From: Thiohalospira halophila DSM 15071
Lineage (GTDB): Bacteria; Pseudomonadota; Gammaproteobacteria; Thiohalospirales; Thiohalospiraceae
Reading direction: 5' to 3'
DNA: 59,198 nt
Assembly (NCBI RefSeq): GCF_900112605.1
Contig: NZ_FOMJ01000005.1
Location: forward strand, 1 to 59,198
The stretch's first letter is position 1; each line of letters begins with the position of its first letter. A model generated the notes under the pieces. It ran no database searches and was not told the origin of the DNA. It was given only the letters and a program-made list of their open reading frames with translations. The position numbers were made by a program, and so were the translations under genes. This document shows, piece by piece, positions 1 to 59,198 of this stretch.

Positions 1-4
1 AAAT

Positions 5-644
5 CGGTTCAGCCCCGCGGGCGCGGGGAACACGTCGAGGTCGTTGTGGACCTCGTGGTCGGTGTCCGGTTCAGCCCCGCGGGCGCGGGGAACACGGTCT
101 CGGTCGTCGCCGCCTCTTCCTCTGTGGCGGTTCAGCCCCGCGGGCGCGGGGAACACCAGGGAGTAGTTAACGATGGCCAACTTTATCTCGGTTCAGCCCC
201 GCGGGCGCGGGGAACATATGAACAGATCCGGCGGGAAGTGGAGCGGCGGCGGTTCAGCCCCGCGGGCGCGGGGAACACTAGCACGTCTGGATTGATGCCG
301 GATAGCGTCACGGTTCAGCCCCGCGGGCGCGGGGAACACATCGACGGTAGTTGGTGGCGCGTCCCCGTTAACGGTTCAGCCCCGCGGGCGCGGGGAACAC
401 TGGCGCCCGCGCTTACCAGCGCGGCGGATGCGCGGTTCAGCCCCGCGGGCGCGGGGAACACCCCACGGCTACCTGTCGGGCTACGGTCGAAGCCGGTTCA
501 GCCCCGCGGGCGCGGGGAACACGTACGCATTCGGATCAGAGCGGGAGGTCAGGTGGGTTCAGCCCCGCGGGCGCGGGGAACACGTCAGCTCCAGGGAGTC
601 GATCAAGCGGAAGTGCGGTTCAGCCCCGCGGGCGCGGGGAACAC
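5..644 (-). CRISPR. Type I-E CRISPR array, 11 repeats visible
   Basis: Eleven 29-bp repeats start at 5, 67, 128, 189, 250, 311, 372, 433, 494, 555 and 616. On the plus strand they begin CGGTTCAGCC and end CGGGGAACAC; on the minus strand this is the GTGTTCCCCGC...GCTGAACCG form typical of type I-E, with a GC-rich palindromic stem for Cas6e. Ten unrelated spacers separate them, nine of 32 bp and one of 33 bp (34-66). Two repeats vary at their ends: 189-217 ends in T, and 555-583 begins with G. The adjacent leader (645-758) and cas2 place the newest spacer at 584-615 and transcription leftward. Only four bases precede the first repeat, so the array probably continues beyond the left edge. Confidence 0.98.
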
Positions 645-758
645 ACTTCCTCCAACATCCTGAATCAAAAGGCCTTACAGGAAAAGCAAAACCGCACCAG
701 CAACACCGGTGCATTGGCCTCTTTCCAACTTTTTAAAGAGCGCTTCATTTTCAAGGAG
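645..758 (-). promoter_or_regulatory. CRISPR leader between cas2 and the array
   Basis: This 114-bp gap separates the cas2 stop from the first leader-proximal repeat. It is clearly more AT-rich than its surroundings, as type I-E leaders are, and should hold the crRNA promoter and the integration determinants. An AATCAA at 663-668 resembles one half of an IHF site, but the second half (TTR) is not at the usual spacing, so IHF dependence is uncertain. No gene is seen here. Confidence 0.7.
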
Positions 759-1982
<1,224 letters not shown>

Positions 1983-1986
<4 letters not shown>

Positions 1987-2687
1987 GTTTCGAGCCGTCG
2001 CACCATCCACATGCCGCAACCGAAGGCGCGGCTGCGGCCGATACCCTCTTCCAGGGTCTGGCGGAAGCGCTCCGGTTCCACCACTTCCAGTTGGCCCTCG
2101 AAGTCGATGGAGCTGAACCGGATCTCGCCGCCCTTCCGCCGGTAGGCATGCTGGCGATAGCCCGTGGTTTGCGGTGCAACCGGCAGTCGATAGCCGTGAC
2201 GCTCGGAACGTTCCGGATCACCAAGCCATTCCCGAGCCGCTGTCTCCATCCGTTCGCGAATGGTGAGCGAGTCCTCGACCCCCTCTTCGCGAGCGGCCTT
2301 CTTGGCGTCCATGAGGACGTCATGCCGACGGGAACGACGCCGCCCCTCTTCCTTACGTGCTACCACCGGGTTGGCCCGTAGCTTGAAGGCGAGCTTCTGG
2401 CCGACCTCCAGCTGCGGGGTGAATTCCTTGCTCTCACAATTCAGCAGGCCCGGCACGGCCGTGGGCGCGAGCCGGGACAGGACATAGAAGAGCGGCATGC
2501 CGCGAGGTGTTCCGTCGACCGGTGTCTCCTTTTCCAGCTCCTGCCGGAAGAGGAAGGGCCGCTCTTCCGCCTCGGGGAAGAGCCGCCAGAGGAGCTGATG
2601 GTTCCCGTAGGCATTCCCTTCCATGAGCCGCTGAAGGGACTGGGAATCCAGCCCCTCCGTGGCCACTCGAACTCGGCTGAGATACAT
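1983..2687 (-). CDS. cas6e: Cas6e crRNA endonuclease (Cse3/CasE)
   Basis: Cuts pre-crRNA below the repeat hairpin and stays on the crRNA 3' handle as a Cascade subunit. The 234-residue product begins MYLSRVRV and carries the YGNHQLLWRLF segment, whose histidine (H30) is at the position of the catalytic His of Cas6e. A C-terminal glycine-rich GIGRSRAFGCGM motif is typical of RAMP proteins. It overlaps cas5e by 1 nt and cas1 by 4 nt, so the three are probably translationally coupled. Confidence 0.95.
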
Positions 2688-3421
2688 CAGGCGTCCTCCC
2701 GGGTCTGGTGCCAGTGTTCCGCTCGGGGGCCGAACTGCCAGCGACCGCGATGCAGGGGTTCGTCGTAGGGGTGGCGGGTCTCCTGCGGCTGGATGTCACC
2801 ACCCTCCCCTTCCCAGGCGTAGGCGACTTCGGCACCGACTCGTAGAAGGCGACGCTCATAGTCTTCCCCGTGCTCGGTGAGAGCCGGAAAGACCGTATCC
2901 AGCGCCGACCGGAAACCCGCTGCCTCCACAATCCGGGGTGCCAGCGGCGCCGCCGGCGGGCAGGCCCTGCGGCCGAGGGCCAGCGGAAAGCGGGGCCGCT
3001 CCAGGGCCGCCTTCAGATCCGCCAGCCCCCAGTCCGTTCCGGCAGGGGCCGGGATGGCGACCTTCCAGTATCCGTCACACCGGTAGTCACGGGTCGAGAG
3101 GATGGTATTGAGCCGTTCCCGGGGGCCCGCCAGCTCCTCACGGCGGGTAAACCGGCGGACCTTGCGCTCCCGAGACGGCACCTGCGCGGTGTGATAATCC
3201 TGCAGGAGCGTACCCGGGCTGACCTGCTTGATGCCAAAGCGAAGCGCCGAACCCAGGGAGGCGAGCTGCTCTTCATCCGTGCGCGGGATGCCCTGGGCGG
3301 CGGCCAGCAGCCCCAGGAGCGCCGACCGGCCGGGATGGGTCGCCGTTCGACGGATCTCCCCGGTGGCCGGCACGCCCCAGCTGGCCAGGGGTCCGTAGAG
3401 CTGGAAGACGAGATAGTCCAT
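2687..3421 (-). CDS. cas5e: Cas5e Cascade subunit (CasD)
   Basis: RAMP-fold subunit that caps the 5' handle of crRNA in Cascade. The product has 244 residues and opens MDYLVFQLYGPLASWGVPATGEIR, matching the N-terminal family signature (L.GP..SWG....G..R), followed by a TATHPGRSALLGLLAAA segment. The start codon is 11 nt from the cas7e stop and the stop overlaps the cas6e start. Length and order match canonical type I-E systems. Confidence 0.95.
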   Translation of the reverse strand: MDYLVFQLYGPLASWGVPATGEIRRTATHPGRSALLGLLAAAQGIPRTDEEQLASLGSALRFGIKQVSPGTLLQDYHTAQVPSRERKVRRFTRREELAGPRERLNTILSTRDYRCDGYWKVAIPAPAGTDWGLADLKAALERPRFPLALGRRACPPAAPLAPRIVEAAGFRSALDTVFPALTEHGEDYERRLLRVGAEVAYAWEGEGGDIQPQETRHPYDEPLHRGRWQFGPRAEHWHQTREDA

Positions 3422-3432
3422 GCCTCGTCTCC

Positions 3433-4470
3433 TCAGCCGCCGGCCACGAAACGCTTGAGCTCATCCAGGCTTCCCTGGCCCTTCAGGACGTTCAGGGTAT
3501 AGGTCTCATCCGCGCAGGGGCCGTAGACGTTGTCGAAGTTCTCGGCCTGCTGCTCCAGGGCGTTCACCGAATCCTCGCCCTGATCATTGCCCTGGACCGG
3601 TTTCAGGAAAGAAACGGAGAGGGAGCGCGGTTGTTGCGCGCCCTTCTCGGCGCGGACGTAGGAGGCGTAGGCGCGGGAACCGAAACTGTTCTGCTTGCCA
3701 CGGGGGGCGACCTTCACCGCTGCCTCGGCAAGGGCGCCGATGGCCTTGTCGGCCAGTTCTTCATCGCCGCCCAGATTCTGCACCAGCTGGTCGCGGTCGA
3801 TGCAGAGGTAGCTGTAGAAGAGGCCGGCGGCGAAGCCGTTCTCGCCGATGTGGCCGGCGCCCATGTCTTCCTCGCCGCTGTTGAGGTCATCAACGGCCGT
3901 GAAGTAGTCGTCCTCCACCACCACACGGTGGGTCGTGATGGCGTGGGCAACCTGACAGGCGGCCTCCACGTTGTAGCCGGGATCCGCGGCGAGCATGCGA
4001 CCGAAAAGGCCAATGTCCGCCGCCGCGGGATTGTGCCGCAGCAGCTTCAGCTCCTCCTCGGTGGGCTCACGCTGTTCCCGGATCAGCGTCTCGGTGAGTT
4101 CATCCACCGCCTGGCGCTCCTCGGGGCTGATATGGGCCAGCTGCTCGATGTGCAGGCCGTCCTTCTGAAGTTTGCCGAACACCCCCGCGATCTTCCCGGC
4201 CCATTCGGTGGCCTGCTTCTCCTTGATGCCCCCCTGGGTCAGGCGCTCCTGGATCTCCGGACCGAGTCGCTTGGTCCGGGTGCCCAGGTGATCGCCCAGG
4301 GCCTCCTGGAAGACGTCGGAGACGCGCCAGTTGCGCTTGAGGCTCTGCGAGGAAACGCGCAACCGCTCGGCACCGCCCATGGTGGCGGTCTTGGGCCGGC
4401 CCAGGTCGTCCCGGTTGAGGTTGGCCGGGGGATACGAGGTCAGCATGTGGAGCTGGATAAAGGTGCTCAT
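3433..4470 (-). CDS. cas7e: Cas7e Cascade backbone (Cse4/CasC)
   Basis: Forms the six-copy helical backbone that holds the crRNA spacer in Cascade. The 345-residue protein begins MSTFIQLHMLTSYPPANLNRDDLGRPKTA, with the G-A-x-R-x-R-V-S-S-Q-S-L-K-R block (around residues 32-45) diagnostic of Cse4. The C-terminal part has the expected G...NSFGSRAYASYVR segment. A 36-nt gap separates it from cse2, where the other upstream cas genes are overlapping or closer. Confidence 0.96.
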   Translation of the reverse strand: MSTFIQLHMLTSYPPANLNRDDLGRPKTATMGGAERLRVSSQSLKRNWRVSDVFQEALGDHLGTRTKRLGPEIQERLTQGGIKEKQATEWAGKIAGVFGKLQKDGLHIEQLAHISPEERQAVDELTETLIREQREPTEEELKLLRHNPAAADIGLFGRMLAADPGYNVEAACQVAHAITTHRVVVEDDYFTAVDDLNSGEEDMGAGHIGENGFAAGLFYSYLCIDRDQLVQNLGGDEELADKAIGALAEAAVKVAPRGKQNSFGSRAYASYVRAEKGAQQPRSLSVSFLKPVQGNDQGEDSVNALEQQAENFDNVYGPCADETYTLNVLKGQGSLDELKRFVAGG

Positions 4471-4506
4471 TGGACTACTCCCTTGTCGGATATCGGTTTT
4501 CGGTAC

Positions 4507-5121
4507 TTAGCCGGTTTGGCCGGCAGGCTGATAGCGGGCGAGGCCACTGAAATAGGCATCGGCCCAGCGGACGGCCAGACGGTGGTCGGGGCGTGCGGCG
4601 AACTGGCCGTTCTTTTCCCGATGCCAGAGGAGGCAATCGTCTGCCACGGAACGCACGTCCACCTTGCCGCCGATGAGATGGATGGCCCGGCGGACCCGCC
4701 GGATGAATTCATCCAGATCCCGGCTGCGCAGGAGCTGCTGGAAGCGCAGCTCGCTCACACGGGGGGTATGGCTGCCGTGGGGCTCACGCTCCTTCGCCAT
4801 GGCGCCCGCAAAGGTCAGATCCGGCACGTGCTCCGAAACCTCGGCCAGGGCCAGGGCGACTCCGCCCCAGGCCCGCATGTCCCAGGTGGTTTGCCTTTTC
4901 TGAGGCAGCCCCAGCCACAGGTGGCGAAAGCCGTCGGTGAGCAGGGCATCATCCGGCCCGGTGGAGCGCCGCAGGACGGCACGCGCTCCGCTGGGCAGGG
5001 CCGGCGCCTGGGCACTCGCCTCCCCATTGAGCCGGGTCCACCAGTCCGCGATCCCTCGGGCTACACCCTCCTCCCCCTCGTAATCCCGCAGGACCCGGGG
5101 CTGATACCATTCTTCGCTCAT
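4507..5121 (-). CDS. cse2: Cse2 small Cascade subunit (CasB)
   Basis: Helical dimeric subunit that stabilises the displaced strand and the R-loop in Cascade. The 204-residue product fits the family in size, with basic and aromatic positions such as WWTRLNGEASA, AVLRRS, and the C-terminal VRRAIHLIGGKVDVRSVADDCLLWH segment. The family is poorly conserved, so the call also rests on its place between cse1 and cas7e. Its ATG overlaps the cse1 stop by 4 nt. Confidence 0.93.
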   Translation of the reverse strand: MSEEWYQPRVLRDYEGEEGVARGIADWWTRLNGEASAQAPALPSGARAVLRRSTGPDDALLTDGFRHLWLGLPQKRQTTWDMRAWGGVALALAEVSEHVPDLTFAGAMAKEREPHGSHTPRVSELRFQQLLRSRDLDEFIRRVRRAIHLIGGKVDVRSVADDCLLWHREKNGQFAARPDHRLAVRWADAYFSGLARYQPAGQTG

Positions 5122-6716
5122 ACGACTGCCTCCTGTTGCATCTGTTGGCGCAGCGCCTTCATCTCCTTGCCGCTCCTCAACCAGAAGCGCAGGCCGTTGC
5201 GCGCCGCAATCACCCGTTTCAGATCCATGGCCTCTTCGTCCCCCGCCAGTGCCAGCGACTCGAAGACCCCGTTCGCGGCCCGGTCGATGGCGCTGACCCA
5301 GCGTTGCGCGACCTCGGCGGGCAGGACCGTGACGCCCGACTCGATGGCCTGCGCCAGCTCGGACAGACAGGTGTAGAAGTCCGCCGTGGTCGCCTCCCAG
5401 AAGCGGTGCCGGATGAAGTCGAAATCCCCCTTGGCATCCTTGGGCCGGGAGAACCAGGCCTGTTTGACGGCATCCTGTGTCCGCCGGGCCCCACGGTCCG
5501 CGGCCTGGTCCAGCTGGCGGACCCAGCTCAGGAAGAGGTCAGTGGATTCCGGCGGGATGGCGACAAGCGGCATCTCGGTGCTGTACCAGCCCCTCGGCTT
5601 GTTCTGCTTGAGGTCGTAACCGAAGAGCCAGAGCCGTGGCTGTTTTTCCCCGAGCAGCAGGGGCTGCTTGGTCTTCAGGTAGTCCTGGACCACCAGTGCC
5701 GGCAGATTTCCCTGCTCGGGGTCCGCCAGGGTCAGGGACTCCCAGTGCCGGTAGCCCAGACCACCCGGTTGGCCCTTCTGGGAGAATGGCGGCTGATCGG
5801 GCTTCTTGGGGTCGAAGCGGTAGGGCGTAAGCGGGTGTCGGAACGGGCCGTCGTAGTTGTACCCAAGGTTCGCCATCCGCATGGAACGGAAGACCTGTTC
5901 GGCCTCGCGCCCGCAGACCTGGCAGGTTCCCGGTCCCTCCGGTTCATCCAGGTGAATGCGGTTGGGCATGGCCCAGAAGAGATGCAGCGGATGAACATCC
6001 TCCGGCGTCGTGACGAGGGTGCTGGAGCCCTTTTCACTGGTGCGGGTCGCGGCCAGCCAGGGGAAGACCCGCCAGTCTCTCGGGTCCGGATCGGAGTACC
6101 GGAAGTCGCTATCCCGGGTCAGGAGGTTCAGGAGGAGCTTGTGCCAGATGGGAGCATCGGACTCCCGCGGAAGGACGAGTGTCGTCAACGGCCCGCCCCC
6201 ACGGATACCCACCCGGTACCCCGTACCACCCGCCGGGCCCGTCGCCTGGAAGTTGTAGAGCGCCGCCGCGGTGCACTCGGGGCACATCTCTTCACCCATG
6301 CCACGGTGGACGAAGTGGTCGGTGTTCTGCTTGAGCCCCTGCTCGCCGGGGGCCTCGATCAACAGGGAAGCGATGGAGGCCTGTCGTGCCCCTTCCAGCG
6401 GATCCCGGTCCTGAAGGAATCGGGCGCCATCCCCCTCAAGCTCGAAGGCGTCCTGCCAGGTCTTTAGCCGGGACTCCAGTTCCTCCCGTTCCGGCGGCCG
6501 CTCCCAGAGCTGTAGCCACTCCTTGCGATTGGCCGGCGCCATGGCCGTCTGCAACAGGCCGATGAGGAATTGCCAGCCGGCCCCGTTGAAGTCGGCCCGG
6601 GGGAAATCGAGATCCACCAGCTCGGGGTCCACGACGGCCGCAGGCGGTGCGTAGATGCGTTCGCCATCCCTCCGGCGGAAGGGCAGCCAGGGGTCGTTAA
6701 TCAGGTTCATCGGCAC
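5118..6716 (-). CDS. cse1: Cse1/Cas8e large Cascade subunit (CasA)
   Basis: Large subunit that reads the PAM and recruits Cas3. The 532-residue protein begins MPMNLINDPWLPFRRRDGE, the N-terminal N-L-I-x-D-P-W-L-P signature of CasA; a second ATG two codons in is an equally good start. A cysteine pair pattern (CPEC around residues 138-145 and CQVC...near 265) suggests a structural zinc site. It follows cas3 by 34 nt and overlaps cse2. Confidence 0.96.
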   Translation of the reverse strand: MPMNLINDPWLPFRRRDGERIYAPPAAVVDPELVDLDFPRADFNGAGWQFLIGLLQTAMAPANRKEWLQLWERPPEREELESRLKTWQDAFELEGDGARFLQDRDPLEGARQASIASLLIEAPGEQGLKQNTDHFVHRGMGEEMCPECTAAALYNFQATGPAGGTGYRVGIRGGGPLTTLVLPRESDAPIWHKLLLNLLTRDSDFRYSDPDPRDWRVFPWLAATRTSEKGSSTLVTTPEDVHPLHLFWAMPNRIHLDEPEGPGTCQVCGREAEQVFRSMRMANLGYNYDGPFRHPLTPYRFDPKKPDQPPFSQKGQPGGLGYRHWESLTLADPEQGNLPALVVQDYLKTKQPLLLGEKQPRLWLFGYDLKQNKPRGWYSTEMPLVAIPPESTDLFLSWVRQLDQAADRGARRTQDAVKQAWFSRPKDAKGDFDFIRHRFWEATTADFYTCLSELAQAIESGVTVLPAEVAQRWVSAIDRAANGVFESLALAGDEEAMDLKRVIAARNGLRFWLRSGKEMKALRQQMQQEAVV

Positions 6717-6750
6717 GTCCTCTCTGCTTCTTGCTTCCCATCACGATCAT

Positions 6751-9453
6751 TCAACCTTTTCGGGGTATCACTGCGCCCAAGTGCGTGTCGTATCGGACAG
6801 CGCTCTCGGTGGTCTCCACGAGCCAGAAACGGGCCCTGCGCAGGCCTGGCTGTTCTTCCCGGAGGGCGCGGGCCGGGCCTTCCAGCTCGGGAGGGAGTTC
6901 GGGGAGGCGGTTCGCCAGGCTCTGGCGCAGGTTCAGGGTGCTCATCGCCCAGGCGTTCCGGGCATCGGAGTGCCAGGGCCGGATATGGCCGTCCGGGGTC
7001 TGCTGGATCAGCACCACGGAATAGGTGGGCTCGTCGGCGAGACGGGTTCCGATCTCCTGGTCATCACCCCAGCCTGCTCCATCCATGGCCAGTGCATACC
7101 CGCGCTCCAGCTCCAGGGCGTTGAAGCGGGCGCTGGAAGCCGCCACGCGCTGCTCGGCCCAGTGCTCGGCATCCGCTTCCAGAAGGCCTTCAGGCACCTC
7201 CGGCTCGTCGCCGTAGACGGCCTCCAGCAATACCCGGGCTCGCTCCGGGAGCCGGATGGCCGCCTCCTCCCGCAGCACCTTCATGGTTCGCCAGAGGGCA
7301 GCCGCGTCCCGGTAGACCGCTGAGGTCCCTGGCAACGGCTCTCGCACCCAGCGCGGCGGGGGCGGCTCCGTCCACTCCGGGGCGAGGATCCGGAATTCCG
7401 GGGCCGGACGGCCATCCGGCTGACCGGCCTCCCCGGGATTGCCCTCGGCATCCCGCACATGGCGATGGAGGCGGCCGGCGCGCTGGATAAGCAGATCCAC
7501 CGGGGCCAGGTCGCTCACCAGTACGTCGAAATCCAGATCCAGGCTCTGCTCCACCACCTGGGTCGCGATGAGGATGCGACCGGCCCGTTCGGCGCTCCCG
7601 GATTCCTTGCCGAAGGTCTTCAGGGCCTCGTCCTCGATCCGCTGCCGGTCCGCCATGGTGAAGCGGGCGTGGAAGAGCATCGCCCGCTCCGGCTCGGTCA
7701 GCTCGGCACGCAGGGCCTCGTAGGACCGAATGGCGTCGTCCACCGTGTTGCGGATCCAGCAGGCGCACTGCCCCGCCCGCGCCGCCGCAAGGATCGCCGC
7801 GTGCGCCTCGGCCTCCTCATGGACAAAGGCCACGGGCAGGTCGCGCCGGCTTTCCGGGCGCGCAGCTACCTCGCTCTCCTCCAGACCGCGGTCATGGACG
7901 TGGGTCGCAAGGGGAAACCCGGCGGAAACCGGTTCCGTCTCGGCCGTCTGTCGGCCCTCCTGCCAGGCCTCGATGAGGTCTCGTCGCAGATTCCGGGGCA
8001 GGGTCGCCGTGAGCAGAATGGCGCTGCCGCCCTGGCGCGCGTGGTCGGTGAGGAGGGTCCGCAGGAGACGGTCGGTATAGATGTCGTAGGCGTGGACCTC
8101 GTCGACGACCAGTACCTTGTCCGCCAGCCCCAGCAGGCGCAGCGCCTGATGGCGACGCGGCAGCACGCCGAGCAGGGCCTGGTCGATGGTTCCAACACCC
8201 ACCTCTGCCAGGAGCGCGGTCTTCCGGCTGTCCGCCAGCCAGGCCCGGCACTCGGCGCCGCCGGTGGGATCCTCACGGGCATAATCCGGATCGGCGTTGG
8301 GCTCCGGCACCACGGAGGCCGTGAACGACTCCTCCAGGTGGCGCGCGCCGTGGGCCAGGATCAGGGAGGGATGACTATCTGACGGGAACAGGGCACGGTA
8401 ATGGCCGCCCAGCCTCTGGTACATGGCGTTGGAGGTCGCCATCGTCGGCAGGCCGAAATAGAGGCCCCGGCCCTGCCCTTCAGCAAGGAGGCGATGGGCC
8501 AGCGTTAACGCCGCCTCGGTCTTCCCGGAACCGGTTATGTCCTCCAGCAGAAAGAGCTGGGCGCCGTCGTCGAGGGCTACCGTCTCGGCCCAGGACTGAA
8601 GGGGCGTCTGCGAAAAGCCGAAGGCATCCTGGAATCCGGGGAAGGAAACCGCCTTCGGTACATCCAGAAGGCCGGTCTGCTTCAGAACCTCGTCGGCCCC
8701 CGGCAGCGCCCGTTGTTCCCAGTACTCCTCCAGCGACATCGGTTCGGCACAGTAGGGGAAATACTGCGCATTGGAGCCGAGCCAGTCCGCCAGGGTCGCC
8801 AGCCCCGCCAGCTGCCAGGTACGCGGCGCCAGAACCCGCGTTCGCCACTCTTCATCCGTCAGGAACTGCGTGGGCCAGGGGGAGCCCCACAATCCTTCAA
8901 CGGCCTCCACAAAGGCCCTGGCCGCGGATTGATCGGCCTCGAGGAAATCCAGCTGAAGGGGGTCCGGCAGTCGTGCCGTGGGCTGACCGTGGTGGCCGAA
9001 GAAGCAGCCCAGCCAAAGGTTCAGCCCATCCGAGAGATCGAGATCTGCGACCGCATCGATGCCCTCCCGCACGGGATGCCCGGGGAACAGTGCCTCACGC
9101 CAGAGCTCAGCCCCGAGGGTGTCATGGCGACGCCGGCCACCGTCGTACAGTAATCCGGGCTGCGGCGGGACGAGATTACAGCCGGCCGGAGCCGCCTGGC
9201 CCTGGAAGGAACGCGCGAACTTTCCCAGGTCGTGGAGCGTGAGCGAGAAGACGAAAAACCGCCGGAACTCCTCCACCGTGAATCCCAGTCCGGAGGCCAG
9301 TCGCGATGCCCGTTCCGGATCACGGGCCAGCAGCGTCTCGCCCACCGCCGCTACGTCGAGGGAGTGGTAAGGCAGCAGATGGCAGGGCGCCTGAACGGCG
9401 TCCTCCGATTTTGCCTTCCCCCAGTAGCGCAGGTAGCTCGGTACCTCTTCCAA
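6751..9453 (-). CDS. cas3: Cas3 HD nuclease-helicase
   Basis: Single-strand nuclease and 3'-5' helicase that degrades target DNA after Cascade binding. The HD domain is N-terminal (H30 in PYHSLDVAAV; H84-D85 in TLHDLGKFA). Superfamily 2 helicase motifs follow: DITGSGKTEAAL (Walker A), DEVHAYD (DEAH-type box), LTATLP and QRAGRLHRH. I place the start at TTG 9453 because AGAGGAG lies 8 nt upstream and the protein then begins LEEVPSYLRYWGK, aligning with the short N-terminus known for Cas3. A longer frame from ATG 9537 adds 28 arginine-rich, unconserved residues. The length is about 900 residues. Confidence 0.96.
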   Translation of the reverse strand: MEEVPSYLRYWGKAKSEDAVQAPCHLLPYHSLDVAAVGETLLARDPERASRLASGLGFTVEEFRRFFVFSLTLHDLGKFARSFQGQAAPAGCNLVPPQPGLLYDGGRRRHDTLGAELWREALFPGHPVREGIDAVADLDLSDGLNLWLGCFFGHHGQPTARLPDPLQLDFLEADQSAARAFVEAVEGLWGSPWPTQFLTDEEWRTRVLAPRTWQLAGLATLADWLGSNAQYFPYCAEPMSLEEYWEQRALPGADEVLKQTGLLDVPKAVSFPGFQDAFGFSQTPLQSWAETVALDDGAQLFLLEDITGSGKTEAALTLAHRLLAEGQGRGLYFGLPTMATSNAMYQRLGGHYRALFPSDSHPSLILAHGARHLEESFTASVVPEPNADPDYAREDPTGGAECRAWLADSRKTALLAEVGVGTIDQALLGVLPRRHQALRLLGLADKVLVVDEVHAYDIYTDRLLRTLLTDHARQGGSAILLTATLPRNLRRDLIEAWQEGRQTAETEPVSAGFPLATHVHDRGLEESEVAARPESRRDLPVAFVHEEAEAHAAILAAARAGQCACWIRNTVDDAIRSYEALRAELTEPERAMLFHARFTMADRQRIEDEALKTFGKESGSAERAGRILIATQVVEQSLDLDFDVLVSDLAPVDLLIQRAGRLHRHVRDAEGNPGEAGQPDGRPAPEFRILAPEWTEPPPPRWVREPLPGTSAVYRDAAALWRTMKVLREEAAIRLPERARVLLEAVYGDEPEVPEGLLEADAEHWAEQRVAASSARFNALELERGYALAMDGAGWGDDQEIGTRLADEPTYSVVLIQQTPDGHIRPWHSDARNAWAMSTLNLRQSLANRLPELPPELEGPARALREEQPGLRRARFWLVETTESAVRYDTHLGAVIPRKG

Positions 9454-9550
9454 ATCCCTTGCTCCTCTTTCCCGGGGCTCCACCCCGTTATCTCGTTCCA
9501 CCCTGCCACCCCCCCGTCGCAGGGGATGCGACAGCATTGCAGTCGGGTAT

Positions 9551-10528
9551 TCATTCCTCCGCCCCGTATCTCGCCGCCGCCTCCTGCAACCGTTCGGCGG
9601 CGGCCTGGCGCAGCTCCGGCGGGTGGGTGATGGTGCAGTCGGGCCCCCAGCGGCCGGCCTCCATGAGGAGTTCGGTGGGGTTGCTGTAGGGGAGGTGGCG
9701 ACGCAGGCCGCCCCCCTCGGGGCGCTCGTCCACCTGTTCGGGGTGCCACTGTTCGTCGGCCACCCAGCGGGCGGCGGTGGGGCTGAATTCCAGGGTGGCG
9801 GTCCCCCGGGCGGGGCCGCCGAAGATGCCGAAGCCGGCCTCCAGGTGTTCGTCGAGCCGGCTGGCCTCCACGGGTTGGGCGGGTTCGTCGGTCTCTCGCG
9901 GCTGCTGGATCCGGTCGATGGCGAAGTTGCGCAGGGCCTCCGCCCGCTCGCAGAAGGCGATGAGGTACCAGTTGTCGCGGTAGTGGAGCAGGCGCTGGTG
10001 GTGGATCCGGCGGGTCTCGGCCACCTCTCGCGCCCGGCCGCGGTAGCCGATGGTCAGGACCCGGCCGGCCAGGGTGGCGCCGGCCACGGCGGCGAAGACG
10101 TCCCGGTCCACGACTCGGCGTGCCTGGGGCTGGAGGACCACGCGCTCGCGGACGGTCTCCGGGTCGTGGCCGGTCTGGCGCAGGAGGTCGCCGATGCGCC
10201 GCTGCAACGGGTCCAGGTGGGGAGCGAGGATGCCCGGCTCCACCGCCTCCAGCAGGCGCTCGGCGGCCAGGAGGGCGTAGAGCTCCGATTCATTGAACCA
10301 GAGGCCGGGGAGTTCATAGTCGTCGGCGTCGGGATCGTAGCGGACGTGGCCGTCCCCCGGCTGTTCCAGGGGCGCGCCCAGCCGATCGCGCAGGGTCTCC
10401 AGGTCGCGGTAGACCGTGGCGCGGCTGACCTCCAGCTCCGCCGCCAGGCCATCCACGTGGAGGATAGCGCCGGTGCGGCGCAGGCGCTGGTGGAGGTGGT
10501 AGAGGCGTTCGACCTGGGACCGCTTCAC
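9551..10528 (-). CDS. HTH-WYL transcriptional regulator
   Basis: The 325-residue protein has an N-terminal winged helix-turn-helix of DeoR/YafY type (residues 1-60, AAELEVSRATVYRDLETLRDRL). A WYL domain follows (N-W-Y-L at about 186-189, with conserved RIHHQRLLHYR before and RNFAIDRI after) and a C-terminal WCX-like extension. WYL regulators often sit beside CRISPR or other defence genes and are thought to sense nucleic-acid ligands. This one is on the same strand as cas3, 97 nt upstream, so it is a candidate regulator of the cas operon. GGTGG/CCACC arms at 10541-10558 lie just upstream of its start and could be an autoregulatory site. Function in this strain is inferred. Confidence 0.88.
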   Translation of the reverse strand: MKRSQVERLYHLHQRLRRTGAILHVDGLAAELEVSRATVYRDLETLRDRLGAPLEQPGDGHVRYDPDADDYELPGLWFNESELYALLAAERLLEAVEPGILAPHLDPLQRRIGDLLRQTGHDPETVRERVVLQPQARRVVDRDVFAAVAGATLAGRVLTIGYRGRAREVAETRRIHHQRLLHYRDNWYLIAFCERAEALRNFAIDRIQQPRETDEPAQPVEASRLDEHLEAGFGIFGGPARGTATLEFSPTAARWVADEQWHPEQVDERPEGGGLRRHLPYSNPTELLMEAGRWGPDCTITHPPELRQAAAERLQEAAARYGAEE

Positions 10529-10638
10529 GGCACCCTCCCTGGTGGCTTTTCGACCACCCTACCCCGGGCCTCATTGAGGTGTCACGCGCCCGGTCCCGAG
10601 GGGCCGAGGCATTCTCGCACTTGCCGACCTCCCCGTTC

Positions 10639-10674
10639 GTGACTACGATAGAAAGTCAGTGACTACAACGGAAA
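10639..10674 (+). promoter_or_regulatory. Tandem 16-bp operator repeats before the Phd/PIN pair
   Basis: Two direct repeats, GTGACTACGATAGAAA (10639-10654) and GTGACTACAACGGAAA (10659-10674), differ at three positions. They start exactly 20 bp apart, about two helical turns, and end 4 nt before the antitoxin ATG. Type II antitoxins commonly repress their own promoter through repeated sites, so this is a likely operator. The rest of the 150-bp gap to the WYL gene (10529-10678) shows no gene. Confidence 0.6.
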
Positions 10675-10678
10675 TCCC

Positions 10679-10969
10679 ATGAACGTCTCCGTCCGCGAAC
10701 TCAAGGCCCACCTCTCCGAGTACCTGCGCCGGGCGCAGGCGGGAGAGACCATCGTTATCACTTCCCGAAACCACGTCGTGGGCCGCCTGAGCGCGCCCAC
10801 GGAGGAGGACCATGCGCCGGCGCGGGAGGAGACCGCAGCCCTGGAGCGGCTCCGGGCACAGCCCTGGCTTCAGGAGCCGGCTGCCGCGGGCGCCCTGGGC
10901 GGCGGCCGGCGGCGCATCCCGGCGCGGGAGGGCGAGACGCTCTCCACCGAACTCCTGGAACGCGATTGA
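10679..10969 (+). CDS. Phd/YefM-type antitoxin
   Basis: The 96-residue product begins MNVSVRELKAHLSEYLRRAQ and continues AGETIVITSRNHVVGRL, the complete N-terminal DNA-binding fold of Phd/YefM antitoxins. The C-terminal half is charged and low-complexity (ARE/ERLRAQPW, GGGRRRIPAREGE) and would wrap around the partner toxin. The stop overlaps the toxin start (TTGA), the usual coupled arrangement. It should neutralise the adjacent PIN toxin and autorepress through the 10639-10674 repeats; both roles are inferred from the family. Confidence 0.9.
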   Translation: MNVSVRELKAHLSEYLRRAQAGETIVITSRNHVVGRLSAPTEEDHAPAREETAALERLRAQPWLQEPAAAGALGGGRRRIPAREGETLSTELLERD

Positions 10970-11400
10970 TCCTCTACGGCGATACATCGGCCCTGCTCAA
11001 GCTCTATATCGATGAACCCGACTCGGCGTTCGTCGAAGAGGCCATGGGAGAGGCCTCGGCCGTGGCCACCCACGTCATCGCCTATCCGGAACTCCGCGCA
11101 GCGCTGGCCAGGGCGGCGCGCATGGGCCGGGTCGGTCCCGAGCATCTTCGGGAGCTGGTCGCCACCGTGGACCAGGACTGGCAGCGACTGCACACCATCC
11201 AGCCGGACCCGACCCTGATCCATCGCGCCGGGCACCTGGCGGGAACCCTCTCCCTTCGAGGCTACGATAGCGTCCACCTCGCCGCCGCCGAGGCGGTGTC
11301 CGCGCAGATCGCCCCTGCTCCCTTCCGCTTCGCCGTCTTCGACCAGGGCCTGCGCGCGGCGGCGCGCGAACTCGAACTGGCAATCCTCGGGGAGCACTGA
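10966..11400 (+). CDS. PIN-domain ribonuclease toxin (VapC-like)
   Basis: 144-residue PIN domain, predicted Mg-dependent endoribonuclease. The acidic cluster is in place: D6 (LYGDTSALLKLY), a central Glu (AYPELRAAL), and Asp residues in GYDSVHLAAAE and AVFDQGL. The start is TTG 10966, sharing bases with the antitoxin TGA, so translation is probably coupled. Phd-type antitoxins with PIN toxins are a known VapBC variant. The RNA target cannot be told from sequence. Confidence 0.9.
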   Translation: MILYGDTSALLKLYIDEPDSAFVEEAMGEASAVATHVIAYPELRAALARAARMGRVGPEHLRELVATVDQDWQRLHTIQPDPTLIHRAGHLAGTLSLRGYDSVHLAAAEAVSAQIAPAPFRFAVFDQGLRAAARELELAILGEH

Positions 11401-11460
11401 CCCCTCCCGGCCCGGGTTCCGGGCCTCCACGGCCAGCTGGGCACTCTCGGTGAGAACGAG
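11401..11460 (+). repeat. Direct repeat, copy 1 (60 bp)
   Basis: This segment follows directly after the PIN toxin stop and is about 80% identical to 12184-12245. Both begin CCCCTCCCGG, share GGGTTCCGG, and end TCGGTGAGAACGAG. The two copies bracket the RHH/MazF pair. Copy 2 runs into the ribosome-binding site of ahcY, whereas copy 1 leads to no gene for another 95 nt, so copy 1 looks like the duplicated remnant. Confidence 0.75.
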
Positions 11461-11514
11461 TCGGCCACCAGGGGCCCGCGGGGAGGCGCGCGGCCCGCGC
11501 GCCGTAATCCTGAA

Positions 11515-11535
11515 TGTATTACACTCTGGAATACA
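11515..11535 (+). promoter_or_regulatory. Inverted repeat before the RHH/MazF pair
   Basis: TGTATT (11515-11520) and AATACA (11530-11535) form a perfect 6-bp inverted repeat spaced by 9 nt, in an AT-rich patch 20 nt before the antitoxin start. Ribbon-helix-helix antitoxins bind such palindromes to repress their own operon. A GAGGTAAAG Shine-Dalgarno follows at 11542-11550. Confidence 0.55.
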
Positions 11536-11554
11536 TCCTGTGAGGTAAAGGGGC

Positions 11555-11851
11555 ATGGGCACTCTCAACGTCCGTCTACCGGAAGAACTGGAACGCCGGC
11601 TCGAGGAAGAGGCCCGGCAGGCCGGGCTGCCCCGCTCGGAGCTGGCCCGGGAGGCTATCGGCGATCTGCTGGAACGCCGGGAGCGTGCCCGTCGGGACCA
11701 GCGCCTGGCGGAGGCGGCACGAATCATCGCCGAGGACCCCGCGATGTACCGGGAATCGCGGGAGATGGCCCGGGACTTCCTGCCGCTGGAGAACGAGGCC
11801 GGTGATACCGACGGGACCACCGATGGCGACGGGGAGGTCTGGTGGCGATAG
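11555..11851 (+). CDS. Ribbon-helix-helix antitoxin
   Basis: 98-residue protein whose first 45 residues (MGTLNVRLPEELERRLEEEA, then RSELAREAIGDLL) are a CopG-type ribbon-helix-helix DNA-binding motif. The remainder is a charged tail ending in an acidic stretch and VWWR, suited to binding a toxin. It sits immediately before a MazF/PemK-type toxin, and the arrangement is that of a MazEF-like module with an RHH antitoxin. DNA target and toxin pairing are inferred. Confidence 0.85.
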   Translation: MGTLNVRLPEELERRLEEEARQAGLPRSELAREAIGDLLERRERARRDQRLAEAARIIAEDPAMYRESREMARDFLPLENEAGDTDGTTDGDGEVWWR

Positions 11852-11853
11852 CC

Positions 11854-12177
11854 ATGCGCCGCGGCGAGATCTGGCGGGAAATAGGCAAGACCCGGCCGGT
11901 CGTGGTGCTCCAGGCCGACGCCCTGACCCGGGCCGACCTGCCCACCGTGGTTGCGGCCCCGCTGAGCACGCAGTTCCGGCAGGGAGCCGAGCCGCTGCGG
12001 ATCGCGATCCCCGCCCGCGGGCGGCTGCTTGCGGACTCCTGGGTCTGCGTCGAGCAGCTCCGCGCCCTGGACGCCACCCGGTTCGGCGAGGGGCCGCTGG
12101 CCGAACTCACGCCGCAGGAGCTTCAGGCCCTTGAGCAGACCCTGGTCGACATCCTCGGCATCGGGGCAATGGACTGA
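11854..12177 (+). CDS. MazF/PemK-type endoribonuclease toxin
   Basis: The product begins MRRGEIWREIGKTRPVVVLQ, the MazF/PemK opening (RGEIW, then PVVV.Q), followed by VVAAPLSTQ and a C-terminal LEQTLVDILG helix. It is 107 residues, the size of MazF. I chose ATG 11854 for the MRRGEIW start; GTG 11842 would overlap the antitoxin stop and add four residues. MazF-type toxins cut mRNA at short specific sequences, but this one's specificity is not predictable. It is flanked by the direct repeats at 11401 and 12184. Confidence 0.9.
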   Translation: MRRGEIWREIGKTRPVVVLQADALTRADLPTVVAAPLSTQFRQGAEPLRIAIPARGRLLADSWVCVEQLRALDATRFGEGPLAELTPQELQALEQTLVDILGIGAMD

Positions 12178-12183
12178 ACCGAC

Positions 12184-12245
12184 CCCCTCCCGGTTTGGGT
12201 TCCGGCCCCGCCCACGGCAAACTGTGCGCTTTCGGTGAGAACGAG
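12184..12245 (+). repeat. Direct repeat, copy 2 (62 bp)
   Basis: Partner of 11401-11460, about 49 of 60 aligned bases identical with one 2-nt gap. It begins 7 nt after the MazF stop, and its last bases (GAGAACGAG) run into the AGGAGGC ribosome-binding site of ahcY, so it also serves as the ahcY leader. No SAH-riboswitch core is visible in it. Confidence 0.75.
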
Positions 12246-12255
12246 GAGGCAGTCC

Positions 12256-13509
12256 ATGTCCGCGGATATCGAGCTGGGTCGTCAGAAGCTGGCGTGGGCG
12301 CGGGAGCACATGCCGGTCCACGCCGCCCTGCGCCAGCGCTGGGCGAGTACATGGCCCCTGGCCGGGATCACGGTGGGGGTCTGCTCCCACATCGAGGCCA
12401 AGACCGGGGTCTTCGTGGAGACGCTGGCCGCCGCCGGGGCGGAGGTGGTCTTCACCGGCTCCGAGCCCGGCTCTAGCCAGGATGACGTGGTCGCCGCCCT
12501 CAACGAGCAGGACGGGATCGTCGGCTACGCCCGGCGCGGGATCAGCGATGCCGAGCTGGACGAACTCCACAACCGGGCGCTGACCCACCGCCCCCGCTTC
12601 ATCCTCGACGACGCCGCCGAGCTCACCGCCCGCATGGTCCACCAGCACCCGGAGCTGCTGGAGGGCTTCATCGGCATGTGCGAGCAGACCACCACCGGGA
12701 TCCAGCGCATCCAGGCCATGGCGCGGGAGGGGGCCATCCGCTTCCCCGCCTACGCGGTGAACAACACCCCCATGAAACACGAGTTCGACAACATCCACGG
12801 CACCGGGGAGTCGTCGCTCACCAACCTCCTGCAGACCACCAACCTGCTGCTGGCCGGCAAGCGGGTGGTCATCGCCGGCTACGGCGACTGCGGCCTGGGG
12901 CTGGCCACCAAGGCGCGCAGCCTGGGCGCCCGGGTGATGGTCACCGAGATCGAGCCGCGCCAGGCGCTGCGCGCCCACATGGCCGGCTTCGAGGTGGGGC
13001 CCATGGCGGAGGCGGCGGCCTGGGGCGAGATCTTCATCACCGCCACCGGCAACCGCGAGGTGATCCGGGGCGAGCACTTCGACGTCATGCGCGACGGGGC
13101 GCTCATGGCCAACGCCGGCCACTTCAACGTGGAGATCGACGCCGAGGCCCTGGCCGGGCGGGCCGAAGAGGTCACCGAGGCGCGCCCGGGCATCGCCGAG
13201 TACCGCACCGCCGACGGCCGGCGGCTGCACCTGGTGGCCGAGGGGCGGCTGGTGAACCTGGCCACCCCCACCGCCATGGGCCACCCGGCGGAGGTGATGG
13301 ACACCACCTTCGCCATGCAGGCGGTGGCCGCCTGCCACCTGGTGGCCCACGCCGAGGGGCTGAGCCCCGGCGTCCACGCCGTCCCCGACGAGGTGGACCG
13401 GGACGTGGCCGAGACCCGGCTGACCACCCTGGGCATCGGCATCGACGAGCTCACCGAGAGCCAGCGCCGCTTCCTGGAGTCCTGGCGCATCGAGGACATC
13501 AAGGGCTGA
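12256..13509 (+). CDS. ahcY: S-adenosylhomocysteinase, short form
   Basis: Reversibly hydrolyses S-adenosylhomocysteine to adenosine and homocysteine, using bound NAD, in the cytoplasmic methyl cycle. The 417-residue product shows SHIEAKTGVFVETL (substrate His), CEQTTTGIQR, NNTPMKHEFDN (catalytic Lys and Asp), the Rossmann motif GYGDCGLG, TEIEPRQALRAHM and ANAGHFNVEID. It lacks the C-terminal PDHYRY-type tail of the common bacterial enzyme and has unusual residues in several motifs, so it resembles the shorter archaeal-type form; a diverged paralogue is possible. GAGGAGG lies 7 nt before the ATG. Its 3' end overlaps the convergent glycosyltransferase gene by 11 bp. Confidence 0.88.
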   Translation: MSADIELGRQKLAWAREHMPVHAALRQRWASTWPLAGITVGVCSHIEAKTGVFVETLAAAGAEVVFTGSEPGSSQDDVVAALNEQDGIVGYARRGISDAELDELHNRALTHRPRFILDDAAELTARMVHQHPELLEGFIGMCEQTTTGIQRIQAMAREGAIRFPAYAVNNTPMKHEFDNIHGTGESSLTNLLQTTNLLLAGKRVVIAGYGDCGLGLATKARSLGARVMVTEIEPRQALRAHMAGFEVGPMAEAAAWGEIFITATGNREVIRGEHFDVMRDGALMANAGHFNVEIDAEALAGRAEEVTEARPGIAEYRTADGRRLHLVAEGRLVNLATPTAMGHPAEVMDTTFAMQAVAACHLVAHAEGLSPGVHAVPDEVDRDVAETRLTTLGIGIDELTESQRRFLESWRIEDIKG

Positions 13510-14590
13510 ATCGGAGGCTGATGCCCGCGCGCACTCCATCGCCCACGAGGGCCGCCAGCCGCTCGGCGGCGGCCTCCACCGTCACCGCCTCCATGGCCCG
13601 GGGATCCTCCACCCGGGTGCCCCAGCGCAGCTGCTCCGGCTCTTCACCCAGATACCGCCGCGCCGCCTCGGGGTAGCCATCCACGGTGTGCTCCAGGCTG
13701 AGGTAGGGGCCGGTGCGCCGGGGATTGCTCACCGCGTACAACCCGATGACCGGGAGGCGGGCACAGGCGGCCACGTGGGCGGGGCCGGAGTCGGGGCTCA
13801 CCAGCGCCGTGGCCCGCTCCATGTGGGCCACCAGCCCCTTGAGGGTGAGCTTGCCCACCCGGTCCACCGGCTCGGCCACCCGGGTGCCGGCGCAGATGGC
13901 ATCGGCCAGCTCACGCTCCAGGGTCGAGGGCCCGCCGGTGAGCAGGACCCGCAAGCCGTGGCGCTCGGTGGCGATGTCGGCGAGTTCGCAGTAGCACGCC
14001 ACCGGCCAGTTGCGCAGCGGGTTGCTGGCGCCGGGGCTGATGATGAGCGTCGGCGCGTGGCCCGGAAGGGTCTCGGCGGCAGCGGTGCGCTCGGCCGCCG
14101 GCACCGGAACGCGCCAGTCCAGCACCCGCTCCCGGATCCCCAGGGCCTCCAGGAAGCCGAACTGGCCGTCCAGGACGTGCTGGCGGTCCACGAAGGGGAT
14201 CCGGCGATTGATGAAGAGGCCGTGGAGGTCCCGGGCGCGGGTGCGGTCCCACCCCAGCCGGACCGGGGCGCGGACGCCCAGGCTGGCCAGGTGGGCGCGG
14301 AAGGAGGTCTGCAGCTGCAGCAGCAGGTCGAAGCGCCGCCCGCGCAGGACCCGGCCCAGCGCCCGGTAGCCGGCGAGGCCCGCGCCCTTGTCCAGGGTCA
14401 CCAGCTCCACCCCCTCCAGGCCCTCCACCAGCTCCGCCTCGCGCCGACCGATGACCCACGTGATCGCCGCCTCCGGCCAGGTGCTGCGCAGGGTGTGGAC
14501 CAGCGGGAGGATGTGGGTGACATCCCCCAGCGCCGAGAGCCGGACCAGGGCGATCCGCTGCGGCGCCTCAACCAGCCCCGACGGCGACAC
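13499..14590 (-). CDS. Glycosyltransferase family 9 (heptosyltransferase-like)
   Basis: 363 residues from GTG 14590, chosen because the family N-terminus (RIALVRLSALGDVTHILPLVHTL) starts 11 residues later; an in-frame ATG at 14761 adds residues unlike the family. The C-terminal donor-binding half has LIISPGASNPLRNWP, LLTGGPSTLERELA and SPDSGPAHVAA, all typical of ADP-heptose:LPS heptosyltransferases. It probably builds LPS core or a related surface glycan at the inner membrane. The start overlaps the upstream capsule-type gene by 23 nt. Acceptor and donor cannot be assigned. Confidence 0.87.
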   Translation of the reverse strand: MSPSGLVEAPQRIALVRLSALGDVTHILPLVHTLRSTWPEAAITWVIGRREAELVEGLEGVELVTLDKGAGLAGYRALGRVLRGRRFDLLLQLQTSFRAHLASLGVRAPVRLGWDRTRARDLHGLFINRRIPFVDRQHVLDGQFGFLEALGIRERVLDWRVPVPAAERTAAAETLPGHAPTLIISPGASNPLRNWPVACYCELADIATERHGLRVLLTGGPSTLERELADAICAGTRVAEPVDRVGKLTLKGLVAHMERATALVSPDSGPAHVAACARLPVIGLYAVSNPRRTGPYLSLEHTVDGYPEAARRYLGEEPEQLRWGTRVEDPRAMEAVTVEAAAERLAALVGDGVRAGISLRFSP

Positions 14591-15737
14591 GGGCAGCACC
14601 CTCGTCCGGGGCCGGCGCGATGAGGTCGCCGGCGGCCAGCCGCCGGGCGACGGCGGCGAAGTGGTCCGGCCCCGGCTCGCGGTGGGATCCGGGGATGCAG
14701 TAGTCCCGGGCCAGCCAGCCCAGGAAGGGGCGGCGTAGATCATCGGCCGGCGGCCGGCCATCGGCCACGGCGCGCAGCCACGCCGTGATCCCGCCCGGCT
14801 CCCGGACCTGCTCCGCCACGCCGGGAATGGCGTAGAGGGCCTCGCCCAGGGCCAGGACCGGCTTCTCCAGCAGCAGCGCCTCCAGCCCCACGGAGGAGTT
14901 GATGGTGACCACCCCCTCGGCGCCGCGGATGAGCTCCTCGGTGGTATTGCCGTTGGCGAAGTGAACCCCCGGCAGGTCGTCGGCCTTGTCCAGCAGGTCC
15001 GGGTAGCGCTCCCGGCAGGTGGGGTGCAGCTTGAAGACCAATTCCACCCCGCGCGGGGCCAGGGCGGCCTGCCACGCCTTCACCATCACCCGGAAGAGGT
15101 GGCGCATGTTCCGGATCCAGGGGGAATAGAGGAGGATCTGGCTGTCCAGCCGCACCTGGAAGGGGACGAAGATGTAGGACTCCGGCAGCGGCACCCGGGG
15201 GTGCTCCACCCGGCCGGGTCGCTGCTCCAGATGGGCGGGGAGGTCCACGTCGGCGTCCAGGCCGCGATAGAAGGCCGGATCCCGCGGGACGGAGCTGTCG
15301 GCATTCACGCCCCGGGGATCGCAGGTGGTGGTCCGCGGCAGCAGCCCGGTCTCGAAGACGTGGCAGGGCAGGCCGGCATCCTCCGCCGCCGCCCGCGCCG
15401 CGCGGACGTCCATCGCCTGGCCGCCCCAGACGGCCACGCCGCTGGCGCCGGTCATCCGGATGAGGCGGCGGGCGTGGGCGTAGTGGGCGGCCGCCACGCC
15501 GGGGTAGACGGCGCGGAACAGGCGCTGGCGCCAGGGCGGGATGTGCGGGCGGGCCGCCTTGCGCCGCAGGCTGTAGTCGGCGATGGCGCGGCGCCCCTCG
15601 GCATCCCGCGGGCAGGGGCCGGGGAAGACCGCCAGCGGGTGCGCCTCCAGCCTGGGCGAGTCCACGTTGGCGGCCAGGGTGCGGAAATAGCGCCGCGCCT
15701 TGGGGGTGTTGTAGAGCAGGAGAACGGGTCCGGACAT
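14568..15737 (-). CDS. Capsule polysaccharide biosynthesis-type protein
   Basis: 389 residues from ATG 15737 (MSGPVLLLYN). The C-terminal half shows the Capsule_synth/KpsS-like pattern: YIFVPFQVRLDSQILLYSPW, VFKLHPTCRERY, and GVVTINSSVGLEALLLEKPV. The KpsC/KpsS families use CMP-Kdo to build the linker of exported capsules, but this protein may act on another surface glycan. It forms a two-gene unit with the downstream GT9 gene (overlapping) and is divergent from csoS1D. I see no signal peptide, so it probably acts at the cytoplasmic face of the membrane. Confidence 0.8.
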   Translation of the reverse strand: MSGPVLLLYNTPKARRYFRTLAANVDSPRLEAHPLAVFPGPCPRDAEGRRAIADYSLRRKAARPHIPPWRQRLFRAVYPGVAAAHYAHARRLIRMTGASGVAVWGGQAMDVRAARAAAEDAGLPCHVFETGLLPRTTTCDPRGVNADSSVPRDPAFYRGLDADVDLPAHLEQRPGRVEHPRVPLPESYIFVPFQVRLDSQILLYSPWIRNMRHLFRVMVKAWQAALAPRGVELVFKLHPTCRERYPDLLDKADDLPGVHFANGNTTEELIRGAEGVVTINSSVGLEALLLEKPVLALGEALYAIPGVAEQVREPGGITAWLRAVADGRPPADDLRRPFLGWLARDYCIPGSHREPGPDHFAAVARRLAAGDLIAPAPDEGAARVAVGAG

Positions 15738-15800
15738 GGTGGGAGCATCCCACAGGGAGATGACAGGACCATGACCCGGTACAGACATCCCCCCTCCCAC

Positions 15801-15821
15801 CCATAGATTCTCCTCTATGGA
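15801..15821. promoter_or_regulatory. Perfect palindrome between the capsule gene and csoS1D
   Basis: CCATAGA (15801-15807) and TCTATGG (15814-15820) are a perfect 7-bp inverted repeat with a 6-nt spacer, in the 139-bp gap between divergent genes. The 10-mer CCTCTATGGA (15812-15821) recurs as its complement at 31727-31736 in the cbbL promoter region. It could be an operator shared with the RuBisCO operon; alternatively it is a chance hairpin. Confidence 0.5.
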
Positions 15822-15876
15822 GAACCCGGGGCAATCCCGATTTCCGCCGGGGAGCCGGGAGGCCTAAACTGCCGGC

Positions 15877-16521
15877 ATGGACCCGACCCGCGCCACGACC
15901 CGCATCCAGCTGCGGACCTATGTCTACATGGACTCGCTCCAGCCGCAGCTGGCGCAGTATCTGGCCACGGTCTCCCAGGGCTTTCTGCCCGTCCCGGGGG
16001 ACTCCTGCCTGTGGGTGGAGATCTCTCCCGGCATGGCGGTCCACCGCCTCACCGACGTCGCCCTCAAGGCGACCCGGGTCCATCTCTCCCAGCAGGTGGT
16101 GGAGCGCGAGTACGGCTCCATGGTCATCCACCACCGGGACCAGAGCGACGTGCTGGAGGCGGGCAATTCGGTCCTCGGCCACATGGGGGCGGAGCCCGGC
16201 GACCGCACCCCCTGCCAGATCGCCTGGCAGGAGGTGATCCGCGGCATGACGCCGGACCACACCACCCTCATCAACCGCCAGGACCGCAAGGGCTCCATGA
16301 TCCTCCCGGAGGAGAGCATGTTCATCCTGGAGACGGAGCCTGCGGGCTACATCATCTACGCCGCCAACCAGGCGGAGAAGGCGGCCCGGGTGAAGCTCAT
16401 CGACGTCCGCGCGGTGGGCGCCTTCGGCCGCCTGACCATGTCCGGCAGCGAGGCCGACGTGGACGAGGCGGCCCACGCGGCGATCCGCGCCATCCAGGGC
16501 CTGAACCCATCCAGGGCCTGA
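15877..16521 (+). CDS. csoS1D: CsoS1D tandem-BMC carboxysome shell protein
   Basis: 214 residues made of two bacterial-microcompartment domains (about 10-110 and 115-212). It assembles as a trimer (pseudohexamer) in the alpha-carboxysome shell with a large gated pore. The signature [38 protein letters not shown] and [24 protein letters not shown] strongly resemble CsoS1D. E76 and R77 (VVEREYG) correspond to the Glu/Arg pair that closes the pore. It is shorter than cyanobacterial CsoS1D, lacking most of the N-terminal extension. It lies on the opposite strand from, and beyond, the main cso operon. Its ribosome-binding site is weak (GGGAGG, more distant than usual). Confidence 0.92.
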
Positions 16522-16537
16522 ACAGGGGGGTGACACC

Positions 16538-17098
16538 ATGCACCGCCAGGACCTGCTCCAGCGCCTGACGAGCCACCGCACCGACTTCCCCGACGAGGCG
16601 ACCTTCACCCGCCGGGCCCGGGACTTCGTGGCCGGCCACGCCGACTGCTTCCACCGCGAACTCATGCCGCGGCACGTCACCGCCTCCACCTGGGTGGTGA
16701 ACCCGGCCCGGGACCACGCCCTCCTCCTCCACCACGGCAAGCACAACCGCTGGTTCCAGCCGGGTGGCCACGCCGATGGCGACCCCGACGTGCTGGCGGT
16801 GGCCCTGCGCGAGGTCCAGGAGGAGACCGGGCTCCACCCCGATGCCATCCGGCTGGTGGACGACTGGGTCTTCGACGTGGACATCCACACCATCCCCGAT
16901 GACCCCCACGCCCCGCCCCACGAGCACATCGATGTACGCTTCCTGGTGGAGGTGGACGATACGCTGCCGGTCCCCGGCAACGAGGAGTCCCACGAGGTCC
17001 GCTGGGTGCCGCTGGAGGCGATCTCGCGCTACAACAATGGCCGCTCCACGTGGCGGATGGTGGAGAAGACCCGGCGGCTGCGCCACCGACCGACCTGA
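16538..17098 (+). CDS. Nudix hydrolase
   Basis: 186 residues. The Nudix box is GGHADGDPDVLAVALREVQE followed by ETGL, keeping REVQEETGL (the metal-binding helix) but with the first Glu of the consensus replaced. WVVNPARDHALLLHHGKHNRWFQPGGH precedes it. Such enzymes cleave nucleoside diphosphates linked to another group; the substrate is unknown. It follows csoS1D by 16 nt, so the two are probably co-transcribed, but a carboxysome role is not established. The bidirectional terminator at 17141-17177 ends the unit. Confidence 0.87.
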   Translation: MHRQDLLQRLTSHRTDFPDEATFTRRARDFVAGHADCFHRELMPRHVTASTWVVNPARDHALLLHHGKHNRWFQPGGHADGDPDVLAVALREVQEETGLHPDAIRLVDDWVFDVDIHTIPDDPHAPPHEHIDVRFLVEVDDTLPVPGNEESHEVRWVPLEAISRYNNGRSTWRMVEKTRRLRHRPT

Positions 17099-17140
17099 CC
17101 GGCCCCGCGCCCGGCCATTCCCCGTGATGGCCCGACGATG

Positions 17141-17177
17141 AAACGGCCCGGCGGGTTCCACCCCCGCCGGGCCGTTT
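17141..17177. terminator. Bidirectional terminator between nudix and sulP
   Basis: AAACGGCCCGGCGGG (17141-17155) and CCCGCCGGGCCGTTT (17163-17177) are perfect 15-bp complementary arms around a 7-nt loop. The outer A/T bases give a short U-run in both directions. It sits between the convergent Nudix and sulP genes. Confidence 0.9.
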
Positions 17178-17201
17178 CCGTTGGACGATCCCCCGGGGGG
17201 A

Positions 17202-19274
17202 TCAGGCCGGGGACGCGTCGCCGAGCTGCCGCTCCTCCTCCTGAAGCGCGCGCAGGGCGGTCTCCTTGTCGGCGTAGATATTGTCCACACCGATCCGCTC
17301 CACCAGGTCACCATTCTCGAAGACCCGGCGGACCTGGCTCTTGAGGCTGCTGAAGGCCAGGGTCACACCCTGCTTCTGCAACCGATCCACCAGCTCCCGG
17401 ACCTTCTCCTCACCGGAAGAGTCCATGCTGTTGATCCCGCTACCGATAACCAGAATGGTCCGGGCCTTGGGGAAACGGGAGCGGGCCTCCAGGATGATGT
17501 CCTCGAAGTAGGCCACGTTGATGAAGCTCAACGAGCCGTCGAAGCGCACTGGCACATAGTCCTCGCTCATGGGCTCCAGGCCATGGGCCTCGATGCCGCC
17601 CAGCCCGCCATCCGGCCGCCGCGCCACGATCTCCGCCCGCGGCCGCATGGTCTGGATGAGGTAGGCCAGGATGGTGAGGATCACGCCCAGCAGGATACCG
17701 TTGGCCAGGTCCGGCGCCAGGTACAGGGTCGCCAGGAAGGTGATGATCCCGATGACGGCGGCCGGCCGCTCCACCTTCCAGGCCTGCACCAGCGGCTGCA
17801 CCCGGATGAGACCGAAGACGGCGGTCATGACGATGACCGCCAGCACCGCCTGGGGCAGGTGGTAGAGATAGGGCGTGAGGTAGAGCAGCACCACCATCAC
17901 GCCCACGGCGCTGATGATGGCGAACAGTCCCGTCTTCGCCCCTGTCCGGGCCGCCACCGCCGAGCGGGAGAAGGAGCCGCTGACGGTGTAGGAGCCGAAG
18001 AAGCTGCCGACGATGTTGCCCAGGCCCTGACCTACCAGCTCCTTGCTGGTATCGATACGCTCGCCGGTCTGGGCGGCGATGGCCTTGGAGATGGAGGTCG
18101 CCTCCATGAAGCCGATGAGGGCCATGACCAGGGCCGCCGGCAGGAGCTCCCACATCAGGGTCTGGTCGATAACGGGCACATTGAAGCTGGGCAACCCCTC
18201 CGGGATGGAGCCGACCACGGCGCCGCCGGCGGCGAGCTGGACCCGGCCCTCCCCGGCCATGCGATTGAAGCGCCAGTCCCCCTCCTCGGCGGCGACGAAC
18301 CGGCCCTCCTCCCGGGTCAGGGTGTGGGCGTGCAGGTCGATGGTCAGCTCGTTGCGCTGGGCCTTGGCCCGGGCCAGGCGGGCATCCAGCTCCTCGCGCT
18401 CCGCCTTGGCGGCCGCCCCCTCGCTGGAGGGCTGACCCTCCGCCTCTTCCTCGGCGGCCCGGATGGCCTCGTTGAGTTCGGAGAGGCGCTCGGTGAGCCG
18501 CTCCACGGAGTCGCTGGCGCTGGCGTAATCCCGCGCCATGCCGGTAAAGGCCGGGTCCGCCACCTGATCCAGGGAGACGGTGGTATTGCGTTCGAAGCCG
18601 ATGGCCGCGCTCACCCCGGTGGCCAGGACCACCGCCGCCAGGATGCTGGGGAAGGAGGGAGCGAGCTTGCGGCCGAAGTGCATCACCGCCCACGCGCCGA
18701 GGGCGATGAGGACGGTGGGCCAGTGCGCCTCCGACACCTGGGTCACCACGTTCCACAGGTCGCCCAGGTAGAAGTCGGTCCGCGGGAAGGGCACACCCAG
18801 GACCTTGCTGAACTGGGAGAGGCCGATGATGAGCGCCGCGGCGTTGGTAAAGCCGACGATGACGGGGCTGGAGAGGAAGTTGACGATGACCCCCAGCCGG
18901 AACAGCCCCAGCAGCAGGCGCAGGACGCCGACCATCAGCGCCAGCATGATGGAGAGCTCGATGAAGCGATCGCTCCCCGGGGAGGCGAAGGGGATGAGCG
19001 CCGCCGCCGACATCAGCGAGAGCATGGCCACCGGCCCGGTGTGGAGCTGGCTGCAGGAGCCCCAGAGGGAGGCGATGATCACCGGCACCAGGGAGGCATA
19101 CAGGCCGTAGACCACCGGCAGGCCGGCCAGCTGGGCGTAGGCCATGCTCTGGGGCACGATGACCAGGGCCACCGTTATACCGGCGATGAGATCGCTGCGC
19201 AGGCTCTGCTGGCTCATGGGGAACCAGCGCAGGAAGGGGAAGAGGTTCTCCAGCACTTGCTTCATGGTCGTCAT
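17202..19274 (-). CDS. SulP-family anion transporter with STAS domain, candidate bicarbonate carrier
   Basis: 690 residues from ATG 19274 (GGGAGGC 3 nt upstream). The SulP membrane core is recognisable (AGITVALVIVPQSMAYAQLAG, residues 31-51; GPVAMLSLMSA; STSKELVGQGLGNIVGSFFG-type segment near 409-427). A C-terminal STAS domain (about 570-680) contains NSMDSSGEEKV, the region phosphorylated in some relatives. Residues about 235-350 are an unusual soluble insertion with a predicted coiled coil (VERLTERLSELNEAIRAAEE near 257-276) between membrane segments. It follows dabA by 10 nt, so it is probably the third gene of the dab operon. SulP proteins carry bicarbonate (BicA) or sulfate; the context favours bicarbonate. 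Confidence 0.9.
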   Translation of the reverse strand: MTTMKQVLENLFPFLRWFPMSQQSLRSDLIAGITVALVIVPQSMAYAQLAGLPVVYGLYASLVPVIIASLWGSCSQLHTGPVAMLSLMSAAALIPFASPGSDRFIELSIMLALMVGVLRLLLGLFRLGVIVNFLSSPVIVGFTNAAALIIGLSQFSKVLGVPFPRTDFYLGDLWNVVTQVSEAHWPTVLIALGAWAVMHFGRKLAPSFPSILAAVVLATGVSAAIGFERNTTVSLDQVADPAFTGMARDYASASDSVERLTERLSELNEAIRAAEEEAEGQPSSEGAAAKAEREELDARLARAKAQRNELTIDLHAHTLTREEGRFVAAEEGDWRFNRMAGEGRVQLAAGGAVVGSIPEGLPSFNVPVIDQTLMWELLPAALVMALIGFMEATSISKAIAAQTGERIDTSKELVGQGLGNIVGSFFGSYTVSGSFSRSAVAARTGAKTGLFAIISAVGVMVVLLYLTPYLYHLPQAVLAVIVMTAVFGLIRVQPLVQAWKVERPAAVIGIITFLATLYLAPDLANGILLGVILTILAYLIQTMRPRAEIVARRPDGGLGGIEAHGLEPMSEDYVPVRFDGSLSFINVAYFEDIILEARSRFPKARTILVIGSGINSMDSSGEEKVRELVDRLQKQGVTLAFSSLKSQVRRVFENGDLVERIGVDNIYADKETALRALQEEERQLGDASPA

Positions 19275-19284
19275 TGCCTCCCGT

Positions 19285-21768
19285 TCAGGCCGCGGCCCCG
19301 ACGGCGGACAGCGGGCCGGCCTCCCAGCCCCCCGTCGGCCGGCGGCGGTCCACGCCTCCATCCTCGCGAATGCGGAACAGGTGGAGCCAGCCGTGCTCCA
19401 CCAGCCCTCGTATGTCGTCGGCCCCGGCGAGCACCCGGTCCAGCGACTCCGCCGGCGCCTCGATGAAGGCGGAGAGTCGCAGGGGCTCGTGGACCCATTC
19501 CGTGCCGTCGTGCAGTGACTGCCGCGCCAGGCCGACGCGCAGGTCACCCCCGTTGCCCTCCAGTACACCGACACAGCCGCCCACGACGTTGTGCAGGACC
19601 TTGTTGCCGGCCCCCAGCGACCCCGGGTCGACGGTGGAGCCGTAGTACTGGAGGTTGATCCAGGCCGCCACCATCAGCGGCGCGGTCATGATGAGTTGCA
19701 GCACGCGCTCCTCGGGGTCGCGGTGCCAGTCGTAGTCGTGCAGGAAGGCGCGCCCCTCCAGGTCCCGGCCGGCGGTCCGCCAGCGCGGCGCGGCGATAAA
19801 GGCGGCATTGCCAGTGAGCCCCCACTCCGGCCGGATCCGGGCCCAATCGTGGGCCCGGCGCCGGGCGGCCAGCCGGACCATCTCGGGGTCCGGGCGGGCG
19901 GCGGCATCCGTGGGCGGCTCCAGGGTGGGATAGCGCTCCAGGCGCGCCCGTTCCGCCGCCTGCTCCAGCGCGGCCTCCACCCGGTCCCGCTCGGCGCGAC
20001 GCTCCGGCGGGAGGTGGCGGGGATCGAGCAGCGTGACCTCGTCCGTGGTCGTGTCGTGGAGGGCGGGGAGGAAACGGGTCCCCTCCGGGAGTACCGTGCC
20101 GCGCTCGGCCAGGCCGGCGCGCACCGCCGGATCGTTGAGCAGGGTCGCCGCCAGCCGGACGCTCTCCTCGCCGGTCTGGCCGCCACAGGCGCCGCAATCC
20201 AGCCCGGCCCGATGGGGGTTGTTCACCGTGGAGCTGGCGTGGCCCACCAGCAGGACCAGCGGGGCGGTCTCGGTACCCAGGCCGGTGGCCTCCAGGAAGG
20301 AGGCGGCCAGCTCCACCCGCTCCTCCGGCGGGATCCCGTTCCCCTCCTCCAGGCCCGCATCGGGGTCCGGAGCCAGGCGTGCGGCCGAGGCCTCGTCCAG
20401 CCCGGCGTGCTCGGAGTCGGGCACCGGCCGGGTCCAGCCGAGGCTGTCGGTGATGAGGCGGGGGGCGTAGGCGAGCCCGGCGGTCTCCACGAAGGAGAAG
20501 CAGGAGGCGCTGGAGAGCTTGAAGGCCTTCCAGGCCTTGGCCAGGCCCAGCCGGCGCTTGCGCCGCTGGTAGAGGGCACGGGTATCCCCGGGATCGCCGG
20601 CGGTCTCCAGGACCCGGCGCCGCGCCGGCAGGAGCACCGGCAGGTGTTCGCGATCGGCGGTATCGCCCAGGCGGCGGAAACAGACGGGCATCCCGAAAAA
20701 GCCGGCAAAGCCCACCGTCCGGGCGCCGCTATCCACCTGCTCCAGGGCGCGTCGGAAGACCTCGGAGCGGACATCGATGCAGAAGACCGCCTGGTAGGCC
20801 GGCCCCTCGTCATCCGAGGCCGTTGCCGGCGCCGAGGCCAGCTCCCCGACCACTCGGCGCTGCCAGCCCAGCTCCGCCGCGTGCTGGAGAACCCGATCGA
20901 TCACCAGATCAGCCTCCACCCCGGCCTCCAGGATGCGCGGGCCGCAGGCCAGCGCCTGCCGCCACTGCGCGACCCGGGCCGGGCGATCGCAGCTCTCCAC
21001 CAGGATCACCTCCCACGCCAGGCGGATGGCGAGGAGTTCCGCCGGGTCGTCGCGATCCTCGTCGTAGCGCCGGGCCTGCCACTGCAGGCCGCGGAGATAG
21101 GCCGCCCAGCCACCCACGTCGGTGAGCGCCAGCCAGAAGAAGTCCTCGAGGATCGCCTCCGGGATCCCCAGCCGCTGGACGGCCTCCTCCACCGCCTCGC
21201 GCGGGTCGGCCGGCAGGCTGTCCAGAATGGGCGCCACCGGCGGCAGCTCCATGACGCGCGGGGTCTGGTCGATCCGGGTGTAGGCGCGCCAGGCGGCGTA
21301 GAGCCCGTCACCGAACCAGGGCATCCGCCACAGCGCCTGCCCCCGGTCGTAGCGAGCCGCGCAGAAGCCACTGATCTGCTCCACGACCGCGCGGGAGTGG
21401 CCGGGGCGATAGCGCTCGTCCAGGAGGTGGGCATAGAGCAGCTGCGGCGGTACGCGCTCGGCATCCCGTACCAGGGCGGCCTTGAGTTCCTCTACTCCCG
21501 GTCCCCCTTCCAGTACGGTCGCCTCCGCCAGGTCCGCATCGGTGAACCGCCCCCTCTGGTACTGCCTCCGGTACCACTGGCGCGACATGAAGGTGGGCTT
21601 TCCCAGGACCCGCTGCCGCTCCCGGGCCGCCTCGACGAAGGGCCCCTCGGTGAGGCCGGGAAAGGGATTCGTCGCCACCAGGGCGTCCAGCGGCCAGACC
21701 GGCTGGATCCGCTCGACCACCGTGGCCATGGCCGCATCCACGCGCGTATCCCCGGTTGCGATGCTCAT
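19285..21768 (-). CDS. dabA: DabA, inorganic-carbon accumulation (DUF2309)
   Basis: 827 residues from ATG 21768, overlapping dabB by 4 nt (ATGA). DabA is the soluble, beta-carbonic-anhydrase-like subunit of the DAB complex, which hydrates CO2 unidirectionally and traps bicarbonate in the cytoplasm. The zinc-site residues are recognisable: C330 and D332 (FCIDVRSE), H510 (LLVGHASSTVNNPH) and C525 (GLDCGACGG), matching C351/D353/H524/C539 of the Halothiobacillus neapolitanus protein. An in-frame ATG at 21807 would add 13 residues inside dabB and is less likely. Confidence 0.95.
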   Translation of the reverse strand: MSIATGDTRVDAAMATVVERIQPVWPLDALVATNPFPGLTEGPFVEAARERQRVLGKPTFMSRQWYRRQYQRGRFTDADLAEATVLEGGPGVEELKAALVRDAERVPPQLLYAHLLDERYRPGHSRAVVEQISGFCAARYDRGQALWRMPWFGDGLYAAWRAYTRIDQTPRVMELPPVAPILDSLPADPREAVEEAVQRLGIPEAILEDFFWLALTDVGGWAAYLRGLQWQARRYDEDRDDPAELLAIRLAWEVILVESCDRPARVAQWRQALACGPRILEAGVEADLVIDRVLQHAAELGWQRRVVGELASAPATASDDEGPAYQAVFCIDVRSEVFRRALEQVDSGARTVGFAGFFGMPVCFRRLGDTADREHLPVLLPARRRVLETAGDPGDTRALYQRRKRRLGLAKAWKAFKLSSASCFSFVETAGLAYAPRLITDSLGWTRPVPDSEHAGLDEASAARLAPDPDAGLEEGNGIPPEERVELAASFLEATGLGTETAPLVLLVGHASSTVNNPHRAGLDCGACGGQTGEESVRLAATLLNDPAVRAGLAERGTVLPEGTRFLPALHDTTTDEVTLLDPRHLPPERRAERDRVEAALEQAAERARLERYPTLEPPTDAAARPDPEMVRLAARRRAHDWARIRPEWGLTGNAAFIAAPRWRTAGRDLEGRAFLHDYDWHRDPEERVLQLIMTAPLMVAAWINLQYYGSTVDPGSLGAGNKVLHNVVGGCVGVLEGNGGDLRVGLARQSLHDGTEWVHEPLRLSAFIEAPAESLDRVLAGADDIRGLVEHGWLHLFRIREDGGVDRRRPTGGWEAGPLSAVGAAA

Positions 21769-23345
21769 GCCTCGTCCTCCGCCGGGCAGCGGAAACGGGC
21801 CGGCCACACCCGGTAGACCAGCCGCTCCACCGGGAGGTCGGTGTAGAGCCCGTTGTAGAGATGGACGTAGAGCCGCGTCAGCCGCGGCCCGGCGGTCTTG
21901 TGGATGCCCACCGCCTGGAGCCAGGAGAGGCCCAGGAAGGCGATGGCGGTCAGCACCAGCAGCGCCTGCTGCAGCGGCCCCACCTCCTCGGGGATGGGTG
22001 CGAGGGTACCGCTGAAGACGTAGGAGAAGAGGCTGTGGAGACCGAAGTAGGCCACGGCCACCGCGCCTCCCACCGCGACCACGGCGGGCAGCGGCAGGCC
22101 GGCCGCCCGCGCCGGGAGCAGGAACTGGGTGATGGCCGCCGAGAGGATCACGCCCAGGGCCAGCAGCGCCGGCTCACGCTCCAGGGTGATGCCCCACGCG
22201 GCGGCGATGCCGAAGGTCGCCGCGATGGTCGCCGCCACGGTCAAAAGCCAGGCCGGCGTACCGATCCCCTTGGGCGGGGCCCCGGCCCCCGGGGCGCGCA
22301 ACAGGTCCACGATGCTCCCCGACGAGAGGAAGGCGTGGGCCTTGTAGAGGGAGTGGGCCACCAGGTGGAGCAGCGCCAGCACGAACAGCCCCAGGCCCAG
22401 CTCCAGCAGCATGAAGCCGAGCTGCCCGGCGGTGGACCACGCCAGGGAGCTCTTGATGGCGGTCTGGGTGAGCATGGCCAGGGAGGCGAGCACCGCGGTC
22501 ATCAACCCCACCACCGCCAGCAGCACCAGGGCAAAACCCTCGGCCAGCAGCAGTTCGTGGGTCCGGAAGACCAGGATGGCGCCGCTGTAGACGATGCCGG
22601 CGTGGAGGAGCGCGGAGACCGGCGTGGGCGCCTCCATGACCTGCAGCAGCCAGCCGTGAAAGGGGAACTGGCCGCTCTTGAGGATGGCATAGGCCGCGAC
22701 CAGCCAGGCGGCCACCGAGAGCACCGGCCCCGGGCCGCCCTCGCTGCTCGCCGCGGCGGCGATGGCATCGAAGCTGGTGCTGCCGGTAGCGCTGGCCGCC
22801 AGCAGGGTGGCGGTCACCAGGCAGGCATCGGCCACGCGGCTGAACAGCAGCTTCTTGTGGGCCACCATCCGGGCCGGGAGGCGGTCGCCGTAGTAGGTGA
22901 GCAGACGGTGCAGGCCGGAGCCGGTAAAGATGATGCCGGCGGCGAAGAGCGCCATGTCCCCGGCCGCCACCACGACCATGAAACCCCCGGCCGTGAGTGC
23001 CAGCCAGCGGAAGAAGCGGCCCTGATCGCGTTCGCCGTCGAGATAGGAACCGCCGAAGGTGGCCACGATGGCCGTAAGCAGGGCCACCAGGGGGAGGATG
23101 GTCAGGGTGATCCCGTCCGCCCGCAACAGGGAGGTCGTCAGCGAGGGGGCCGGCGGCAGGCTGGCCGGCCCCACCAGCCCGGCGACGGTAGCCAGCAGGG
23201 CGGCGGCGAGGGCGATGAGGGCCGCCGCGCGGACCAGCCGCCCACCTCGGCGGGGTGCGCGCTCGAGGAGAGCCGACGGCAACAGGCCCGCAGCCAGGAT
23301 GGCCGCGGGTGCGGCAAGAACCAGGAGTTCCGACCAGTCCGGCAT
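21765..23345 (-). CDS. dabB: DabB, proton-antiporter-like membrane subunit
   Basis: 526 residues from ATG 23345 (MPDWSELLVLAA, preceded by GGAG), almost entirely hydrophobic with about a dozen or more membrane segments. It belongs to the NuoL/MrpA-like proton-conducting family: ILKSGQFPFHGWLLQVMEAPTPVSALLHAGIV and HLVAHSLYKAHAFLSSGS are core motifs. DabB is thought to couple ion flow to DabA activity. An in-frame ATG at 23414 would extend into the AT-rich promoter region and is rejected. It is the first gene of dabB-dabA-sulP. Confidence 0.95.
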   Translation of the reverse strand: MPDWSELLVLAAPAAILAAGLLPSALLERAPRRGGRLVRAAALIALAAALLATVAGLVGPASLPPAPSLTTSLLRADGITLTILPLVALLTAIVATFGGSYLDGERDQGRFFRWLALTAGGFMVVVAAGDMALFAAGIIFTGSGLHRLLTYYGDRLPARMVAHKKLLFSRVADACLVTATLLAASATGSTSFDAIAAAASSEGGPGPVLSVAAWLVAAYAILKSGQFPFHGWLLQVMEAPTPVSALLHAGIVYSGAILVFRTHELLLAEGFALVLLAVVGLMTAVLASLAMLTQTAIKSSLAWSTAGQLGFMLLELGLGLFVLALLHLVAHSLYKAHAFLSSGSIVDLLRAPGAGAPPKGIGTPAWLLTVAATIAATFGIAAAWGITLEREPALLALGVILSAAITQFLLPARAAGLPLPAVVAVGGAVAVAYFGLHSLFSYVFSGTLAPIPEEVGPLQQALLVLTAIAFLGLSWLQAVGIHKTAGPRLTRLYVHLYNGLYTDLPVERLVYRVWPARFRCPAEDEA

Positions 23346-23491
23346 CTCTCGCTCTCCGCTCGCGCGTACCCGAAAAAAGTTAGCGGCGGGAGGGTTACCC
23401 GCTGGTGTCCCCATCCCGCCGCTGAAGCGTAAGCAGTACCTTAATTAGACTCCAATCGATACTTTAAATGCTTCGCATTTATTTTATCCCA
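23346..23491 (-). promoter_or_regulatory. dabB promoter region with CbbR-like motif
   Basis: A 146-bp gap with an AT-rich core (23440-23490), striking in this GC-rich window. TAGACTCCAATCGAT at 23446-23460 matches TAGAGACCAATCGAT at 31699-31713 before cbbL at 13 of 15 positions, in the same orientation relative to the downstream gene. AAATGC/GCATTT arms (23466-23480) form a small hairpin near the stop of the upstream gene. I infer a separate, CbbR-responsive promoter for dabBA-sulP. Confidence 0.6.
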
Positions 23492-23776
23492 TCAATCCGG
23501 CCAGACCCGACGCCCGGTGCCGAAGCTGTCGCCCTGAGGGCGCCAGTTGGGGGACTGGAAGGGGTCGCTGACGCTGTCGCGCCGTGCGCAGCCCATGGCC
23601 GGTCCCTGCAGGCCCCCGCGCTCACCGGTGGCGGTTCGCTTGCCCCCGCCGGTGCGCCCCTTGGAGCTGCTGCGGCTGCCGGCGGTGGACTTGGTGGCCG
23701 TGCCGGTGGACTTCGTCCCGGACTTGGACGAGGTCCCCCCTTGCGGGGTGGTCTTCTCCTGATCCTGCTCGCTCAT
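23492..23776 (-). CDS. Small disordered basic protein, candidate alpha-McdB
   Basis: 94 residues with a good ribosome-binding site (GGAGG, 9 nt before ATG). Residues 1-50 are Lys/Ser/Thr/Gly-rich low-complexity sequence (KSGTKSTGTATKSTAGSRSS), with no predicted fold. The C-terminus carries SPNWRPQGDSFGTGRRVWPD with a Trp three residues from the end. Alpha-carboxysome McdB proteins are short, disordered, encoded beside the shell genes, and have an invariant C-terminal Trp, so this is a candidate. No ParA-type McdA partner is in the window, so it would be an orphan here. The alternative is an unrelated small nucleic-acid-binding protein. Confidence 0.6.
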   Translation of the reverse strand: MSEQDQEKTTPQGGTSSKSGTKSTGTATKSTAGSRSSSKGRTGGGKRTATGERGGLQGPAMGCARRDSVSDPFQSPNWRPQGDSFGTGRRVWPD

Positions 23777-23840
23777 GCCCGTATCCTCCGCTCGATGTCA
23801 TGGGCGCTCCGTGGGCCCGGGAGCGCGCCGGATGCCCTTC

Positions 23841-24101
23841 TCAGGCGGTCTCGCCCGAGGCCAGCCGCTCCAGGGCGGCCGCCAGGCCCTGCTGCCCCTC
23901 GGTGAAGCCCTCTTCCCGGCTCGGTGCGTGCAGTTTCATGCGCACGCTCTGGCGGTCGAAGCTCATGTCGGCGTGGACATCCCGCTCCTCCGACAGCGCG
24001 GCCGCCCGATCCAGGAACTGCGAGAGTTCGTCGTAGCTGTCGAAATCGAAGCGGGCCTCCATCCGCGGCGGATTACCCACTTCGGTCCAGTGCGTGGTCA
24101 T
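23841..24101 (-). CDS. acRAF, pterin-dehydratase-like RuBisCO assembly factor
   Basis: 86 residues with the pterin-4a-carbinolamine dehydratase fold (MTTHWTEVGNPPRMEARFDF, then DSYDELSQFLDRAAALSEER). In alpha-carboxysome loci this protein (acRAF) is a chaperone for form IA RuBisCO assembly rather than a pterin enzyme. The usual dehydratase catalytic histidine cluster is not evident. It starts 2 nt after the ferritin-like gene, so it belongs to the cso operon. The symbol is left blank because no standard gene name is fixed. Confidence 0.85.
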   Translation of the reverse strand: MTTHWTEVGNPPRMEARFDFDSYDELSQFLDRAAALSEERDVHADMSFDRQSVRMKLHAPSREEGFTEGQQGLAAALERLASGETA

Positions 24102-24103
24102 GG

Positions 24104-24568
24104 CTACCTCCGACGCTGTGATCTGGATGTGCCGCCCTCGGTATAGGCCGTGAACCAGGCCTCCACCTCGGCCAGATGCTGGCGTTCCTCGGCCAGCAGT
24201 TCATTGAAGAAGGCCCCGCCGTCGGCATCGCCGAGACGCTGGCAGTAGGTGACCGCTCCCTCGTAGAAGGCGACGATCTCCCGCTCCCGGTCCCGGTTGG
24301 CCTGCAGCAGGGATCCGAAGTCCCGGACCGGTGCGACTGGCCGAAGGACCGAGGCCCCGGGAACCATTCCCAGGGCCAGAAGCCGACCGCTGATGCGGTC
24401 GGCGTGTTCCATCTCGCCCTGGGCCTCGCCCCGGAGCCAGGTGGCCGCGCGGTCCATCCCCCACTGCGACGCCAGCCGCGCGTGGGAGAGGTACTGCTGG
24501 ACCATGGCCAGCTCCAGGCTCATCGCCCGACCGAGATAACCGGCTACCCCCGGCTCGCGGACCGTCAT
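24104..24568 (-). CDS. Carboxysome-locus ferritin-like protein
   Basis: 154-residue four-helix protein with spaced metal-type residues: LELAMVQQYLSHA in helix 1, GEAQGEMEHADRISGRLLALG in helix 2 (E-x-x-H), and ELLAEERQHLAEVEAWF near the C-terminus. It resembles the bacterioferritin-like protein encoded in many alpha-carboxysome operons (Halothiobacillus and relatives), whose function is unknown. It lies between the second csoS1 gene and acRAF, 26 nt after the csoS1 stop. Confidence 0.85.
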   Translation of the reverse strand: MTVREPGVAGYLGRAMSLELAMVQQYLSHARLASQWGMDRAATWLRGEAQGEMEHADRISGRLLALGMVPGASVLRPVAPVRDFGSLLQANRDREREIVAFYEGAVTYCQRLGDADGGAFFNELLAEERQHLAEVEAWFTAYTEGGTSRSQRRR

Positions 24569-24594
24569 GGGCCGTCCCCCTCAGAGGCCGCCGT

Positions 24595-24912
24595 TCAGCC
24601 GGCCCCTTCCAGGGCCTTGTCGCTGCCCGACGGGAGCACCGGCTCCACCTCCTTGTGGGGACGGGCGATGATGTGCGCGGCCACCAGACCGTCACCGACC
24701 CGCTCGCAGGCGTCGGCGCCGGCCCGGACGGCCGCGTTGACCGCACCGGTCTCGCCGCGGACCAGAACCGTGACGTAACCGCCCCCGACGAACTCCCGAC
24801 CGATGAGACGGACCTCCGACGCCTTGGTCATGGCGTCCGCCGCCTCGATGGCGGGCACCAGCCCGCGGGTCTCGATCATGCCCAGCGCAATACCGTAGTG
24901 TTCAGTCGCCAT
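24595..24912 (-). CDS. csoS1: CsoS1 hexameric shell protein, second copy
   Basis: 105 residues, a single BMC domain (YGIALGMIETRGLVPAIEAA to HIIARPHKEVEP). Hexamers tile the carboxysome facets and their central pores pass bicarbonate and sugar phosphates. The first 90 residues are almost identical to the copy at 25030-25344 (differences at positions 3-5 and one Leu/Met), while the last 15 differ. RBS AGAGGAG lies 9 nt upstream. A stable hairpin (25014-25029) separates it from the first copy. Confidence 0.96.
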   Translation of the reverse strand: MATEHYGIALGMIETRGLVPAIEAADAMTKASEVRLIGREFVGGGYVTVLVRGETGAVNAAVRAGADACERVGDGLVAAHIIARPHKEVEPVLPSGSDKALEGAG

Positions 24913-25013
24913 GGTTGCTCGCTCCTCTTGGGGGCATGCGCCCCGCTTCCCGTTCGCCGCGCACGGCGCGGCCTCCCCGGAGTCGAAACGCCCGCTGGCG
25001 CCCGACCCCGCCT

Positions 25014-25029
25014 GGCCCCCGAGGGGGCC
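25014..25029 (-). terminator. Hairpin between the two csoS1 genes
   Basis: GGCCCCC (25014-25020) and GGGGGCC (25023-25029) are perfect 7-bp arms with a 2-nt loop, directly after the stop of the first csoS1. There is no U-run, so it may be an mRNA-processing or stabilising stem or a partial attenuator rather than a full terminator. The remainder of the 117-nt gap (24913-25029) contains only the next ribosome-binding site. Confidence 0.6.
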
Positions 25030-25344
25030 TTACTCCTGTGCCAGCTTCTCGGCGCTGCCGGTGGGCAGGGCCGGCTCAACCTCCTTGTGCGGACGGGCGA
25101 TGATATGCGCGGCCACGAGGCCGTCACCGACCCGCTCGCAGGCGTCGGCGCCGGCCCGGACAGCGGCGTTCACCGCACCGGTCTCGCCGCGGACGAGGAC
25201 GGTCACGTAGCCGCCCCCCACGAACTCCCGGCCGATCATGCGGACCTCGGATGCCTTGGTCATGGCGTCCGCCGCCTCGATGGCGGGCACCAGACCGCGG
25301 GTCTCGATCATCCCCAGTGCAATGCCGTACTGCTCGCTAGCCAT
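25030..25344 (-). CDS. csoS1: CsoS1 hexameric shell protein, first copy
   Basis: 104-residue BMC-domain shell protein, the major facet protein of the alpha-carboxysome. It begins MASEQYGIALGMIETRG and contains KASEVRMIGREFVGGGYVTV and the pore-lining region of the family. AGGAGG lies 7 nt before the ATG, a strong site in keeping with high expression. It follows csoS4B after 57 nt. Near identity to the downstream copy indicates recent duplication or gene conversion. Confidence 0.97.
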   Translation of the reverse strand: MASEQYGIALGMIETRGLVPAIEAADAMTKASEVRMIGREFVGGGYVTVLVRGETGAVNAAVRAGADACERVGDGLVAAHIIARPHKEVEPALPTGSAEKLAQE

Positions 25345-25401
25345 GATGCTTCCTCCTGTGACGAAAATTGGATGTTCCGGCCCTCGGGCCGCCGAACCGG
25401 G

Positions 25402-25686
25402 TTATCCCGATCCGCCCACCGAAGCGGCGGCGCGCCGCTCCTCCGGTTCCCAGTAATCGATGATCCCGCCGATGGTCAGGTCGGTGAGCACCGAGAAGTC
25501 CCCGGCGGCATACCGCGCCGCCGAGCCGTTGACCGTGAAGACCCAGTTCCCGGACCGGGCCCCCACCGGGTCCACCGCCACCTGGCGGCGACCCTTCTCG
25601 TCCTCGAGGACGCGGAGACTCCAGTGCTGCAGCCCACCGATGCGTTCGGTACACACCAGCGTGCCGAGCACCCGGAAGAGCTCCAT
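25402..25686 (-). CDS. csoS4B: CsoS4B pentameric vertex protein
   Basis: 94 residues of the EutN/CcmL/CsoS4 (BMV) family: MELFRVLGTLVCTERIGGLQ, RRQVAVDPVGARSGNWVFTV, and TIGGIIDYWEP. Pentamers cap the icosahedral vertices and prevent CO2 leakage. It carries a C-terminal extension after the core, EERRAAASVGGSG. Its ATG overlaps the csoS4A stop by 1 nt (TGATG), so expression is coupled. Confidence 0.95.
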   Translation of the reverse strand: MELFRVLGTLVCTERIGGLQHWSLRVLEDEKGRRQVAVDPVGARSGNWVFTVNGSAARYAAGDFSVLTDLTIGGIIDYWEPEERRAAASVGGSG

Positions 25687-25931
25687 CAGTCCTCCTCCCA
25701 GCGATCGATGATCCCGACAATGGTCAGGTCACTGGGATATTCCTTGCTGCCCGCGGCCTCGCGGGCCGCCGAACTCCCCACGCAGATGACCCAGTCCCCG
25801 GGCGTGCAGCCCACGGCATCCACCGCGACCTGTTGCGAGCTGCCGTCCCGGACCACCTGGAGGCGGCGGTGCTCCAGCTCGCCGATGCGGTGGGTCGCCA
25901 CCAGGGGCTTCTCTACCTGGCAGATCTTCAT
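25686..25931 (-). CDS. csoS4A: CsoS4A pentameric vertex protein
   Basis: 81-residue BMV-family protein: MKICQVEKPLVATHRIGELE, AVDAVGCTPGDWVICVGSSA, and LTIVGIIDRWEED. It is the usual first vertex-protein gene in cso operons, paired with csoS4B. The ATG directly abuts the csoSCA stop, and its GGAGG site lies inside the end of csoSCA. Confidence 0.96.
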   Translation of the reverse strand: MKICQVEKPLVATHRIGELEHRRLQVVRDGSSQQVAVDAVGCTPGDWVICVGSSAAREAAGSKEYPSDLTIVGIIDRWEED

Positions 25932-27554
25932 TCAGTGCGCCTCCCCGGCCGTCTCCGGCTCCACGGAGGAGCCGAGCACCTCGATAGTGGCACCGCCCAG
26001 TTCCCGTACGGCGGTGAGTGTGTGGAGCTCGCCGGCGGCAACCCGGTCGGCGTAGCGCTGGCGCAGGGCCGCCTCCACGCGTCGGCACTGTTCCACGGCC
26101 CGCTCCCGGGCACCCGGCACCTGGCCGTCGTAGTCGAACCGCACCACCACCGGCACCGGCAGCCCCCGCTGGACGTTGAGCCCGGAGAAGATCTTCACGC
26201 CCACGTCCAGGTCCGGCGCCCCCTCCTCCACCGTGTTCAGGTAGGCGAAGTAGGTGAGGTTACGCAGCTGCACCTCCTCGAAGCCCCGGCCCACGGCGAC
26301 GAACCGCTCCTGGTGGCCGATGTCGGCGTAGCACCCGGCGTGGTAGCGACGCACGTAGGCGATCTGGGCCAGGTTGTTCTCCAGCAGGCCCGCCACCAGG
26401 CGTTGCAGGCCGGCCGGTGCGGCGGGCTCCGCTGCTGCCACCCGGTCCCTGACGCGCTCCCGGGCGCCCTCTTCCGAGAGCCCGCGGGTCTCGTCGAAGA
26501 GGCTCGCGGCATCCACCCGGACCTCCGGGCGGGGGAGGCCGTCCGCCGCCGGCGGATGGATCCGCACCGCATCGGTGTCGGTGTCCAGCCCCACCAGCAG
26601 GAGCTCCACCGCCTCGCCACAGCAGAAGCTGTTGTCGATGGTGGCCCGCAGGTCCCGCAGCCGCTCGATGGCCGCCCGCATGGCCTGGTCCGTATCCGAA
26701 CCGTGGGCCGCGCACCCCTGGCCCGCCGGATCCCGGGAGCTGAAGTGGTAGACCGCCACCTTCAGGTACCGGGTGCCCGCCTCGGGCCCGGTGGGCTCGT
26801 TGTGGCGATACCGACCAAGCTCGGTGCGGATCCAGCGCTGGAGCCCGTTCTCGATATCGAACAGCGCCCCGGCAAAGGACTTGCGCCGGACGGTCTCCAC
26901 CGGCAGCCGCAGGACGTACCGGATGACGTGGGCCAGCCGGCCGTCGGAGCAGGGCGAGAGGTCCAGGGCGTGATAACCACACTCCTGCAGCCATTCCTCG
27001 AACTGCGCCTGTTCTTCCTCGGTGGCCGCCAGCGGCCCCTCGGTGAAGAAGGCCTCCGCCCAGCGCCGATAGGTCTCGAACAGGGCGTGGGCGTAGAGGG
27101 CCGGCACGTCCAGCGAGCGAATCCAGGCGTCCTTGAGCAGCCCCTCCGGGAGCCGGAATCCCAGCCCCGCTTCGGCCTCCGCCTGGGCCCGCTGCTGGAA
27201 GTCGGCGTCCTCCCGCATTCCAGCGATCCGGCGCAGGACCGGCTCGATCCGGTCGAAGGCCTCCCGGGTCCCCTGCTCATGGGTGAAGAGGCGCTCGTCC
27301 TCCGCCACCCGCGCCAGGGGATGGTCCGCCTCGGCGGCCGGACGCTCGGTCCGGCGACGCTCCGGCGTTGCCATTCGACCCTTGGCCCGGCCCTGGGCCG
27401 GCATGGGACGCGGCACCACCGGTGCCTCCGATCCGGCCCCGGCGGGGCCGCCCGCCTCCGGCACCGGGGCGGGAGTCGGGGCGTTGCCGCCCGACCGCCG
27501 CACCGGAGACCGGAAGTGGTTCGAAGGGCTGCCGCTGGTACGCCTGCGGAGCAT
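25932..27554 (-). CDS. csoS3: Carboxysomal carbonic anhydrase CsoSCA (CsoS3)
   Basis: 540 residues. A disordered basic/proline-rich N-terminus (1-75), which in this family binds RuBisCO, precedes a diverged beta-carbonic anhydrase. Candidate zinc and catalytic residues are C202, D204 and R206 (DLSPCSDGRLAHV), and H270 and C281 (VAVYHFSSRDPAGQGC), matching C173/D175/H242/C253 of H. neapolitanus. The C-terminal half is the degenerate duplicated domain. It converts bicarbonate to CO2 inside the carboxysome. AGGGAGG lies 10 nt before the ATG. Confidence 0.96.
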   Translation of the reverse strand: MLRRRTSGSPSNHFRSPVRRSGGNAPTPAPVPEAGGPAGAGSEAPVVPRPMPAQGRAKGRMATPERRRTERPAAEADHPLARVAEDERLFTHEQGTREAFDRIEPVLRRIAGMREDADFQQRAQAEAEAGLGFRLPEGLLKDAWIRSLDVPALYAHALFETYRRWAEAFFTEGPLAATEEEQAQFEEWLQECGYHALDLSPCSDGRLAHVIRYVLRLPVETVRRKSFAGALFDIENGLQRWIRTELGRYRHNEPTGPEAGTRYLKVAVYHFSSRDPAGQGCAAHGSDTDQAMRAAIERLRDLRATIDNSFCCGEAVELLLVGLDTDTDAVRIHPPAADGLPRPEVRVDAASLFDETRGLSEEGARERVRDRVAAAEPAAPAGLQRLVAGLLENNLAQIAYVRRYHAGCYADIGHQERFVAVGRGFEEVQLRNLTYFAYLNTVEEGAPDLDVGVKIFSGLNVQRGLPVPVVVRFDYDGQVPGARERAVEQCRRVEAALRQRYADRVAAGELHTLTAVRELGGATIEVLGSSVEPETAGEAH

Positions 27555-27569
27555 CGTCGTCGCGCCTCC

Positions 27570-29795
27570 CTAGCCCCGGGCCCCGCCGGAGTAGGTCACG
27601 GCGGCACCCTTCTCGGTGCTGCCACTACTCCCGGTCACGGGGCTCTCGGGCAGCGGGACCTCCTCGTTGCGCTTGGGGTCCCGCTGCATGGGCATGACGC
27701 TGCCCGCCGGACCGCGCCAACTGGGGTTGCGCCGGGCGGGCGTCCCCTCGGTCCCGGTCACCCGCTCACCGCGGTCCCAGTCGTCGCCGGTGATGGAGGG
27801 GCCGCTGCCCGAACCCTCACCCGTGACGCGACCCTCCGGGGCAGGCTGGGCCTGCTGCGGGGTGGGATCCGGCGTGTAGCTGAAGCCGGAGCGGCCCTCG
27901 TGGCGCGCGGTCTCGGTGCCGGTCACCTTGCCCTCGGCCATGCCGAAGGGGCCCGTAATGGAACCGCCGCCCTCGTACCGGCTCCCGGTCACCGCCGAGG
28001 AGCGCCGCGGCGCGTGGGCCGCCGGCGGCTCGGCCGTAGGGGTCGGGGCCACCGAGCACTCCAGGCTCTGGGGGAAATCGGGGCTGGCCGGCGTCGCCGG
28101 CTCTGCGGCACACGCCTCGGCGTACTGCTGCTGACCCACGTAGGGCGTGCCTGTGGGGGTCTGGCAGGCGCCGTCGTCGGCCCCGGTCATGTCGCCGTTG
28201 AGCCCCGGCTGCTGGCCGGTGATGTTGTTCGCCGGCGTGGCCTGGCGACGGGGCTGCCGGATGGCGGCCTCCTCCTGGTCCCCCGGGGCACAGTAGTTGC
28301 GGTACTCCTCGGCCCCCATGTAGGGCGTGCCGGTGACGGCCTGGCAGGTACCCGGTTCGTTGCCGGTCACCCGACCGTTACGGCCGGACCGCGCGCCGGA
28401 GACGGCCAGGCCGCTACCGGTGGCTGACACCGGCGTGGCCAGACCCTGATGGGGTGGCTCCACGCCGCAGGTCTCCTGGTACTGCTCCCGGCCGACGTAG
28501 TCGTTCCCGGTAACCGAGCGGCAGCTCCCCGGCTCATCGCCGGTGACCCGCTCACTGCGCCCCACGCGGGAGCCGGTGATGCCGCCACCCCGCAGGGTCG
28601 TGGCCTGCTCCACCTTGGGCGGAACCTGGGCCTGCCCCTGGGCATCCCGGCGGAGGTACTGCGTGCCGGTCACCGACCGGCCCACGCCGCGTTCGTCCCC
28701 GGTGACCCGCTCGGAGCGGCCCGGGAAGTCCCCGGTGACCCGCTCGCCCGCCACGGTACTGTCTTCCATGGTGAGCGCCGGGCCCGCCGCTGGCGTGGTC
28801 CCGCACCAGCCCTGGAACTGCTCGGTCCCCAGGTACTCGGTCCCGGTGACCGACTGGCAGGTGCCCGGCTCATTGCCGGTGACCCGCTCGCCGCGGCCGA
28901 CCTCGTTGCCGGTAACCCGACCACCGTGGCCGGTCTGGCTGACGCCGGAGCGCATGGGCGCCGGGGCCGGCTCGGTCCGGCAGAGGTCCTGGAAGAGATC
29001 GGCCGAGAAATACTCGGTGCCGGTGACGCTGGAGCAGGCACCCGCCTCCCAGCCGGTCATGTCGGAGTCGGCCGAAACCTGGGTCCCGGTGACCTCCTGG
29101 CCGTGGCTGGTCTCGCTGGCACCCACCTTCCAGGGAGCATCGGACGAACCACCACGGCGCGCCTCGATCATCTTACGGCGGCGGCTGGTGTGGTCCTCGC
29201 CGCTGCGTCCCCGGGCGCCGTTGCGGGCCTGGTCGGCCCGGGCCCGGCGCGCGATCTCACGGCCGGACATATCCGGGTTCGACTGGCGCGCCACCTGGGC
29301 GGCCGAGAGGCAGCCACTGGTCTCGGCGGCCTTGCCGCGATCGGCCAGGGCACGCCGCCGCGCCCGGGCCTGGAGGTGACCGGAGGACTTCTCGCAGTGC
29401 CCACCGCGCCGGCGACGACTGGTGCCGGGCGGGCAGCTCTCGCCCTCCGGACCGGTGGCCTCCACCGCGGACGGCTCGGCCGGTGCCTCCTCGGCAGCGG
29501 GCTCGGGCTCCTCGCGGCGGCTCTCCACACGGCTGCGGTCGGTCTTCTTCAGCGCCGCCTTGCCCTGATGGGCCATGGCACGGCGCCGTTCCCGGGCCGA
29601 GCTGCGCGCATCGCCGCCGCCCGCACCACCGCCCTGGCCGCCCCCGCTACCGGAGGCGCTGCCGCCGACGACACCACCCGAGGTCGAGGCGCTGCCGGAG
29701 CCCTTGAGCTCCTTCTTGCCACCTCGTGCCTGTGCGGCGCGCCGGGCCCGGGCGGCTTCCCGGGCACTACGCTCTGTCGTTTCCACCCTGGCCAT
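27570..29795 (-). CDS. csoS2: CsoS2 carboxysome assembly scaffold
   Basis: 741-residue disordered scaffold linking RuBisCO to the shell. The N-terminal region (1-200) has four basic repeats (ARARRAAQARGGK, RERRRAMAHQGKAALK, RARRRALADRGKAA, IARRARADQARNG) that bind RuBisCO. The middle region has six repeats built on VTGTEY/VTGNE with paired cysteines (for example GTCQSVTGTEYLGTEQFQGW followed by C). The C-terminal region has further VTG/ITG motifs and ends in the shell-anchoring segment VTGSSGSTEKGAAVTYSGG. One middle repeat (GVGRSVTGTQYL) lacks its cysteines. Some relatives make a short form by ribosomal frameshifting; I could not identify such a site here. Confidence 0.96.
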   Translation of the reverse strand: MARVETTERSAREAARARRAAQARGGKKELKGSGSASTSGGVVGGSASGSGGGQGGGAGGGDARSSARERRRAMAHQGKAALKKTDRSRVESRREEPEPAAEEAPAEPSAVEATGPEGESCPPGTSRRRRGGHCEKSSGHLQARARRRALADRGKAAETSGCLSAAQVARQSNPDMSGREIARRARADQARNGARGRSGEDHTSRRRKMIEARRGGSSDAPWKVGASETSHGQEVTGTQVSADSDMTGWEAGACSSVTGTEYFSADLFQDLCRTEPAPAPMRSGVSQTGHGGRVTGNEVGRGERVTGNEPGTCQSVTGTEYLGTEQFQGWCGTTPAAGPALTMEDSTVAGERVTGDFPGRSERVTGDERGVGRSVTGTQYLRRDAQGQAQVPPKVEQATTLRGGGITGSRVGRSERVTGDEPGSCRSVTGNDYVGREQYQETCGVEPPHQGLATPVSATGSGLAVSGARSGRNGRVTGNEPGTCQAVTGTPYMGAEEYRNYCAPGDQEEAAIRQPRRQATPANNITGQQPGLNGDMTGADDGACQTPTGTPYVGQQQYAEACAAEPATPASPDFPQSLECSVAPTPTAEPPAAHAPRRSSAVTGSRYEGGGSITGPFGMAEGKVTGTETARHEGRSGFSYTPDPTPQQAQPAPEGRVTGEGSGSGPSITGDDWDRGERVTGTEGTPARRNPSWRGPAGSVMPMQRDPKRNEEVPLPESPVTGSSGSTEKGAAVTYSGGARG

Positions 29796-29831
29796 TGCTC
29801 TGCCTCCCGTGACGGAGGGGGGTGCGCCCCC

Positions 29832-30176
29832 TCAACCGCGCCCCTGGTACACCACGAAGGCGGTGCCCAGGCTCTGGGTATAGTCGTCGAAGCCCACCAG
29901 TCGCACGTGGTCCTCGGGATAGGCGCGATGGCACGCCTCCAGCTCCTCGAGTACCGGTGCGGTGTCCTTCACACCGAACATCGGCAGCTTCCACAGGGTC
30001 CAGTAGTGGCCGTGGGCCTCCGCGGGGGTCTCGTGCTCGATCCCGGGGACCCAGCCCTGGTCGATGATGTAGGCGACCATGTCGTGCATCTCGTCCCAGG
30101 TCAGCGCCTTCAGGAAGCCGAAGGTCTCCTGGGTAATCCGGCTGCGATAATCGCCCATTTCTTTGAAATCCGGCAT
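29832..30176 (-). CDS. cbbS: RuBisCO small subunit, form IA
   Basis: 114 residues, with TFGFLKALTWDEMHDMVAYI, EHETPAEAHGHYWTLWKLPM, FGV, and CHRAYPEDHVRLVGFDDYTQ. It caps the large-subunit octamer in the L8S8 enzyme. It lies 45 nt after cbbL and 36 nt before csoS2, the standard alpha-carboxysome order. Confidence 0.97.
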   Translation of the reverse strand: MPDFKEMGDYRSRITQETFGFLKALTWDEMHDMVAYIIDQGWVPGIEHETPAEAHGHYWTLWKLPMFGVKDTAPVLEELEACHRAYPEDHVRLVGFDDYTQSLGTAFVVYQGRG

Positions 30177-30221
30177 GTCTTCTTCTCCGTTGCGTGAATC
30201 GGAAGGGCTCGGAAAACGGGG

Positions 30222-31637
30222 TTAGGCCGTATCGAGCTTGTCGACGGTGTCGTACTCGAACTTGATCTCCTTCCACGTCTCCAGGGCGATCTTCAGCTCG
30301 GGGCTCTGCTGGGCGGCCTCCATGAGGATCTCCTTGCCCTCCTTCTCGATCTCGCGACCCTGGTTGCGCGCCTTGACGCAGGCCTCGACGGCCGCGCGGT
30401 TGGCAGCGGCGCCAGCGGCGTTGCCCCACGGATGGCCCTGGGTACCGCCGCCGAACTGCAGGACGGAGTCGTCGCCGAAGATGGAGACCAGCGCCGGCAT
30501 GTGCCAGACGTGGATACCGCCGGAGGCGACGGCCATGACGCCGGGCAGGGAGCCCCAGTCCTGGTCGAAGAAGACGCCGCGGGAGCGGTCCTCGGGGACG
30601 AAGGCCTCGCGCAGCTGATCCACAAAGCCCAGCGTGGAGGCGCGGTCGCCCTCCAGCTTGCCCACCACGGTGCCGGTGTGGAGGTGGTCACCGCCGGAGA
30701 GCCGCAGGCACTTGGCCAGCACCCGGAAGTGGATGCCGTGCTTGGGGCTGCGGTCGATGACGGCGTGCATGGCGCGGTGGATGTGCAGCAGCATGCCGTT
30801 CTTGCGGCACCACTTGGCCAGGCCGGTGTTCGCCGTGAAGCCGCCGGTGAGGAAGTCGTGCATGATGATGGGCATGCCCAGTTCCTTGGCGAACTCGGCG
30901 CGCTCGTACATCTGCTCCGGATCCGGCGCGGTGACGTTCAGATAGTGGCCCTTGGTCTCGCCGGTCTTGGTCTCGGCCTTCTGCACCGCCTCGGCGACGA
31001 ACTCGAACCGGTCCTGCCAGCGCATGAAGGGCTGGGAGTTGACGTTCTCGTCGTCCTTGGTGAAGTCGAGACCGCCACGCAGGCTCTCGTAGACCGCCCG
31101 GCCGTAGTTCTTGCCGGAGAGGCCCAGCTTCGGCTTGATGGTCGCGCCCAGCAGGGGACGGCCGTACTTGCTCAGCCGGTCGCGCTCCACCTGGATGCCG
31201 AAGGGAGGGCCCATGCAGGTCTTGATGTAGGCGATGGGGAAGCGGATGTCCTCGAGCCGCAGGGCCTGGATGGCCTTGAAGCCGAAGACGTTACCCACCA
31301 GCGAGGTGAGCACGTTCGTGATCGACCCCTCCTCGAAGAGGTCGAGGGGGTAGGCGATGAAGGTATAGAACGCCTCCGGGTCGCCGGGCACGTCCTCGAT
31401 ACGGTAGGCGCGGCCCTTGTAGAACTCGATGTCGGTCAACAGATCCGACCACACCGTGGTCCAGGTCCCGGTGGAGGACTCGGCGGCGACAGCAGCCGCG
31501 GCCTCCTCCCGGGGAACCCCCTCCTGGGGGGTGACCTTGAAGCAGGCCAGCAGGTCGGTATCCAGGGGGACGTAATCCGGCGTCCAGTACATCTGGGCGT
31601 AGTCCTTTACCCCCGCGTCGTAAGTCTTGGTTGCCAT
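30222..31637 (-). CDS. cbbL: RuBisCO large subunit, form IA
   Basis: 471 residues from ATG 31637 ([20 protein letters not shown]), with GAGGAG 8 nt upstream; an ATG five codons earlier is less well placed. Carboxylates ribulose-1,5-bisphosphate. The active-site segments are intact: [37 protein letters not shown] (carbamylated Lys), [12 protein letters not shown], loop 6 [13 protein letters not shown], and [12 protein letters not shown]. Sequence and neighbours show the carboxysomal form IAc. It is the first gene of the cso operon, behind a CbbR-like site. Confidence 0.98.
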
Positions 31638-31690
31638 CCGAACGCTCCTCACTTGCCGTGGTGGGATTGCGAGAGCAAAGCTAGCCGAGG

Positions 31691-31736
31691 TCCATGGATA
31701 GAGACCAATCGATTAATTCAATGAAGTCCATAGAGG
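31691..31736 (-). promoter_or_regulatory. cbbL promoter region with CbbR-like operator
   Basis: ATAGAGACCAATCGATT (31698-31714) lies about 60 bp before the cbbL start and recurs, slightly altered, before dabB (23446-23460) and between cbbR and the pseudo-aldolase (32860-32875). TCCATGGATAGAG (31691-31703) and TCCATAGAGG (31727-31736) flank it as half-repeats. This looks like a multi-part LysR-type binding region. The surrounding gap (31638-31833) holds no gene. Confidence 0.65.
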
Positions 31737-31777
31737 ATGCTTGTGAGCCGCTCGCGCCCGGCCGTCGGCAAGGGAAG

Positions 31778-31822
31778 AAAACCCCGTAACGACAAGGGGT
31801 TCGGGCCCGGGGAAGCCCCGGG
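31778..31822 (-). terminator. Terminator of cbbR
   Basis: On the minus strand, a perfect hairpin CCCGGGG-CTT-CCCCGGG (31806-31822) is followed by AACCCC/GGGGTT arms (31780-31785 and 31796-31801), which run into TTTTCTT. The second stem with its T-run is a classical intrinsic terminator. It separates cbbR from the cbbL promoter although the two genes run in the same direction. Confidence 0.75.
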
Positions 31823-31833
31823 TGAGGGATGGG

Positions 31834-32838
31834 TCATTCGGCCTGGAAGGCGGTGATCCAGTCGGTACTCTCGGATGCGAATGGTAGATCCGCGAGCATG
31901 TCGCGCAGGGCGATGGCGACCTGCTCGCGCTCGGCCAGCATGAAGTCGAGGAAGGCGCGGGCCACCGCCGAGAGCTTCTTCCCCTTGGGATAGACCACGT
32001 ACCAGTAGCGCTCGATGGGCATGCCCTCCACGTCGAGGATGGCCAGGGGGCCGCGCGTCCCCTCCAGGGTGAGGCTGTGGAGCGACAGGACCGAGATCCC
32101 CATGCCGCTGGCCACGGTGTGCTTGATGGCCTCGTTGCTGGACAGCTCCATGATGACGTTGGGTTCCAGACCCCGGCTCTCGAGCAGATTGTGGGTCGCC
32201 TCGCGGATCCCCGAGCCCGGCTCGCGGTCGATGAAGGGCTCCTCCGCCACGCGCGCCAGCGGGATGTTGGGCTCACCCACCAGGGGATGGTCCCGGGCGG
32301 CGATCATGACCAGGGGATTGGGGGCTATGGGGATGGCCTCGACCTCGACGCCGTCCGCCGGCTTGCGGCCCATGATGTAGAGGTCGTCCTCGTTGTCCGC
32401 CAGCCGGTCCAGGATCCGCTCCCGGTTGGAGACCTTGAGGGAGACCTGGATACCCGGGTGCTCACCCTTGAAGGTGCCCATGACGTGGGGGGCAAAGTAC
32501 TTGGCGGTGGTCACCACGGAGAGCTTGAGCATGCCGCGCTTGAGGCCGCGCATCTCGGCGATGCCCATCTCCAGCCGCCCCAGGCTGCCGAAGATCTCCT
32601 GGCAGCTCTCGTAGAGCTCCCGTCCGGCATCGGTGAGGTGAATGCGCCGGCCCACCTGTTCGAACAGCGGGACGCCCAGGGCATCGCTGAGCTTCTTCAC
32701 CTGCATGGAGGCGGTGGGCTGGGTGAGGTAGAGCTCCTCGGCGGCGCGGGTCACGCTCTCGTGGCGGGCCATGGCCTCGAAGATGGCGAGCTGCCGCAGG
32801 GTCACCCGGCGTGCCAGGTCGGGAACGATGCTGGTCAT
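31834..32838 (-). CDS. cbbR: LysR-type regulator CbbR
   Basis: 334 residues: an N-terminal winged helix (RQLAIFEAMARHESVTRAAE, ELYLTQPTASMQVKKLSDALG) and a LysR substrate-binding domain (SGIREATHNLLESRG, SNEAIKHTVASGMGISVLS). The protein is strongly CbbR-like in sequence and sits directly upstream of cbbL. Most cbbR genes are divergent from cbbL; here it is co-directional and divergent instead from the pseudo-aldolase gene. It is expected to activate CO2-fixation operons in response to metabolites such as RuBP or NADPH. Confidence 0.92.
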   Translation of the reverse strand: MTSIVPDLARRVTLRQLAIFEAMARHESVTRAAEELYLTQPTASMQVKKLSDALGVPLFEQVGRRIHLTDAGRELYESCQEIFGSLGRLEMGIAEMRGLKRGMLKLSVVTTAKYFAPHVMGTFKGEHPGIQVSLKVSNRERILDRLADNEDDLYIMGRKPADGVEVEAIPIAPNPLVMIAARDHPLVGEPNIPLARVAEEPFIDREPGSGIREATHNLLESRGLEPNVIMELSSNEAIKHTVASGMGISVLSLHSLTLEGTRGPLAILDVEGMPIERYWYVVYPKGKKLSAVARAFLDFMLAEREQVAIALRDMLADLPFASESTDWITAFQAE

Positions 32839-32859
32839 CGACTAAAACCTATCCTGTGA

Positions 32860-32880
32860 ATAGAAACAATTGATTTCTAT
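32860..32880. promoter_or_regulatory. Palindromic CbbR-like operator in the cbbR/aldolase-like gap
   Basis: ATAGAAA (32860-32866) and TTTCTAT (32874-32880) are perfect 7-bp arms around CAATTGA, the T-N11-A type dyad bound by LysR proteins. The left part (ATAGAAACAATTGATT) matches the cbbL-site motif. It starts 22 nt before the cbbR start and ends 72 nt before the plus-strand gene, so it could serve both autoregulation and divergent activation. Confidence 0.65.
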
Positions 32881-32951
32881 TAATAGATCAAGCGAACCAG
32901 ACTTTACAACCCACAGGAGGTTTTCATCGTCCCCCGCACGGGAGGAGACAG

Positions 32952-34103
32952 ATGCCCGCGGTCGAACTCGGTGACATGCTTGGCCACGCCCGCTGCCACG
33001 GCTACGCGGTGGGGGCCTTTACCGTTCCGGGGCTGGAGGTCGCGCGCGGGGTCCTGGCCGCCGCCGAGCGCGCCCGCGCACCGGTAATCCTCACGGTGGA
33101 CCCCGGCACCGACGAGGAGGCGGCGCTGGAGAGTCTCCTCGCGGGGCTGGTGACGGCGGTGGACGCGGCCTCGGTCCCGGCCGCGATCCTCTACGGACCC
33201 GTATCCGACGCCCGGGCCGTCCGCCGGGCTGCCCGGCTCGGCTGCGGCGGCGTCCTCGCCCGCCCCCCTGAGGGCGAATTCACCGCCACCGTGGCCGCCT
33301 TGCGCGAGCAGGTGGCCGAGGCCAGTACCTGCCGACTCACCGTCATCGCCTGTCCCCAACCCGACGAGAGCGGCCGGACCCCCGCCGCCGAGGCCACCGC
33401 GCTCTGCCAGCGGACCGGCAGCCACGCCCTGGAGGTGGCCATCACGGGTGCCCCGGGCGAGGGACGGCGCGCACGCACCGATTATTCCCGCCTGCGCCAG
33501 CTCGGCGAGGCCACGGAGTGCCCGCTGGTCGTCCCCGCCGACGGTACCGACACCGACGACCGGATCCGCCGCATGGTCGCCCAGGGGGCGGCCCAGATCG
33601 GCTTCTCCGAGGGAGTCTCCCGCACCGCGGCGGAGGCCCTGCGGGCAACGGCCCCGGCCTACGAGCACCTCGGCCGTGCCGTCCGTGACGCCGTCAGCGC
33701 CTGGAGCGGTGAGCGCATGCGCACCATGGGCTCGGCGGGCCGTGCCGCCGAGGTCCAGTCGCGCTGCCGGGAACGGCGCGCGGTGGAGGAGCTCCTCATC
33801 CAGGATGCCGCGCCCTCCGAGGCCCTGGAGCAGACCGTCCGCGCCGGTGAGGCCACCCTCCGGGCCGCCCCCGGGGTCCGGGCGGTCTACGGCTACCGGG
33901 TCGGCGGGGCCCAGGGGGAGTCGCAGGTGGTCTGGCGCGTGGAGCTGTGCCATCCGGCGGCCCGCGAGGAGTTCGGCGCCCACCTGCGACACCTCCCGGG
34001 GGAGCGCATCCGCCATCTCCCGCTGGAGCCGGCGGGCGCCTGCGCGCAGGCGCAGGCCACCGAGGAGGCCCCCGACCACGTGCTGGCCGGCAGTAATGGC
34101 TGA
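32952..34103 (+). CDS. Class II aldolase-like protein lacking catalytic residues
   Basis: 383 residues behind GGGAGGAG. The N-terminal about 285 residues follow class II fructose-bisphosphate aldolase from end to end (LGDMLGHARCHGYAVGAFTV ... LEVARGVLAAAERARAPVIL ... RMRTMGSAGRAAEVQSRC). The key blocks are replaced: HQDHG by LYGPVS, EGELG by VIACPQ, the GTSHG His by ITGAPG, HGSS by PADGTD, and NIDTD by GFSEG. The Zn-binding His residues and the catalytic Asp are therefore gone. A C-terminal domain of about 90 residues (VRAGEATLRAAPGVRAVYGY onward) is not part of aldolases. It is divergent from cbbR across an operator. It is probably a non-catalytic or repurposed protein linked to CO2 fixation; its function is unknown. 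Confidence 0.8.
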   Translation: MPAVELGDMLGHARCHGYAVGAFTVPGLEVARGVLAAAERARAPVILTVDPGTDEEAALESLLAGLVTAVDAASVPAAILYGPVSDARAVRRAARLGCGGVLARPPEGEFTATVAALREQVAEASTCRLTVIACPQPDESGRTPAAEATALCQRTGSHALEVAITGAPGEGRRARTDYSRLRQLGEATECPLVVPADGTDTDDRIRRMVAQGAAQIGFSEGVSRTAAEALRATAPAYEHLGRAVRDAVSAWSGERMRTMGSAGRAAEVQSRCRERRAVEELLIQDAAPSEALEQTVRAGEATLRAAPGVRAVYGYRVGGAQGESQVVWRVELCHPAAREEFGAHLRHLPGERIRHLPLEPAGACAQAQATEEAPDHVLAGSNG

Positions 34104-34554
34104 GGCCGACAGCGGCCCGCTCTCGCCCGCCCTGGTGGTGGCCGGGCGCGGCCTGGCGGTGGACGAGGTCTGCCACCGGGTCAATCCGCTGCTGGAGGCC
34201 CTCTGTGGCCACGGGACCGGGCCCACGGACCTGCTGGGCATCGTGCGGGTGCCGGACCCGGCGGCCCTGGTCGGCGGCCACAACCTCCCGCTGACCAGCC
34301 TCAGCGGCGAGGAGGCCCTGTGGTACCTCTGCCACCTGGCGCCCTCCGTGGGGACCGGCGACCGCGCCATCCTCAGCGTGACCCTGAGCCTGCTGCCCCG
34401 GGACGATCTGCACTTCGCCCCGGCACTGGAGAGCCGCGGCCGGGGACCGGACGAGTGCGACTGGCTCCTCGCCCGCCTGCACCACGGCCTCGGCGAGCGG
34501 CTGGATCCGCCGGTCCGATGGGACCGGCGACGCTGCCGCCTCCTCCCCGAATAG
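34096..34554 (+). CDS. Hypothetical protein coupled to the aldolase-like gene
   Basis: 152 residues starting at ATG 34096, overlapping the upstream stop by 8 nt, so the pair is probably translationally coupled. No family is recognised. It is acidic and soluble with no signal or membrane segment; visible patterns are DLLGIVRVPDPAALVGGHNL and ECDWLLARLHHGLGERLDPP. It ends at a strong terminator (34564-34594), closing the two-gene unit. Confidence 0.7.
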   Translation: MAEADSGPLSPALVVAGRGLAVDEVCHRVNPLLEALCGHGTGPTDLLGIVRVPDPAALVGGHNLPLTSLSGEEALWYLCHLAPSVGTGDRAILSVTLSLLPRDDLHFAPALESRGRGPDECDWLLARLHHGLGERLDPPVRWDRRRCRLLPE

Positions 34555-34563
34555 CCCACGAAA

Positions 34564-34624
34564 AGGGGGCGCCCCCTCGCGGGAGGCGCCCCCTCTGCCC
34601 TCGAGGCCGCCCCGGAGGGCGGCC
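34564..34624. terminator. Two stacked hairpins between convergent genes
   Basis: AGGGGGCGCC (34564-34573) pairs perfectly with GGCGCCCCCT (34585-34594), with an A-run on the left giving termination in the leftward direction. A second stem, GGCCGCC/GGCGGCC (34605-34611 and 34618-34624), follows. Together they separate the pseudo-aldolase unit from the convergent PfkB gene. Confidence 0.8.
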
Positions 34625-34639
34625 GGACCTCGGCCGGTC

Positions 34640-35572
34640 CTAGAAGCGGTAGCCGAAGTTCTTCTCGAACATGTCCTTGAACTCGTCGAGGGTGTAGTGG
34701 TGGTTCTGGGTGCCGGCGTACTCGATCTTGATGGCGCCCATCAGGGAGGCGATGCGGCCGGTGGTCTCCCAGTCCATGTCGTTGTCCAGGCCGTAGAGCA
34801 GGCCGGCGCGGTAGGCATCGCCGCAGCCGGTCGGGTCCTTGGCCTCGCCGATGGGGGTCGGCGGGATCTCGATGGTCTTGCCGCCGGTGTAGATAAAGGA
34901 GCCCTCGCCGCCCTTGGTGACGATGAGCGCCTCCAGCTGGCCGGCGATCTCGTCCATGGACTTGCCGGTCTTCTCGGCCAGCAGCTGCGCCTCGTAGTCG
35001 TTGAGCGCGGCGTAGGTGGCCTGGTCGACGAAGCGGGCGAGGTCGTCGCCGTCGAACATCGGCATGCCCTGGCCCGGGTCGAAGATGAAGGGGATGCCCG
35101 CCTCGGCGAACTGCTCGGCGTGCTGGATCATGCCGTCGCGGCCGTCGGGGGAGACGATGCCGATCTTCACGCCGGAGGCGTCGGTCACCTTGAGCTGGTG
35201 GGACTCGTTCATGGCGCCGGGGTGGAAGGCGGTGATCTGGTTGTCGTCCAGGTCGGTGGTGATGAAGGCCTGGCCGGTGTAGGTGTCGTCGACCACCTTC
35301 ACGTGCTGACGGGTGATGCCGTGCTTGTCCATCCAGTCGGCGTAGGGGCCGAAGTCACCGCCCACGGTGGCCATGGGGATGGGGTCGCCGCCCAGCAGCT
35401 TCAGGTTGTAGGCGATGTTCCCGGCGCAGCCGCCGAACTCCCGGCGCATCTGCGGCACCAGGAAGGAGACGTTCAGCATGTGGACCTTGTCGGGGAGGAT
35501 GTGGTTCTTGAAGTGGTCCGGGAAGACCATGATGGTGTCGTAGGCGTAGGAGCCACAGAGCAGTGCAGACAT
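34640..35572 (-). CDS. PfkB-family sugar kinase, probable adenosine kinase
   Basis: 310 residues. The PfkB signatures are present: FGGCAGNIAYNLKLLGG (residues 46-62) and DPTGCGDAYRAG (246-257), with D252 the expected catalytic base. The N-terminal pattern resembles bacterial adenosine kinase-like proteins. If so, it phosphorylates adenosine to AMP, which would remove the product of AhcY encoded in this window. Ribokinase or another sugar kinase activity cannot be excluded. Its minus-strand start is 47 nt from the dgkA stop, so it may be read from the gcv operon. Confidence 0.82.
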   Translation of the reverse strand: MSALLCGSYAYDTIMVFPDHFKNHILPDKVHMLNVSFLVPQMRREFGGCAGNIAYNLKLLGGDPIPMATVGGDFGPYADWMDKHGITRQHVKVVDDTYTGQAFITTDLDDNQITAFHPGAMNESHQLKVTDASGVKIGIVSPDGRDGMIQHAEQFAEAGIPFIFDPGQGMPMFDGDDLARFVDQATYAALNDYEAQLLAEKTGKSMDEIAGQLEALIVTKGGEGSFIYTGGKTIEIPPTPIGEAKDPTGCGDAYRAGLLYGLDNDMDWETTGRIASLMGAIKIEYAGTQNHHYTLDEFKDMFEKNFGYRF

Positions 35573-35619
35573 TGCTGTTTCCTCGATTGCTTGCTTGCGA
35601 ATGAACGGGGGGCGCGGCC

Positions 35620-36012
35620 TCAGGCCAGGAATCGGCCCCAGGCCACCGCGCCCCAGATAACGGCGACCAGGACCAGGCTGGCGAAGACGGCCGCCGAGCC
35701 CAGGTCCTTGGCGCGCCCCGAAAGGGGGTTGTCGTCGGTGCCGATGCGGTCCACCACCGCCTCCAGAGCGGAGTTGACCAGCTCCACCAGCAGGACCATG
35801 ACCAGCGCCCCGAACAGCAGGGCGTACTCCACGCCGGTCCGACCCAGCCAGAGCCCCACCGGCACCAGGAGGGCGGCCACCAGCAGCTCCAGCCGGAAGG
35901 CCTCCTCGTGACGCCAGGCGGCGGCCAGGCCACGGCCGGAATAGACCATCGCCATGGCCACGTGGGCCAGGCCGCGATGGTCCGGCTTGCGCTGATGGGC
36001 CGCGCCGGTCAT
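35620..36012 (-). CDS. dgkA: Diacylglycerol kinase
   Basis: 130-residue membrane protein with three hydrophobic segments. It carries the prokaryotic DgkA signature ELVNSALEAVVDRIG...GRAKDLGSAAV, whose Glu and Asn/Asp residues form the active site. It phosphorylates diacylglycerol to phosphatidic acid, recycling lipid left after osmolyte glucan or LPS modification. ATG 36012 lies 1 nt after the gcvPB stop; an earlier in-frame ATG (36069) would lie inside gcvPB. Confidence 0.93.
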   Translation of the reverse strand: MTGAAHQRKPDHRGLAHVAMAMVYSGRGLAAAWRHEEAFRLELLVAALLVPVGLWLGRTGVEYALLFGALVMVLLVELVNSALEAVVDRIGTDDNPLSGRAKDLGSAAVFASLVLVAVIWGAVAWGRFLA

Positions 36013-36013
36013 G

Positions 36014-37471
36014 TCAGGAGGCGGCCGGCGGATCCCAGCGCAGGTCCAGCTCCTTGGCGGCGCGGACATCGTCCAGCCGCCGGGCCGGCAGGGTGTGCGG
36101 GGCGCTCTTGAGCGTGTCCGGCTCGTTCTTCGCCTCCTCGCGGATGGCGATCATGGCGTCCACGAAGGAGTCCAGGGTGGCCTTGTCCTCGGTCTCCGTG
36201 GGCTCCACCAGCAGGCACTCCGGCACCAGCAGCGGGAAGTAGGTGGTCGGCGCGTGGTGGCCGTAGTCCAGCAGCCGCTTGGCGAAGTCCATGGCGTTGC
36301 AGCCCAGCTCCTTCGCCTCCTTGCGCAGAGTGACGATGAACTCGTGGGTGGCGCGCCGCTCGGGATAGGCCACCTCGAAGCCGGCCTCGCGCAGCCGCTT
36401 CATGAGGTAGTTGGCGTTGAGGGTGGCGTACTCGCCCACCCGCTCCATGCCCTCGCGGCCCAGCAGCCGGGCGTAGACATAGGCCCGGAGCAGAACCCCG
36501 ACGTTGCCGTAGTGGGCGGAGAGCGGCCCGATGGTCTCCGGGCAGTCCGCCTCGGTGTGCCAGCAGTACTCGTCGCCCTCCCTGCCCACCATGGGGGTCG
36601 GCAGGTAGGGCTCCAGCCGCTCGGCGACACCCACCGGCCCGGCACCGGGACCACCACCGCCGTGGGGGGTGGAGAAGGTCTTGTGCAGGTTCATGTGGAT
36701 GACGTCGAAGCCCATGTCGCCGGGCTTCACCTTGCCGAGGATGGCGTTGAGATTGGCGCCGTCGTAGTAGAGCAGGCCGCCGGCGCCGTGGACGATCTCG
36801 GCGATCTGGCCGATGTTGCGTTCGAACACCCCCACGGTGGAGGGATTGGTGAGCATGATCCCGGCGGTCTGCGGGCCCACCGCCGCCTTGAGGCTCTCGA
36901 TATCCACGTCGCCGTTGGCGTCGGTGGCGATCTCGCGGACGCTGTAGCCGCACATCACCGCCGTGGCCGGGTTGGTGCCGTGGGCGGCGTCGGGGACGAT
37001 GATCTCGCTGCGCTCGGTGTCGCCGCGGGCGTCGTGGTAGGCGCGGATCATGGCCACCCCGGTGAACTCGCCCTGGGCGCCGGCCATGGGGGCCAGGGAG
37101 ACGGCCTTCATGCCGGTGATGTCCTTGAGCATCTCCTGCAGGTCGTGGAGGCAGGAGAGCACCCCCTGGCCGTAGCGCTTCTCCGGGGCGCGCGGGTGAC
37201 GGCCCAGGAAGCCGGGCAGCATGGCCAGGCTGTTACAACCGCGCGGGTTGTACTTCATGGTGCACGAGCCCAGCGGGTAGAAGTGGGTGTCGATGGAGAA
37301 GTTCGTCTGCGACAGCCGGGTGTAGTGGCGCACCGCCTGCAGCTCGGAGACCTCCGGCAGCGGCGCCCGCTTCTTCCGGCGCAGGGCCTCCGGGATCCCG
37401 TCCAGGTCGCCGGCCTCCGGGGCCTGGGCGTAGTTACGGCGGCCTTCACGGCCGTGTTCGAAGATGAGCAT
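36014..37471 (-). CDS. gcvPB: Glycine dehydrogenase (P-protein) subunit 2
   Basis: 485 residues from ATG 37471 ([20 protein letters not shown]). It is the PLP-binding half of the split P-protein: K264 in [16 protein letters not shown] holds PLP, and [20 protein letters not shown] and DAAHGTNPA are conserved. With GcvPA it decarboxylates glycine and passes the aminomethyl group to GcvH. Unusually, a metallo-beta-lactamase-type gene separates it from gcvPA. Confidence 0.96.
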
Positions 37472-37490
37472 TTTTCGGTCTCCTCGGGGA

Positions 37491-38456
37491 TCAGCCGCCG
37501 AAGGCGGCCTCCTCCACCTGTAGATAGACGTGGGAGATGGACTGGCCGATGCGCTCGTCGTAGTTGGGGTAGCGCTCGGCCCAGTCGGCCAGGGCCTCAT
37601 CCACCTCGTCGCGCATCTGGTAATCCAGCTTGCCCTGGTCGTAGCCGGCCTCCACCGTCTCCCAGAGGGTCTCCAGGTAGCCGCGAACATCGGCCAGGAT
37701 GAAGCTCCCCTCGCCGATGCGGCCGTGGCCGGGAACCACGACCTCGGGCTCCAGGGCCTCCAGCTCGGCCAGGGTGTCGATCCAGTGCCGGACGTCGGCA
37801 TCCATGGTCGCCGGCGCCGCCTCGCCGAAGGCGACGTCGGCGGTGAGCAGGGCGCCCTTCTCCGGCAGCCACAGGACCAGGTCACCGGGGCTGTGGGCGT
37901 TGCCCACCGTGCGCAGCTCCACCTCCACCTCGCCGAAGGTGCGGGTGGTGGTCTCCTCCACCGCTTCCTGCGGCGGGTGGAGGGTGGTGCCGTCGGTGGC
38001 GCCGCCGGTCATCTGCGACACCCGCTCCCGCCAGGTCTCGCCCTCGGACTCGGTGATGGAGCGCACCTCCGGCGTGGCCAGGAAGGTGGTCCCGTCGCCG
38101 GCGAAGGCGTGGTTGCCCAGCCAGTGGTCGCCGTGGCTGCTGGAGTTGACCACCCAGCGGATGGGGGCGTCGGTGACCTCGCGGATGGTGGCCTTCAGGG
38201 ACTCGCCGATGGTCTCGGAGGAGCCGGTATCCAGCACCAGCACGCCCTCGCCGGTCTCCACGAAGGCCATGTTGGAATTCCAGCCGCGGTTCTCCTCGTT
38301 GGGGAAGGAGCGGGCGGGGCTGATCACCGCCCAGACCCCGTCGGCGACCTCGGTGGCCTCCATCCCGGGATAGGCCTTCTCCGGGCCGCTGGCACAGGCG
38401 GACAGCCCCAGCAGGGCGCCGCCGATGGCGGTGGTGGCGAGCGTACGGCGCAGCAT
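37491..38456 (-). CDS. Metallo-beta-lactamase-fold lipoprotein (SoxH-like)
   Basis: 321 residues with a lipoprotein signal (hydrophobic stretch, then LSAC, Cys21), so it is probably periplasmic and lipid-anchored. MBL fold: [12 protein letters not shown] at 104-115, where the usual HxHxDH starts with Ser instead of His, then [14 protein letters not shown] and [11 protein letters not shown]. It resembles the SoxH/quinoprotein-relay MBL group of sulfur oxidisers; the substrate is unknown. It lies inside the gcv operon, with 24-nt spacing to gcvPA and 19 nt to gcvPB, although it has no known glycine-cleavage role. Confidence 0.85.
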
Positions 38457-38480
38457 GTTCGACCTCCTCGGAACGGGTCC

Positions 38481-39848
38481 TCAGTCGCGCAGGGTCGGCA
38501 GGATCCGGGCCACGGCGTCGGCGTAGGCGCGGATCTCGTCGTCGGTGCGCACCTCGGTGGCGCAGACCAGGAAGGCGTCACCCAGCTCGGGGTAGTCCTC
38601 GCCCAGGGCCACACCGCCGAGGATCCCCTCCGCCGCCAGGGCGTCCAGGAGACGATCCGCCGGCACCTCGGTGCGCAGGGCCACCTCGTGGAAGCAGGGC
38701 CGGTCGAAGACCTTCTCCACGCCGTCGATGGCCGTGAGCGCGTCCACCAGCTTGCGGGTGTTGGCGTGGGAGGCCGTGGCCACCCGCTCCAGCCCGTCCG
38801 GCCCCATGAGGCTCAGGTAGATGGTCGCCGCCGTGGCCAGCAGCCCCTGGTTGGTGCAGATGTTGGAGGTCGCCTTGGAGCGGCGGATGTGCTGCTCCCG
38901 CGCCTGCAGCGTCAGGGTGTAGCCCCGGCGCTCGTCGGCATCGATGGTGCCGCCGACGATCCGGCCGGGGAGCTGGCGCACGTGGGACTGCTTACAGGTC
39001 ATGAAACCGAAGTAGGGCCCGCCCGAGGAGAGCGGCGCGCCCAGGGGCTGGCCCTCGCCACAGGCGATGTCGGCCCCCTCGGTGCCCCATTCCCCCGGCG
39101 GCGTGAGCACGGCCATGGCGGTGGGATTCACCTGGCCGATGACCAGCCCGCCGTGGGCGTGGGCCCAGTCGGTGAGGGCGTCGACATCCTCCAGCACCCC
39201 GAAGTAGTTGGGCTGCGGGACCACGAGACCGGCGAAGGTGCCCGGCTCTTCCGGCAGGACGGCCGGGTCGATATGACCGCCCTCGGGGTCGACGCCCAGG
39301 GTCTCCAGCTCCAGGCCCTGGTTGTGGACGATGGTCTCCACCACACGCCGGTAGACGGGGTGGACGCTCTCCGGGATCAGGATCCGCTTGGACTTGGCCT
39401 TGCGGTTGGCCCGCACCGCCATGAGCGCCGCCTCCGCCAGCGCCGAGGCGCCGTCGTACATGGAGGCGTTGGAGGCATCCATGCCGGTGAGGTGGGCCAT
39501 CATGGTCTGGAACTCGTAGACCACCTGGAGCGTGCCCTGACTCGCCTCCGCCTGGTAGGGCGTGTAGGCGGAGTAGAACTCGCCGCGGGTGGTCAGCTCC
39601 CAGACCGCCGCCGGGATGTGGTGCTCGTAGGCGCCGGCCCCCATGAAGCAGACCGGCTGCCCGTCGGCGGCGGCGCGCTGGCGGATCTCCTGCCCCACCT
39701 GCATCTCGCTGGCGCCCGGTGGGACCCGGGTCAGGCCCTCGCTGCGCAGCTCGGCGGGGATCTCATCAAACAGCGCCTCCATGCTCGACTCGCCAATGGC
39801 GTCGAGCATGGCGCGCACCTCTTCTTCGGTATGCGGAATGAAGGGCAT
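38481..39848 (-). CDS. gcvPA: Glycine dehydrogenase (P-protein) subunit 1
   Basis: 455 residues, the N-terminal half of the two-subunit P-protein: [55 protein letters not shown], and [10 protein letters not shown]. It forms a heterotetramer with GcvPB and catalyses glycine decarboxylation. It follows gcvH by 37 nt. Confidence 0.96.
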
Positions 39849-39885
39849 GAACTCTCCTCGCGCGTCGCGCCTTGCGGCCTCGCGC

Positions 39886-40275
39886 TCAGTGGGATTCGGA
39901 GTCCACCAGCGCCTGGTAGGCGTCGGGGTCCATCAGGTCCTGGGGCTCGGCGTCCGGCTTCACGCGGAAGAGCCAGCCCTCGCCGTAGGGGTCCTGGTTG
40001 ACGGTCTCGGGGGAGTCGGCGAGGCCCTCGTTGGCCTCCACCACCTCGCCGCCCACGGGGGCGTAGACGTCGGAGGCGGCCTTCACCGACTCCACCACGG
40101 CGCAGTCCTCGCCGGCGGTGAGGGTGCCGCCCTCCTCCGGGACCTCGATGAAGACCATGTCGCCGAGGAGCTCCTGGGCATGCTCGGTGATGCCGATGGT
40201 GAGGGTGCCATCGTCGTTGGTCTTCACCCACTCGTGGGACTTGGTGTACTTGCGATCGGCGGGAATGTTGCTCAT
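39886..40275 (-). CDS. gcvH: Glycine cleavage H protein
   Basis: 129 residues from ATG 40275 ([20 protein letters not shown]); an in-frame ATG 16 codons upstream is not conserved. K65 in [14 protein letters not shown] is the lipoylation site. It shuttles the aminomethyl group between the P, T and L proteins. The lipoyl synthase needed to modify it is encoded two genes upstream in the same operon. Confidence 0.96.
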
Positions 40276-40341
40276 GGGTCTCTCCCGTTGGGTTTCGAAA
40301 ATTCGGACAGTGGCAGGGGGCATTTCACCCCCCGAAGGATA

Positions 40342-41442
40342 TCAGGGTAATTCGACCCGGGCCTGGCCGTTACGCACGAAGGGCGGCTTGACCACGGCGG
40401 CCGAGAGCCGTTTGTTGCGCACCGCCACCTCGCAGCGGCCACCGGCCTCGGCGGTCCCGGCGGGGACCAGGGCCAGGGCGATGGCCCGGCCCAGGGTGGG
40501 GGAAAAGGTACCGGAGGTGGTAATCCCGTCGCCACCGGCGCAGTGGACGGTCTGCCCGTCCCGCAGGACGCCGCGGTCGGCAAGGACCAGGCCCACCTGC
40601 TCCCGGGCGACCCCGGCCTCGCGCTGGCGCTCCAGGGCGGCGCGGCCGAGGAAGTCGCGGTCGGCCGGCTCGAAGGCGACGGTCCAGGCCAGCCCGGCCT
40701 CCAGCGGCGAGGTGGACTCATCCATCTCGTGGCTGTAGAGGGCCATGCCGGCCTCCAGGCGCAGGGTGTCCCGGGCACCGAAGCCCACCGGCTGGATTCC
40801 GGCGGCCTCCAGCTCGTCCCAGAGACCGGCGATGCGCTCGTTGGGGACCGAGATCTCGAAGCCGTCCTCGCCGGTATAGCCGGTGCGGCCGATGAAGAGG
40901 CGGTCGTCCCCGGCGGCCTGGAAGGGCTTGAGATCGGCGGCGAAGGCGCCGTTCTCGCCCAGGGCGTCGAGGGCACGCTCGCGGGCCTTGGGCCCCTGGA
41001 CCGCCACCAGCGCCAGGTCGGTGCGCTCGCACAGGGTGCAGGCGAAGCCGGCGATGTGCTGCTCCAGCCAGGCCATGTCCTTGTCGTGGGTGGCGGCGTT
41101 GAGGATGGCGCGATACCACGTGTCGTGCATGCGGTAGACGATGAGATCGTCCTCCACCCCGCCCTCGGGATTGCACATGCAGCTGTAGAGCGCCTTGCCC
41201 GGGGTCTTGAGCTTGGCCACGTCGTTGGCCAGGAGGTAGCGCAGGAAGTCGGTGGCCCCCTCGCCCTCGATGTCGACCACGTTCATGTGGGAGACATCGA
41301 ACATCCCGGCTTCGTTGCGGACGTGGTGGTGCTCCTCCACCTGGGAGCCGTAGTGGACCGGCAGTTCCCAGCCGTAGAAGTCGGCCAGCTTGGCCCCGGC
41401 GGCGACATGCTTGTCGTGGAGCGGCGTGCGCTTGAGGCTCAT
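40342..41442 (-). CDS. gcvT: Aminomethyltransferase (glycine cleavage T protein)
   Basis: 366 residues: KRTPLHDKHVAAGAKLADFY at the N-terminus, SHMNVVDIEGEGATDFL, GYTGEDGFEI, and RDTLRLEAGMALYSHEMDE, with a C-terminal barrel (VVKPPFVRNG). It releases ammonia and transfers the methylene group to tetrahydrofolate. Its start overlaps the lipA stop by 4 nt, so the two are coupled. Confidence 0.96.
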   Translation of the reverse strand: MSLKRTPLHDKHVAAGAKLADFYGWELPVHYGSQVEEHHHVRNEAGMFDVSHMNVVDIEGEGATDFLRYLLANDVAKLKTPGKALYSCMCNPEGGVEDDLIVYRMHDTWYRAILNAATHDKDMAWLEQHIAGFACTLCERTDLALVAVQGPKARERALDALGENGAFAADLKPFQAAGDDRLFIGRTGYTGEDGFEISVPNERIAGLWDELEAAGIQPVGFGARDTLRLEAGMALYSHEMDESTSPLEAGLAWTVAFEPADRDFLGRAALERQREAGVAREQVGLVLADRGVLRDGQTVHCAGGDGITTSGTFSPTLGRAIALALVPAGTAEAGGRCEVAVRNKRLSAAVVKPPFVRNGQARVELP

Positions 41443-42398
41443 GCGGAGACCCCCTTCATGGCGTGATCCTGGCGCTCCTCGGCGTGGTAGGAGGAGCGCA
41501 CCAGCGGCCCGGCCTTGACCCAGCCGAAGCCGAGGTCGCGGGCGATGGCCGCGTAGTCGTCGAACTGCTCGGGGGTGACGTATTCCTTCACCGGCAGGTG
41601 GTAGCGGGTGGGGCGCAGGTACTGCCCCAGGGCGATGCGCTCCACGCCGGCACCGCGCAGGTCGCGCAGGACCTCGGCCACCTCGTCGGCGGTCTCGCCC
41701 ATGCCGAGCATGAGCGCCGACTTGGCCTCCACCCGCGGCAGGGCGGAGGCGCGCTCCAGCAGCTCCAGGGAGCGCTCGTAGCGCGAGCCCTTGCGCACCT
41801 CCCGGTAGAGGGAGGGGACGGTCTCGACGTTGTGGCCCCAGACCAGGTCCGCCGGCTCGCTCTCGGCCAGCGGGAACTCGGCGGTAGCGGCGGCGATGGC
41901 TGCCACGGCGCCGTCCATGTCCTGCTGGAAGTCGGGGGTGAGGAACTCCACGCCCATGCGCGCATCACGCCGGCGCACCTCGCGCAGGGTCTCGGCGAAG
42001 ATCCCGGCACCGCCATCGGCCATGTCGTCACGGTTCACCGAGGTGAGGACGATGTAGTCCAGCCCCATGGCGGTGGCGGCCTCGGCGACCCGGCGCGGCT
42101 CGTCGTTGTCGAACCAGTCGGGCCGGCCGGTCTGCACGGAGCAGAAGCCGCAGGCGCGGGTGCAGGTCTCGCCCAGGAGCATGAAGGTGGCCGTGCCGCG
42201 GGCCCAGCACTCGCCGCGGTTGGGGCAGCGCGCCTCCTCGCAGACGGTGTTCAGGCCCTGGTCGTGGACGGCGCGGGCGGTATCGGCGTAGCGCGGATCG
42301 GCGTCGAGATTCAGCCGGATCCACTCCGGCATCCGCCCGGCGTTGGGGCGATCGGAGTGATCGAATACGGGGATGAAGCGTTCGGGGCTTTGCGGCAT
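41439..42398 (-). CDS. lipA: Lipoyl synthase
   Basis: 319 residues from ATG 42398. It is a radical SAM enzyme that inserts two sulfurs into octanoylated carrier proteins. The auxiliary cluster ligands are C53, C58 and C64 (CEEARCPNRGEC); the radical SAM cluster is C79, C83 and C86 (CTRACGFC). It ends with the conserved PLVRSSYHAEE. Its place as first gene behind a glycine riboswitch and ahead of gcvT is unusual and ties lipoate synthesis to glycine cleavage. No lipB is in the window. Confidence 0.95.
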   Translation of the reverse strand: MPQSPERFIPVFDHSDRPNAGRMPEWIRLNLDADPRYADTARAVHDQGLNTVCEEARCPNRGECWARGTATFMLLGETCTRACGFCSVQTGRPDWFDNDEPRRVAEAATAMGLDYIVLTSVNRDDMADGGAGIFAETLREVRRRDARMGVEFLTPDFQQDMDGAVAAIAAATAEFPLAESEPADLVWGHNVETVPSLYREVRKGSRYERSLELLERASALPRVEAKSALMLGMGETADEVAEVLRDLRGAGVERIALGQYLRPTRYHLPVKEYVTPEQFDDYAAIARDLGFGWVKAGPLVRSSYHAEERQDHAMKGVSA

Positions 42399-42442
42399 GC
42401 TCGCTCTCCCAAGCTGGATTCGGTGTCTGGACGGGATCGAGG

Positions 42443-42481
42443 CGATGGACCCGGTCAACGGTTCGGTTGCCCTGTCCATCG
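42443..42481 (-). promoter_or_regulatory. Expression-platform hairpin of the glycine riboswitch
   Basis: CGATGGAC (42443-42450) and GTCCATCG (42474-42481) are perfect 8-bp arms between the second aptamer and the lipA start. The right arm abuts the aptamer closing stem (42484-42489), so ligand binding could alter its formation. No U-run follows, which argues for translational or Rho-dependent control rather than an intrinsic terminator. Confidence 0.5.
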
Positions 42482-42483
42482 CC

Positions 42484-42650
42484 CCTCTGTCCTTTCACCT
42501 GAGAGCTTGAGCCCCTTCGGTGGGTCGCCGATGGCGACCGCTCTCCAGAGTCGGCCTTTCGTTGTACCTGCGGTCCCTTGGCCTGAGCGATTACGGGCGA
42601 TTGTTGCGCCTTCGGCGGCGGCCACCGGATGGCCGCGCTCTCCCACAGGT
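42484..42650 (-). promoter_or_regulatory. Tandem glycine riboswitch
   Basis: On the minus strand two aptamers are visible. Aptamer 1 (42650-42566) runs from ACCTGTGGGAGAGCG through GCCGCCGAAGGCGCAA and GCTCAGGCCAAGGGACCG to CAGGT, closed by ACCTG/CAGGT. Aptamer 2 (42550-42484) runs from CTCTGGAGAGCGG through CCACCGAAGGGGC and CTCTCAGGTGAAAGGACAG to AGG, closed by CTCTG/CAGAG. The GGAGAG, CCGAAGG and CTCAGG...AAGGAC elements are the conserved core of the glycine class. A 15-nt linker joins them, as in cooperative tandem riboswitches. They control lipA-gcvT-gcvH-gcvPA and beyond. Confidence 0.93.
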
Positions 42651-42732
42651 ACAGCAGCCGAACGTTCAGAATAACCCAGCCGGCCCCGGGATCCAACCGC
42701 GGGGGTGGCCGGATTCCCCTCCCGACAAAACG

Positions 42733-42774
42733 GAATGATTCTCATTGGACAAAAGCCCCTTCACGGCGTACGGT
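42733..42774 (+). promoter_or_regulatory. Fur box and promoter of the iron transporter
   Basis: GGAATGATTCTCATTGG (42732-42748) contains the AATGAT-TC-TCATT core of a Fur box. A TTGGAC -35 element (42745-42750) overlaps its right edge and TACGGT (42769-42774), 18 nt on, could be the -10. Repression by Fe-Fur under iron sufficiency is expected. The 158-nt gap from the riboswitch to the fbpA start has no gene. Confidence 0.75.
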
Positions 42775-42808
42775 CGCCCCTGTCCCAACAACCATCGAGG
42801 AGAGACCC

Positions 42809-43834
42809 ATGCCGCGTCTCGGCTACTGGATGACCGCTCTGATAAGCGCCGTGCTGGTCGCCGGCTGTGGCGGCGCCGGGGAGGAGGAGACCCTCAACGT
42901 CTACTCCGCCCGCAAGGAGGCACTCATCAAGCCGCTGCTGGATCGCTTCGGGCAGGAGAGCGGGATGGAGGTGAAGCTCCTCACCGCCGACGCCGGCGCC
43001 CTGCTCTCCCGCCTGGAGAACGAGGGCCGCAACACGCCGGCGGACGTGCTCATCACGGTGGACGCCGGCAACCTCCACCGCGCCCGGGAGGCCGGCGTCC
43101 TGGCCGCCACCGACTCCGCGGTGCTGGAATCGGCCATCCCGGCCCACCTGCGCGACGAGCAGGGCCACTGGTTCGGCCTCTCCCAGCGGGCGCGGGTGAT
43201 CTTCACCCATGCCGACCGGGTCGAGGAGGGTGCCATCACCTCCTACGAGGACCTCGCCGATCCCGAGTGGGAGGGCCGGGTCTGCATCCGCTCCTCGGAC
43301 AACGTCTACAACCAGTCCCTGGTGGCGTCGATGATCGCCGAGCACGGCGAAGAGGAGACCCAGGCGTGGGCCGAGGGCCTGGTGGACAACATGGCCCGGG
43401 ACCCCCAGGGCGGCGATCGCGACCAGATCCGCGCCGTGGCCGCCGAGGAGTGCGACGTCGCCGTGGCCAACACCTACTACTACGGCGCCATGCAGAACGG
43501 CGGGACCGATGACCAGGAGGCCGCAGAGGCCGTGCGGCTGGTCTGGCCCAATCAGGACGACCGGGGCGCCCACGTCAACGTCTCCGGCGGCGGTGTGGTC
43601 GCCGCCAGCCAGAACCGGGACCGGGCCCGGGCGCTGCTGGAGTTCCTAACCACCGACGAATCCCAGCAGTGGTACGCCAAGGCCAACAACGAGTTCCCGG
43701 TGAAGGCCGGCGTCCCTGCCGCCGATACCCTGGCGAAGTGGGGCGACTTCCAGGCCGACGATCTGCCGCTGACCCGGCTGGGTGAGCTCAACGCCCGGGC
43801 CGTCCGGCTCATGGATCGAGCGGGGTGGCGCTAG
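42809..43834 (+). CDS. fbpA: Ferric iron ABC transporter, substrate-binding lipoprotein
   Basis: 341 residues from ATG 42809 with GAGGAGAG upstream. Lipoprotein signal MPRLGYWMTALISAVLVAGC (Cys20) anchors it in the periplasm. The mature part follows the FbpA/FutA pattern: LNVYSARKEALIKPLLDRF, TADAGALLSRLENEGRNTPA, VANTYYYGAMQ with the Tyr pair that binds Fe(III), and NVSGGGVVAAS. It is the first gene of a Fur-type operon with fbpB and fbpC, overlapping fbpB by 10 nt. Confidence 0.92.
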   Translation: MPRLGYWMTALISAVLVAGCGGAGEEETLNVYSARKEALIKPLLDRFGQESGMEVKLLTADAGALLSRLENEGRNTPADVLITVDAGNLHRAREAGVLAATDSAVLESAIPAHLRDEQGHWFGLSQRARVIFTHADRVEEGAITSYEDLADPEWEGRVCIRSSDNVYNQSLVASMIAEHGEEETQAWAEGLVDNMARDPQGGDRDQIRAVAAEECDVAVANTYYYGAMQNGGTDDQEAAEAVRLVWPNQDDRGAHVNVSGGGVVAASQNRDRARALLEFLTTDESQQWYAKANNEFPVKAGVPAADTLAKWGDFQADDLPLTRLGELNARAVRLMDRAGWR

Positions 43835-45528
43835 GCCCCACCCCCCTTCCGGGGGAGGGCGACTCCGCCGCTGAAGCGGCCCCCCGCACGGCGTGGTGGG
43901 GGGCCGCCTTCGTGCGTGCCTGGCAACCGGGACTGCTGCTGGTGGCCGCTCTGCTGGCCCTGCCGGTGGCGGTGGTGGTGGGCTCCCTGCTGCGTTTCGA
44001 CACCGCGATCTGGGGCCACCTGGCCGCCACCGTGCTGCCGGGCTACGTCACCAACTCCCTGCTGCTCATGCTCGGGGTGGGGGTCGGGACCTTCCTCCTC
44101 GGCACCGGCACCGCCTGGCTGTGCGCCGTCTGCCGGTTCCCCGGCCGGCGGCTGTTCGAGTGGGCGCTTCTCCTCCCCCTCGCCATGCCGGCCTACATCA
44201 TCGCCTACACCTACACCGGCCTGCTGGACGTCGCCGGCCCGGTACAGACGGGGCTGCGGGCGATCACCGGCTGGGAGGTCGGCAGCTACGCCTTCCCCGA
44301 GATCCGCTCCCTCACCGGCGCGGCCCTGATGCTGACCCTGGTGCTCTACCCCTACGTCTACCTCCTGGCCCGGGCCAGCTTCCTGGAGCAGTCGGCCAGC
44401 GCCCTCAATGTCGCCCGCACCCTGGGGCTGGGGCCGTGGCGGATGTTCGCCCGGGTGGCACTGCCCATGGCGCGGCCGGCCATCGTCGGCGGCCTCTCCC
44501 TGGCGCTCATGGAGACCCTGGCCGACTACGGCACGGTCAAGTACTTCGGCGTCTCCACTTTCACCACCGGGATCTTCCGGACCTGGTTCGGCATGGGGGA
44601 GGCCGCCGCCGCGGCCCAGCTGGCCGCCCTGCTCCTGGCCTTCGTCTTCGCCGTGATCCTACTCGAGCGCGCCTCCCGCCGCGGCGCCCGGTACCACCAC
44701 CACGGCACCTGGCAGCCGGCGCCGGTCTTCGAACTCACCGGCTGGCGCGCCGCCGGGGCAGTGGCGGCCTGCCTGGTACCGCTGGCCCTGGGCTTCCTCG
44801 TCCCCGCCGGGCAGCTCCTGGCCTGGAGCCTGGAGGTGGCCGGGAGCGTGGACCGCGGCTTCGCCACCCTGGCCGGGCGCTCCGTGGGGCTGGCGGTGGT
44901 GACCGCCGGCCTGGCCCTGGTGCTCGCCCTCTTCCTGGCCTATGGCCAGCGGCTGTTGCCCGGGCGACTGCCGGCGGCGGCGGTGCGGGTGGCCGGGATG
45001 GGCTACGCCGTGCCGGGGACGGTCATCGCCGTGGGGGTAGTCATCCCCTTTGCCGCCTTCGACAACGCCCTGGACGGCTGGATGCGCGCCACCTTCGGCG
45101 TGAGCACCGGCCTGCTGCTGAGCGGTACCCTGGCGGCCCTGGTCTTCGCCTACCTGGTGCGCTTCCTGGCTGTCTCCCTGAACACCGTGGAGTCCGGCCT
45201 GGGCCGGGTCCGGGCGAGCATGGACGAGGCGGCGCGGACCCTGGGCCACGGCCCCCTGGCGACCCTGCGGCGGGTGCACCTGCCCCTGATCCGCGGTAGC
45301 CTGCTCACCGCCATGCTTCTGGTCTTCGTGGACGTCCTCAAGGAGCTGCCGGCGACGCTGGTGCTCCGCCCCTTCGACTTCAACACCCTGGCGGTGCGCG
45401 CCTTCGAACTGGCCTCGGACGAGCGCCTGCGCGAGGCGGCGCCGCCGGCGCTGACCATCGTCGCCGCCGGGCTCCTCCCGGTGATCCTGCTCAGCCGTTC
45501 CATCACCCGGGCGCGCGACCATGGCTGA
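43825..45528 (+). CDS. fbpB: Ferric iron ABC transporter, fused permease
   Basis: 567 residues, start GTG 43825 overlapping the fbpA stop. It contains two homologous permease halves in one chain, each with an EAA-type loop: ARTLGLGPWRMFARVALPMARPA in the first and ARTLGHGPLATLRRVHLPLIRGS in the second. About 12 membrane segments are seen. This fused arrangement is normal for FbpB/SfuB-type Fe(III) importers. Confidence 0.92.
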   Translation: MALGPTPLPGEGDSAAEAAPRTAWWGAAFVRAWQPGLLLVAALLALPVAVVVGSLLRFDTAIWGHLAATVLPGYVTNSLLLMLGVGVGTFLLGTGTAWLCAVCRFPGRRLFEWALLLPLAMPAYIIAYTYTGLLDVAGPVQTGLRAITGWEVGSYAFPEIRSLTGAALMLTLVLYPYVYLLARASFLEQSASALNVARTLGLGPWRMFARVALPMARPAIVGGLSLALMETLADYGTVKYFGVSTFTTGIFRTWFGMGEAAAAAQLAALLLAFVFAVILLERASRRGARYHHHGTWQPAPVFELTGWRAAGAVAACLVPLALGFLVPAGQLLAWSLEVAGSVDRGFATLAGRSVGLAVVTAGLALVLALFLAYGQRLLPGRLPAAAVRVAGMGYAVPGTVIAVGVVIPFAAFDNALDGWMRATFGVSTGLLLSGTLAALVFAYLVRFLAVSLNTVESGLGRVRASMDEAARTLGHGPLATLRRVHLPLIRGSLLTAMLLVFVDVLKELPATLVLRPFDFNTLAVRAFELASDERLREAAPPALTIVAAGLLPVILLSRSITRARDHG

Positions 45529-46609
45529 GGCGCTGCGACTGGAGGGGCTCACCGTCCGCTACGGCGATCACACCGCCGTGGCCGACGTCTCCCTGGAGAT
45601 GGAGGCCGGCACCATCGGCTGCCTGCTGGGGCCCAGCGGGTGCGGCAAGACCACGGCCCTGCGCACCATCGCCGGCTTCGAGCGGCCCGATGCCGGCCGG
45701 GTCCTCCTCCAGGGGCGGGAGGTCGCCGGCCCCGCCGCCAGCATCCCGCCGGAGCACCGCCGCGTGGGCATGGTCTTCCAGGACCTGGCGCTCTTCCCGC
45801 ACCTCTCCGTGGCCGACAACATCGCCTTCGGCCTCCCCCGGGGCGCGGCCAGGCGCCGCGAGCGGGTGGACGAGCTGCTGGCGCTGGTGGGCCTGCCCGG
45901 CGCCGGGCCGCGCTACCCCCACCACCTCTCCGGCGGCCAGCAGCAGCGGGTGGCCATCGCCCGCGCCCTGGCGCCGGAGCCGGCCATCCTGCTGCTGGAC
46001 GAACCCTTCTCCAGCCTGGACGTGGCGCTGCGCGAGCAGCTGCCCCGGGAACTGCGGGGGATCCTCCAGGCGGCGGGGATCACGGCCCTGCTGGTGACCC
46101 ACGACCAGACGGAGGCCTTCGCCATGGCCGACCGCGTGGGCGTCATGTCCGGCGGGGCGCTCTGCCAGTGGGATACGCCGTACAACCTCTACCACCGCCC
46201 GGCGACCCCCTTCGTGGCCGACTTCGTCGGCCTGGGGGTGCGCCTGCCGGGGACGGTTCTCGCCCACGGCAAGGTGGAGACGGAGCTGGGGCTGCTGGAG
46301 GGGGCGGTGCCGTCGGACTGCCCCATGGGACGCCAGGTGGATGTCCTGGTGCGGCCCGACGACATCATCCTAGACCCCGACGGCCAGGGCACCGCCCAGG
46401 TGGAGGAGCGGGTCTTCCGCGGGGCCGACTACCTCTACACCCTTCGCCTGCCCGGGGGATCGCGGCTGCTGAGCCTGGCGCCCAGCCACAACGCCTACGC
46501 CGTGGGTACGCGAGTCACCGTCCGCCCCGATCTGGACCACCTGGTCCTCTTCCCCCGGGACGGCGGGCCGGCCTGCGCCGTGGAGGAGGCGCCGGAAGAC
46601 CCGGATTAG
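45521..46609 (+). CDS. fbpC: Ferric iron ABC transporter, ATPase
   Basis: 362 residues: Walker A GPSGCGKTT, Q-loop VFQDLALFPH, signature LSGGQQQRVAIARAL, Walker B LLLDEPFSSLD, and H-loop VTHDQTEAF. A C-terminal TOBE-like regulatory domain follows (from about residue 240), as in FbpC. It overlaps fbpB by 8 nt and energises Fe(III) import. The stop is 22 nt from the convergent ubi gene with no clear terminator. Confidence 0.93.
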   Translation: MAEALRLEGLTVRYGDHTAVADVSLEMEAGTIGCLLGPSGCGKTTALRTIAGFERPDAGRVLLQGREVAGPAASIPPEHRRVGMVFQDLALFPHLSVADNIAFGLPRGAARRRERVDELLALVGLPGAGPRYPHHLSGGQQQRVAIARALAPEPAILLLDEPFSSLDVALREQLPRELRGILQAAGITALLVTHDQTEAFAMADRVGVMSGGALCQWDTPYNLYHRPATPFVADFVGLGVRLPGTVLAHGKVETELGLLEGAVPSDCPMGRQVDVLVRPDDIILDPDGQGTAQVEERVFRGADYLYTLRLPGGSRLLSLAPSHNAYAVGTRVTVRPDLDHLVLFPRDGGPACAVEEAPEDPD

Positions 46610-46631
46610 GGAGTGTTCGGGTCTCCGGGGC

Positions 46632-47864
46632 CTAGCGCCGCTCGGGGTCGCGGCGGGCCAGCTCCGGGAGGTCGCCGGTGAGGCCCATGGCGTGGCGCAT
46701 GAGGCCGTTCTTCACCGGCAGGACGGTGTGGGTGAGGTTGAGACCGATATTGCGCATCCAGCGCAGGGGCGCCAGCTCGCTGCCGAAGAGCCGCTTGAAG
46801 CCGTCCATGGCCCCCATCATGGCCACGTTGTCCGCCTTGCGGCGACGCTCGTAGCGGCGCAGCACCGGGATGGAGCCGATGCCCCGGCGCTGCTCCACCG
46901 CCTCCAGCAGGGTCTCCGCCAGGGTGGCGGCGTCCGCCAGCCCCAGATTGACCCCCTGGCCGGCCAGGGGGTGGATGGTGTGGGCGGCATCCCCCACCAG
47001 TGCCAGCCGGGGGCGGACGTAGGCGTTGGCGTGGAGCAGCCGCAGGGGGAAGCTCGCCCGGGGGCCGGTCTCCTCCACCGGCCCCAGGATATGGTCGAAG
47101 GCCTCGCCCAGCTCGCCGCAGAAGGTCTCGGGCTCCATGGCGGTGAGCGCCTCGGCCTGCTCGGGGGTGGTGGACCAGACGATGGAACAGCGCCCGTCCG
47201 CCAGCGGCAGGAAGGCCAGCGGACCGTCGGGGAGAAAGCGCTGCCACGCCGTCTCCTGGTGGGGCTCGGCGGTGCGCACGGTGGCCACCACCGCCTGCTG
47301 GCCGTAGTCCCAGCCGCGGGTGGTGATCCCGGCCTGCTCCCGGACCCAGGAGCGACCGCCATCGGCGCCCACCAGCAGCCCGCCGGCCAGCAGTCGATCG
47401 TCCTCCAGGCGCAGGTACATGTGGTCGGAGTCCCAGCCCATGCGCCGGATGGTCGCCGGCTCGTAGAGGCGGACGTTGGGCAGTTCCGCCACCACGTCAT
47501 GGAGGGCGGTGCGGATGACGCCGTTCTCCACGATGTGGCCCAGCAGCGGCTCGCCCAGGTCGGCGGCATCGAAGTGGATGTGGCCGGGGCCGCTGGCGTC
47601 GCGCACATCCATCTCCCGGAAGGGGCTCACCCGGCGGGTGGCGATGCCCTGCCAGGCGCCGACGTTATCCAGGATCCGGCGGGAGGCGACGGTGATGGCG
47701 GAGACGCGCTGGTCCCAGTCCCCGGTACCCGCGGCGGGGTCCGGCTCGCTGCGCTCCACCACGGCCACCCGCAGGGAGGTATGGCCCAGGGCGGCGGCCA
47801 GGGTCAGCCCCACCATGCCGCCGCCCACGATGATCACGTCGAAGGTGTGGTCCTCGGTCCTCAT
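46632..47864 (-). CDS. ubiI: UbiI/VisC-family FAD monooxygenase
   Basis: 410 residues from ATG 47864 (MRTEDHTFDVIIVGGGMVGL). It is a class A flavoprotein hydroxylase with GxGxxG, the DG motif (LLVGADGGRSWVREQ) and the second FAD motif LVGDAAHTIHPLAGQGVNLG. It probably hydroxylates the ubiquinone ring; the order pepP-ubiH-this gene matches E. coli pepP-ubiH-ubiI. UbiF or another ring position is possible. It overlaps ubiH by 4 nt. Confidence 0.88.
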   Translation of the reverse strand: MRTEDHTFDVIIVGGGMVGLTLAAALGHTSLRVAVVERSEPDPAAGTGDWDQRVSAITVASRRILDNVGAWQGIATRRVSPFREMDVRDASGPGHIHFDAADLGEPLLGHIVENGVIRTALHDVVAELPNVRLYEPATIRRMGWDSDHMYLRLEDDRLLAGGLLVGADGGRSWVREQAGITTRGWDYGQQAVVATVRTAEPHQETAWQRFLPDGPLAFLPLADGRCSIVWSTTPEQAEALTAMEPETFCGELGEAFDHILGPVEETGPRASFPLRLLHANAYVRPRLALVGDAAHTIHPLAGQGVNLGLADAATLAETLLEAVEQRRGIGSIPVLRRYERRRKADNVAMMGAMDGFKRLFGSELAPLRWMRNIGLNLTHTVLPVKNGLMRHAMGLTGDLPELARRDPERR

Positions 47865-49084
47865 GGCGCCAGCCCCCGGGCCAGCCGCGGCACCGGACCA
47901 CCCAGCCCCATGGCCTGGCGGGCCAGGGCGTGGCGGGCCGGCGGCAGGCGGTCCAGGGCCACCAGCCCCGCCGCCCGCAGCGCCGCCACCGGCGCCACGG
48001 CGTTGGAAAAGGTCCGCACCAGGCCATCGGTGAAGGCGGTGGTGCGGGCGTAATCGGCCCGGCGGCGCCGGGCGTAGTCGGTCAGCAGGGTCTCGTCGCC
48101 AGGGTCCCGGCCGGCCCGCCGGGCATCGGCCAGGACCTCGGCCAGCACGGCGGCATCGCGCAGGCCCAGGTTGTAGCCCTGCCCGGCCACGGGGTGGAGG
48201 ACGTGGGCGGCGTTGCCGATGACCGCCAGCCGGCGCGCGGTGAAGCGCTCGGCGTACTGCAGGCCCAGGGGGTAGGCGTGGCGCTCGCCCACGGCGGTAA
48301 AGCCGCCCAGGCGGCCGCCGAAGCGCGTCTCCAGCCGCTGCAGGAAGGCCGCATCGTCCAGCCCCAGCAGTTCCTCCTCTTCGCCCTGGCGGCAGGTCCA
48401 GACCAGGGAGCAGCGCCCCTCGGTAAGGGGCAGCAGGGCCAGGGGGCCGGTCTCGGTGAAGCGCTCCCAGGCCGTGGTGCCGGGGTCCAGGGCCGGGGCG
48501 ACGTTGGCGATAATCGCGGTCTGGCCGTACTCCACCCGGTGGGTGCCGATCCCGGCCCCCTCGCGCACGGCGGAGTTGCCGCCGTCGGCGGCCACCAGCA
48601 GCGAGGCGGTGAGATCCACCCGGCCCTCCGGCCCCTCCGCCAGCACCCGCGCCCGGCGCGGCGAACGGTCCACGGCGGTGACCCGGGCGGGGCAGAAGAG
48701 CGTGACGCCGGAGCGGTCCAGCGCCGCGTGCAGGGCGCGGCCCAGCAGGCGGTTCTCCACGACGTAGCCCAGGGCGGGGACCTGCTCGTCGTCGCGGTCC
48801 AGCCGGGCGAAGCCGGGCCGGCCGCGGTCGGAGACGTGAATGCGGTGGATGGGAGCGGCGCCGGCCTCGATCTCCGCCCAGAGGGCGGGGTCGGTGGTCG
48901 CCAGGACCTGGCGAGAGGCCCACGCCAGCGCCAGGCTGCGGGCATCGAAGGTGGAGCCGGTCTCGCTGGACGGCGGCGCGGCCTCGATCACCGCCACCCG
49001 GTAGCCGGCCCCGTCCAGGGCCAGGGCGAGCCCCGCCCCCACCGGGCCGGCACCGACGATGGCGATGTCGAAGGCCTCACTCAT
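47861..49084 (-). CDS. ubiH: UbiH-like ubiquinone-ring hydroxylase
   Basis: 407 residues from ATG 49084 (MSEAFDIAIVGAGPVGAGLA). The flavin-binding motifs are GAGPVGAG, LLVAADGGNSAVREGAGI and VIGNAAHVLHPVAGQGYNLG. It is homologous to the neighbouring flavoprotein and placed as in the E. coli ubiH locus. It overlaps pepP by 8 nt. It acts at the inner membrane in ubiquinone synthesis. Confidence 0.9.
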   Translation of the reverse strand: MSEAFDIAIVGAGPVGAGLALALDGAGYRVAVIEAAPPSSETGSTFDARSLALAWASRQVLATTDPALWAEIEAGAAPIHRIHVSDRGRPGFARLDRDDEQVPALGYVVENRLLGRALHAALDRSGVTLFCPARVTAVDRSPRRARVLAEGPEGRVDLTASLLVAADGGNSAVREGAGIGTHRVEYGQTAIIANVAPALDPGTTAWERFTETGPLALLPLTEGRCSLVWTCRQGEEEELLGLDDAAFLQRLETRFGGRLGGFTAVGERHAYPLGLQYAERFTARRLAVIGNAAHVLHPVAGQGYNLGLRDAAVLAEVLADARRAGRDPGDETLLTDYARRRRADYARTTAFTDGLVRTFSNAVAPVAALRAAGLVALDRLPPARHALARQAMGLGGPVPRLARGLAP

Positions 49085-50381
49085 GCGCCATGAGCTCCTC
49101 AATGGCGTCGGGGTCCGAGGGGACGTGGTCGGTGAGGACCTCGCAGCCGTCGGCGGTGACCACGACGTCGTCCTCAATGCGGATGCCGATCCCCTGGAGC
49201 CGCTCCGGAGCCTGACCACCGGGCGCAAAGTAGAGCCCCGGCTCCACGGTGAGCGCCATGCCCGGCTCCAGCTCCCGCCACTCCTCGCCGATCTTGTAGT
49301 CGCCGACGTCGTGGACGTCCCTTCCCAGCCAGTGGCCGGTGCGGTGCATGAAGAAGGGCTTGAAGGCGCCGGTCTCGATGAGGTGGTCCACCTCGCCGGC
49401 CAGCGCCCCCAGGTCCACCAGCCCCTGGACCAGGACCCGCAGGGCCGCCTGGTGGGGGTGATCCCAGTGATTGCCCGGCCGCACCGCATCGATGGCGGCG
49501 TGCTGGGCCGCCAGGACGATGTCGTAGACCTCGCGCTGGAGGGCGGAGAAGCGACCGTTCACCGGGAAGGTCCGGGTGATGTCGGCGGCGTAGCCGGCGT
49601 ACTCGCCGCCGGCATCCACCAGCACCAGGTCGCCGTCCTGCAGCTCGGCCTCGTTCTCGGTGTAGTGGAGGATGCAGCCGTTGGCGCCGCCACCGACGAT
49701 GGGCGGGTAGGCCGGCGCGCTGCACCCCTCCCGCCGGAAGACGTACTGGTACTCCGCCTCCAGGGCGTACTCCATCATCCCCGGGCGGCAGGCCTGCATG
49801 GCGCGCCGGTGGGCCTCGGCGGAGATCCGGGCGGCGGTGCGCATGTGCGCCACCTCCTCCGGCCCCTTGTAGAGGCGCATCTCGTGGAGGATATGGTCCA
49901 GGGCGACGAACTCGCCGGGGGTGTGGATCCCGGCGCGGCTGCGCTCGCGCAGGCAGTTGATCCAGCCGATGAGCTTGGTATCGAACTCGGCATCCAGCCC
50001 CATGGTGCAGTAGACCCGGGCGCGGTTCTCCAGCAGGCCAGGGAGGATGTCGTCCAGGTCGCCGATGGGGAAGGAGTCGTCGGCGCCGTAGCGCGCCACC
50101 GCCCCTTCCTGGCCGGCGCGGCGCCCCTCCCAGGTCTCCTTGTCCGGGTCGCGCTCGCGGCAGAAGAGGAGGTACTCGCCGTGGGGCCGGCCCGGCGCCA
50201 GGACCATCACGGCCTCCGGCTCGGGGAAGCCGGTGAGGTAGTGGAAGTCGGAGTCGGGCCGGTAGGGATAGTCGACGTCGCGGTTGCGCTGACGCTCCGG
50301 CGCCGTGGGCAGGATGGCGATACCGTCCTCCCCCACGGCCTCCCGAAGGCGCTGTCGGCGATGGGCGAAGGGATCGGTCAC
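49077..50381 (-). CDS. pepP: Xaa-Pro aminopeptidase
   Basis: 434 residues, M24 metallopeptidase that removes an N-terminal residue before proline. N-terminal domain RRQRLREAVGEDGIAILPTA; metal ligands in LVDAGGEYAGYAADITRTF (two Asp), GHWLGRDVHDVG (His), LTVEPGLYF (Glu) and GIRIEDDVVV (Glu). It overlaps ubiH and follows ygfB by 9 nt, the conserved gammaproteobacterial order. Confidence 0.95.
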   Translation of the reverse strand: MTDPFAHRRQRLREAVGEDGIAILPTAPERQRNRDVDYPYRPDSDFHYLTGFPEPEAVMVLAPGRPHGEYLLFCRERDPDKETWEGRRAGQEGAVARYGADDSFPIGDLDDILPGLLENRARVYCTMGLDAEFDTKLIGWINCLRERSRAGIHTPGEFVALDHILHEMRLYKGPEEVAHMRTAARISAEAHRRAMQACRPGMMEYALEAEYQYVFRREGCSAPAYPPIVGGGANGCILHYTENEAELQDGDLVLVDAGGEYAGYAADITRTFPVNGRFSALQREVYDIVLAAQHAAIDAVRPGNHWDHPHQAALRVLVQGLVDLGALAGEVDHLIETGAFKPFFMHRTGHWLGRDVHDVGDYKIGEEWRELEPGMALTVEPGLYFAPGGQAPERLQGIGIRIEDDVVVTADGCEVLTDHVPSDPDAIEELMAHE

Positions 50382-50390
50382 GCGGGCCTC

Positions 50391-50969
50391 CTAGTGGAAG
50401 GTGGCGCCGCTGCCCAGCGGCGGCGCCGAGGTGGGCTGGAGCTCCTCCATGACCAGCAGGGTCGCGGTGCGCAGGTACTCCACCAGCTCCACGTAGGCAT
50501 CCTCGTCCTCCTCGCCGCCCTCCAGCTCGAAGGAGCCGGCCTGGCTGAGCTCCACCAGGTCCCGGGCCACCTCGGCGGCATCCCCGGGCAGGCCGTCCAC
50601 GTCCCGAATGCCCCCCTCGGCCATGCCCTCCAGAAAGCCCAGGCACCAGTCGCCCAGGGCCTCCACACGGGAGGCCAGGGCAACGGAGTCCGGCGGCAGC
50701 AGCGGCTCGAAGCGCATGTTGGGGTCGTTGAGCTGGAGCCGCGTGGCCTTGTGCAGGCGCCGGAGCGGCTCCAGCGACTCGCTGGCCAGGGCATTGCTCG
50801 GGTCGTACTCCGGGGCCACCTTGCCCAGCCAGGCATCGAACTCCATATCGCCGGCGGCACAGGTCCGGCCGCAGAGCCGCCCCTGGACCTCGGCGGGATG
50901 GGACTCGAGACCCAGGCGGTGCAGGGCGTCCTGGACTTCATCGTAGGTGGCTGCGGTCTCTTCGGTCAT
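50391..50969 (-). CDS. ygfB: YgfB/UPF0149 family protein
   Basis: 192-residue acidic helical protein of the UPF0149 family: QDALHRLGLESHPAEVQGRL, CGRTCAAGDMEFDAWLG, and FLEGMAEGGI. In some relatives YgfB acts in regulation, but no enzymatic activity is established. It is the expected neighbour of pepP and starts 1 nt from the next upstream gene's stop. Confidence 0.9.
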   Translation of the reverse strand: MTEETAATYDEVQDALHRLGLESHPAEVQGRLCGRTCAAGDMEFDAWLGKVAPEYDPSNALASESLEPLRRLHKATRLQLNDPNMRFEPLLPPDSVALASRVEALGDWCLGFLEGMAEGGIRDVDGLPGDAAEVARDLVELSQAGSFELEGGEEDEDAYVELVEYLRTATLLVMEELQPTSAPPLGSGATFH

Positions 50970-50970
50970 G

Positions 50971-51312
50971 TCAGAAGCGCTCGATGCGGGCCTCGTAGGG
51001 GAAGAGGACGATGCGGTAGATGTCCTCTCCGATCTGGATGTGGGTCCCCTGGGGACCGCCGATACGGATGGTGCTGCCCCCGCTGACGGAGGTGCCGCTG
51101 ATGCCGAAGGTCTCCTCGGCGATGAGATGGTCGAACAGCGCCTGGAGCTCGTCCGCCGGGACCGAGGCGGTGTTGTCCACCATGCGGCAGGGCTTGCCGT
51201 TGTGGGCCGTCCCCTCGAGGATCACCGCATCGGGCCGCAGGGGGTTCTCCGCCTCGTAGTCGTCCACCGAGAGACGGGCGAGCTCCTCGGTCGAGAGCTG
51301 ATATTCCGCCAT
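50971..51312 (-). CDS. Conserved-looking small hypothetical protein
   Basis: 113 residues from ATG 51312 (MAEYQLSTEELARLSVDDYE); a longer frame from 51408 adds a proline/glycine-rich leader of doubtful reality. No family is recognised. It has an even helix-strand composition with GTSVSGGSTIRIGGPQGTHI and a C-terminal YRIVLFPYEARIERF. It is the first gene of the leftward ygfB-pepP-ubiH-ubiI run, 1 nt from ygfB. Confidence 0.7.
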   Translation of the reverse strand: MAEYQLSTEELARLSVDDYEAENPLRPDAVILEGTAHNGKPCRMVDNTASVPADELQALFDHLIAEETFGISGTSVSGGSTIRIGGPQGTHIQIGEDIYRIVLFPYEARIERF

Positions 51313-51597
51313 GTTGTCGTACCCCGGCAATGGTTCGGCCTGTATCCTAGCACCCGCCCCGGGGCAGCCCAACCGCTCCCGGAAGGGGGTTGGTGGGTAG
51401 TCCGGCACGGAGCGTGCTTGCTATCTGTTCCCCCGGCCCGGGAACGACGATAATTGCCAGGGCATCGACGACACGAAATCCAGACCGAACGCGCCCATGA
51501 ACCGGAGACCGGAAAGCCCAATCGAACCTCGCCGCACCTGTCCGGTAGCGGTGATCCCGGTGTGCCGTAACGCCACAGCCGTGGCGCAGAGTGGCTC
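51313..51597. other. Divergent intergenic region, no gene seen
   Basis: This 285-bp gap lies between the leftward ygfB operon and the rightward DUF2062 gene and should hold both promoters. GTTCCC/GGGAAC arms at 51427-51445 make a short hairpin, and CGATAATTGCC (51448-51458) is an AT-rich spot. I see no credible short gene or RNA. Confidence 0.4.
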
Positions 51598-52098
51598 ATG
51601 ATGGACTCCCTGCGCGCTCGCTTCCGCGCCCTGCGCCGCCGGGGCCACCGCTGGCTGTCCGGTCATCCCCGCCTGCAGCGCGTGCTGGAGGTCTCCGGCA
51701 GCCTGCGCAGTCACCCGGAGGCCATCGCCCGCGGCGTGGCCGTGGGGCTGTTCGTCGGTCTGACGCCGACGGTGGGTTTCCAGACTGCCCTCATGATCAC
51801 CGCCTGCATCCTGGTGGCCGGCAATTTCCCCGCGGCCTTTGCCGTCTCCTGGATCAGCAACCCCTTCACCATGGCGCCGCTCTACTGGGGGTTCCACTCC
51901 ATCGGCATGACCGCCGTCGCCGTCTGGCCCGGCCCGCTACCGCCAGCCGATGCCTGGTTCTTCCAGGGGGTCGGAGACGAACTCATCTTCACCGGGGTGG
52001 GCAGCCTGCTGGTGGCGATCCCGGTATCCGTCGGCGGGTACTTCCTCACCCATCGCCTCACCGCGCTGCTGGCGCGCCGTCGATCGGTGGCCCGTTGA
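51598..52098 (+). CDS. DUF2062 membrane protein
   Basis: 166 residues with the DUF2062 signature AIARGVAVGLFVGLTPTVGF, then QTALMITACILVAGNFPAAF and SWISNPFTMAPLYWG, and about three or four membrane segments. The family is widespread in Proteobacteria, sometimes linked to envelope or polysaccharide functions, but its activity is unknown. An Arg-rich amphipathic N-terminus precedes the domain. Confidence 0.88.
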   Translation: MMDSLRARFRALRRRGHRWLSGHPRLQRVLEVSGSLRSHPEAIARGVAVGLFVGLTPTVGFQTALMITACILVAGNFPAAFAVSWISNPFTMAPLYWGFHSIGMTAVAVWPGPLPPADAWFFQGVGDELIFTGVGSLLVAIPVSVGGYFLTHRLTALLARRRSVAR

Positions 52099-52187
52099 CC
52101 CCCCAGAATGCCGGCTCTATAGTGCCTTGGGCTTTCCCTGCAACCGGGACAGCGCACGGAGCAGCACCCGCCAGCATCGGGGCAGCG

Positions 52188-52394
52188 ATGGAAGATGTCG
52201 ACCTCAAGCAACTGGAATCCCGCGTGGAGACGCTCCTGCGCACGGTGGAACGCCTGCAGGAGGAAAATCGCTCCCTGCGCGAGCACCAGCAGAGCCTGAT
52301 GACCGAGCGCGCCCAGCTCATCGAGAAGACCGAGCTGGCGCGCTCCCGGGTCGAGGGCATGATCACCCGTCTCAAGTCCATGGAGCAGGAGTGA
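52188..52394 (+). CDS. Short coiled-coil protein (TIGR02449 type)
   Basis: 68 residues, almost entirely heptad-patterned coiled coil: LKQLESRVETLLRTVERLQE, ENRSLREHQQSLM, EKTELARSRVEGMITRLKSM. It matches the small TIGR02449-type protein commonly encoded just before zapA and recalls ZapB in design, suggesting a role near the division ring (inference). Its TGA shares a base with the zapA ATG (TGATG). Confidence 0.85.
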   Translation: MEDVDLKQLESRVETLLRTVERLQEENRSLREHQQSLMTERAQLIEKTELARSRVEGMITRLKSMEQE

Positions 52395-52744
52395 TGGCCG
52401 ACGCCGAGACCGTCCCGGTCACCGTCCATATCCTCGATCGCGAATACCGCATCGCCTGCCGCGAGGACGAGAAGGAGTCTCTGGTCGCCTCGGCGCGCTA
52501 CCTCTCCGATCGCATGCGCGAGATCCGCGACTCCGGGAACATCGTCGGGATGGACCGCGTGGCCGTCATCGCCGCGCTGAACATCACCAACGAGCTGCTG
52601 CTGGAGCGCGAGGAGCACAGCCGCGAGCGCAGCGACACCCGCGAGCGCATCGCCCGCCTCACCGAGCGTATCGACGAGGCGCTGGAGGCCGAGGAGGCCG
52701 GCGGTGACAAGCGCGAGCAGCCCCCCTCCCCCAGCTCCTCCTGA
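52394..52744 (+). CDS. zapA: Cell division protein ZapA
   Basis: 116 residues: VPVTVHILDREYRIACREDE, LVASARYLSDRMREIRDSGN, and VAVIAALNITNELLLEREEH, then a long coiled coil and a Ser/Pro tail. ZapA bundles FtsZ filaments. It is coupled to the coiled-coil gene upstream and followed by 6S RNA and ygfA, the classic gammaproteobacterial order. Confidence 0.95.
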   Translation: MADAETVPVTVHILDREYRIACREDEKESLVASARYLSDRMREIRDSGNIVGMDRVAVIAALNITNELLLEREEHSRERSDTRERIARLTERIDEALEAEEAGGDKREQPPSPSSS

Positions 52745-52835
52745 GCGCGCCTCGGTGCCCTGTTCGGGTATCACGCCCACCCGCCGCTGACAAGGCTGTT
52801 TATCGGGCCGCCAGATGTTCTAGGATCATGACTGG

Positions 52836-53022
52836 TATCCCCTGCGGTGTTCGCACACATCCGGGAAGACCCTTGAGCCTTAACGCAGCACCAAAGGGGA
52901 ACGATATCGTGGTGCGGTGAGCACGTCCGCCTCCGAGCGGAAAGCCTGAAGCATCACTGAGCTCCCCGCCTTGAACCTCCGGTTCAAGGACGAAGGATGA
53001 TGCGGCACAGGCGGGGGATACC
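52836..53022 (+). ncRNA. ssrS: 6S RNA
   Basis: About 187 nt, compared with 184 nt in E. coli, in the conserved place between zapA and ygfA. The ends pair (TATCCCC at 52836-52842 with GGGGATA at 53014-53020). Conserved pieces are TGTTCGCA near the 5' end, CCTTGAGCC, GCGGTGAGCA, CCGAGCGGAAAGCCT, CCTTGAACC/GGTTCAAGG and GCGGCAC near the 3' end. The long hairpin with a central bubble mimics open promoter DNA and sequesters sigma-70 RNA polymerase in stationary phase. TAGGAT (52821-52826) is a possible -10 element. Confidence 0.93.
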
Positions 53023-53091
53023 GCTTCCTCTTTCCCCGTTTTCGGTACTCGAGGCCCGTTGTGGCCGGGGCCGGGAACGTGTCCATCCGTC

Positions 53092-53117
53092 CGGTTCAGC
53101 CGCAGCCCGGGGAACAC
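53092..53117. repeat. CRISPR-repeat-like element in the ygfA leader
   Basis: The element begins CGGTTCAGCC and ends CGGGGAACAC, exactly the first and last 10 bases of the CRISPR repeats at 5-644, but with 6 bases (GCAGCC) in the middle instead of 9. The internal palindrome that forms the Cas6e stem is therefore damaged. It ends 1 nt before the GTG start of ygfA, and its GGGG supplies the ribosome-binding site. There is only one copy, with no cas gene or leader nearby. Confidence 0.6.
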
Positions 53118-53118
53118 C

Positions 53119-53733
53119 GTGGAGACCAGCGAGAGTCGCAAGCAACTGCGCCGCCGCCTGCGCCGCGCCCGGCGCCACCTGGAGCCGGGGGAGCGCCGTC
53201 GCCGCTCTACCGACCTGGTAACCCACCTGGCGCGCCACCCCTGGTTCGTCTACAGCGATCGGATCGCCCTCTACCTCCCCAACGACGGCGAGGTGGATCT
53301 GCGCCCCCTGGCCGAGCGCGCCTGGGCCATGCACAAGACCTGTTACCTGCCGGTGATCGGCGGGCCGGGCATGCGCGCCATGCGCTTCGCCCCCTGGGGG
53401 CCGGAGACGCCCATGGCCCCCAACACCTACGGGATCCCGGAGCCGGTGGTCCACCACCAGCACCTGGTCCCCGCCTGGGGACTGGACCTGCTCCTGCTGC
53501 CGCTGGTGGGGTTCGACCGGGCCGGGAACCGGCTGGGCATGGGCGGCGGCTTCTACGACCAGAGCCTGGCCTATCGCGCCCGGCGACGGGTCTGGAACCC
53601 GCCCCGGCTCATGGGGACGGCCTACGCCTTCCAGGAGGTGGAGGCGCTCAAGGCGGAATCGTGGGACATCCCGGTGGCCGCGGTGGCCACCGATGCCGGC
53701 ATCATCCCGGCGGAGAACCGGCCGGCTCAGTAG
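53119..53733 (+). CDS. ygfA: 5-formyltetrahydrofolate cyclo-ligase
   Basis: 204 residues from GTG 53119 (VETSESRKQLRRRLRRARRH); an earlier in-frame ATG at 53059 would read through the repeat-like element. It converts 5-formyl-THF to 5,10-methenyl-THF with ATP. Motifs are ALYLPNDGEVDLRPL, PKPxxG-type DLLLLPLVGFDRAGNRLGMG, and GGGFYDQSL. Its location downstream of 6S RNA is conserved. Folate salvage fits the one-carbon flux from the gcv operon in this window. Confidence 0.94.
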   Translation: METSESRKQLRRRLRRARRHLEPGERRRRSTDLVTHLARHPWFVYSDRIALYLPNDGEVDLRPLAERAWAMHKTCYLPVIGGPGMRAMRFAPWGPETPMAPNTYGIPEPVVHHQHLVPAWGLDLLLLPLVGFDRAGNRLGMGGGFYDQSLAYRARRRVWNPPRLMGTAYAFQEVEALKAESWDIPVAAVATDAGIIPAENRPAQ

Positions 53734-53828
53734 GCCGCCAGCAGCTCACCGGCAAAGGTCGTCGAGAGGATGCCGACGACAACCAGGACGGTGATCGCGG
53801 TAACGAGATCGGGCTTTCTGCTTCTCAT
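53727..53828 (-). CDS. 33-residue single-span membrane protein
   Basis: A short frame beginning MRSRKPDLVTAITVLVVVGI and ending AGELLAAY. It has an excellent Shine-Dalgarno (AAGGAGGGGAAC directly before the ATG), a basic N-terminus (RSRK), one hydrophobic span (residues 8-26) and a short C-terminal tail. This is the layout of small inner-membrane proteins with the N-terminus inside. Its stop region overlaps the ygfA stop by 7 nt on the other strand. No family is recognised. Strong initiation signals and a coherent membrane segment support expression. Confidence 0.6.
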   Translation of the reverse strand: MRSRKPDLVTAITVLVVVGILSTTFAGELLAAY

Positions 53829-54099
53829 GTTCCCCTCCTTAGCCATTCAGGATTCCAACGGGGCCCCAATACATCCCCCGATGAACACGTTAATCCCCGT
53901 CAATCCGTGAGGGTGGTCACATTCTGCTCGACGGCCCTCGCGGTCCGCCTCGGGACCCGCAACGGCACCATCGGCCTTCAGAATACCATCTTCTCCGTGC
54001 GGGGGAGCTGGTCCGGCGCGCGGCCGTTGCGCGAGCCGCGCGGATACGGGATCATCCCCTACCCAATGACTCAGGAATGGAGCGGGAGGGAGCGGCAAG
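53829..54099. other. Intergenic region with no recognised gene
   Basis: 271 bp between the small membrane-protein start (leftward) and the EVE gene (rightward). It should contain both promoters. GCGCGCGGCCG and GAGCCGCGCGG (around 54015-54040) are GC-rich inverted segments. A GGGAGGG ribosome-binding site precedes the EVE ATG. Nothing else is supported. Confidence 0.4.
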
Positions 54100-54570
54100 A
54101 TGGCCTACTGGCTGATGAAATCGGAACCCGACGTCTTCGGCATCGACCACCTGGCGGCAATGCCCGACGGCACTGACCACTGGGACGGGATCCGCAACTA
54201 TCAGGTCCGCAACATGATCCGGGACCGGATGCAGCCCGGGGACCAGGCGCTGTTCTACCACTCCAACACCAAGCCGCCGGGCATCGCCGGGCTCATGGAG
54301 ATCGTCAGCGAGCCCTACATCGACCACACCGCCTTCGACCCGGAGGCGAAGTACTACGATCCCAAGTCGGACCCGGACAAGCCGCGCTGGTACATGGTCG
54401 ACGTGCGCTACACCCGCCACTTCGACCGCTACATCCCGCTGGACGAACTCAAGCAGCGGCCGGAGCTGGCGGAGATGAAGCTGGTGCAGAAGGGCAACCG
54501 GCTCTCCATCATGCCGGTGACCGAGGACGAGTGGCAGGCCATCCTGGCCATGGAGAAGGAAGGGGCGTGA
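54100..54570 (+). CDS. EVE domain protein
   Basis: 156 residues covering one EVE (PUA-like) domain: MAYWLMKSEPDVFGIDHLAA, HWDGIRNYQVRNMIRD, GDQALFYHSNTKPPGIAGLM, and PRWYMVDVRY. EVE domains bind modified bases in DNA or RNA (thymocyte nuclear protein 1 family). Stand-alone bacterial copies like this are common near ygfA-type housekeeping genes, and their ligand is not known. The stop overlaps the next gene's GTG start (GTGA). Confidence 0.9.
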   Translation: MAYWLMKSEPDVFGIDHLAAMPDGTDHWDGIRNYQVRNMIRDRMQPGDQALFYHSNTKPPGIAGLMEIVSEPYIDHTAFDPEAKYYDPKSDPDKPRWYMVDVRYTRHFDRYIPLDELKQRPELAEMKLVQKGNRLSIMPVTEDEWQAILAMEKEGA

Positions 54571-55241
54571 TCACCGCGTATCACCAGTGGGCCGTCCCCG
54601 AATCCCAGCGCCTGCGCCTGGCGCTGGCCGCCAAGGGCGTGGATTTCGAGGCCGTGGCCGTCGCCCCGGATGACGACGCCACCTTCTTCGACCTCGGCAT
54701 CGCCCGCACCCTGCCGGTGCTGGTGGACGATGCCGGCGCCGTGCACACCGACTTCCCCACCACCCTCTTCGAGCTGGACGGGATCGTGGGCGGTGAACCC
54801 CTGGTGGAGGGCGCCATCGACCGCGGCGCCCGGGACGCCCTGCTCGACTGGCGGGAGCAGGCCGACCCCCTGCTGCAGCGACTCTATGCGCCGGTGGTGC
54901 CCGCCTTCCGCGGCGTGGGCGACGACGAGGCCGCCTTCGAGGCGTGGAAGCGCGAGGCCGAGCACCGCTTCGGCATGGGCCTGGAGGCGCTGGCCAACGA
55001 CCGCTACGCCGCCTACGAACAGTTCGCCACCCTCTCCCGCCTGCCGGAGCTGGGCAAGTATCTCGAACAACGACGCTTCTACACCGGCACCCTCTCCGTC
55101 GCCGACTGCCTGCTCGCCGCCGACCTGGCGCCGCTGCAGCAGCTGGACGGCGTAAGCCTGCCGGTGAGTATCATGTACTACATCCAGCGGGTGGAGGCCG
55201 CCTGCGGGGCGGCCACCGCCGATGGCCTGCTGGCCGCCTGA
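54567..55241 (+). CDS. Glutathione S-transferase-like protein
   Basis: 224 residues from GTG 54567, with AGGAAGGGG upstream and a 4-nt overlap with the EVE gene. Thioredoxin-like N-terminal domain (PESQRLRLALAAKGVDFEAV, RTLPVLVDDAGAVHTDFPTT) and an all-helical C-terminal domain (FYTGTLSVADCLLAADLAPL). It resembles GST/SspA relatives; the catalytic residue and substrate are unclear. An in-frame ATG at 54531 lies inside the EVE gene and is less likely. Confidence 0.82.
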   Translation: MITAYHQWAVPESQRLRLALAAKGVDFEAVAVAPDDDATFFDLGIARTLPVLVDDAGAVHTDFPTTLFELDGIVGGEPLVEGAIDRGARDALLDWREQADPLLQRLYAPVVPAFRGVGDDEAAFEAWKREAEHRFGMGLEALANDRYAAYEQFATLSRLPELGKYLEQRRFYTGTLSVADCLLAADLAPLQQLDGVSLPVSIMYYIQRVEAACGAATADGLLAA

Positions 55242-55264
55242 CCAACCCGAACAGGAGGCAAATC

Positions 55265-55612
55265 ATGACCCTCGGAGAGCTTCTGCAGTTCCTTGATGCC
55301 AACACCAACCACCAGTTCCTCGCCGGCGAGGTGGCCGAGTCCCTGACCAGGGCGCAGAACGGCGAACACCCCGACCCCATCGCCGGCGAGATCCTCGCCG
55401 GGATCGCCGAGGGCTGCGGCGCCGCCGATACCGACGCCGAGGTGGAACGCGCCCAGGTGGTCAACAGCATCGGCCCCCTGCGCCTGAAGTACCAGGCCGA
55501 CGACGCCCCGGTGGAGGGCTTCCGCCTCATGCGCGAGACAGTGCTCGCCATCGACGAGGCCTTCGACCAGGAGGCCATCCGGCAGAAGACCGGCGAGGCG
55601 CCTTCGGGCTGA
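55265..55612 (+). CDS. Small hypothetical protein
   Basis: 115-residue acidic, helical, soluble protein with a strong AGGAGG site 7 nt before the ATG. It begins MTLGELLQFLDANTNHQFLA; no family is recognised. It lies 23 nt after the GST-like gene and is probably the last member of the EVE-GST-hypothetical unit, ending at the hairpin 55661-55690. Confidence 0.72.
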   Translation: MTLGELLQFLDANTNHQFLAGEVAESLTRAQNGEHPDPIAGEILAGIAEGCGAADTDAEVERAQVVNSIGPLRLKYQADDAPVEGFRLMRETVLAIDEAFDQEAIRQKTGEAPSG

Positions 55613-55660
55613 GGCCGGGTGTTACGGCTGGCTTGCAAGATGGCTTCGATTGGCGGAGAC

Positions 55661-55690
55661 GGAGAGGCCGTGACCCTTCACAGCCTCTCC
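55661..55690. terminator. Terminator hairpin between convergent genes
   Basis: GGAGAGGC (55661-55668) and GCCTCTCC (55683-55690) are perfect 8-bp arms, extended inside by GTGA/TCAC. It overlaps the last codons of the PIN-domain gene and follows the plus-strand gene by 48 nt. No clear U-run is seen, so termination strength is uncertain. Confidence 0.65.
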
Positions 55691-56157
55691 AGTCGCCGAA
55701 AGGCCTTCTCCCATGGCAGCCGACTACCGCGAGATCTCATACGCTCGTAGGCGGCCCTGGCCGCGTCCCTGGAAAGCAGCATCTCGCCAATCATCTGTTC
55801 AACGAGCCACAAAGTACCGTGAACCTCTACCCCCTGCTCACTGGCCAATTTGCGCAGAGGGTTATCCCCCGTTAGCAGGACGCATTCCTGCTCCCTCGCC
55901 AGTACCAGCGCAAGCATATCGTAGCGGCTGGGTGCGGAATGAACCGCCGCCTGACGACCGGCCTCGTCGATGAGGTCGCCGGACATGGGCAGCAATTCCA
56001 GACCGGCCTCGGGCAGTTCCGGATGATGAGATTCCAGCTCGTCAAAGAACAGGATGTCCGGCGTCGCGATACGATGGGGCAGTTGAAACAGGACGGGGAC
56101 CAACTCCCCCTCCTCGATATCGATCAGCACATTCGCATCACTGATCAGCAGCCGCAT
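55678..56157 (-). CDS. PIN-like ribonuclease, partner of the Xre-ImmA protein
   Basis: 159 residues from ATG 56157 (MRLLISDANVLIDIEEGELV). PIN-fold pattern: Asp7 in SDANVLID, Glu in FFDELESHH, RYDMLALVLA, and LLTGDNPLRKLA with the late acidic residue. It overlaps the 3' end of the HTH-ImmA gene by 20 nt. Such pairs (PIN-like protein plus Xre-ImmA/IrrE protein) behave like toxin-antitoxin modules in other bacteria; toxicity here is inferred. Confidence 0.78.
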   Translation of the reverse strand: MRLLISDANVLIDIEEGELVPVLFQLPHRIATPDILFFDELESHHPELPEAGLELLPMSGDLIDEAGRQAAVHSAPSRYDMLALVLAREQECVLLTGDNPLRKLASEQGVEVHGTLWLVEQMIGEMLLSRDAARAAYERMRSRGSRLPWEKAFRRLERL

Positions 56158-57202
56158 ATGCCGCATCCAGGTTGCGCTGCGCGCGCAGCTCGGCTAACGG
56201 CACCGCCAGCAGCTCTGCCGCCTTGGATTCAGAAATCCGGTCCTCCCCCAGAGCGCGATAGACCATCTGCGGGAACAGATGCGCCTTCTCCGCAGGGTAG
56301 GTGCGCGGTTCCTCCGTGCGCCAGCCATGCTTGCTGAAGTAGCGCGCCATGCGCTCGTAATTCGACGGCTGGAGTATCTCGAGCTGTCGCGCGCGGATGA
56401 CCCACCCCAGCATGCTCAGGCCATACTCTTCTTTCAGCAGGGCCAGCTCCTGGGGCTCCAGCCAGGTTCGTTTCGGACCCAGTGCCTCCAGCACCGAATC
56501 CCGGGGAGCCAGAAACGCCCCTGCGAAGTGATTGCAGGCCTTCTCTTCTTCCAGCTGTTCCCCGGCCAGTCGACCAGCCAGGATCCGGTGGCCAAGTTCG
56601 TGGGCCAGGGTGAAACGCTGACGATCCCCCGGCCACTCCCTACCCACGACAACAACCGGGTGACCGCCCACCTCCGCGGTCAAGCCATCGAAACGGGCAG
56701 AGGGGTCCACATCCACCATCACCACGCGGAAACCCTGACCCTCCAGGGTATCCACCATGTCCGCAATCGGGCCAAGCCCCAGCCCCCAGGCCTGGCGCAG
56801 AAGAATGGCCAGCTCCTCGATATCTCCCTCTCGAGCGACCTGCTTCGACAGGCTTGAAGGGGTCTCGAACCCCCTGGCAAGAGCCGGGAACAAGCCTTCA
56901 AGCTCCAACCGACGCTCGACCTGATCCAGTACCTCGGCCCGGATCCGCTTCTCGTCCCGGACACGCAGGTTGGAACGCTTGCGGAACTCCAGGCCCTCGA
57001 GGGAATAGGCCGCTGGGCGCAGGAAATACTCACTCCGCACCCCAAGGGCACGAGCGAGCCGGATCAGCTGCCCCGAGTCGGGGGTCTTCTGCCCCTTTTC
57101 GAACTGGCTCAGGAGGGTATGGCTAACTCCAATCCGTGCGGCCAGATCGCGCAGGCTGAGGCCTGATGCCTCGCGAGCTCGCTTCAAGCGCTCTCCAAGC
57201 AT
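56138..57202 (-). CDS. Xre HTH and ImmA/IrrE metallopeptidase fusion
   Basis: 354 residues from ATG 57202 (MLGERLKRAREASGLSLRDL); GTG 57208 is an alternative. Residues 1-60 are an Xre helix-turn-helix (ARIGVSHTLLSQFEKGQKTP). A central zinc peptidase segment carries HELGH (FTLAHELGHRILAG) with downstream EEEKACNHFAGAFL, typical of ImmA/IrrE (COG2856). It probably represses its own promoter (arms at 57217-57253) and controls the PIN partner, possibly by cleavage. A restriction system lies immediately upstream. Confidence 0.87.
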   Translation of the reverse strand: MLGERLKRAREASGLSLRDLAARIGVSHTLLSQFEKGQKTPDSGQLIRLARALGVRSEYFLRPAAYSLEGLEFRKRSNLRVRDEKRIRAEVLDQVERRLELEGLFPALARGFETPSSLSKQVAREGDIEELAILLRQAWGLGLGPIADMVDTLEGQGFRVVMVDVDPSARFDGLTAEVGGHPVVVVGREWPGDRQRFTLAHELGHRILAGRLAGEQLEEEKACNHFAGAFLAPRDSVLEALGPKRTWLEPQELALLKEEYGLSMLGWVIRARQLEILQPSNYERMARYFSKHGWRTEEPRTYPAEKAHLFPQMVYRALGEDRISESKAAELLAVPLAELRAQRNLDAAYAAADQ

Positions 57203-57216
57203 AGCCACTCGCCCCC

Positions 57217-57253
57217 GTTTACATAAAGAAAGGAATTCTCCGAAATTGTAAAC
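57217..57253 (-). promoter_or_regulatory. Inverted-repeat promoter of the Xre-ImmA/PIN pair
   Basis: GTTTACA (57217-57223) and TGTAAAC (57247-57253) are perfect 7-bp arms spaced by 23 nt, in an AT-rich patch just before the HTH gene. On the minus strand TTTACA could be the -35 and TTTATG/TATGTA the -10, so the arms would cover both promoter elements, a typical Xre repressor layout. The remainder of the gap to hsdM (57254-57335) shows no gene. Confidence 0.6.
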
Positions 57254-57335
57254 GACGCTGCGCGATCACGCACCCCGGTGACTCCGTTACTTGCCCACAA
57301 TACCTGGCTACAAGATGGTGACCGGCGGCTCCCGC

Positions 57336-58847
57336 TCAGGCCTTCCCGGACGGCGGTTCGGTGGACTCTTCCGCTTCCAGGGAGGCCAGCACCTGCCGAA
57401 ATCCCTCCAGCCCGGCCTCCAGGTTCTCCACGATCTCCTCGGCAATCGCCTCGGGTTCGGGGAGGTTGTCCATGTCTCCCAGGGACTCATCCCGTAGCCA
57501 GAAGATGTCCAGGCTCACCTTGTCCCGGGCCAGGATCTCCTCGTAGGTGAAGCGCCGCCAGCGGCCCTCCGGGGTCTCCTCGCTCCAGGTCTCCGTCCGT
57601 TCGTGCCGGTTTTCCGGGTGATAGCAGCGGATGAAGTCCTGCAGGTGCTCCAGCCGCAGGGGTTTGCGCTTGAGGGTGTGGTGGACGTTGGTGCGGTAGT
57701 CGTAGAACCACACCTCTCGGGTCCACGGCTCGGCGCGGCCGGGGCGGTTGTCGAAGAAGAGGACGTTGGCCTTCACCCCCTGGGCGTAGAAGATGCCCGT
57801 GGGCAGGCGCAGGATGGTGTGCAGATCGGTGGTCTCCAGCAGCTTGCGGCGGACCGTCTCCCCCGCCCCGCCCTCGAACAGGACGTTGTCCGGCACCACC
57901 ACGGCCGCCTGGCCGTTCTCCTTGAGCATGGTGCGGATGTGCTGGACGAAGTTGAGCTGCTTGTTGGAGGTGGTGGCCCAGAAGTCCTGACGCTCGTAGA
58001 CGAAGTCCTCCTTCTCCTGCTCCCCCGTATCATCATTGATGATGGTCATGCTGCTCTTGCGACCGAAGGGCGGATTGGTGAGGACGTAGTCGTAGCGCTG
58101 CGGCGCCGGGGTAATGAGCGCATCCGTGGAGAGGATGGTGGGCTGGTCATCGAGGTCGCCGATGTTGTGCAGGAAGAGGTTCATCAGGCACATGCGGCGG
58201 GCCTCGGCCACGATCTCGTTGCCGTGGAAGGTGTGGTGCTTGAGAAAGCGCTTTTCGCTGCCGTCCAGCTCGTGTTCGCGGGTGATGAAGTCGTAGGCGC
58301 GCAGGAAAAAGCCACCGGTGCCACAGGCCGGGTCCGCGATGCTCTTGCCGGGCGCCGGCCGGATGCACTCCACCATGGCTTCGATGAGCGGCCGCGGCGT
58401 GAAGTACTGCCCCGCCCCGGACTTCACGTCCTCCGCGTTCTTCTCCAGCAGGCCCTCGTAGAGGTCCCCCTTCACGTCCGCGTCGAGCATCGCCCAGTCC
58501 TCGGCGTCGATCATCTCGATGACGCGAGCGAGCTTGGCCGGGTCCTGGATCTTGTTCTGAGCCTTCATGAAGATCTGGCCCAGCATGCCGCCCTCCTGCC
58601 CCAGGACGCGGAGGGTCTCGATGTAGTGCGCCTCCAGCTCGGCCCCCTTCAGCCGCTTGAGGCTGGGCCAGTCGTACCCCGCCGGGATGCCGATGTCGCG
58701 GTCGTAGGGCGGCCGGGAGTACTCGTCGGCGAGCTTGAGGAAGATCAGATAGGTGAGCTGTTCCAGGTAGTCGCCGTACCCCACCCCGTCATCGCGCAGG
58801 GTGTGGCAGAAGCTCCAGACCTTGTTGACCAGGGTTTGGGCGTTCAA
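57336..58847 (-). CDS. hsdM: Type I restriction-modification DNA methyltransferase (HsdM)
   Basis: 503 residues. Helical N-terminal domain (VWSFCHTLRDDGVGYGDYLE), then an N6-adenine methyltransferase: motif I DPACGTGGF (172-180), motif IV NPPFG (258-262), and GQYFTPRPLIEAMVECI between. It methylates adenine with SAM as part of an HsdMSR complex. No hsdS follows; the downstream neighbour is the Xre-ImmA gene, so the specificity and restriction subunits would have to lie elsewhere or be absent. Confidence 0.95.
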   Translation of the reverse strand: MNAQTLVNKVWSFCHTLRDDGVGYGDYLEQLTYLIFLKLADEYSRPPYDRDIGIPAGYDWPSLKRLKGAELEAHYIETLRVLGQEGGMLGQIFMKAQNKIQDPAKLARVIEMIDAEDWAMLDADVKGDLYEGLLEKNAEDVKSGAGQYFTPRPLIEAMVECIRPAPGKSIADPACGTGGFFLRAYDFITREHELDGSEKRFLKHHTFHGNEIVAEARRMCLMNLFLHNIGDLDDQPTILSTDALITPAPQRYDYVLTNPPFGRKSSMTIINDDTGEQEKEDFVYERQDFWATTSNKQLNFVQHIRTMLKENGQAAVVVPDNVLFEGGAGETVRRKLLETTDLHTILRLPTGIFYAQGVKANVLFFDNRPGRAEPWTREVWFYDYRTNVHHTLKRKPLRLEHLQDFIRCYHPENRHERTETWSEETPEGRWRRFTYEEILARDKVSLDIFWLRDESLGDMDNLPEPEAIAEEIVENLEAGLEGFRQVLASLEAEESTEPPSGKA

Positions 58848-58886
58848 TCTCTTGCCTCCGGAGTCATGTAGGCCTGATCCGGCCGG

Positions 58887-59198
58887 TTAGCTTCCCCGTC
58901 TGGGAGGTCGGACTCCTCCCTTGCGGCGGATTCCGAATCCGACCCGGAAGATGTCGGGGATATTGATGCGGCCATCCTCGGTCCGGTAGAGGACGCCAAG
59001 CTCCTCCAGGTCATCAATGAGCAGCTCGATGTCGCGGCTGCCCTCGGGTGCAGAGGCAAAGCGGCGAGGCGGCAGTTTTTCCTCGGAGACCTGCAGCACC
59101 TCGTCCAGCACCACCCTGGTCCACTGCTTTTTCAGGTCGCTGATCTCCAGTGGCACCGTCATATCCCTCAGTCGATGGAGCAGCGGCGTTACCCAGGG
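58887..59198 (-). CDS. C-terminal part of an unidentified protein, cut by the window edge
   Basis: The frame is open to the right edge: upstream of the in-frame ATG at 59162 there are 12 further sense codons and no stop, so the start lies outside. The visible part has DLKKQWTRVVLDEVLQVSEE, RDIELLIDDLEELGVLYRTE, and ends INIPDIFRVGFGIRRKGGVR. The winged-helix-like end suggests the C-terminus of a larger, possibly ATPase-type, defence-associated protein, but no family is recognised. It precedes hsdM by 39 nt on the same strand. Confidence 0.65.
   Translation of the reverse strand, partial: PWVTPLLHRLRDMTVPLEISDLKKQWTRVVLDEVLQVSEEKLPPRRFASAPEGSRDIELLIDDLEELGVLYRTEDGRINIPDIFRVGFGIRRKGGVRPPRRGS

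What the first reader, a model, noticed from the sequence alone, without database searches (positions are those of the whole stretch)
32952..34554. Catalytically dead class II aldolase with a novel C-terminal domain, paired with an orphan gene beside cbbR
The fold aligns with class II fructose-bisphosphate aldolase along its full barrel, yet each metal- and substrate-binding block is replaced (HQDHG to LYGPVS, EGELG to VIACPQ, GTSHG to ITGAPG, HGSS to PADGTD, NIDTD to GFSEG). A C-terminal domain of about 90 residues is added, and a 152-residue unknown protein is translationally coupled. Together with the CbbR-like operator, this suggests a repurposed sugar-bisphosphate sensor or scaffold for CO2 fixation. 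The function is inference.
Basis: partly seen in the sequence, partly recalled or inferred. Interest (0 to 1): 0.72.

Follow-up and report, generated by a model that had tools for sequence, protein, structure and literature searches.

The report
Dead aldolase kept beside carboxysome genes
Next to the genes for a CO2-fixing microcompartment, this bacterium keeps a protein built like a sugar-cutting enzyme that has lost its cutting residues; related bacteria repeatedly show the same loss while still conserving the protein, so it probably does a different, non-chemical job in CO2 fixation.

Summary
The gene at 32952-34103 is real. It encodes a class II aldolase barrel whose metal and substrate residues are almost all replaced. 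Two details of the finding are wrong. The C-terminal domain is a diverged Dabb domain (PF07876), not a novel one. The 152-residue partner is not an orphan: two other genomes carry the same unit, cbbR | dead aldolase-Dabb | partner, beside alpha-carboxysome genes.

The protein is a degenerate member of a widespread, essentially unstudied gammaproteobacterial aldolase-Dabb fusion family. Its genes usually follow the RuBisCO activase genes (cbbQ-cbbO or cbbX), mostly with an intact active site. The active site has been lost several times. Loss is concentrated beside carboxysome genes (11 of 15 loci, against 7 of 110 elsewhere), but that link is not shown to be phylogenetically independent. Dead relatives still evolve under purifying selection (dN/dS 0.11-0.30).

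Best reading: a CbbR-controlled pseudoenzyme acting by binding, probably an accessory to RuBisCO or carboxysome function. A sugar-bisphosphate sensor is less likely because most phosphate-site residues are gone too. Its partner is unknown. Selection on the window copy itself could not be measured, because its nearest relatives are only 35-39% identical.

The parts
32952..34103 (+). Pseudo-aldolase gene: class II aldolase barrel plus Dabb domain, 383 residues
   Evidence: ORF; PF01116 76.3 bits; family profile; model pLDDT 85.5
32952..33746 (+). Barrel, residues 1-265; replaced motifs at residues 80-85 (LYGPVS), 131-136 (VIACPQ), 164-169 (ITGAPG), 195-200 (PADGTD), 217-221 (GFSEG)
   Evidence: Family alignment and residue count
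33774..34031 (+). Diverged Dabb domain, about residues 275-360; the tail 361-383 is predicted disordered
   Evidence: Dabb in 15 of 17 relatives; window C-terminus hits their profile E 1.4e-14; strand-helix-strand-strand-helix-strand in the model
34096..34554 (+). Partner gene, 152 residues, overlaps the pseudo-aldolase gene by 8 bases
   Evidence: Homologues in L118 and L120 in the same position; codon usage like neighbouring genes
32859..32881 (.). Perfect inverted repeat AATAGAAA-N7-TTTCTATT, candidate CbbR site
   Evidence: 0 in 100 shuffles; core shared with the cbbL promoter
31698..31714 (.). Second copy of the core ATAGARAC(N)AATYGATT, upstream of cbbL
   Evidence: similar element in the cbbL promoters of L118 and L120
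31834..32838 (-). cbbR, LysR-type regulator, divergent from the pseudo-aldolase gene
   Evidence: PF00126 and PF03466
30222..31637 (-). cbbL, first gene of the alpha-carboxysome operon (cbbS, csoS2, csoSCA, csoS4A, csoS4B, csoS1 x2 follow, down to about 24600)
   Evidence: ORFs; csoS2 by PF12288 at 28110-29369

Best explanation
The gene encodes a pseudoenzyme descended from a class II aldolase-Dabb fusion that is normally encoded at the end of RuBisCO-activase operons (cbbLSQO or cbbLS-cbbX). The barrel has lost its metal, catalytic and most phosphate-binding residues but is predicted to keep its fold, its N-terminal segment and the GxAGRAAEV hinge. Proposed working: it is made from a CbbR-controlled promoter together with the RuBisCO/carboxysome operon and acts by binding a protein partner (RuBisCO, an activase, another aldolase, or its co-encoded partner at 34096-34554) as an accessory or regulatory subunit, not by cutting sugar phosphates. 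Shown: loss of the residues, family membership, the homologous locus elsewhere, purifying selection in dead relatives. Predicted: the retained fold. Inferred: CbbR control, co-expression, partner binding, role in CO2 fixation.
For: Seven of eight key residues lost. A canonical aldolase elsewhere in the genome covers the reaction. The family is tied to RuBisCO, activase and carbon-concentrating genes. The same divergent cbbR | dead fusion | partner unit beside csoS genes in G131 and G245. Dead copies evolve at dN/dS 0.20-0.28 and 0.11-0.14 in Acidithiobacillus, no higher than intact pairs. Loss concentrated in carboxysome loci. A shared motif in front of cbbL and of this gene. Gene-like codon usage.
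Against: No direct evidence of expression, binding or phenotype. The window copy sits on a very long branch with skewed composition and has no relative close enough for dN/dS. The Dabb part of L118-L120 is weakly constrained (pN/pS 0.61). Intact copies also occur beside carboxysome genes (L101, L158, L164, L173). Carboxysome linkage changes only four times on the tree, so the association may reflect shared ancestry.
Confidence: 0.55

Rival explanations
1. Decaying gene: once a canonical aldolase and carboxysomes made the fusion dispensable it began to erode; the window copy is a late stage with little or no function.
For: Very long branch and GC-driven composition; higher dN/dS in L118-L120 than in intact pairs; a frameshift splits the L122 copy, which may also be an assembly error; the Dabb domain of the window copy has diverged past Pfam detection.
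Against: Open reading frame with gene-like codon usage; conserved two-gene unit in another family; constraint unrelaxed in degenerate Acidithiobacillus copies; confident predicted fold.
Confidence: 0.25
2. Ligand sensor: the barrel no longer cuts but still binds a sugar phosphate (FBP, SBP or RuBP) and reports it to CbbR or RuBisCO.
For: Barrel fold predicted intact; gene divergent from cbbR with a likely CbbR site; a class II aldolase regulates transcription in Francisella (PMC5636795).
Against: Most positions that hold the phosphates and the metal are replaced and not conserved among dead copies.
Confidence: 0.1
3. New chemistry: the barrel has a new set of catalytic residues and a new reaction.
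For: TIM barrels often change chemistry (general knowledge); selection persists in dead relatives.
Against: Few polar residues at the strand ends are shared by the window copy, L118 and L120; lineages lose different residues in different ways.
Confidence: 0.08

Closest known systems
'cbbA' of the Acidithiobacillus ferrooxidans cbb1 operon (AFE_1676, ACK80290.1; PMC2942843, PMC6458275)
   Same: Listed there with Pfam01116 plus Pfam07876, i.e. the same fusion; co-transcribed with cbbL1-S1, carboxysome and cbbQ1-O1 genes; CbbR-controlled operon
   Different: Annotated as a working fructose-bisphosphate aldolase. Its own residues were not read here; copies in A. ferruginosus and A. ferrianus keep 3-4 of 8 key residues, the window copy keeps 1. 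The window gene has its own divergent promoter and a partner gene
Class II ketose-bisphosphate aldolases (FbaA, GatY/KbaY, YdjI; TIGR00167, PF01116)
   Same: Barrel fold and sequence relationship
   Different: Metal, catalytic and phosphate residues replaced; Dabb domain added; far below every curated NCBIfam cut-off
Fructose-bisphosphate aldolase acting as a transcription regulator in Francisella (PMC5636795)
   Same: A class II aldolase with a role beyond metabolism
   Different: Described in its title and abstract as a metabolic enzyme with an added role (paper not read further); here the active site itself is gone
Dabb (stress-responsive A/B barrel) domain proteins, PF07876
   Same: C-terminal domain of the family
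   Different: Fused to an aldolase barrel; in the window copy too diverged for Pfam

Membership tests
Class II aldolase (active enzyme) | Barrel homologous to PF01116 | tested here: met
   76.3 bits, cut-off 25.5; fold match
Class II aldolase (active enzyme) | Catalytic Asp and divalent-metal ligands (His, Glu, His, His) | tested here: not met
   All replaced or deleted
Class II aldolase (active enzyme) | Phosphate-binding glycines and NxDT/KINxxT strand | tested here: not met
   One glycine kept, the rest replaced
Class II aldolase (active enzyme) | Aldol cleavage activity | not testable with these tools
   Needs purified protein
Aldolase-Dabb fusion family of cbb operons | Aldolase barrel followed by a Dabb domain with the GxAGRAAEV hinge | tested here: met
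   Full-length profile match, C-terminal E 1.4e-14, hinge GSAGRAAEV present
Aldolase-Dabb fusion family of cbb operons | Gene linked to RuBisCO, activase or carbon-concentrating genes | tested here: met
   Beside cbbR, cbbL and csoS genes
Pseudoenzyme under selection | Dead site with purifying selection | tested here: inconclusive
   Met in dead relatives; not measurable for the window copy, only codon usage
CbbR regulon | CbbR binds the promoter | not testable with these tools
   Only sequence evidence

The most novel reading that the evidence does not exclude
The aldolase-Dabb protein of cbb operons has a conserved structural or regulatory role in RuBisCO/carboxysome biology that does not depend on catalysis, which is why its active site can be lost repeatedly while selection on the protein continues; the window's two-gene unit is a dedicated, fully non-catalytic carboxysome accessory.
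Probability: 0.4. Interest if true: 0.75.

Novelty: new variant of a known kind. Interest (0 to 1): 0.56.

Why it matters
Published annotation of an Acidithiobacillus carboxysome operon counts this family as a Calvin-cycle aldolase, yet close Acidithiobacillus relatives and this genome have lost catalytic residues. If the protein is a non-catalytic accessory, an overlooked component of RuBisCO-activase and alpha-carboxysome operons is waiting for a function; a 2026 review of alpha-carboxysomes does not mention an aldolase (PMC12918739). The Acidithiobacillus contrast (intact in A. sulfuriphilus, degenerate in A. ferrianus and A. ferruginosus) makes the question directly testable.

Tried and rejected
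Partner as a true orphan: rejected, two homologues in conserved position. Novel C-terminal domain: rejected, Dabb. Strain-specific pseudogene: not supported. Peptide-pattern search with the window protein alone in genome contigs: nothing found. Structure of the partner: low confidence (pLDDT 62), no PDB match at E<=0.001. Independent-pairs test of carboxysome linkage against loss: no power, few changes of linkage. The 99/96 clade of six carboxysome-linked dead proteins was not recovered with support once columns around the active site were dropped, so a single old origin is unproven. Two scripts failed on coding slips and were rerun (the Fisher value cited was printed before the failure); the display step failed after its numbers were printed. 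The first attempt to align relatives took some loci on the wrong strand and was redone. cbbL in the codon table was read out of frame and is ignored. The threshold for 'dead' (at most 4 of 8 residues) was chosen after seeing the first sample and then applied unchanged to the second.

Full report
What is there. The ORF at 32952-34103(+) encodes 383 residues. Residues 5-264 match Pfam's class II aldolase family (76.3 bits against a cut-off of 25.5). An AlphaFold2 model built from a 15-sequence alignment has mean pLDDT 85.5 and superposes best on class II aldolases such as YdjI (6ofu, TM 0.92 by target length). Of eight catalytic, metal or phosphate positions one glycine remains. The genome carries an ordinary class II aldolase elsewhere on the same contig (C5:99035-100003), so the aldolase reaction is covered.

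The C-terminal domain is not new. The C-termini of 15 of 17 relatives hit the Dabb domain (PF07876, best E 2.7e-13). The window's own C-terminus hits the profile of those relatives (E 1.4e-14) and is predicted as strand-helix-strand-strand-helix-strand, the order expected of a Dabb domain from general knowledge of the fold. It is simply too diverged for Pfam.

A family in RuBisCO operons. The fusion occurs in 63 of 369 sampled genomes of the class (a few of these are weak matches without the barrel) and rarely elsewhere in the phylum. Its gene usually follows cbbLSQO, cbbMQO or cbbLS-cbbX; other copies sit beside cbbR, Dab or SbtA-SbtB genes or in alpha-carboxysome loci. Most copies keep the active-site residues, though a large group has Gln in place of one metal His. 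The family is almost unremarked: the A. ferrooxidans cbb1 operon lists 'cbbA' with both Pfam domains as a fructose-bisphosphate aldolase, co-transcribed with RuBisCO, carboxysome and activase genes (PMC2942843). That operon is CbbR-controlled and its transcripts fall at high CO2 (PMC6458275). Within the library searched, I found no paper that discusses the fusion or its loss of residues.

The two-gene unit exists elsewhere. Two genomes of another family (G131 and G245; loci L118 and L120) have csoSCA, csoS2, cbbS, cbbL and cbbR on one strand and, divergently, a dead aldolase-Dabb gene followed by an ORF of about 171-184 codons, depending on the start chosen. That ORF aligns with the window's 152-residue protein 7.5 and 5.8 standard deviations above shuffled sequence, sharing a GxExxWYxCxLA segment. 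A profile of the three finds no other convincing member in 369 genomes (one further weak match, G318, E 5e-4, has a stop codon inside). In a mixture-model tree the window protein groups with L118 and L120 (97/84); this support is lost when columns round the active site are removed, so the shared gene order and partner are the firmer evidence.

Repeated loss under selection. At least six changes of active-site state are forced by well-supported branches and nine by the best tree. Dead copies remain constrained: dN/dS 0.28 (L118-L120) and 0.20 (L036-L123), against 0.08-0.17 in intact pairs; a third pair, L161-L188, gives 0.30. The cleanest case is Acidithiobacillus: A. sulfuriphilus (L158) is intact, while A. 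ferruginosus, A. ferrianus and a related genome (L177, L192, L185) keep 3-4 of 8 residues, yet their dN/dS is 0.11-0.14. The window copy cannot be tested this way, because its best relatives are only 35-39% identical. Its codon usage is like that of neighbouring genes, but its composition and long branch suggest it has drifted further than the others.

Where loss happens. With cso genes in the fetched locus, 11 of 15 copies have lost at least half of the residues, against 7 of 110 without (Fisher 1.9e-8); the two samples agree separately (about 1e-4 each). Caveats: carboxysome linkage changes only four times on the tree, the independent-pairs test has no power, and intact carboxysome-linked copies exist (L101, L158, L164, L173). 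Extending the distance adds two partly degenerate copies (L116, L119) and two intact ones (L046, L103).

Regulation. The 113-base gap between cbbR and the pseudo-aldolase gene holds a perfect inverted repeat AATAGAAA-N7-TTTCTATT. Its core, ATAGARAC(N)AATYGATT, occurs twice in the window and nowhere in shuffles: here and upstream of cbbL; the pattern was written after seeing both sites, so the shuffle count overstates its significance. The gap resembles that of L118 (alignment score 17 against a maximum of 13 in 1000 shuffles) and less clearly L120 (13 against a maximum of 14), and the cbbL promoters of L118 and L120 carry a similar element. This fits CbbR control but does not show binding.

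Interpretation. The best reading is a pseudoenzyme that now acts by binding, descended from an activase-operon aldolase. Residues kept among dead carboxysome copies lie in the N-terminal segment, the first two strand-helix units and the barrel-Dabb hinge, not in the active site. A sugar-phosphate sensor in the old pocket is less likely because most residues that hold the sugar phosphates are gone. As pure speculation, intact members might clear RuBisCO-inhibiting sugar phosphates such as xylulose-1,5-bisphosphate, given their place next to activase genes; nothing here tests it.

Noticed in passing
15877-17098 (+): A BMC-domain protein (best NCBIfam match CcmP, below its cut-off) followed by a NUDIX hydrolase gene; the same pair recurs near Dab or aldolase-Dabb genes in L101 and L116.
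   Followed up: partly
1060-10528 (-): Looks by eye like a type I CRISPR-Cas operon with a WYL-type regulator gene; no family search was run on it.
   Followed up: no
L048:6574-8744: G047 carries two divergent degenerate aldolase-Dabb genes side by side between cbbL and dabA; one lacks the Dabb domain.
   Followed up: partly
L122:5808-6961: The aldolase-Dabb copy of G216 is split by a frameshift, real or an assembly error.
   Followed up: partly
L037, L041, L085, L113 and about 25 other loci: A large group of otherwise intact family members has GTVQG in place of GTVHG, i.e. Gln for a metal-binding His, which may mean altered metal use.
   Followed up: no
L036, L122, L123: In one family the degenerate aldolase-Dabb gene directly follows SbtA and SbtB bicarbonate-transport genes (identified by eye) within an alpha-carboxysome locus.
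   Followed up: no
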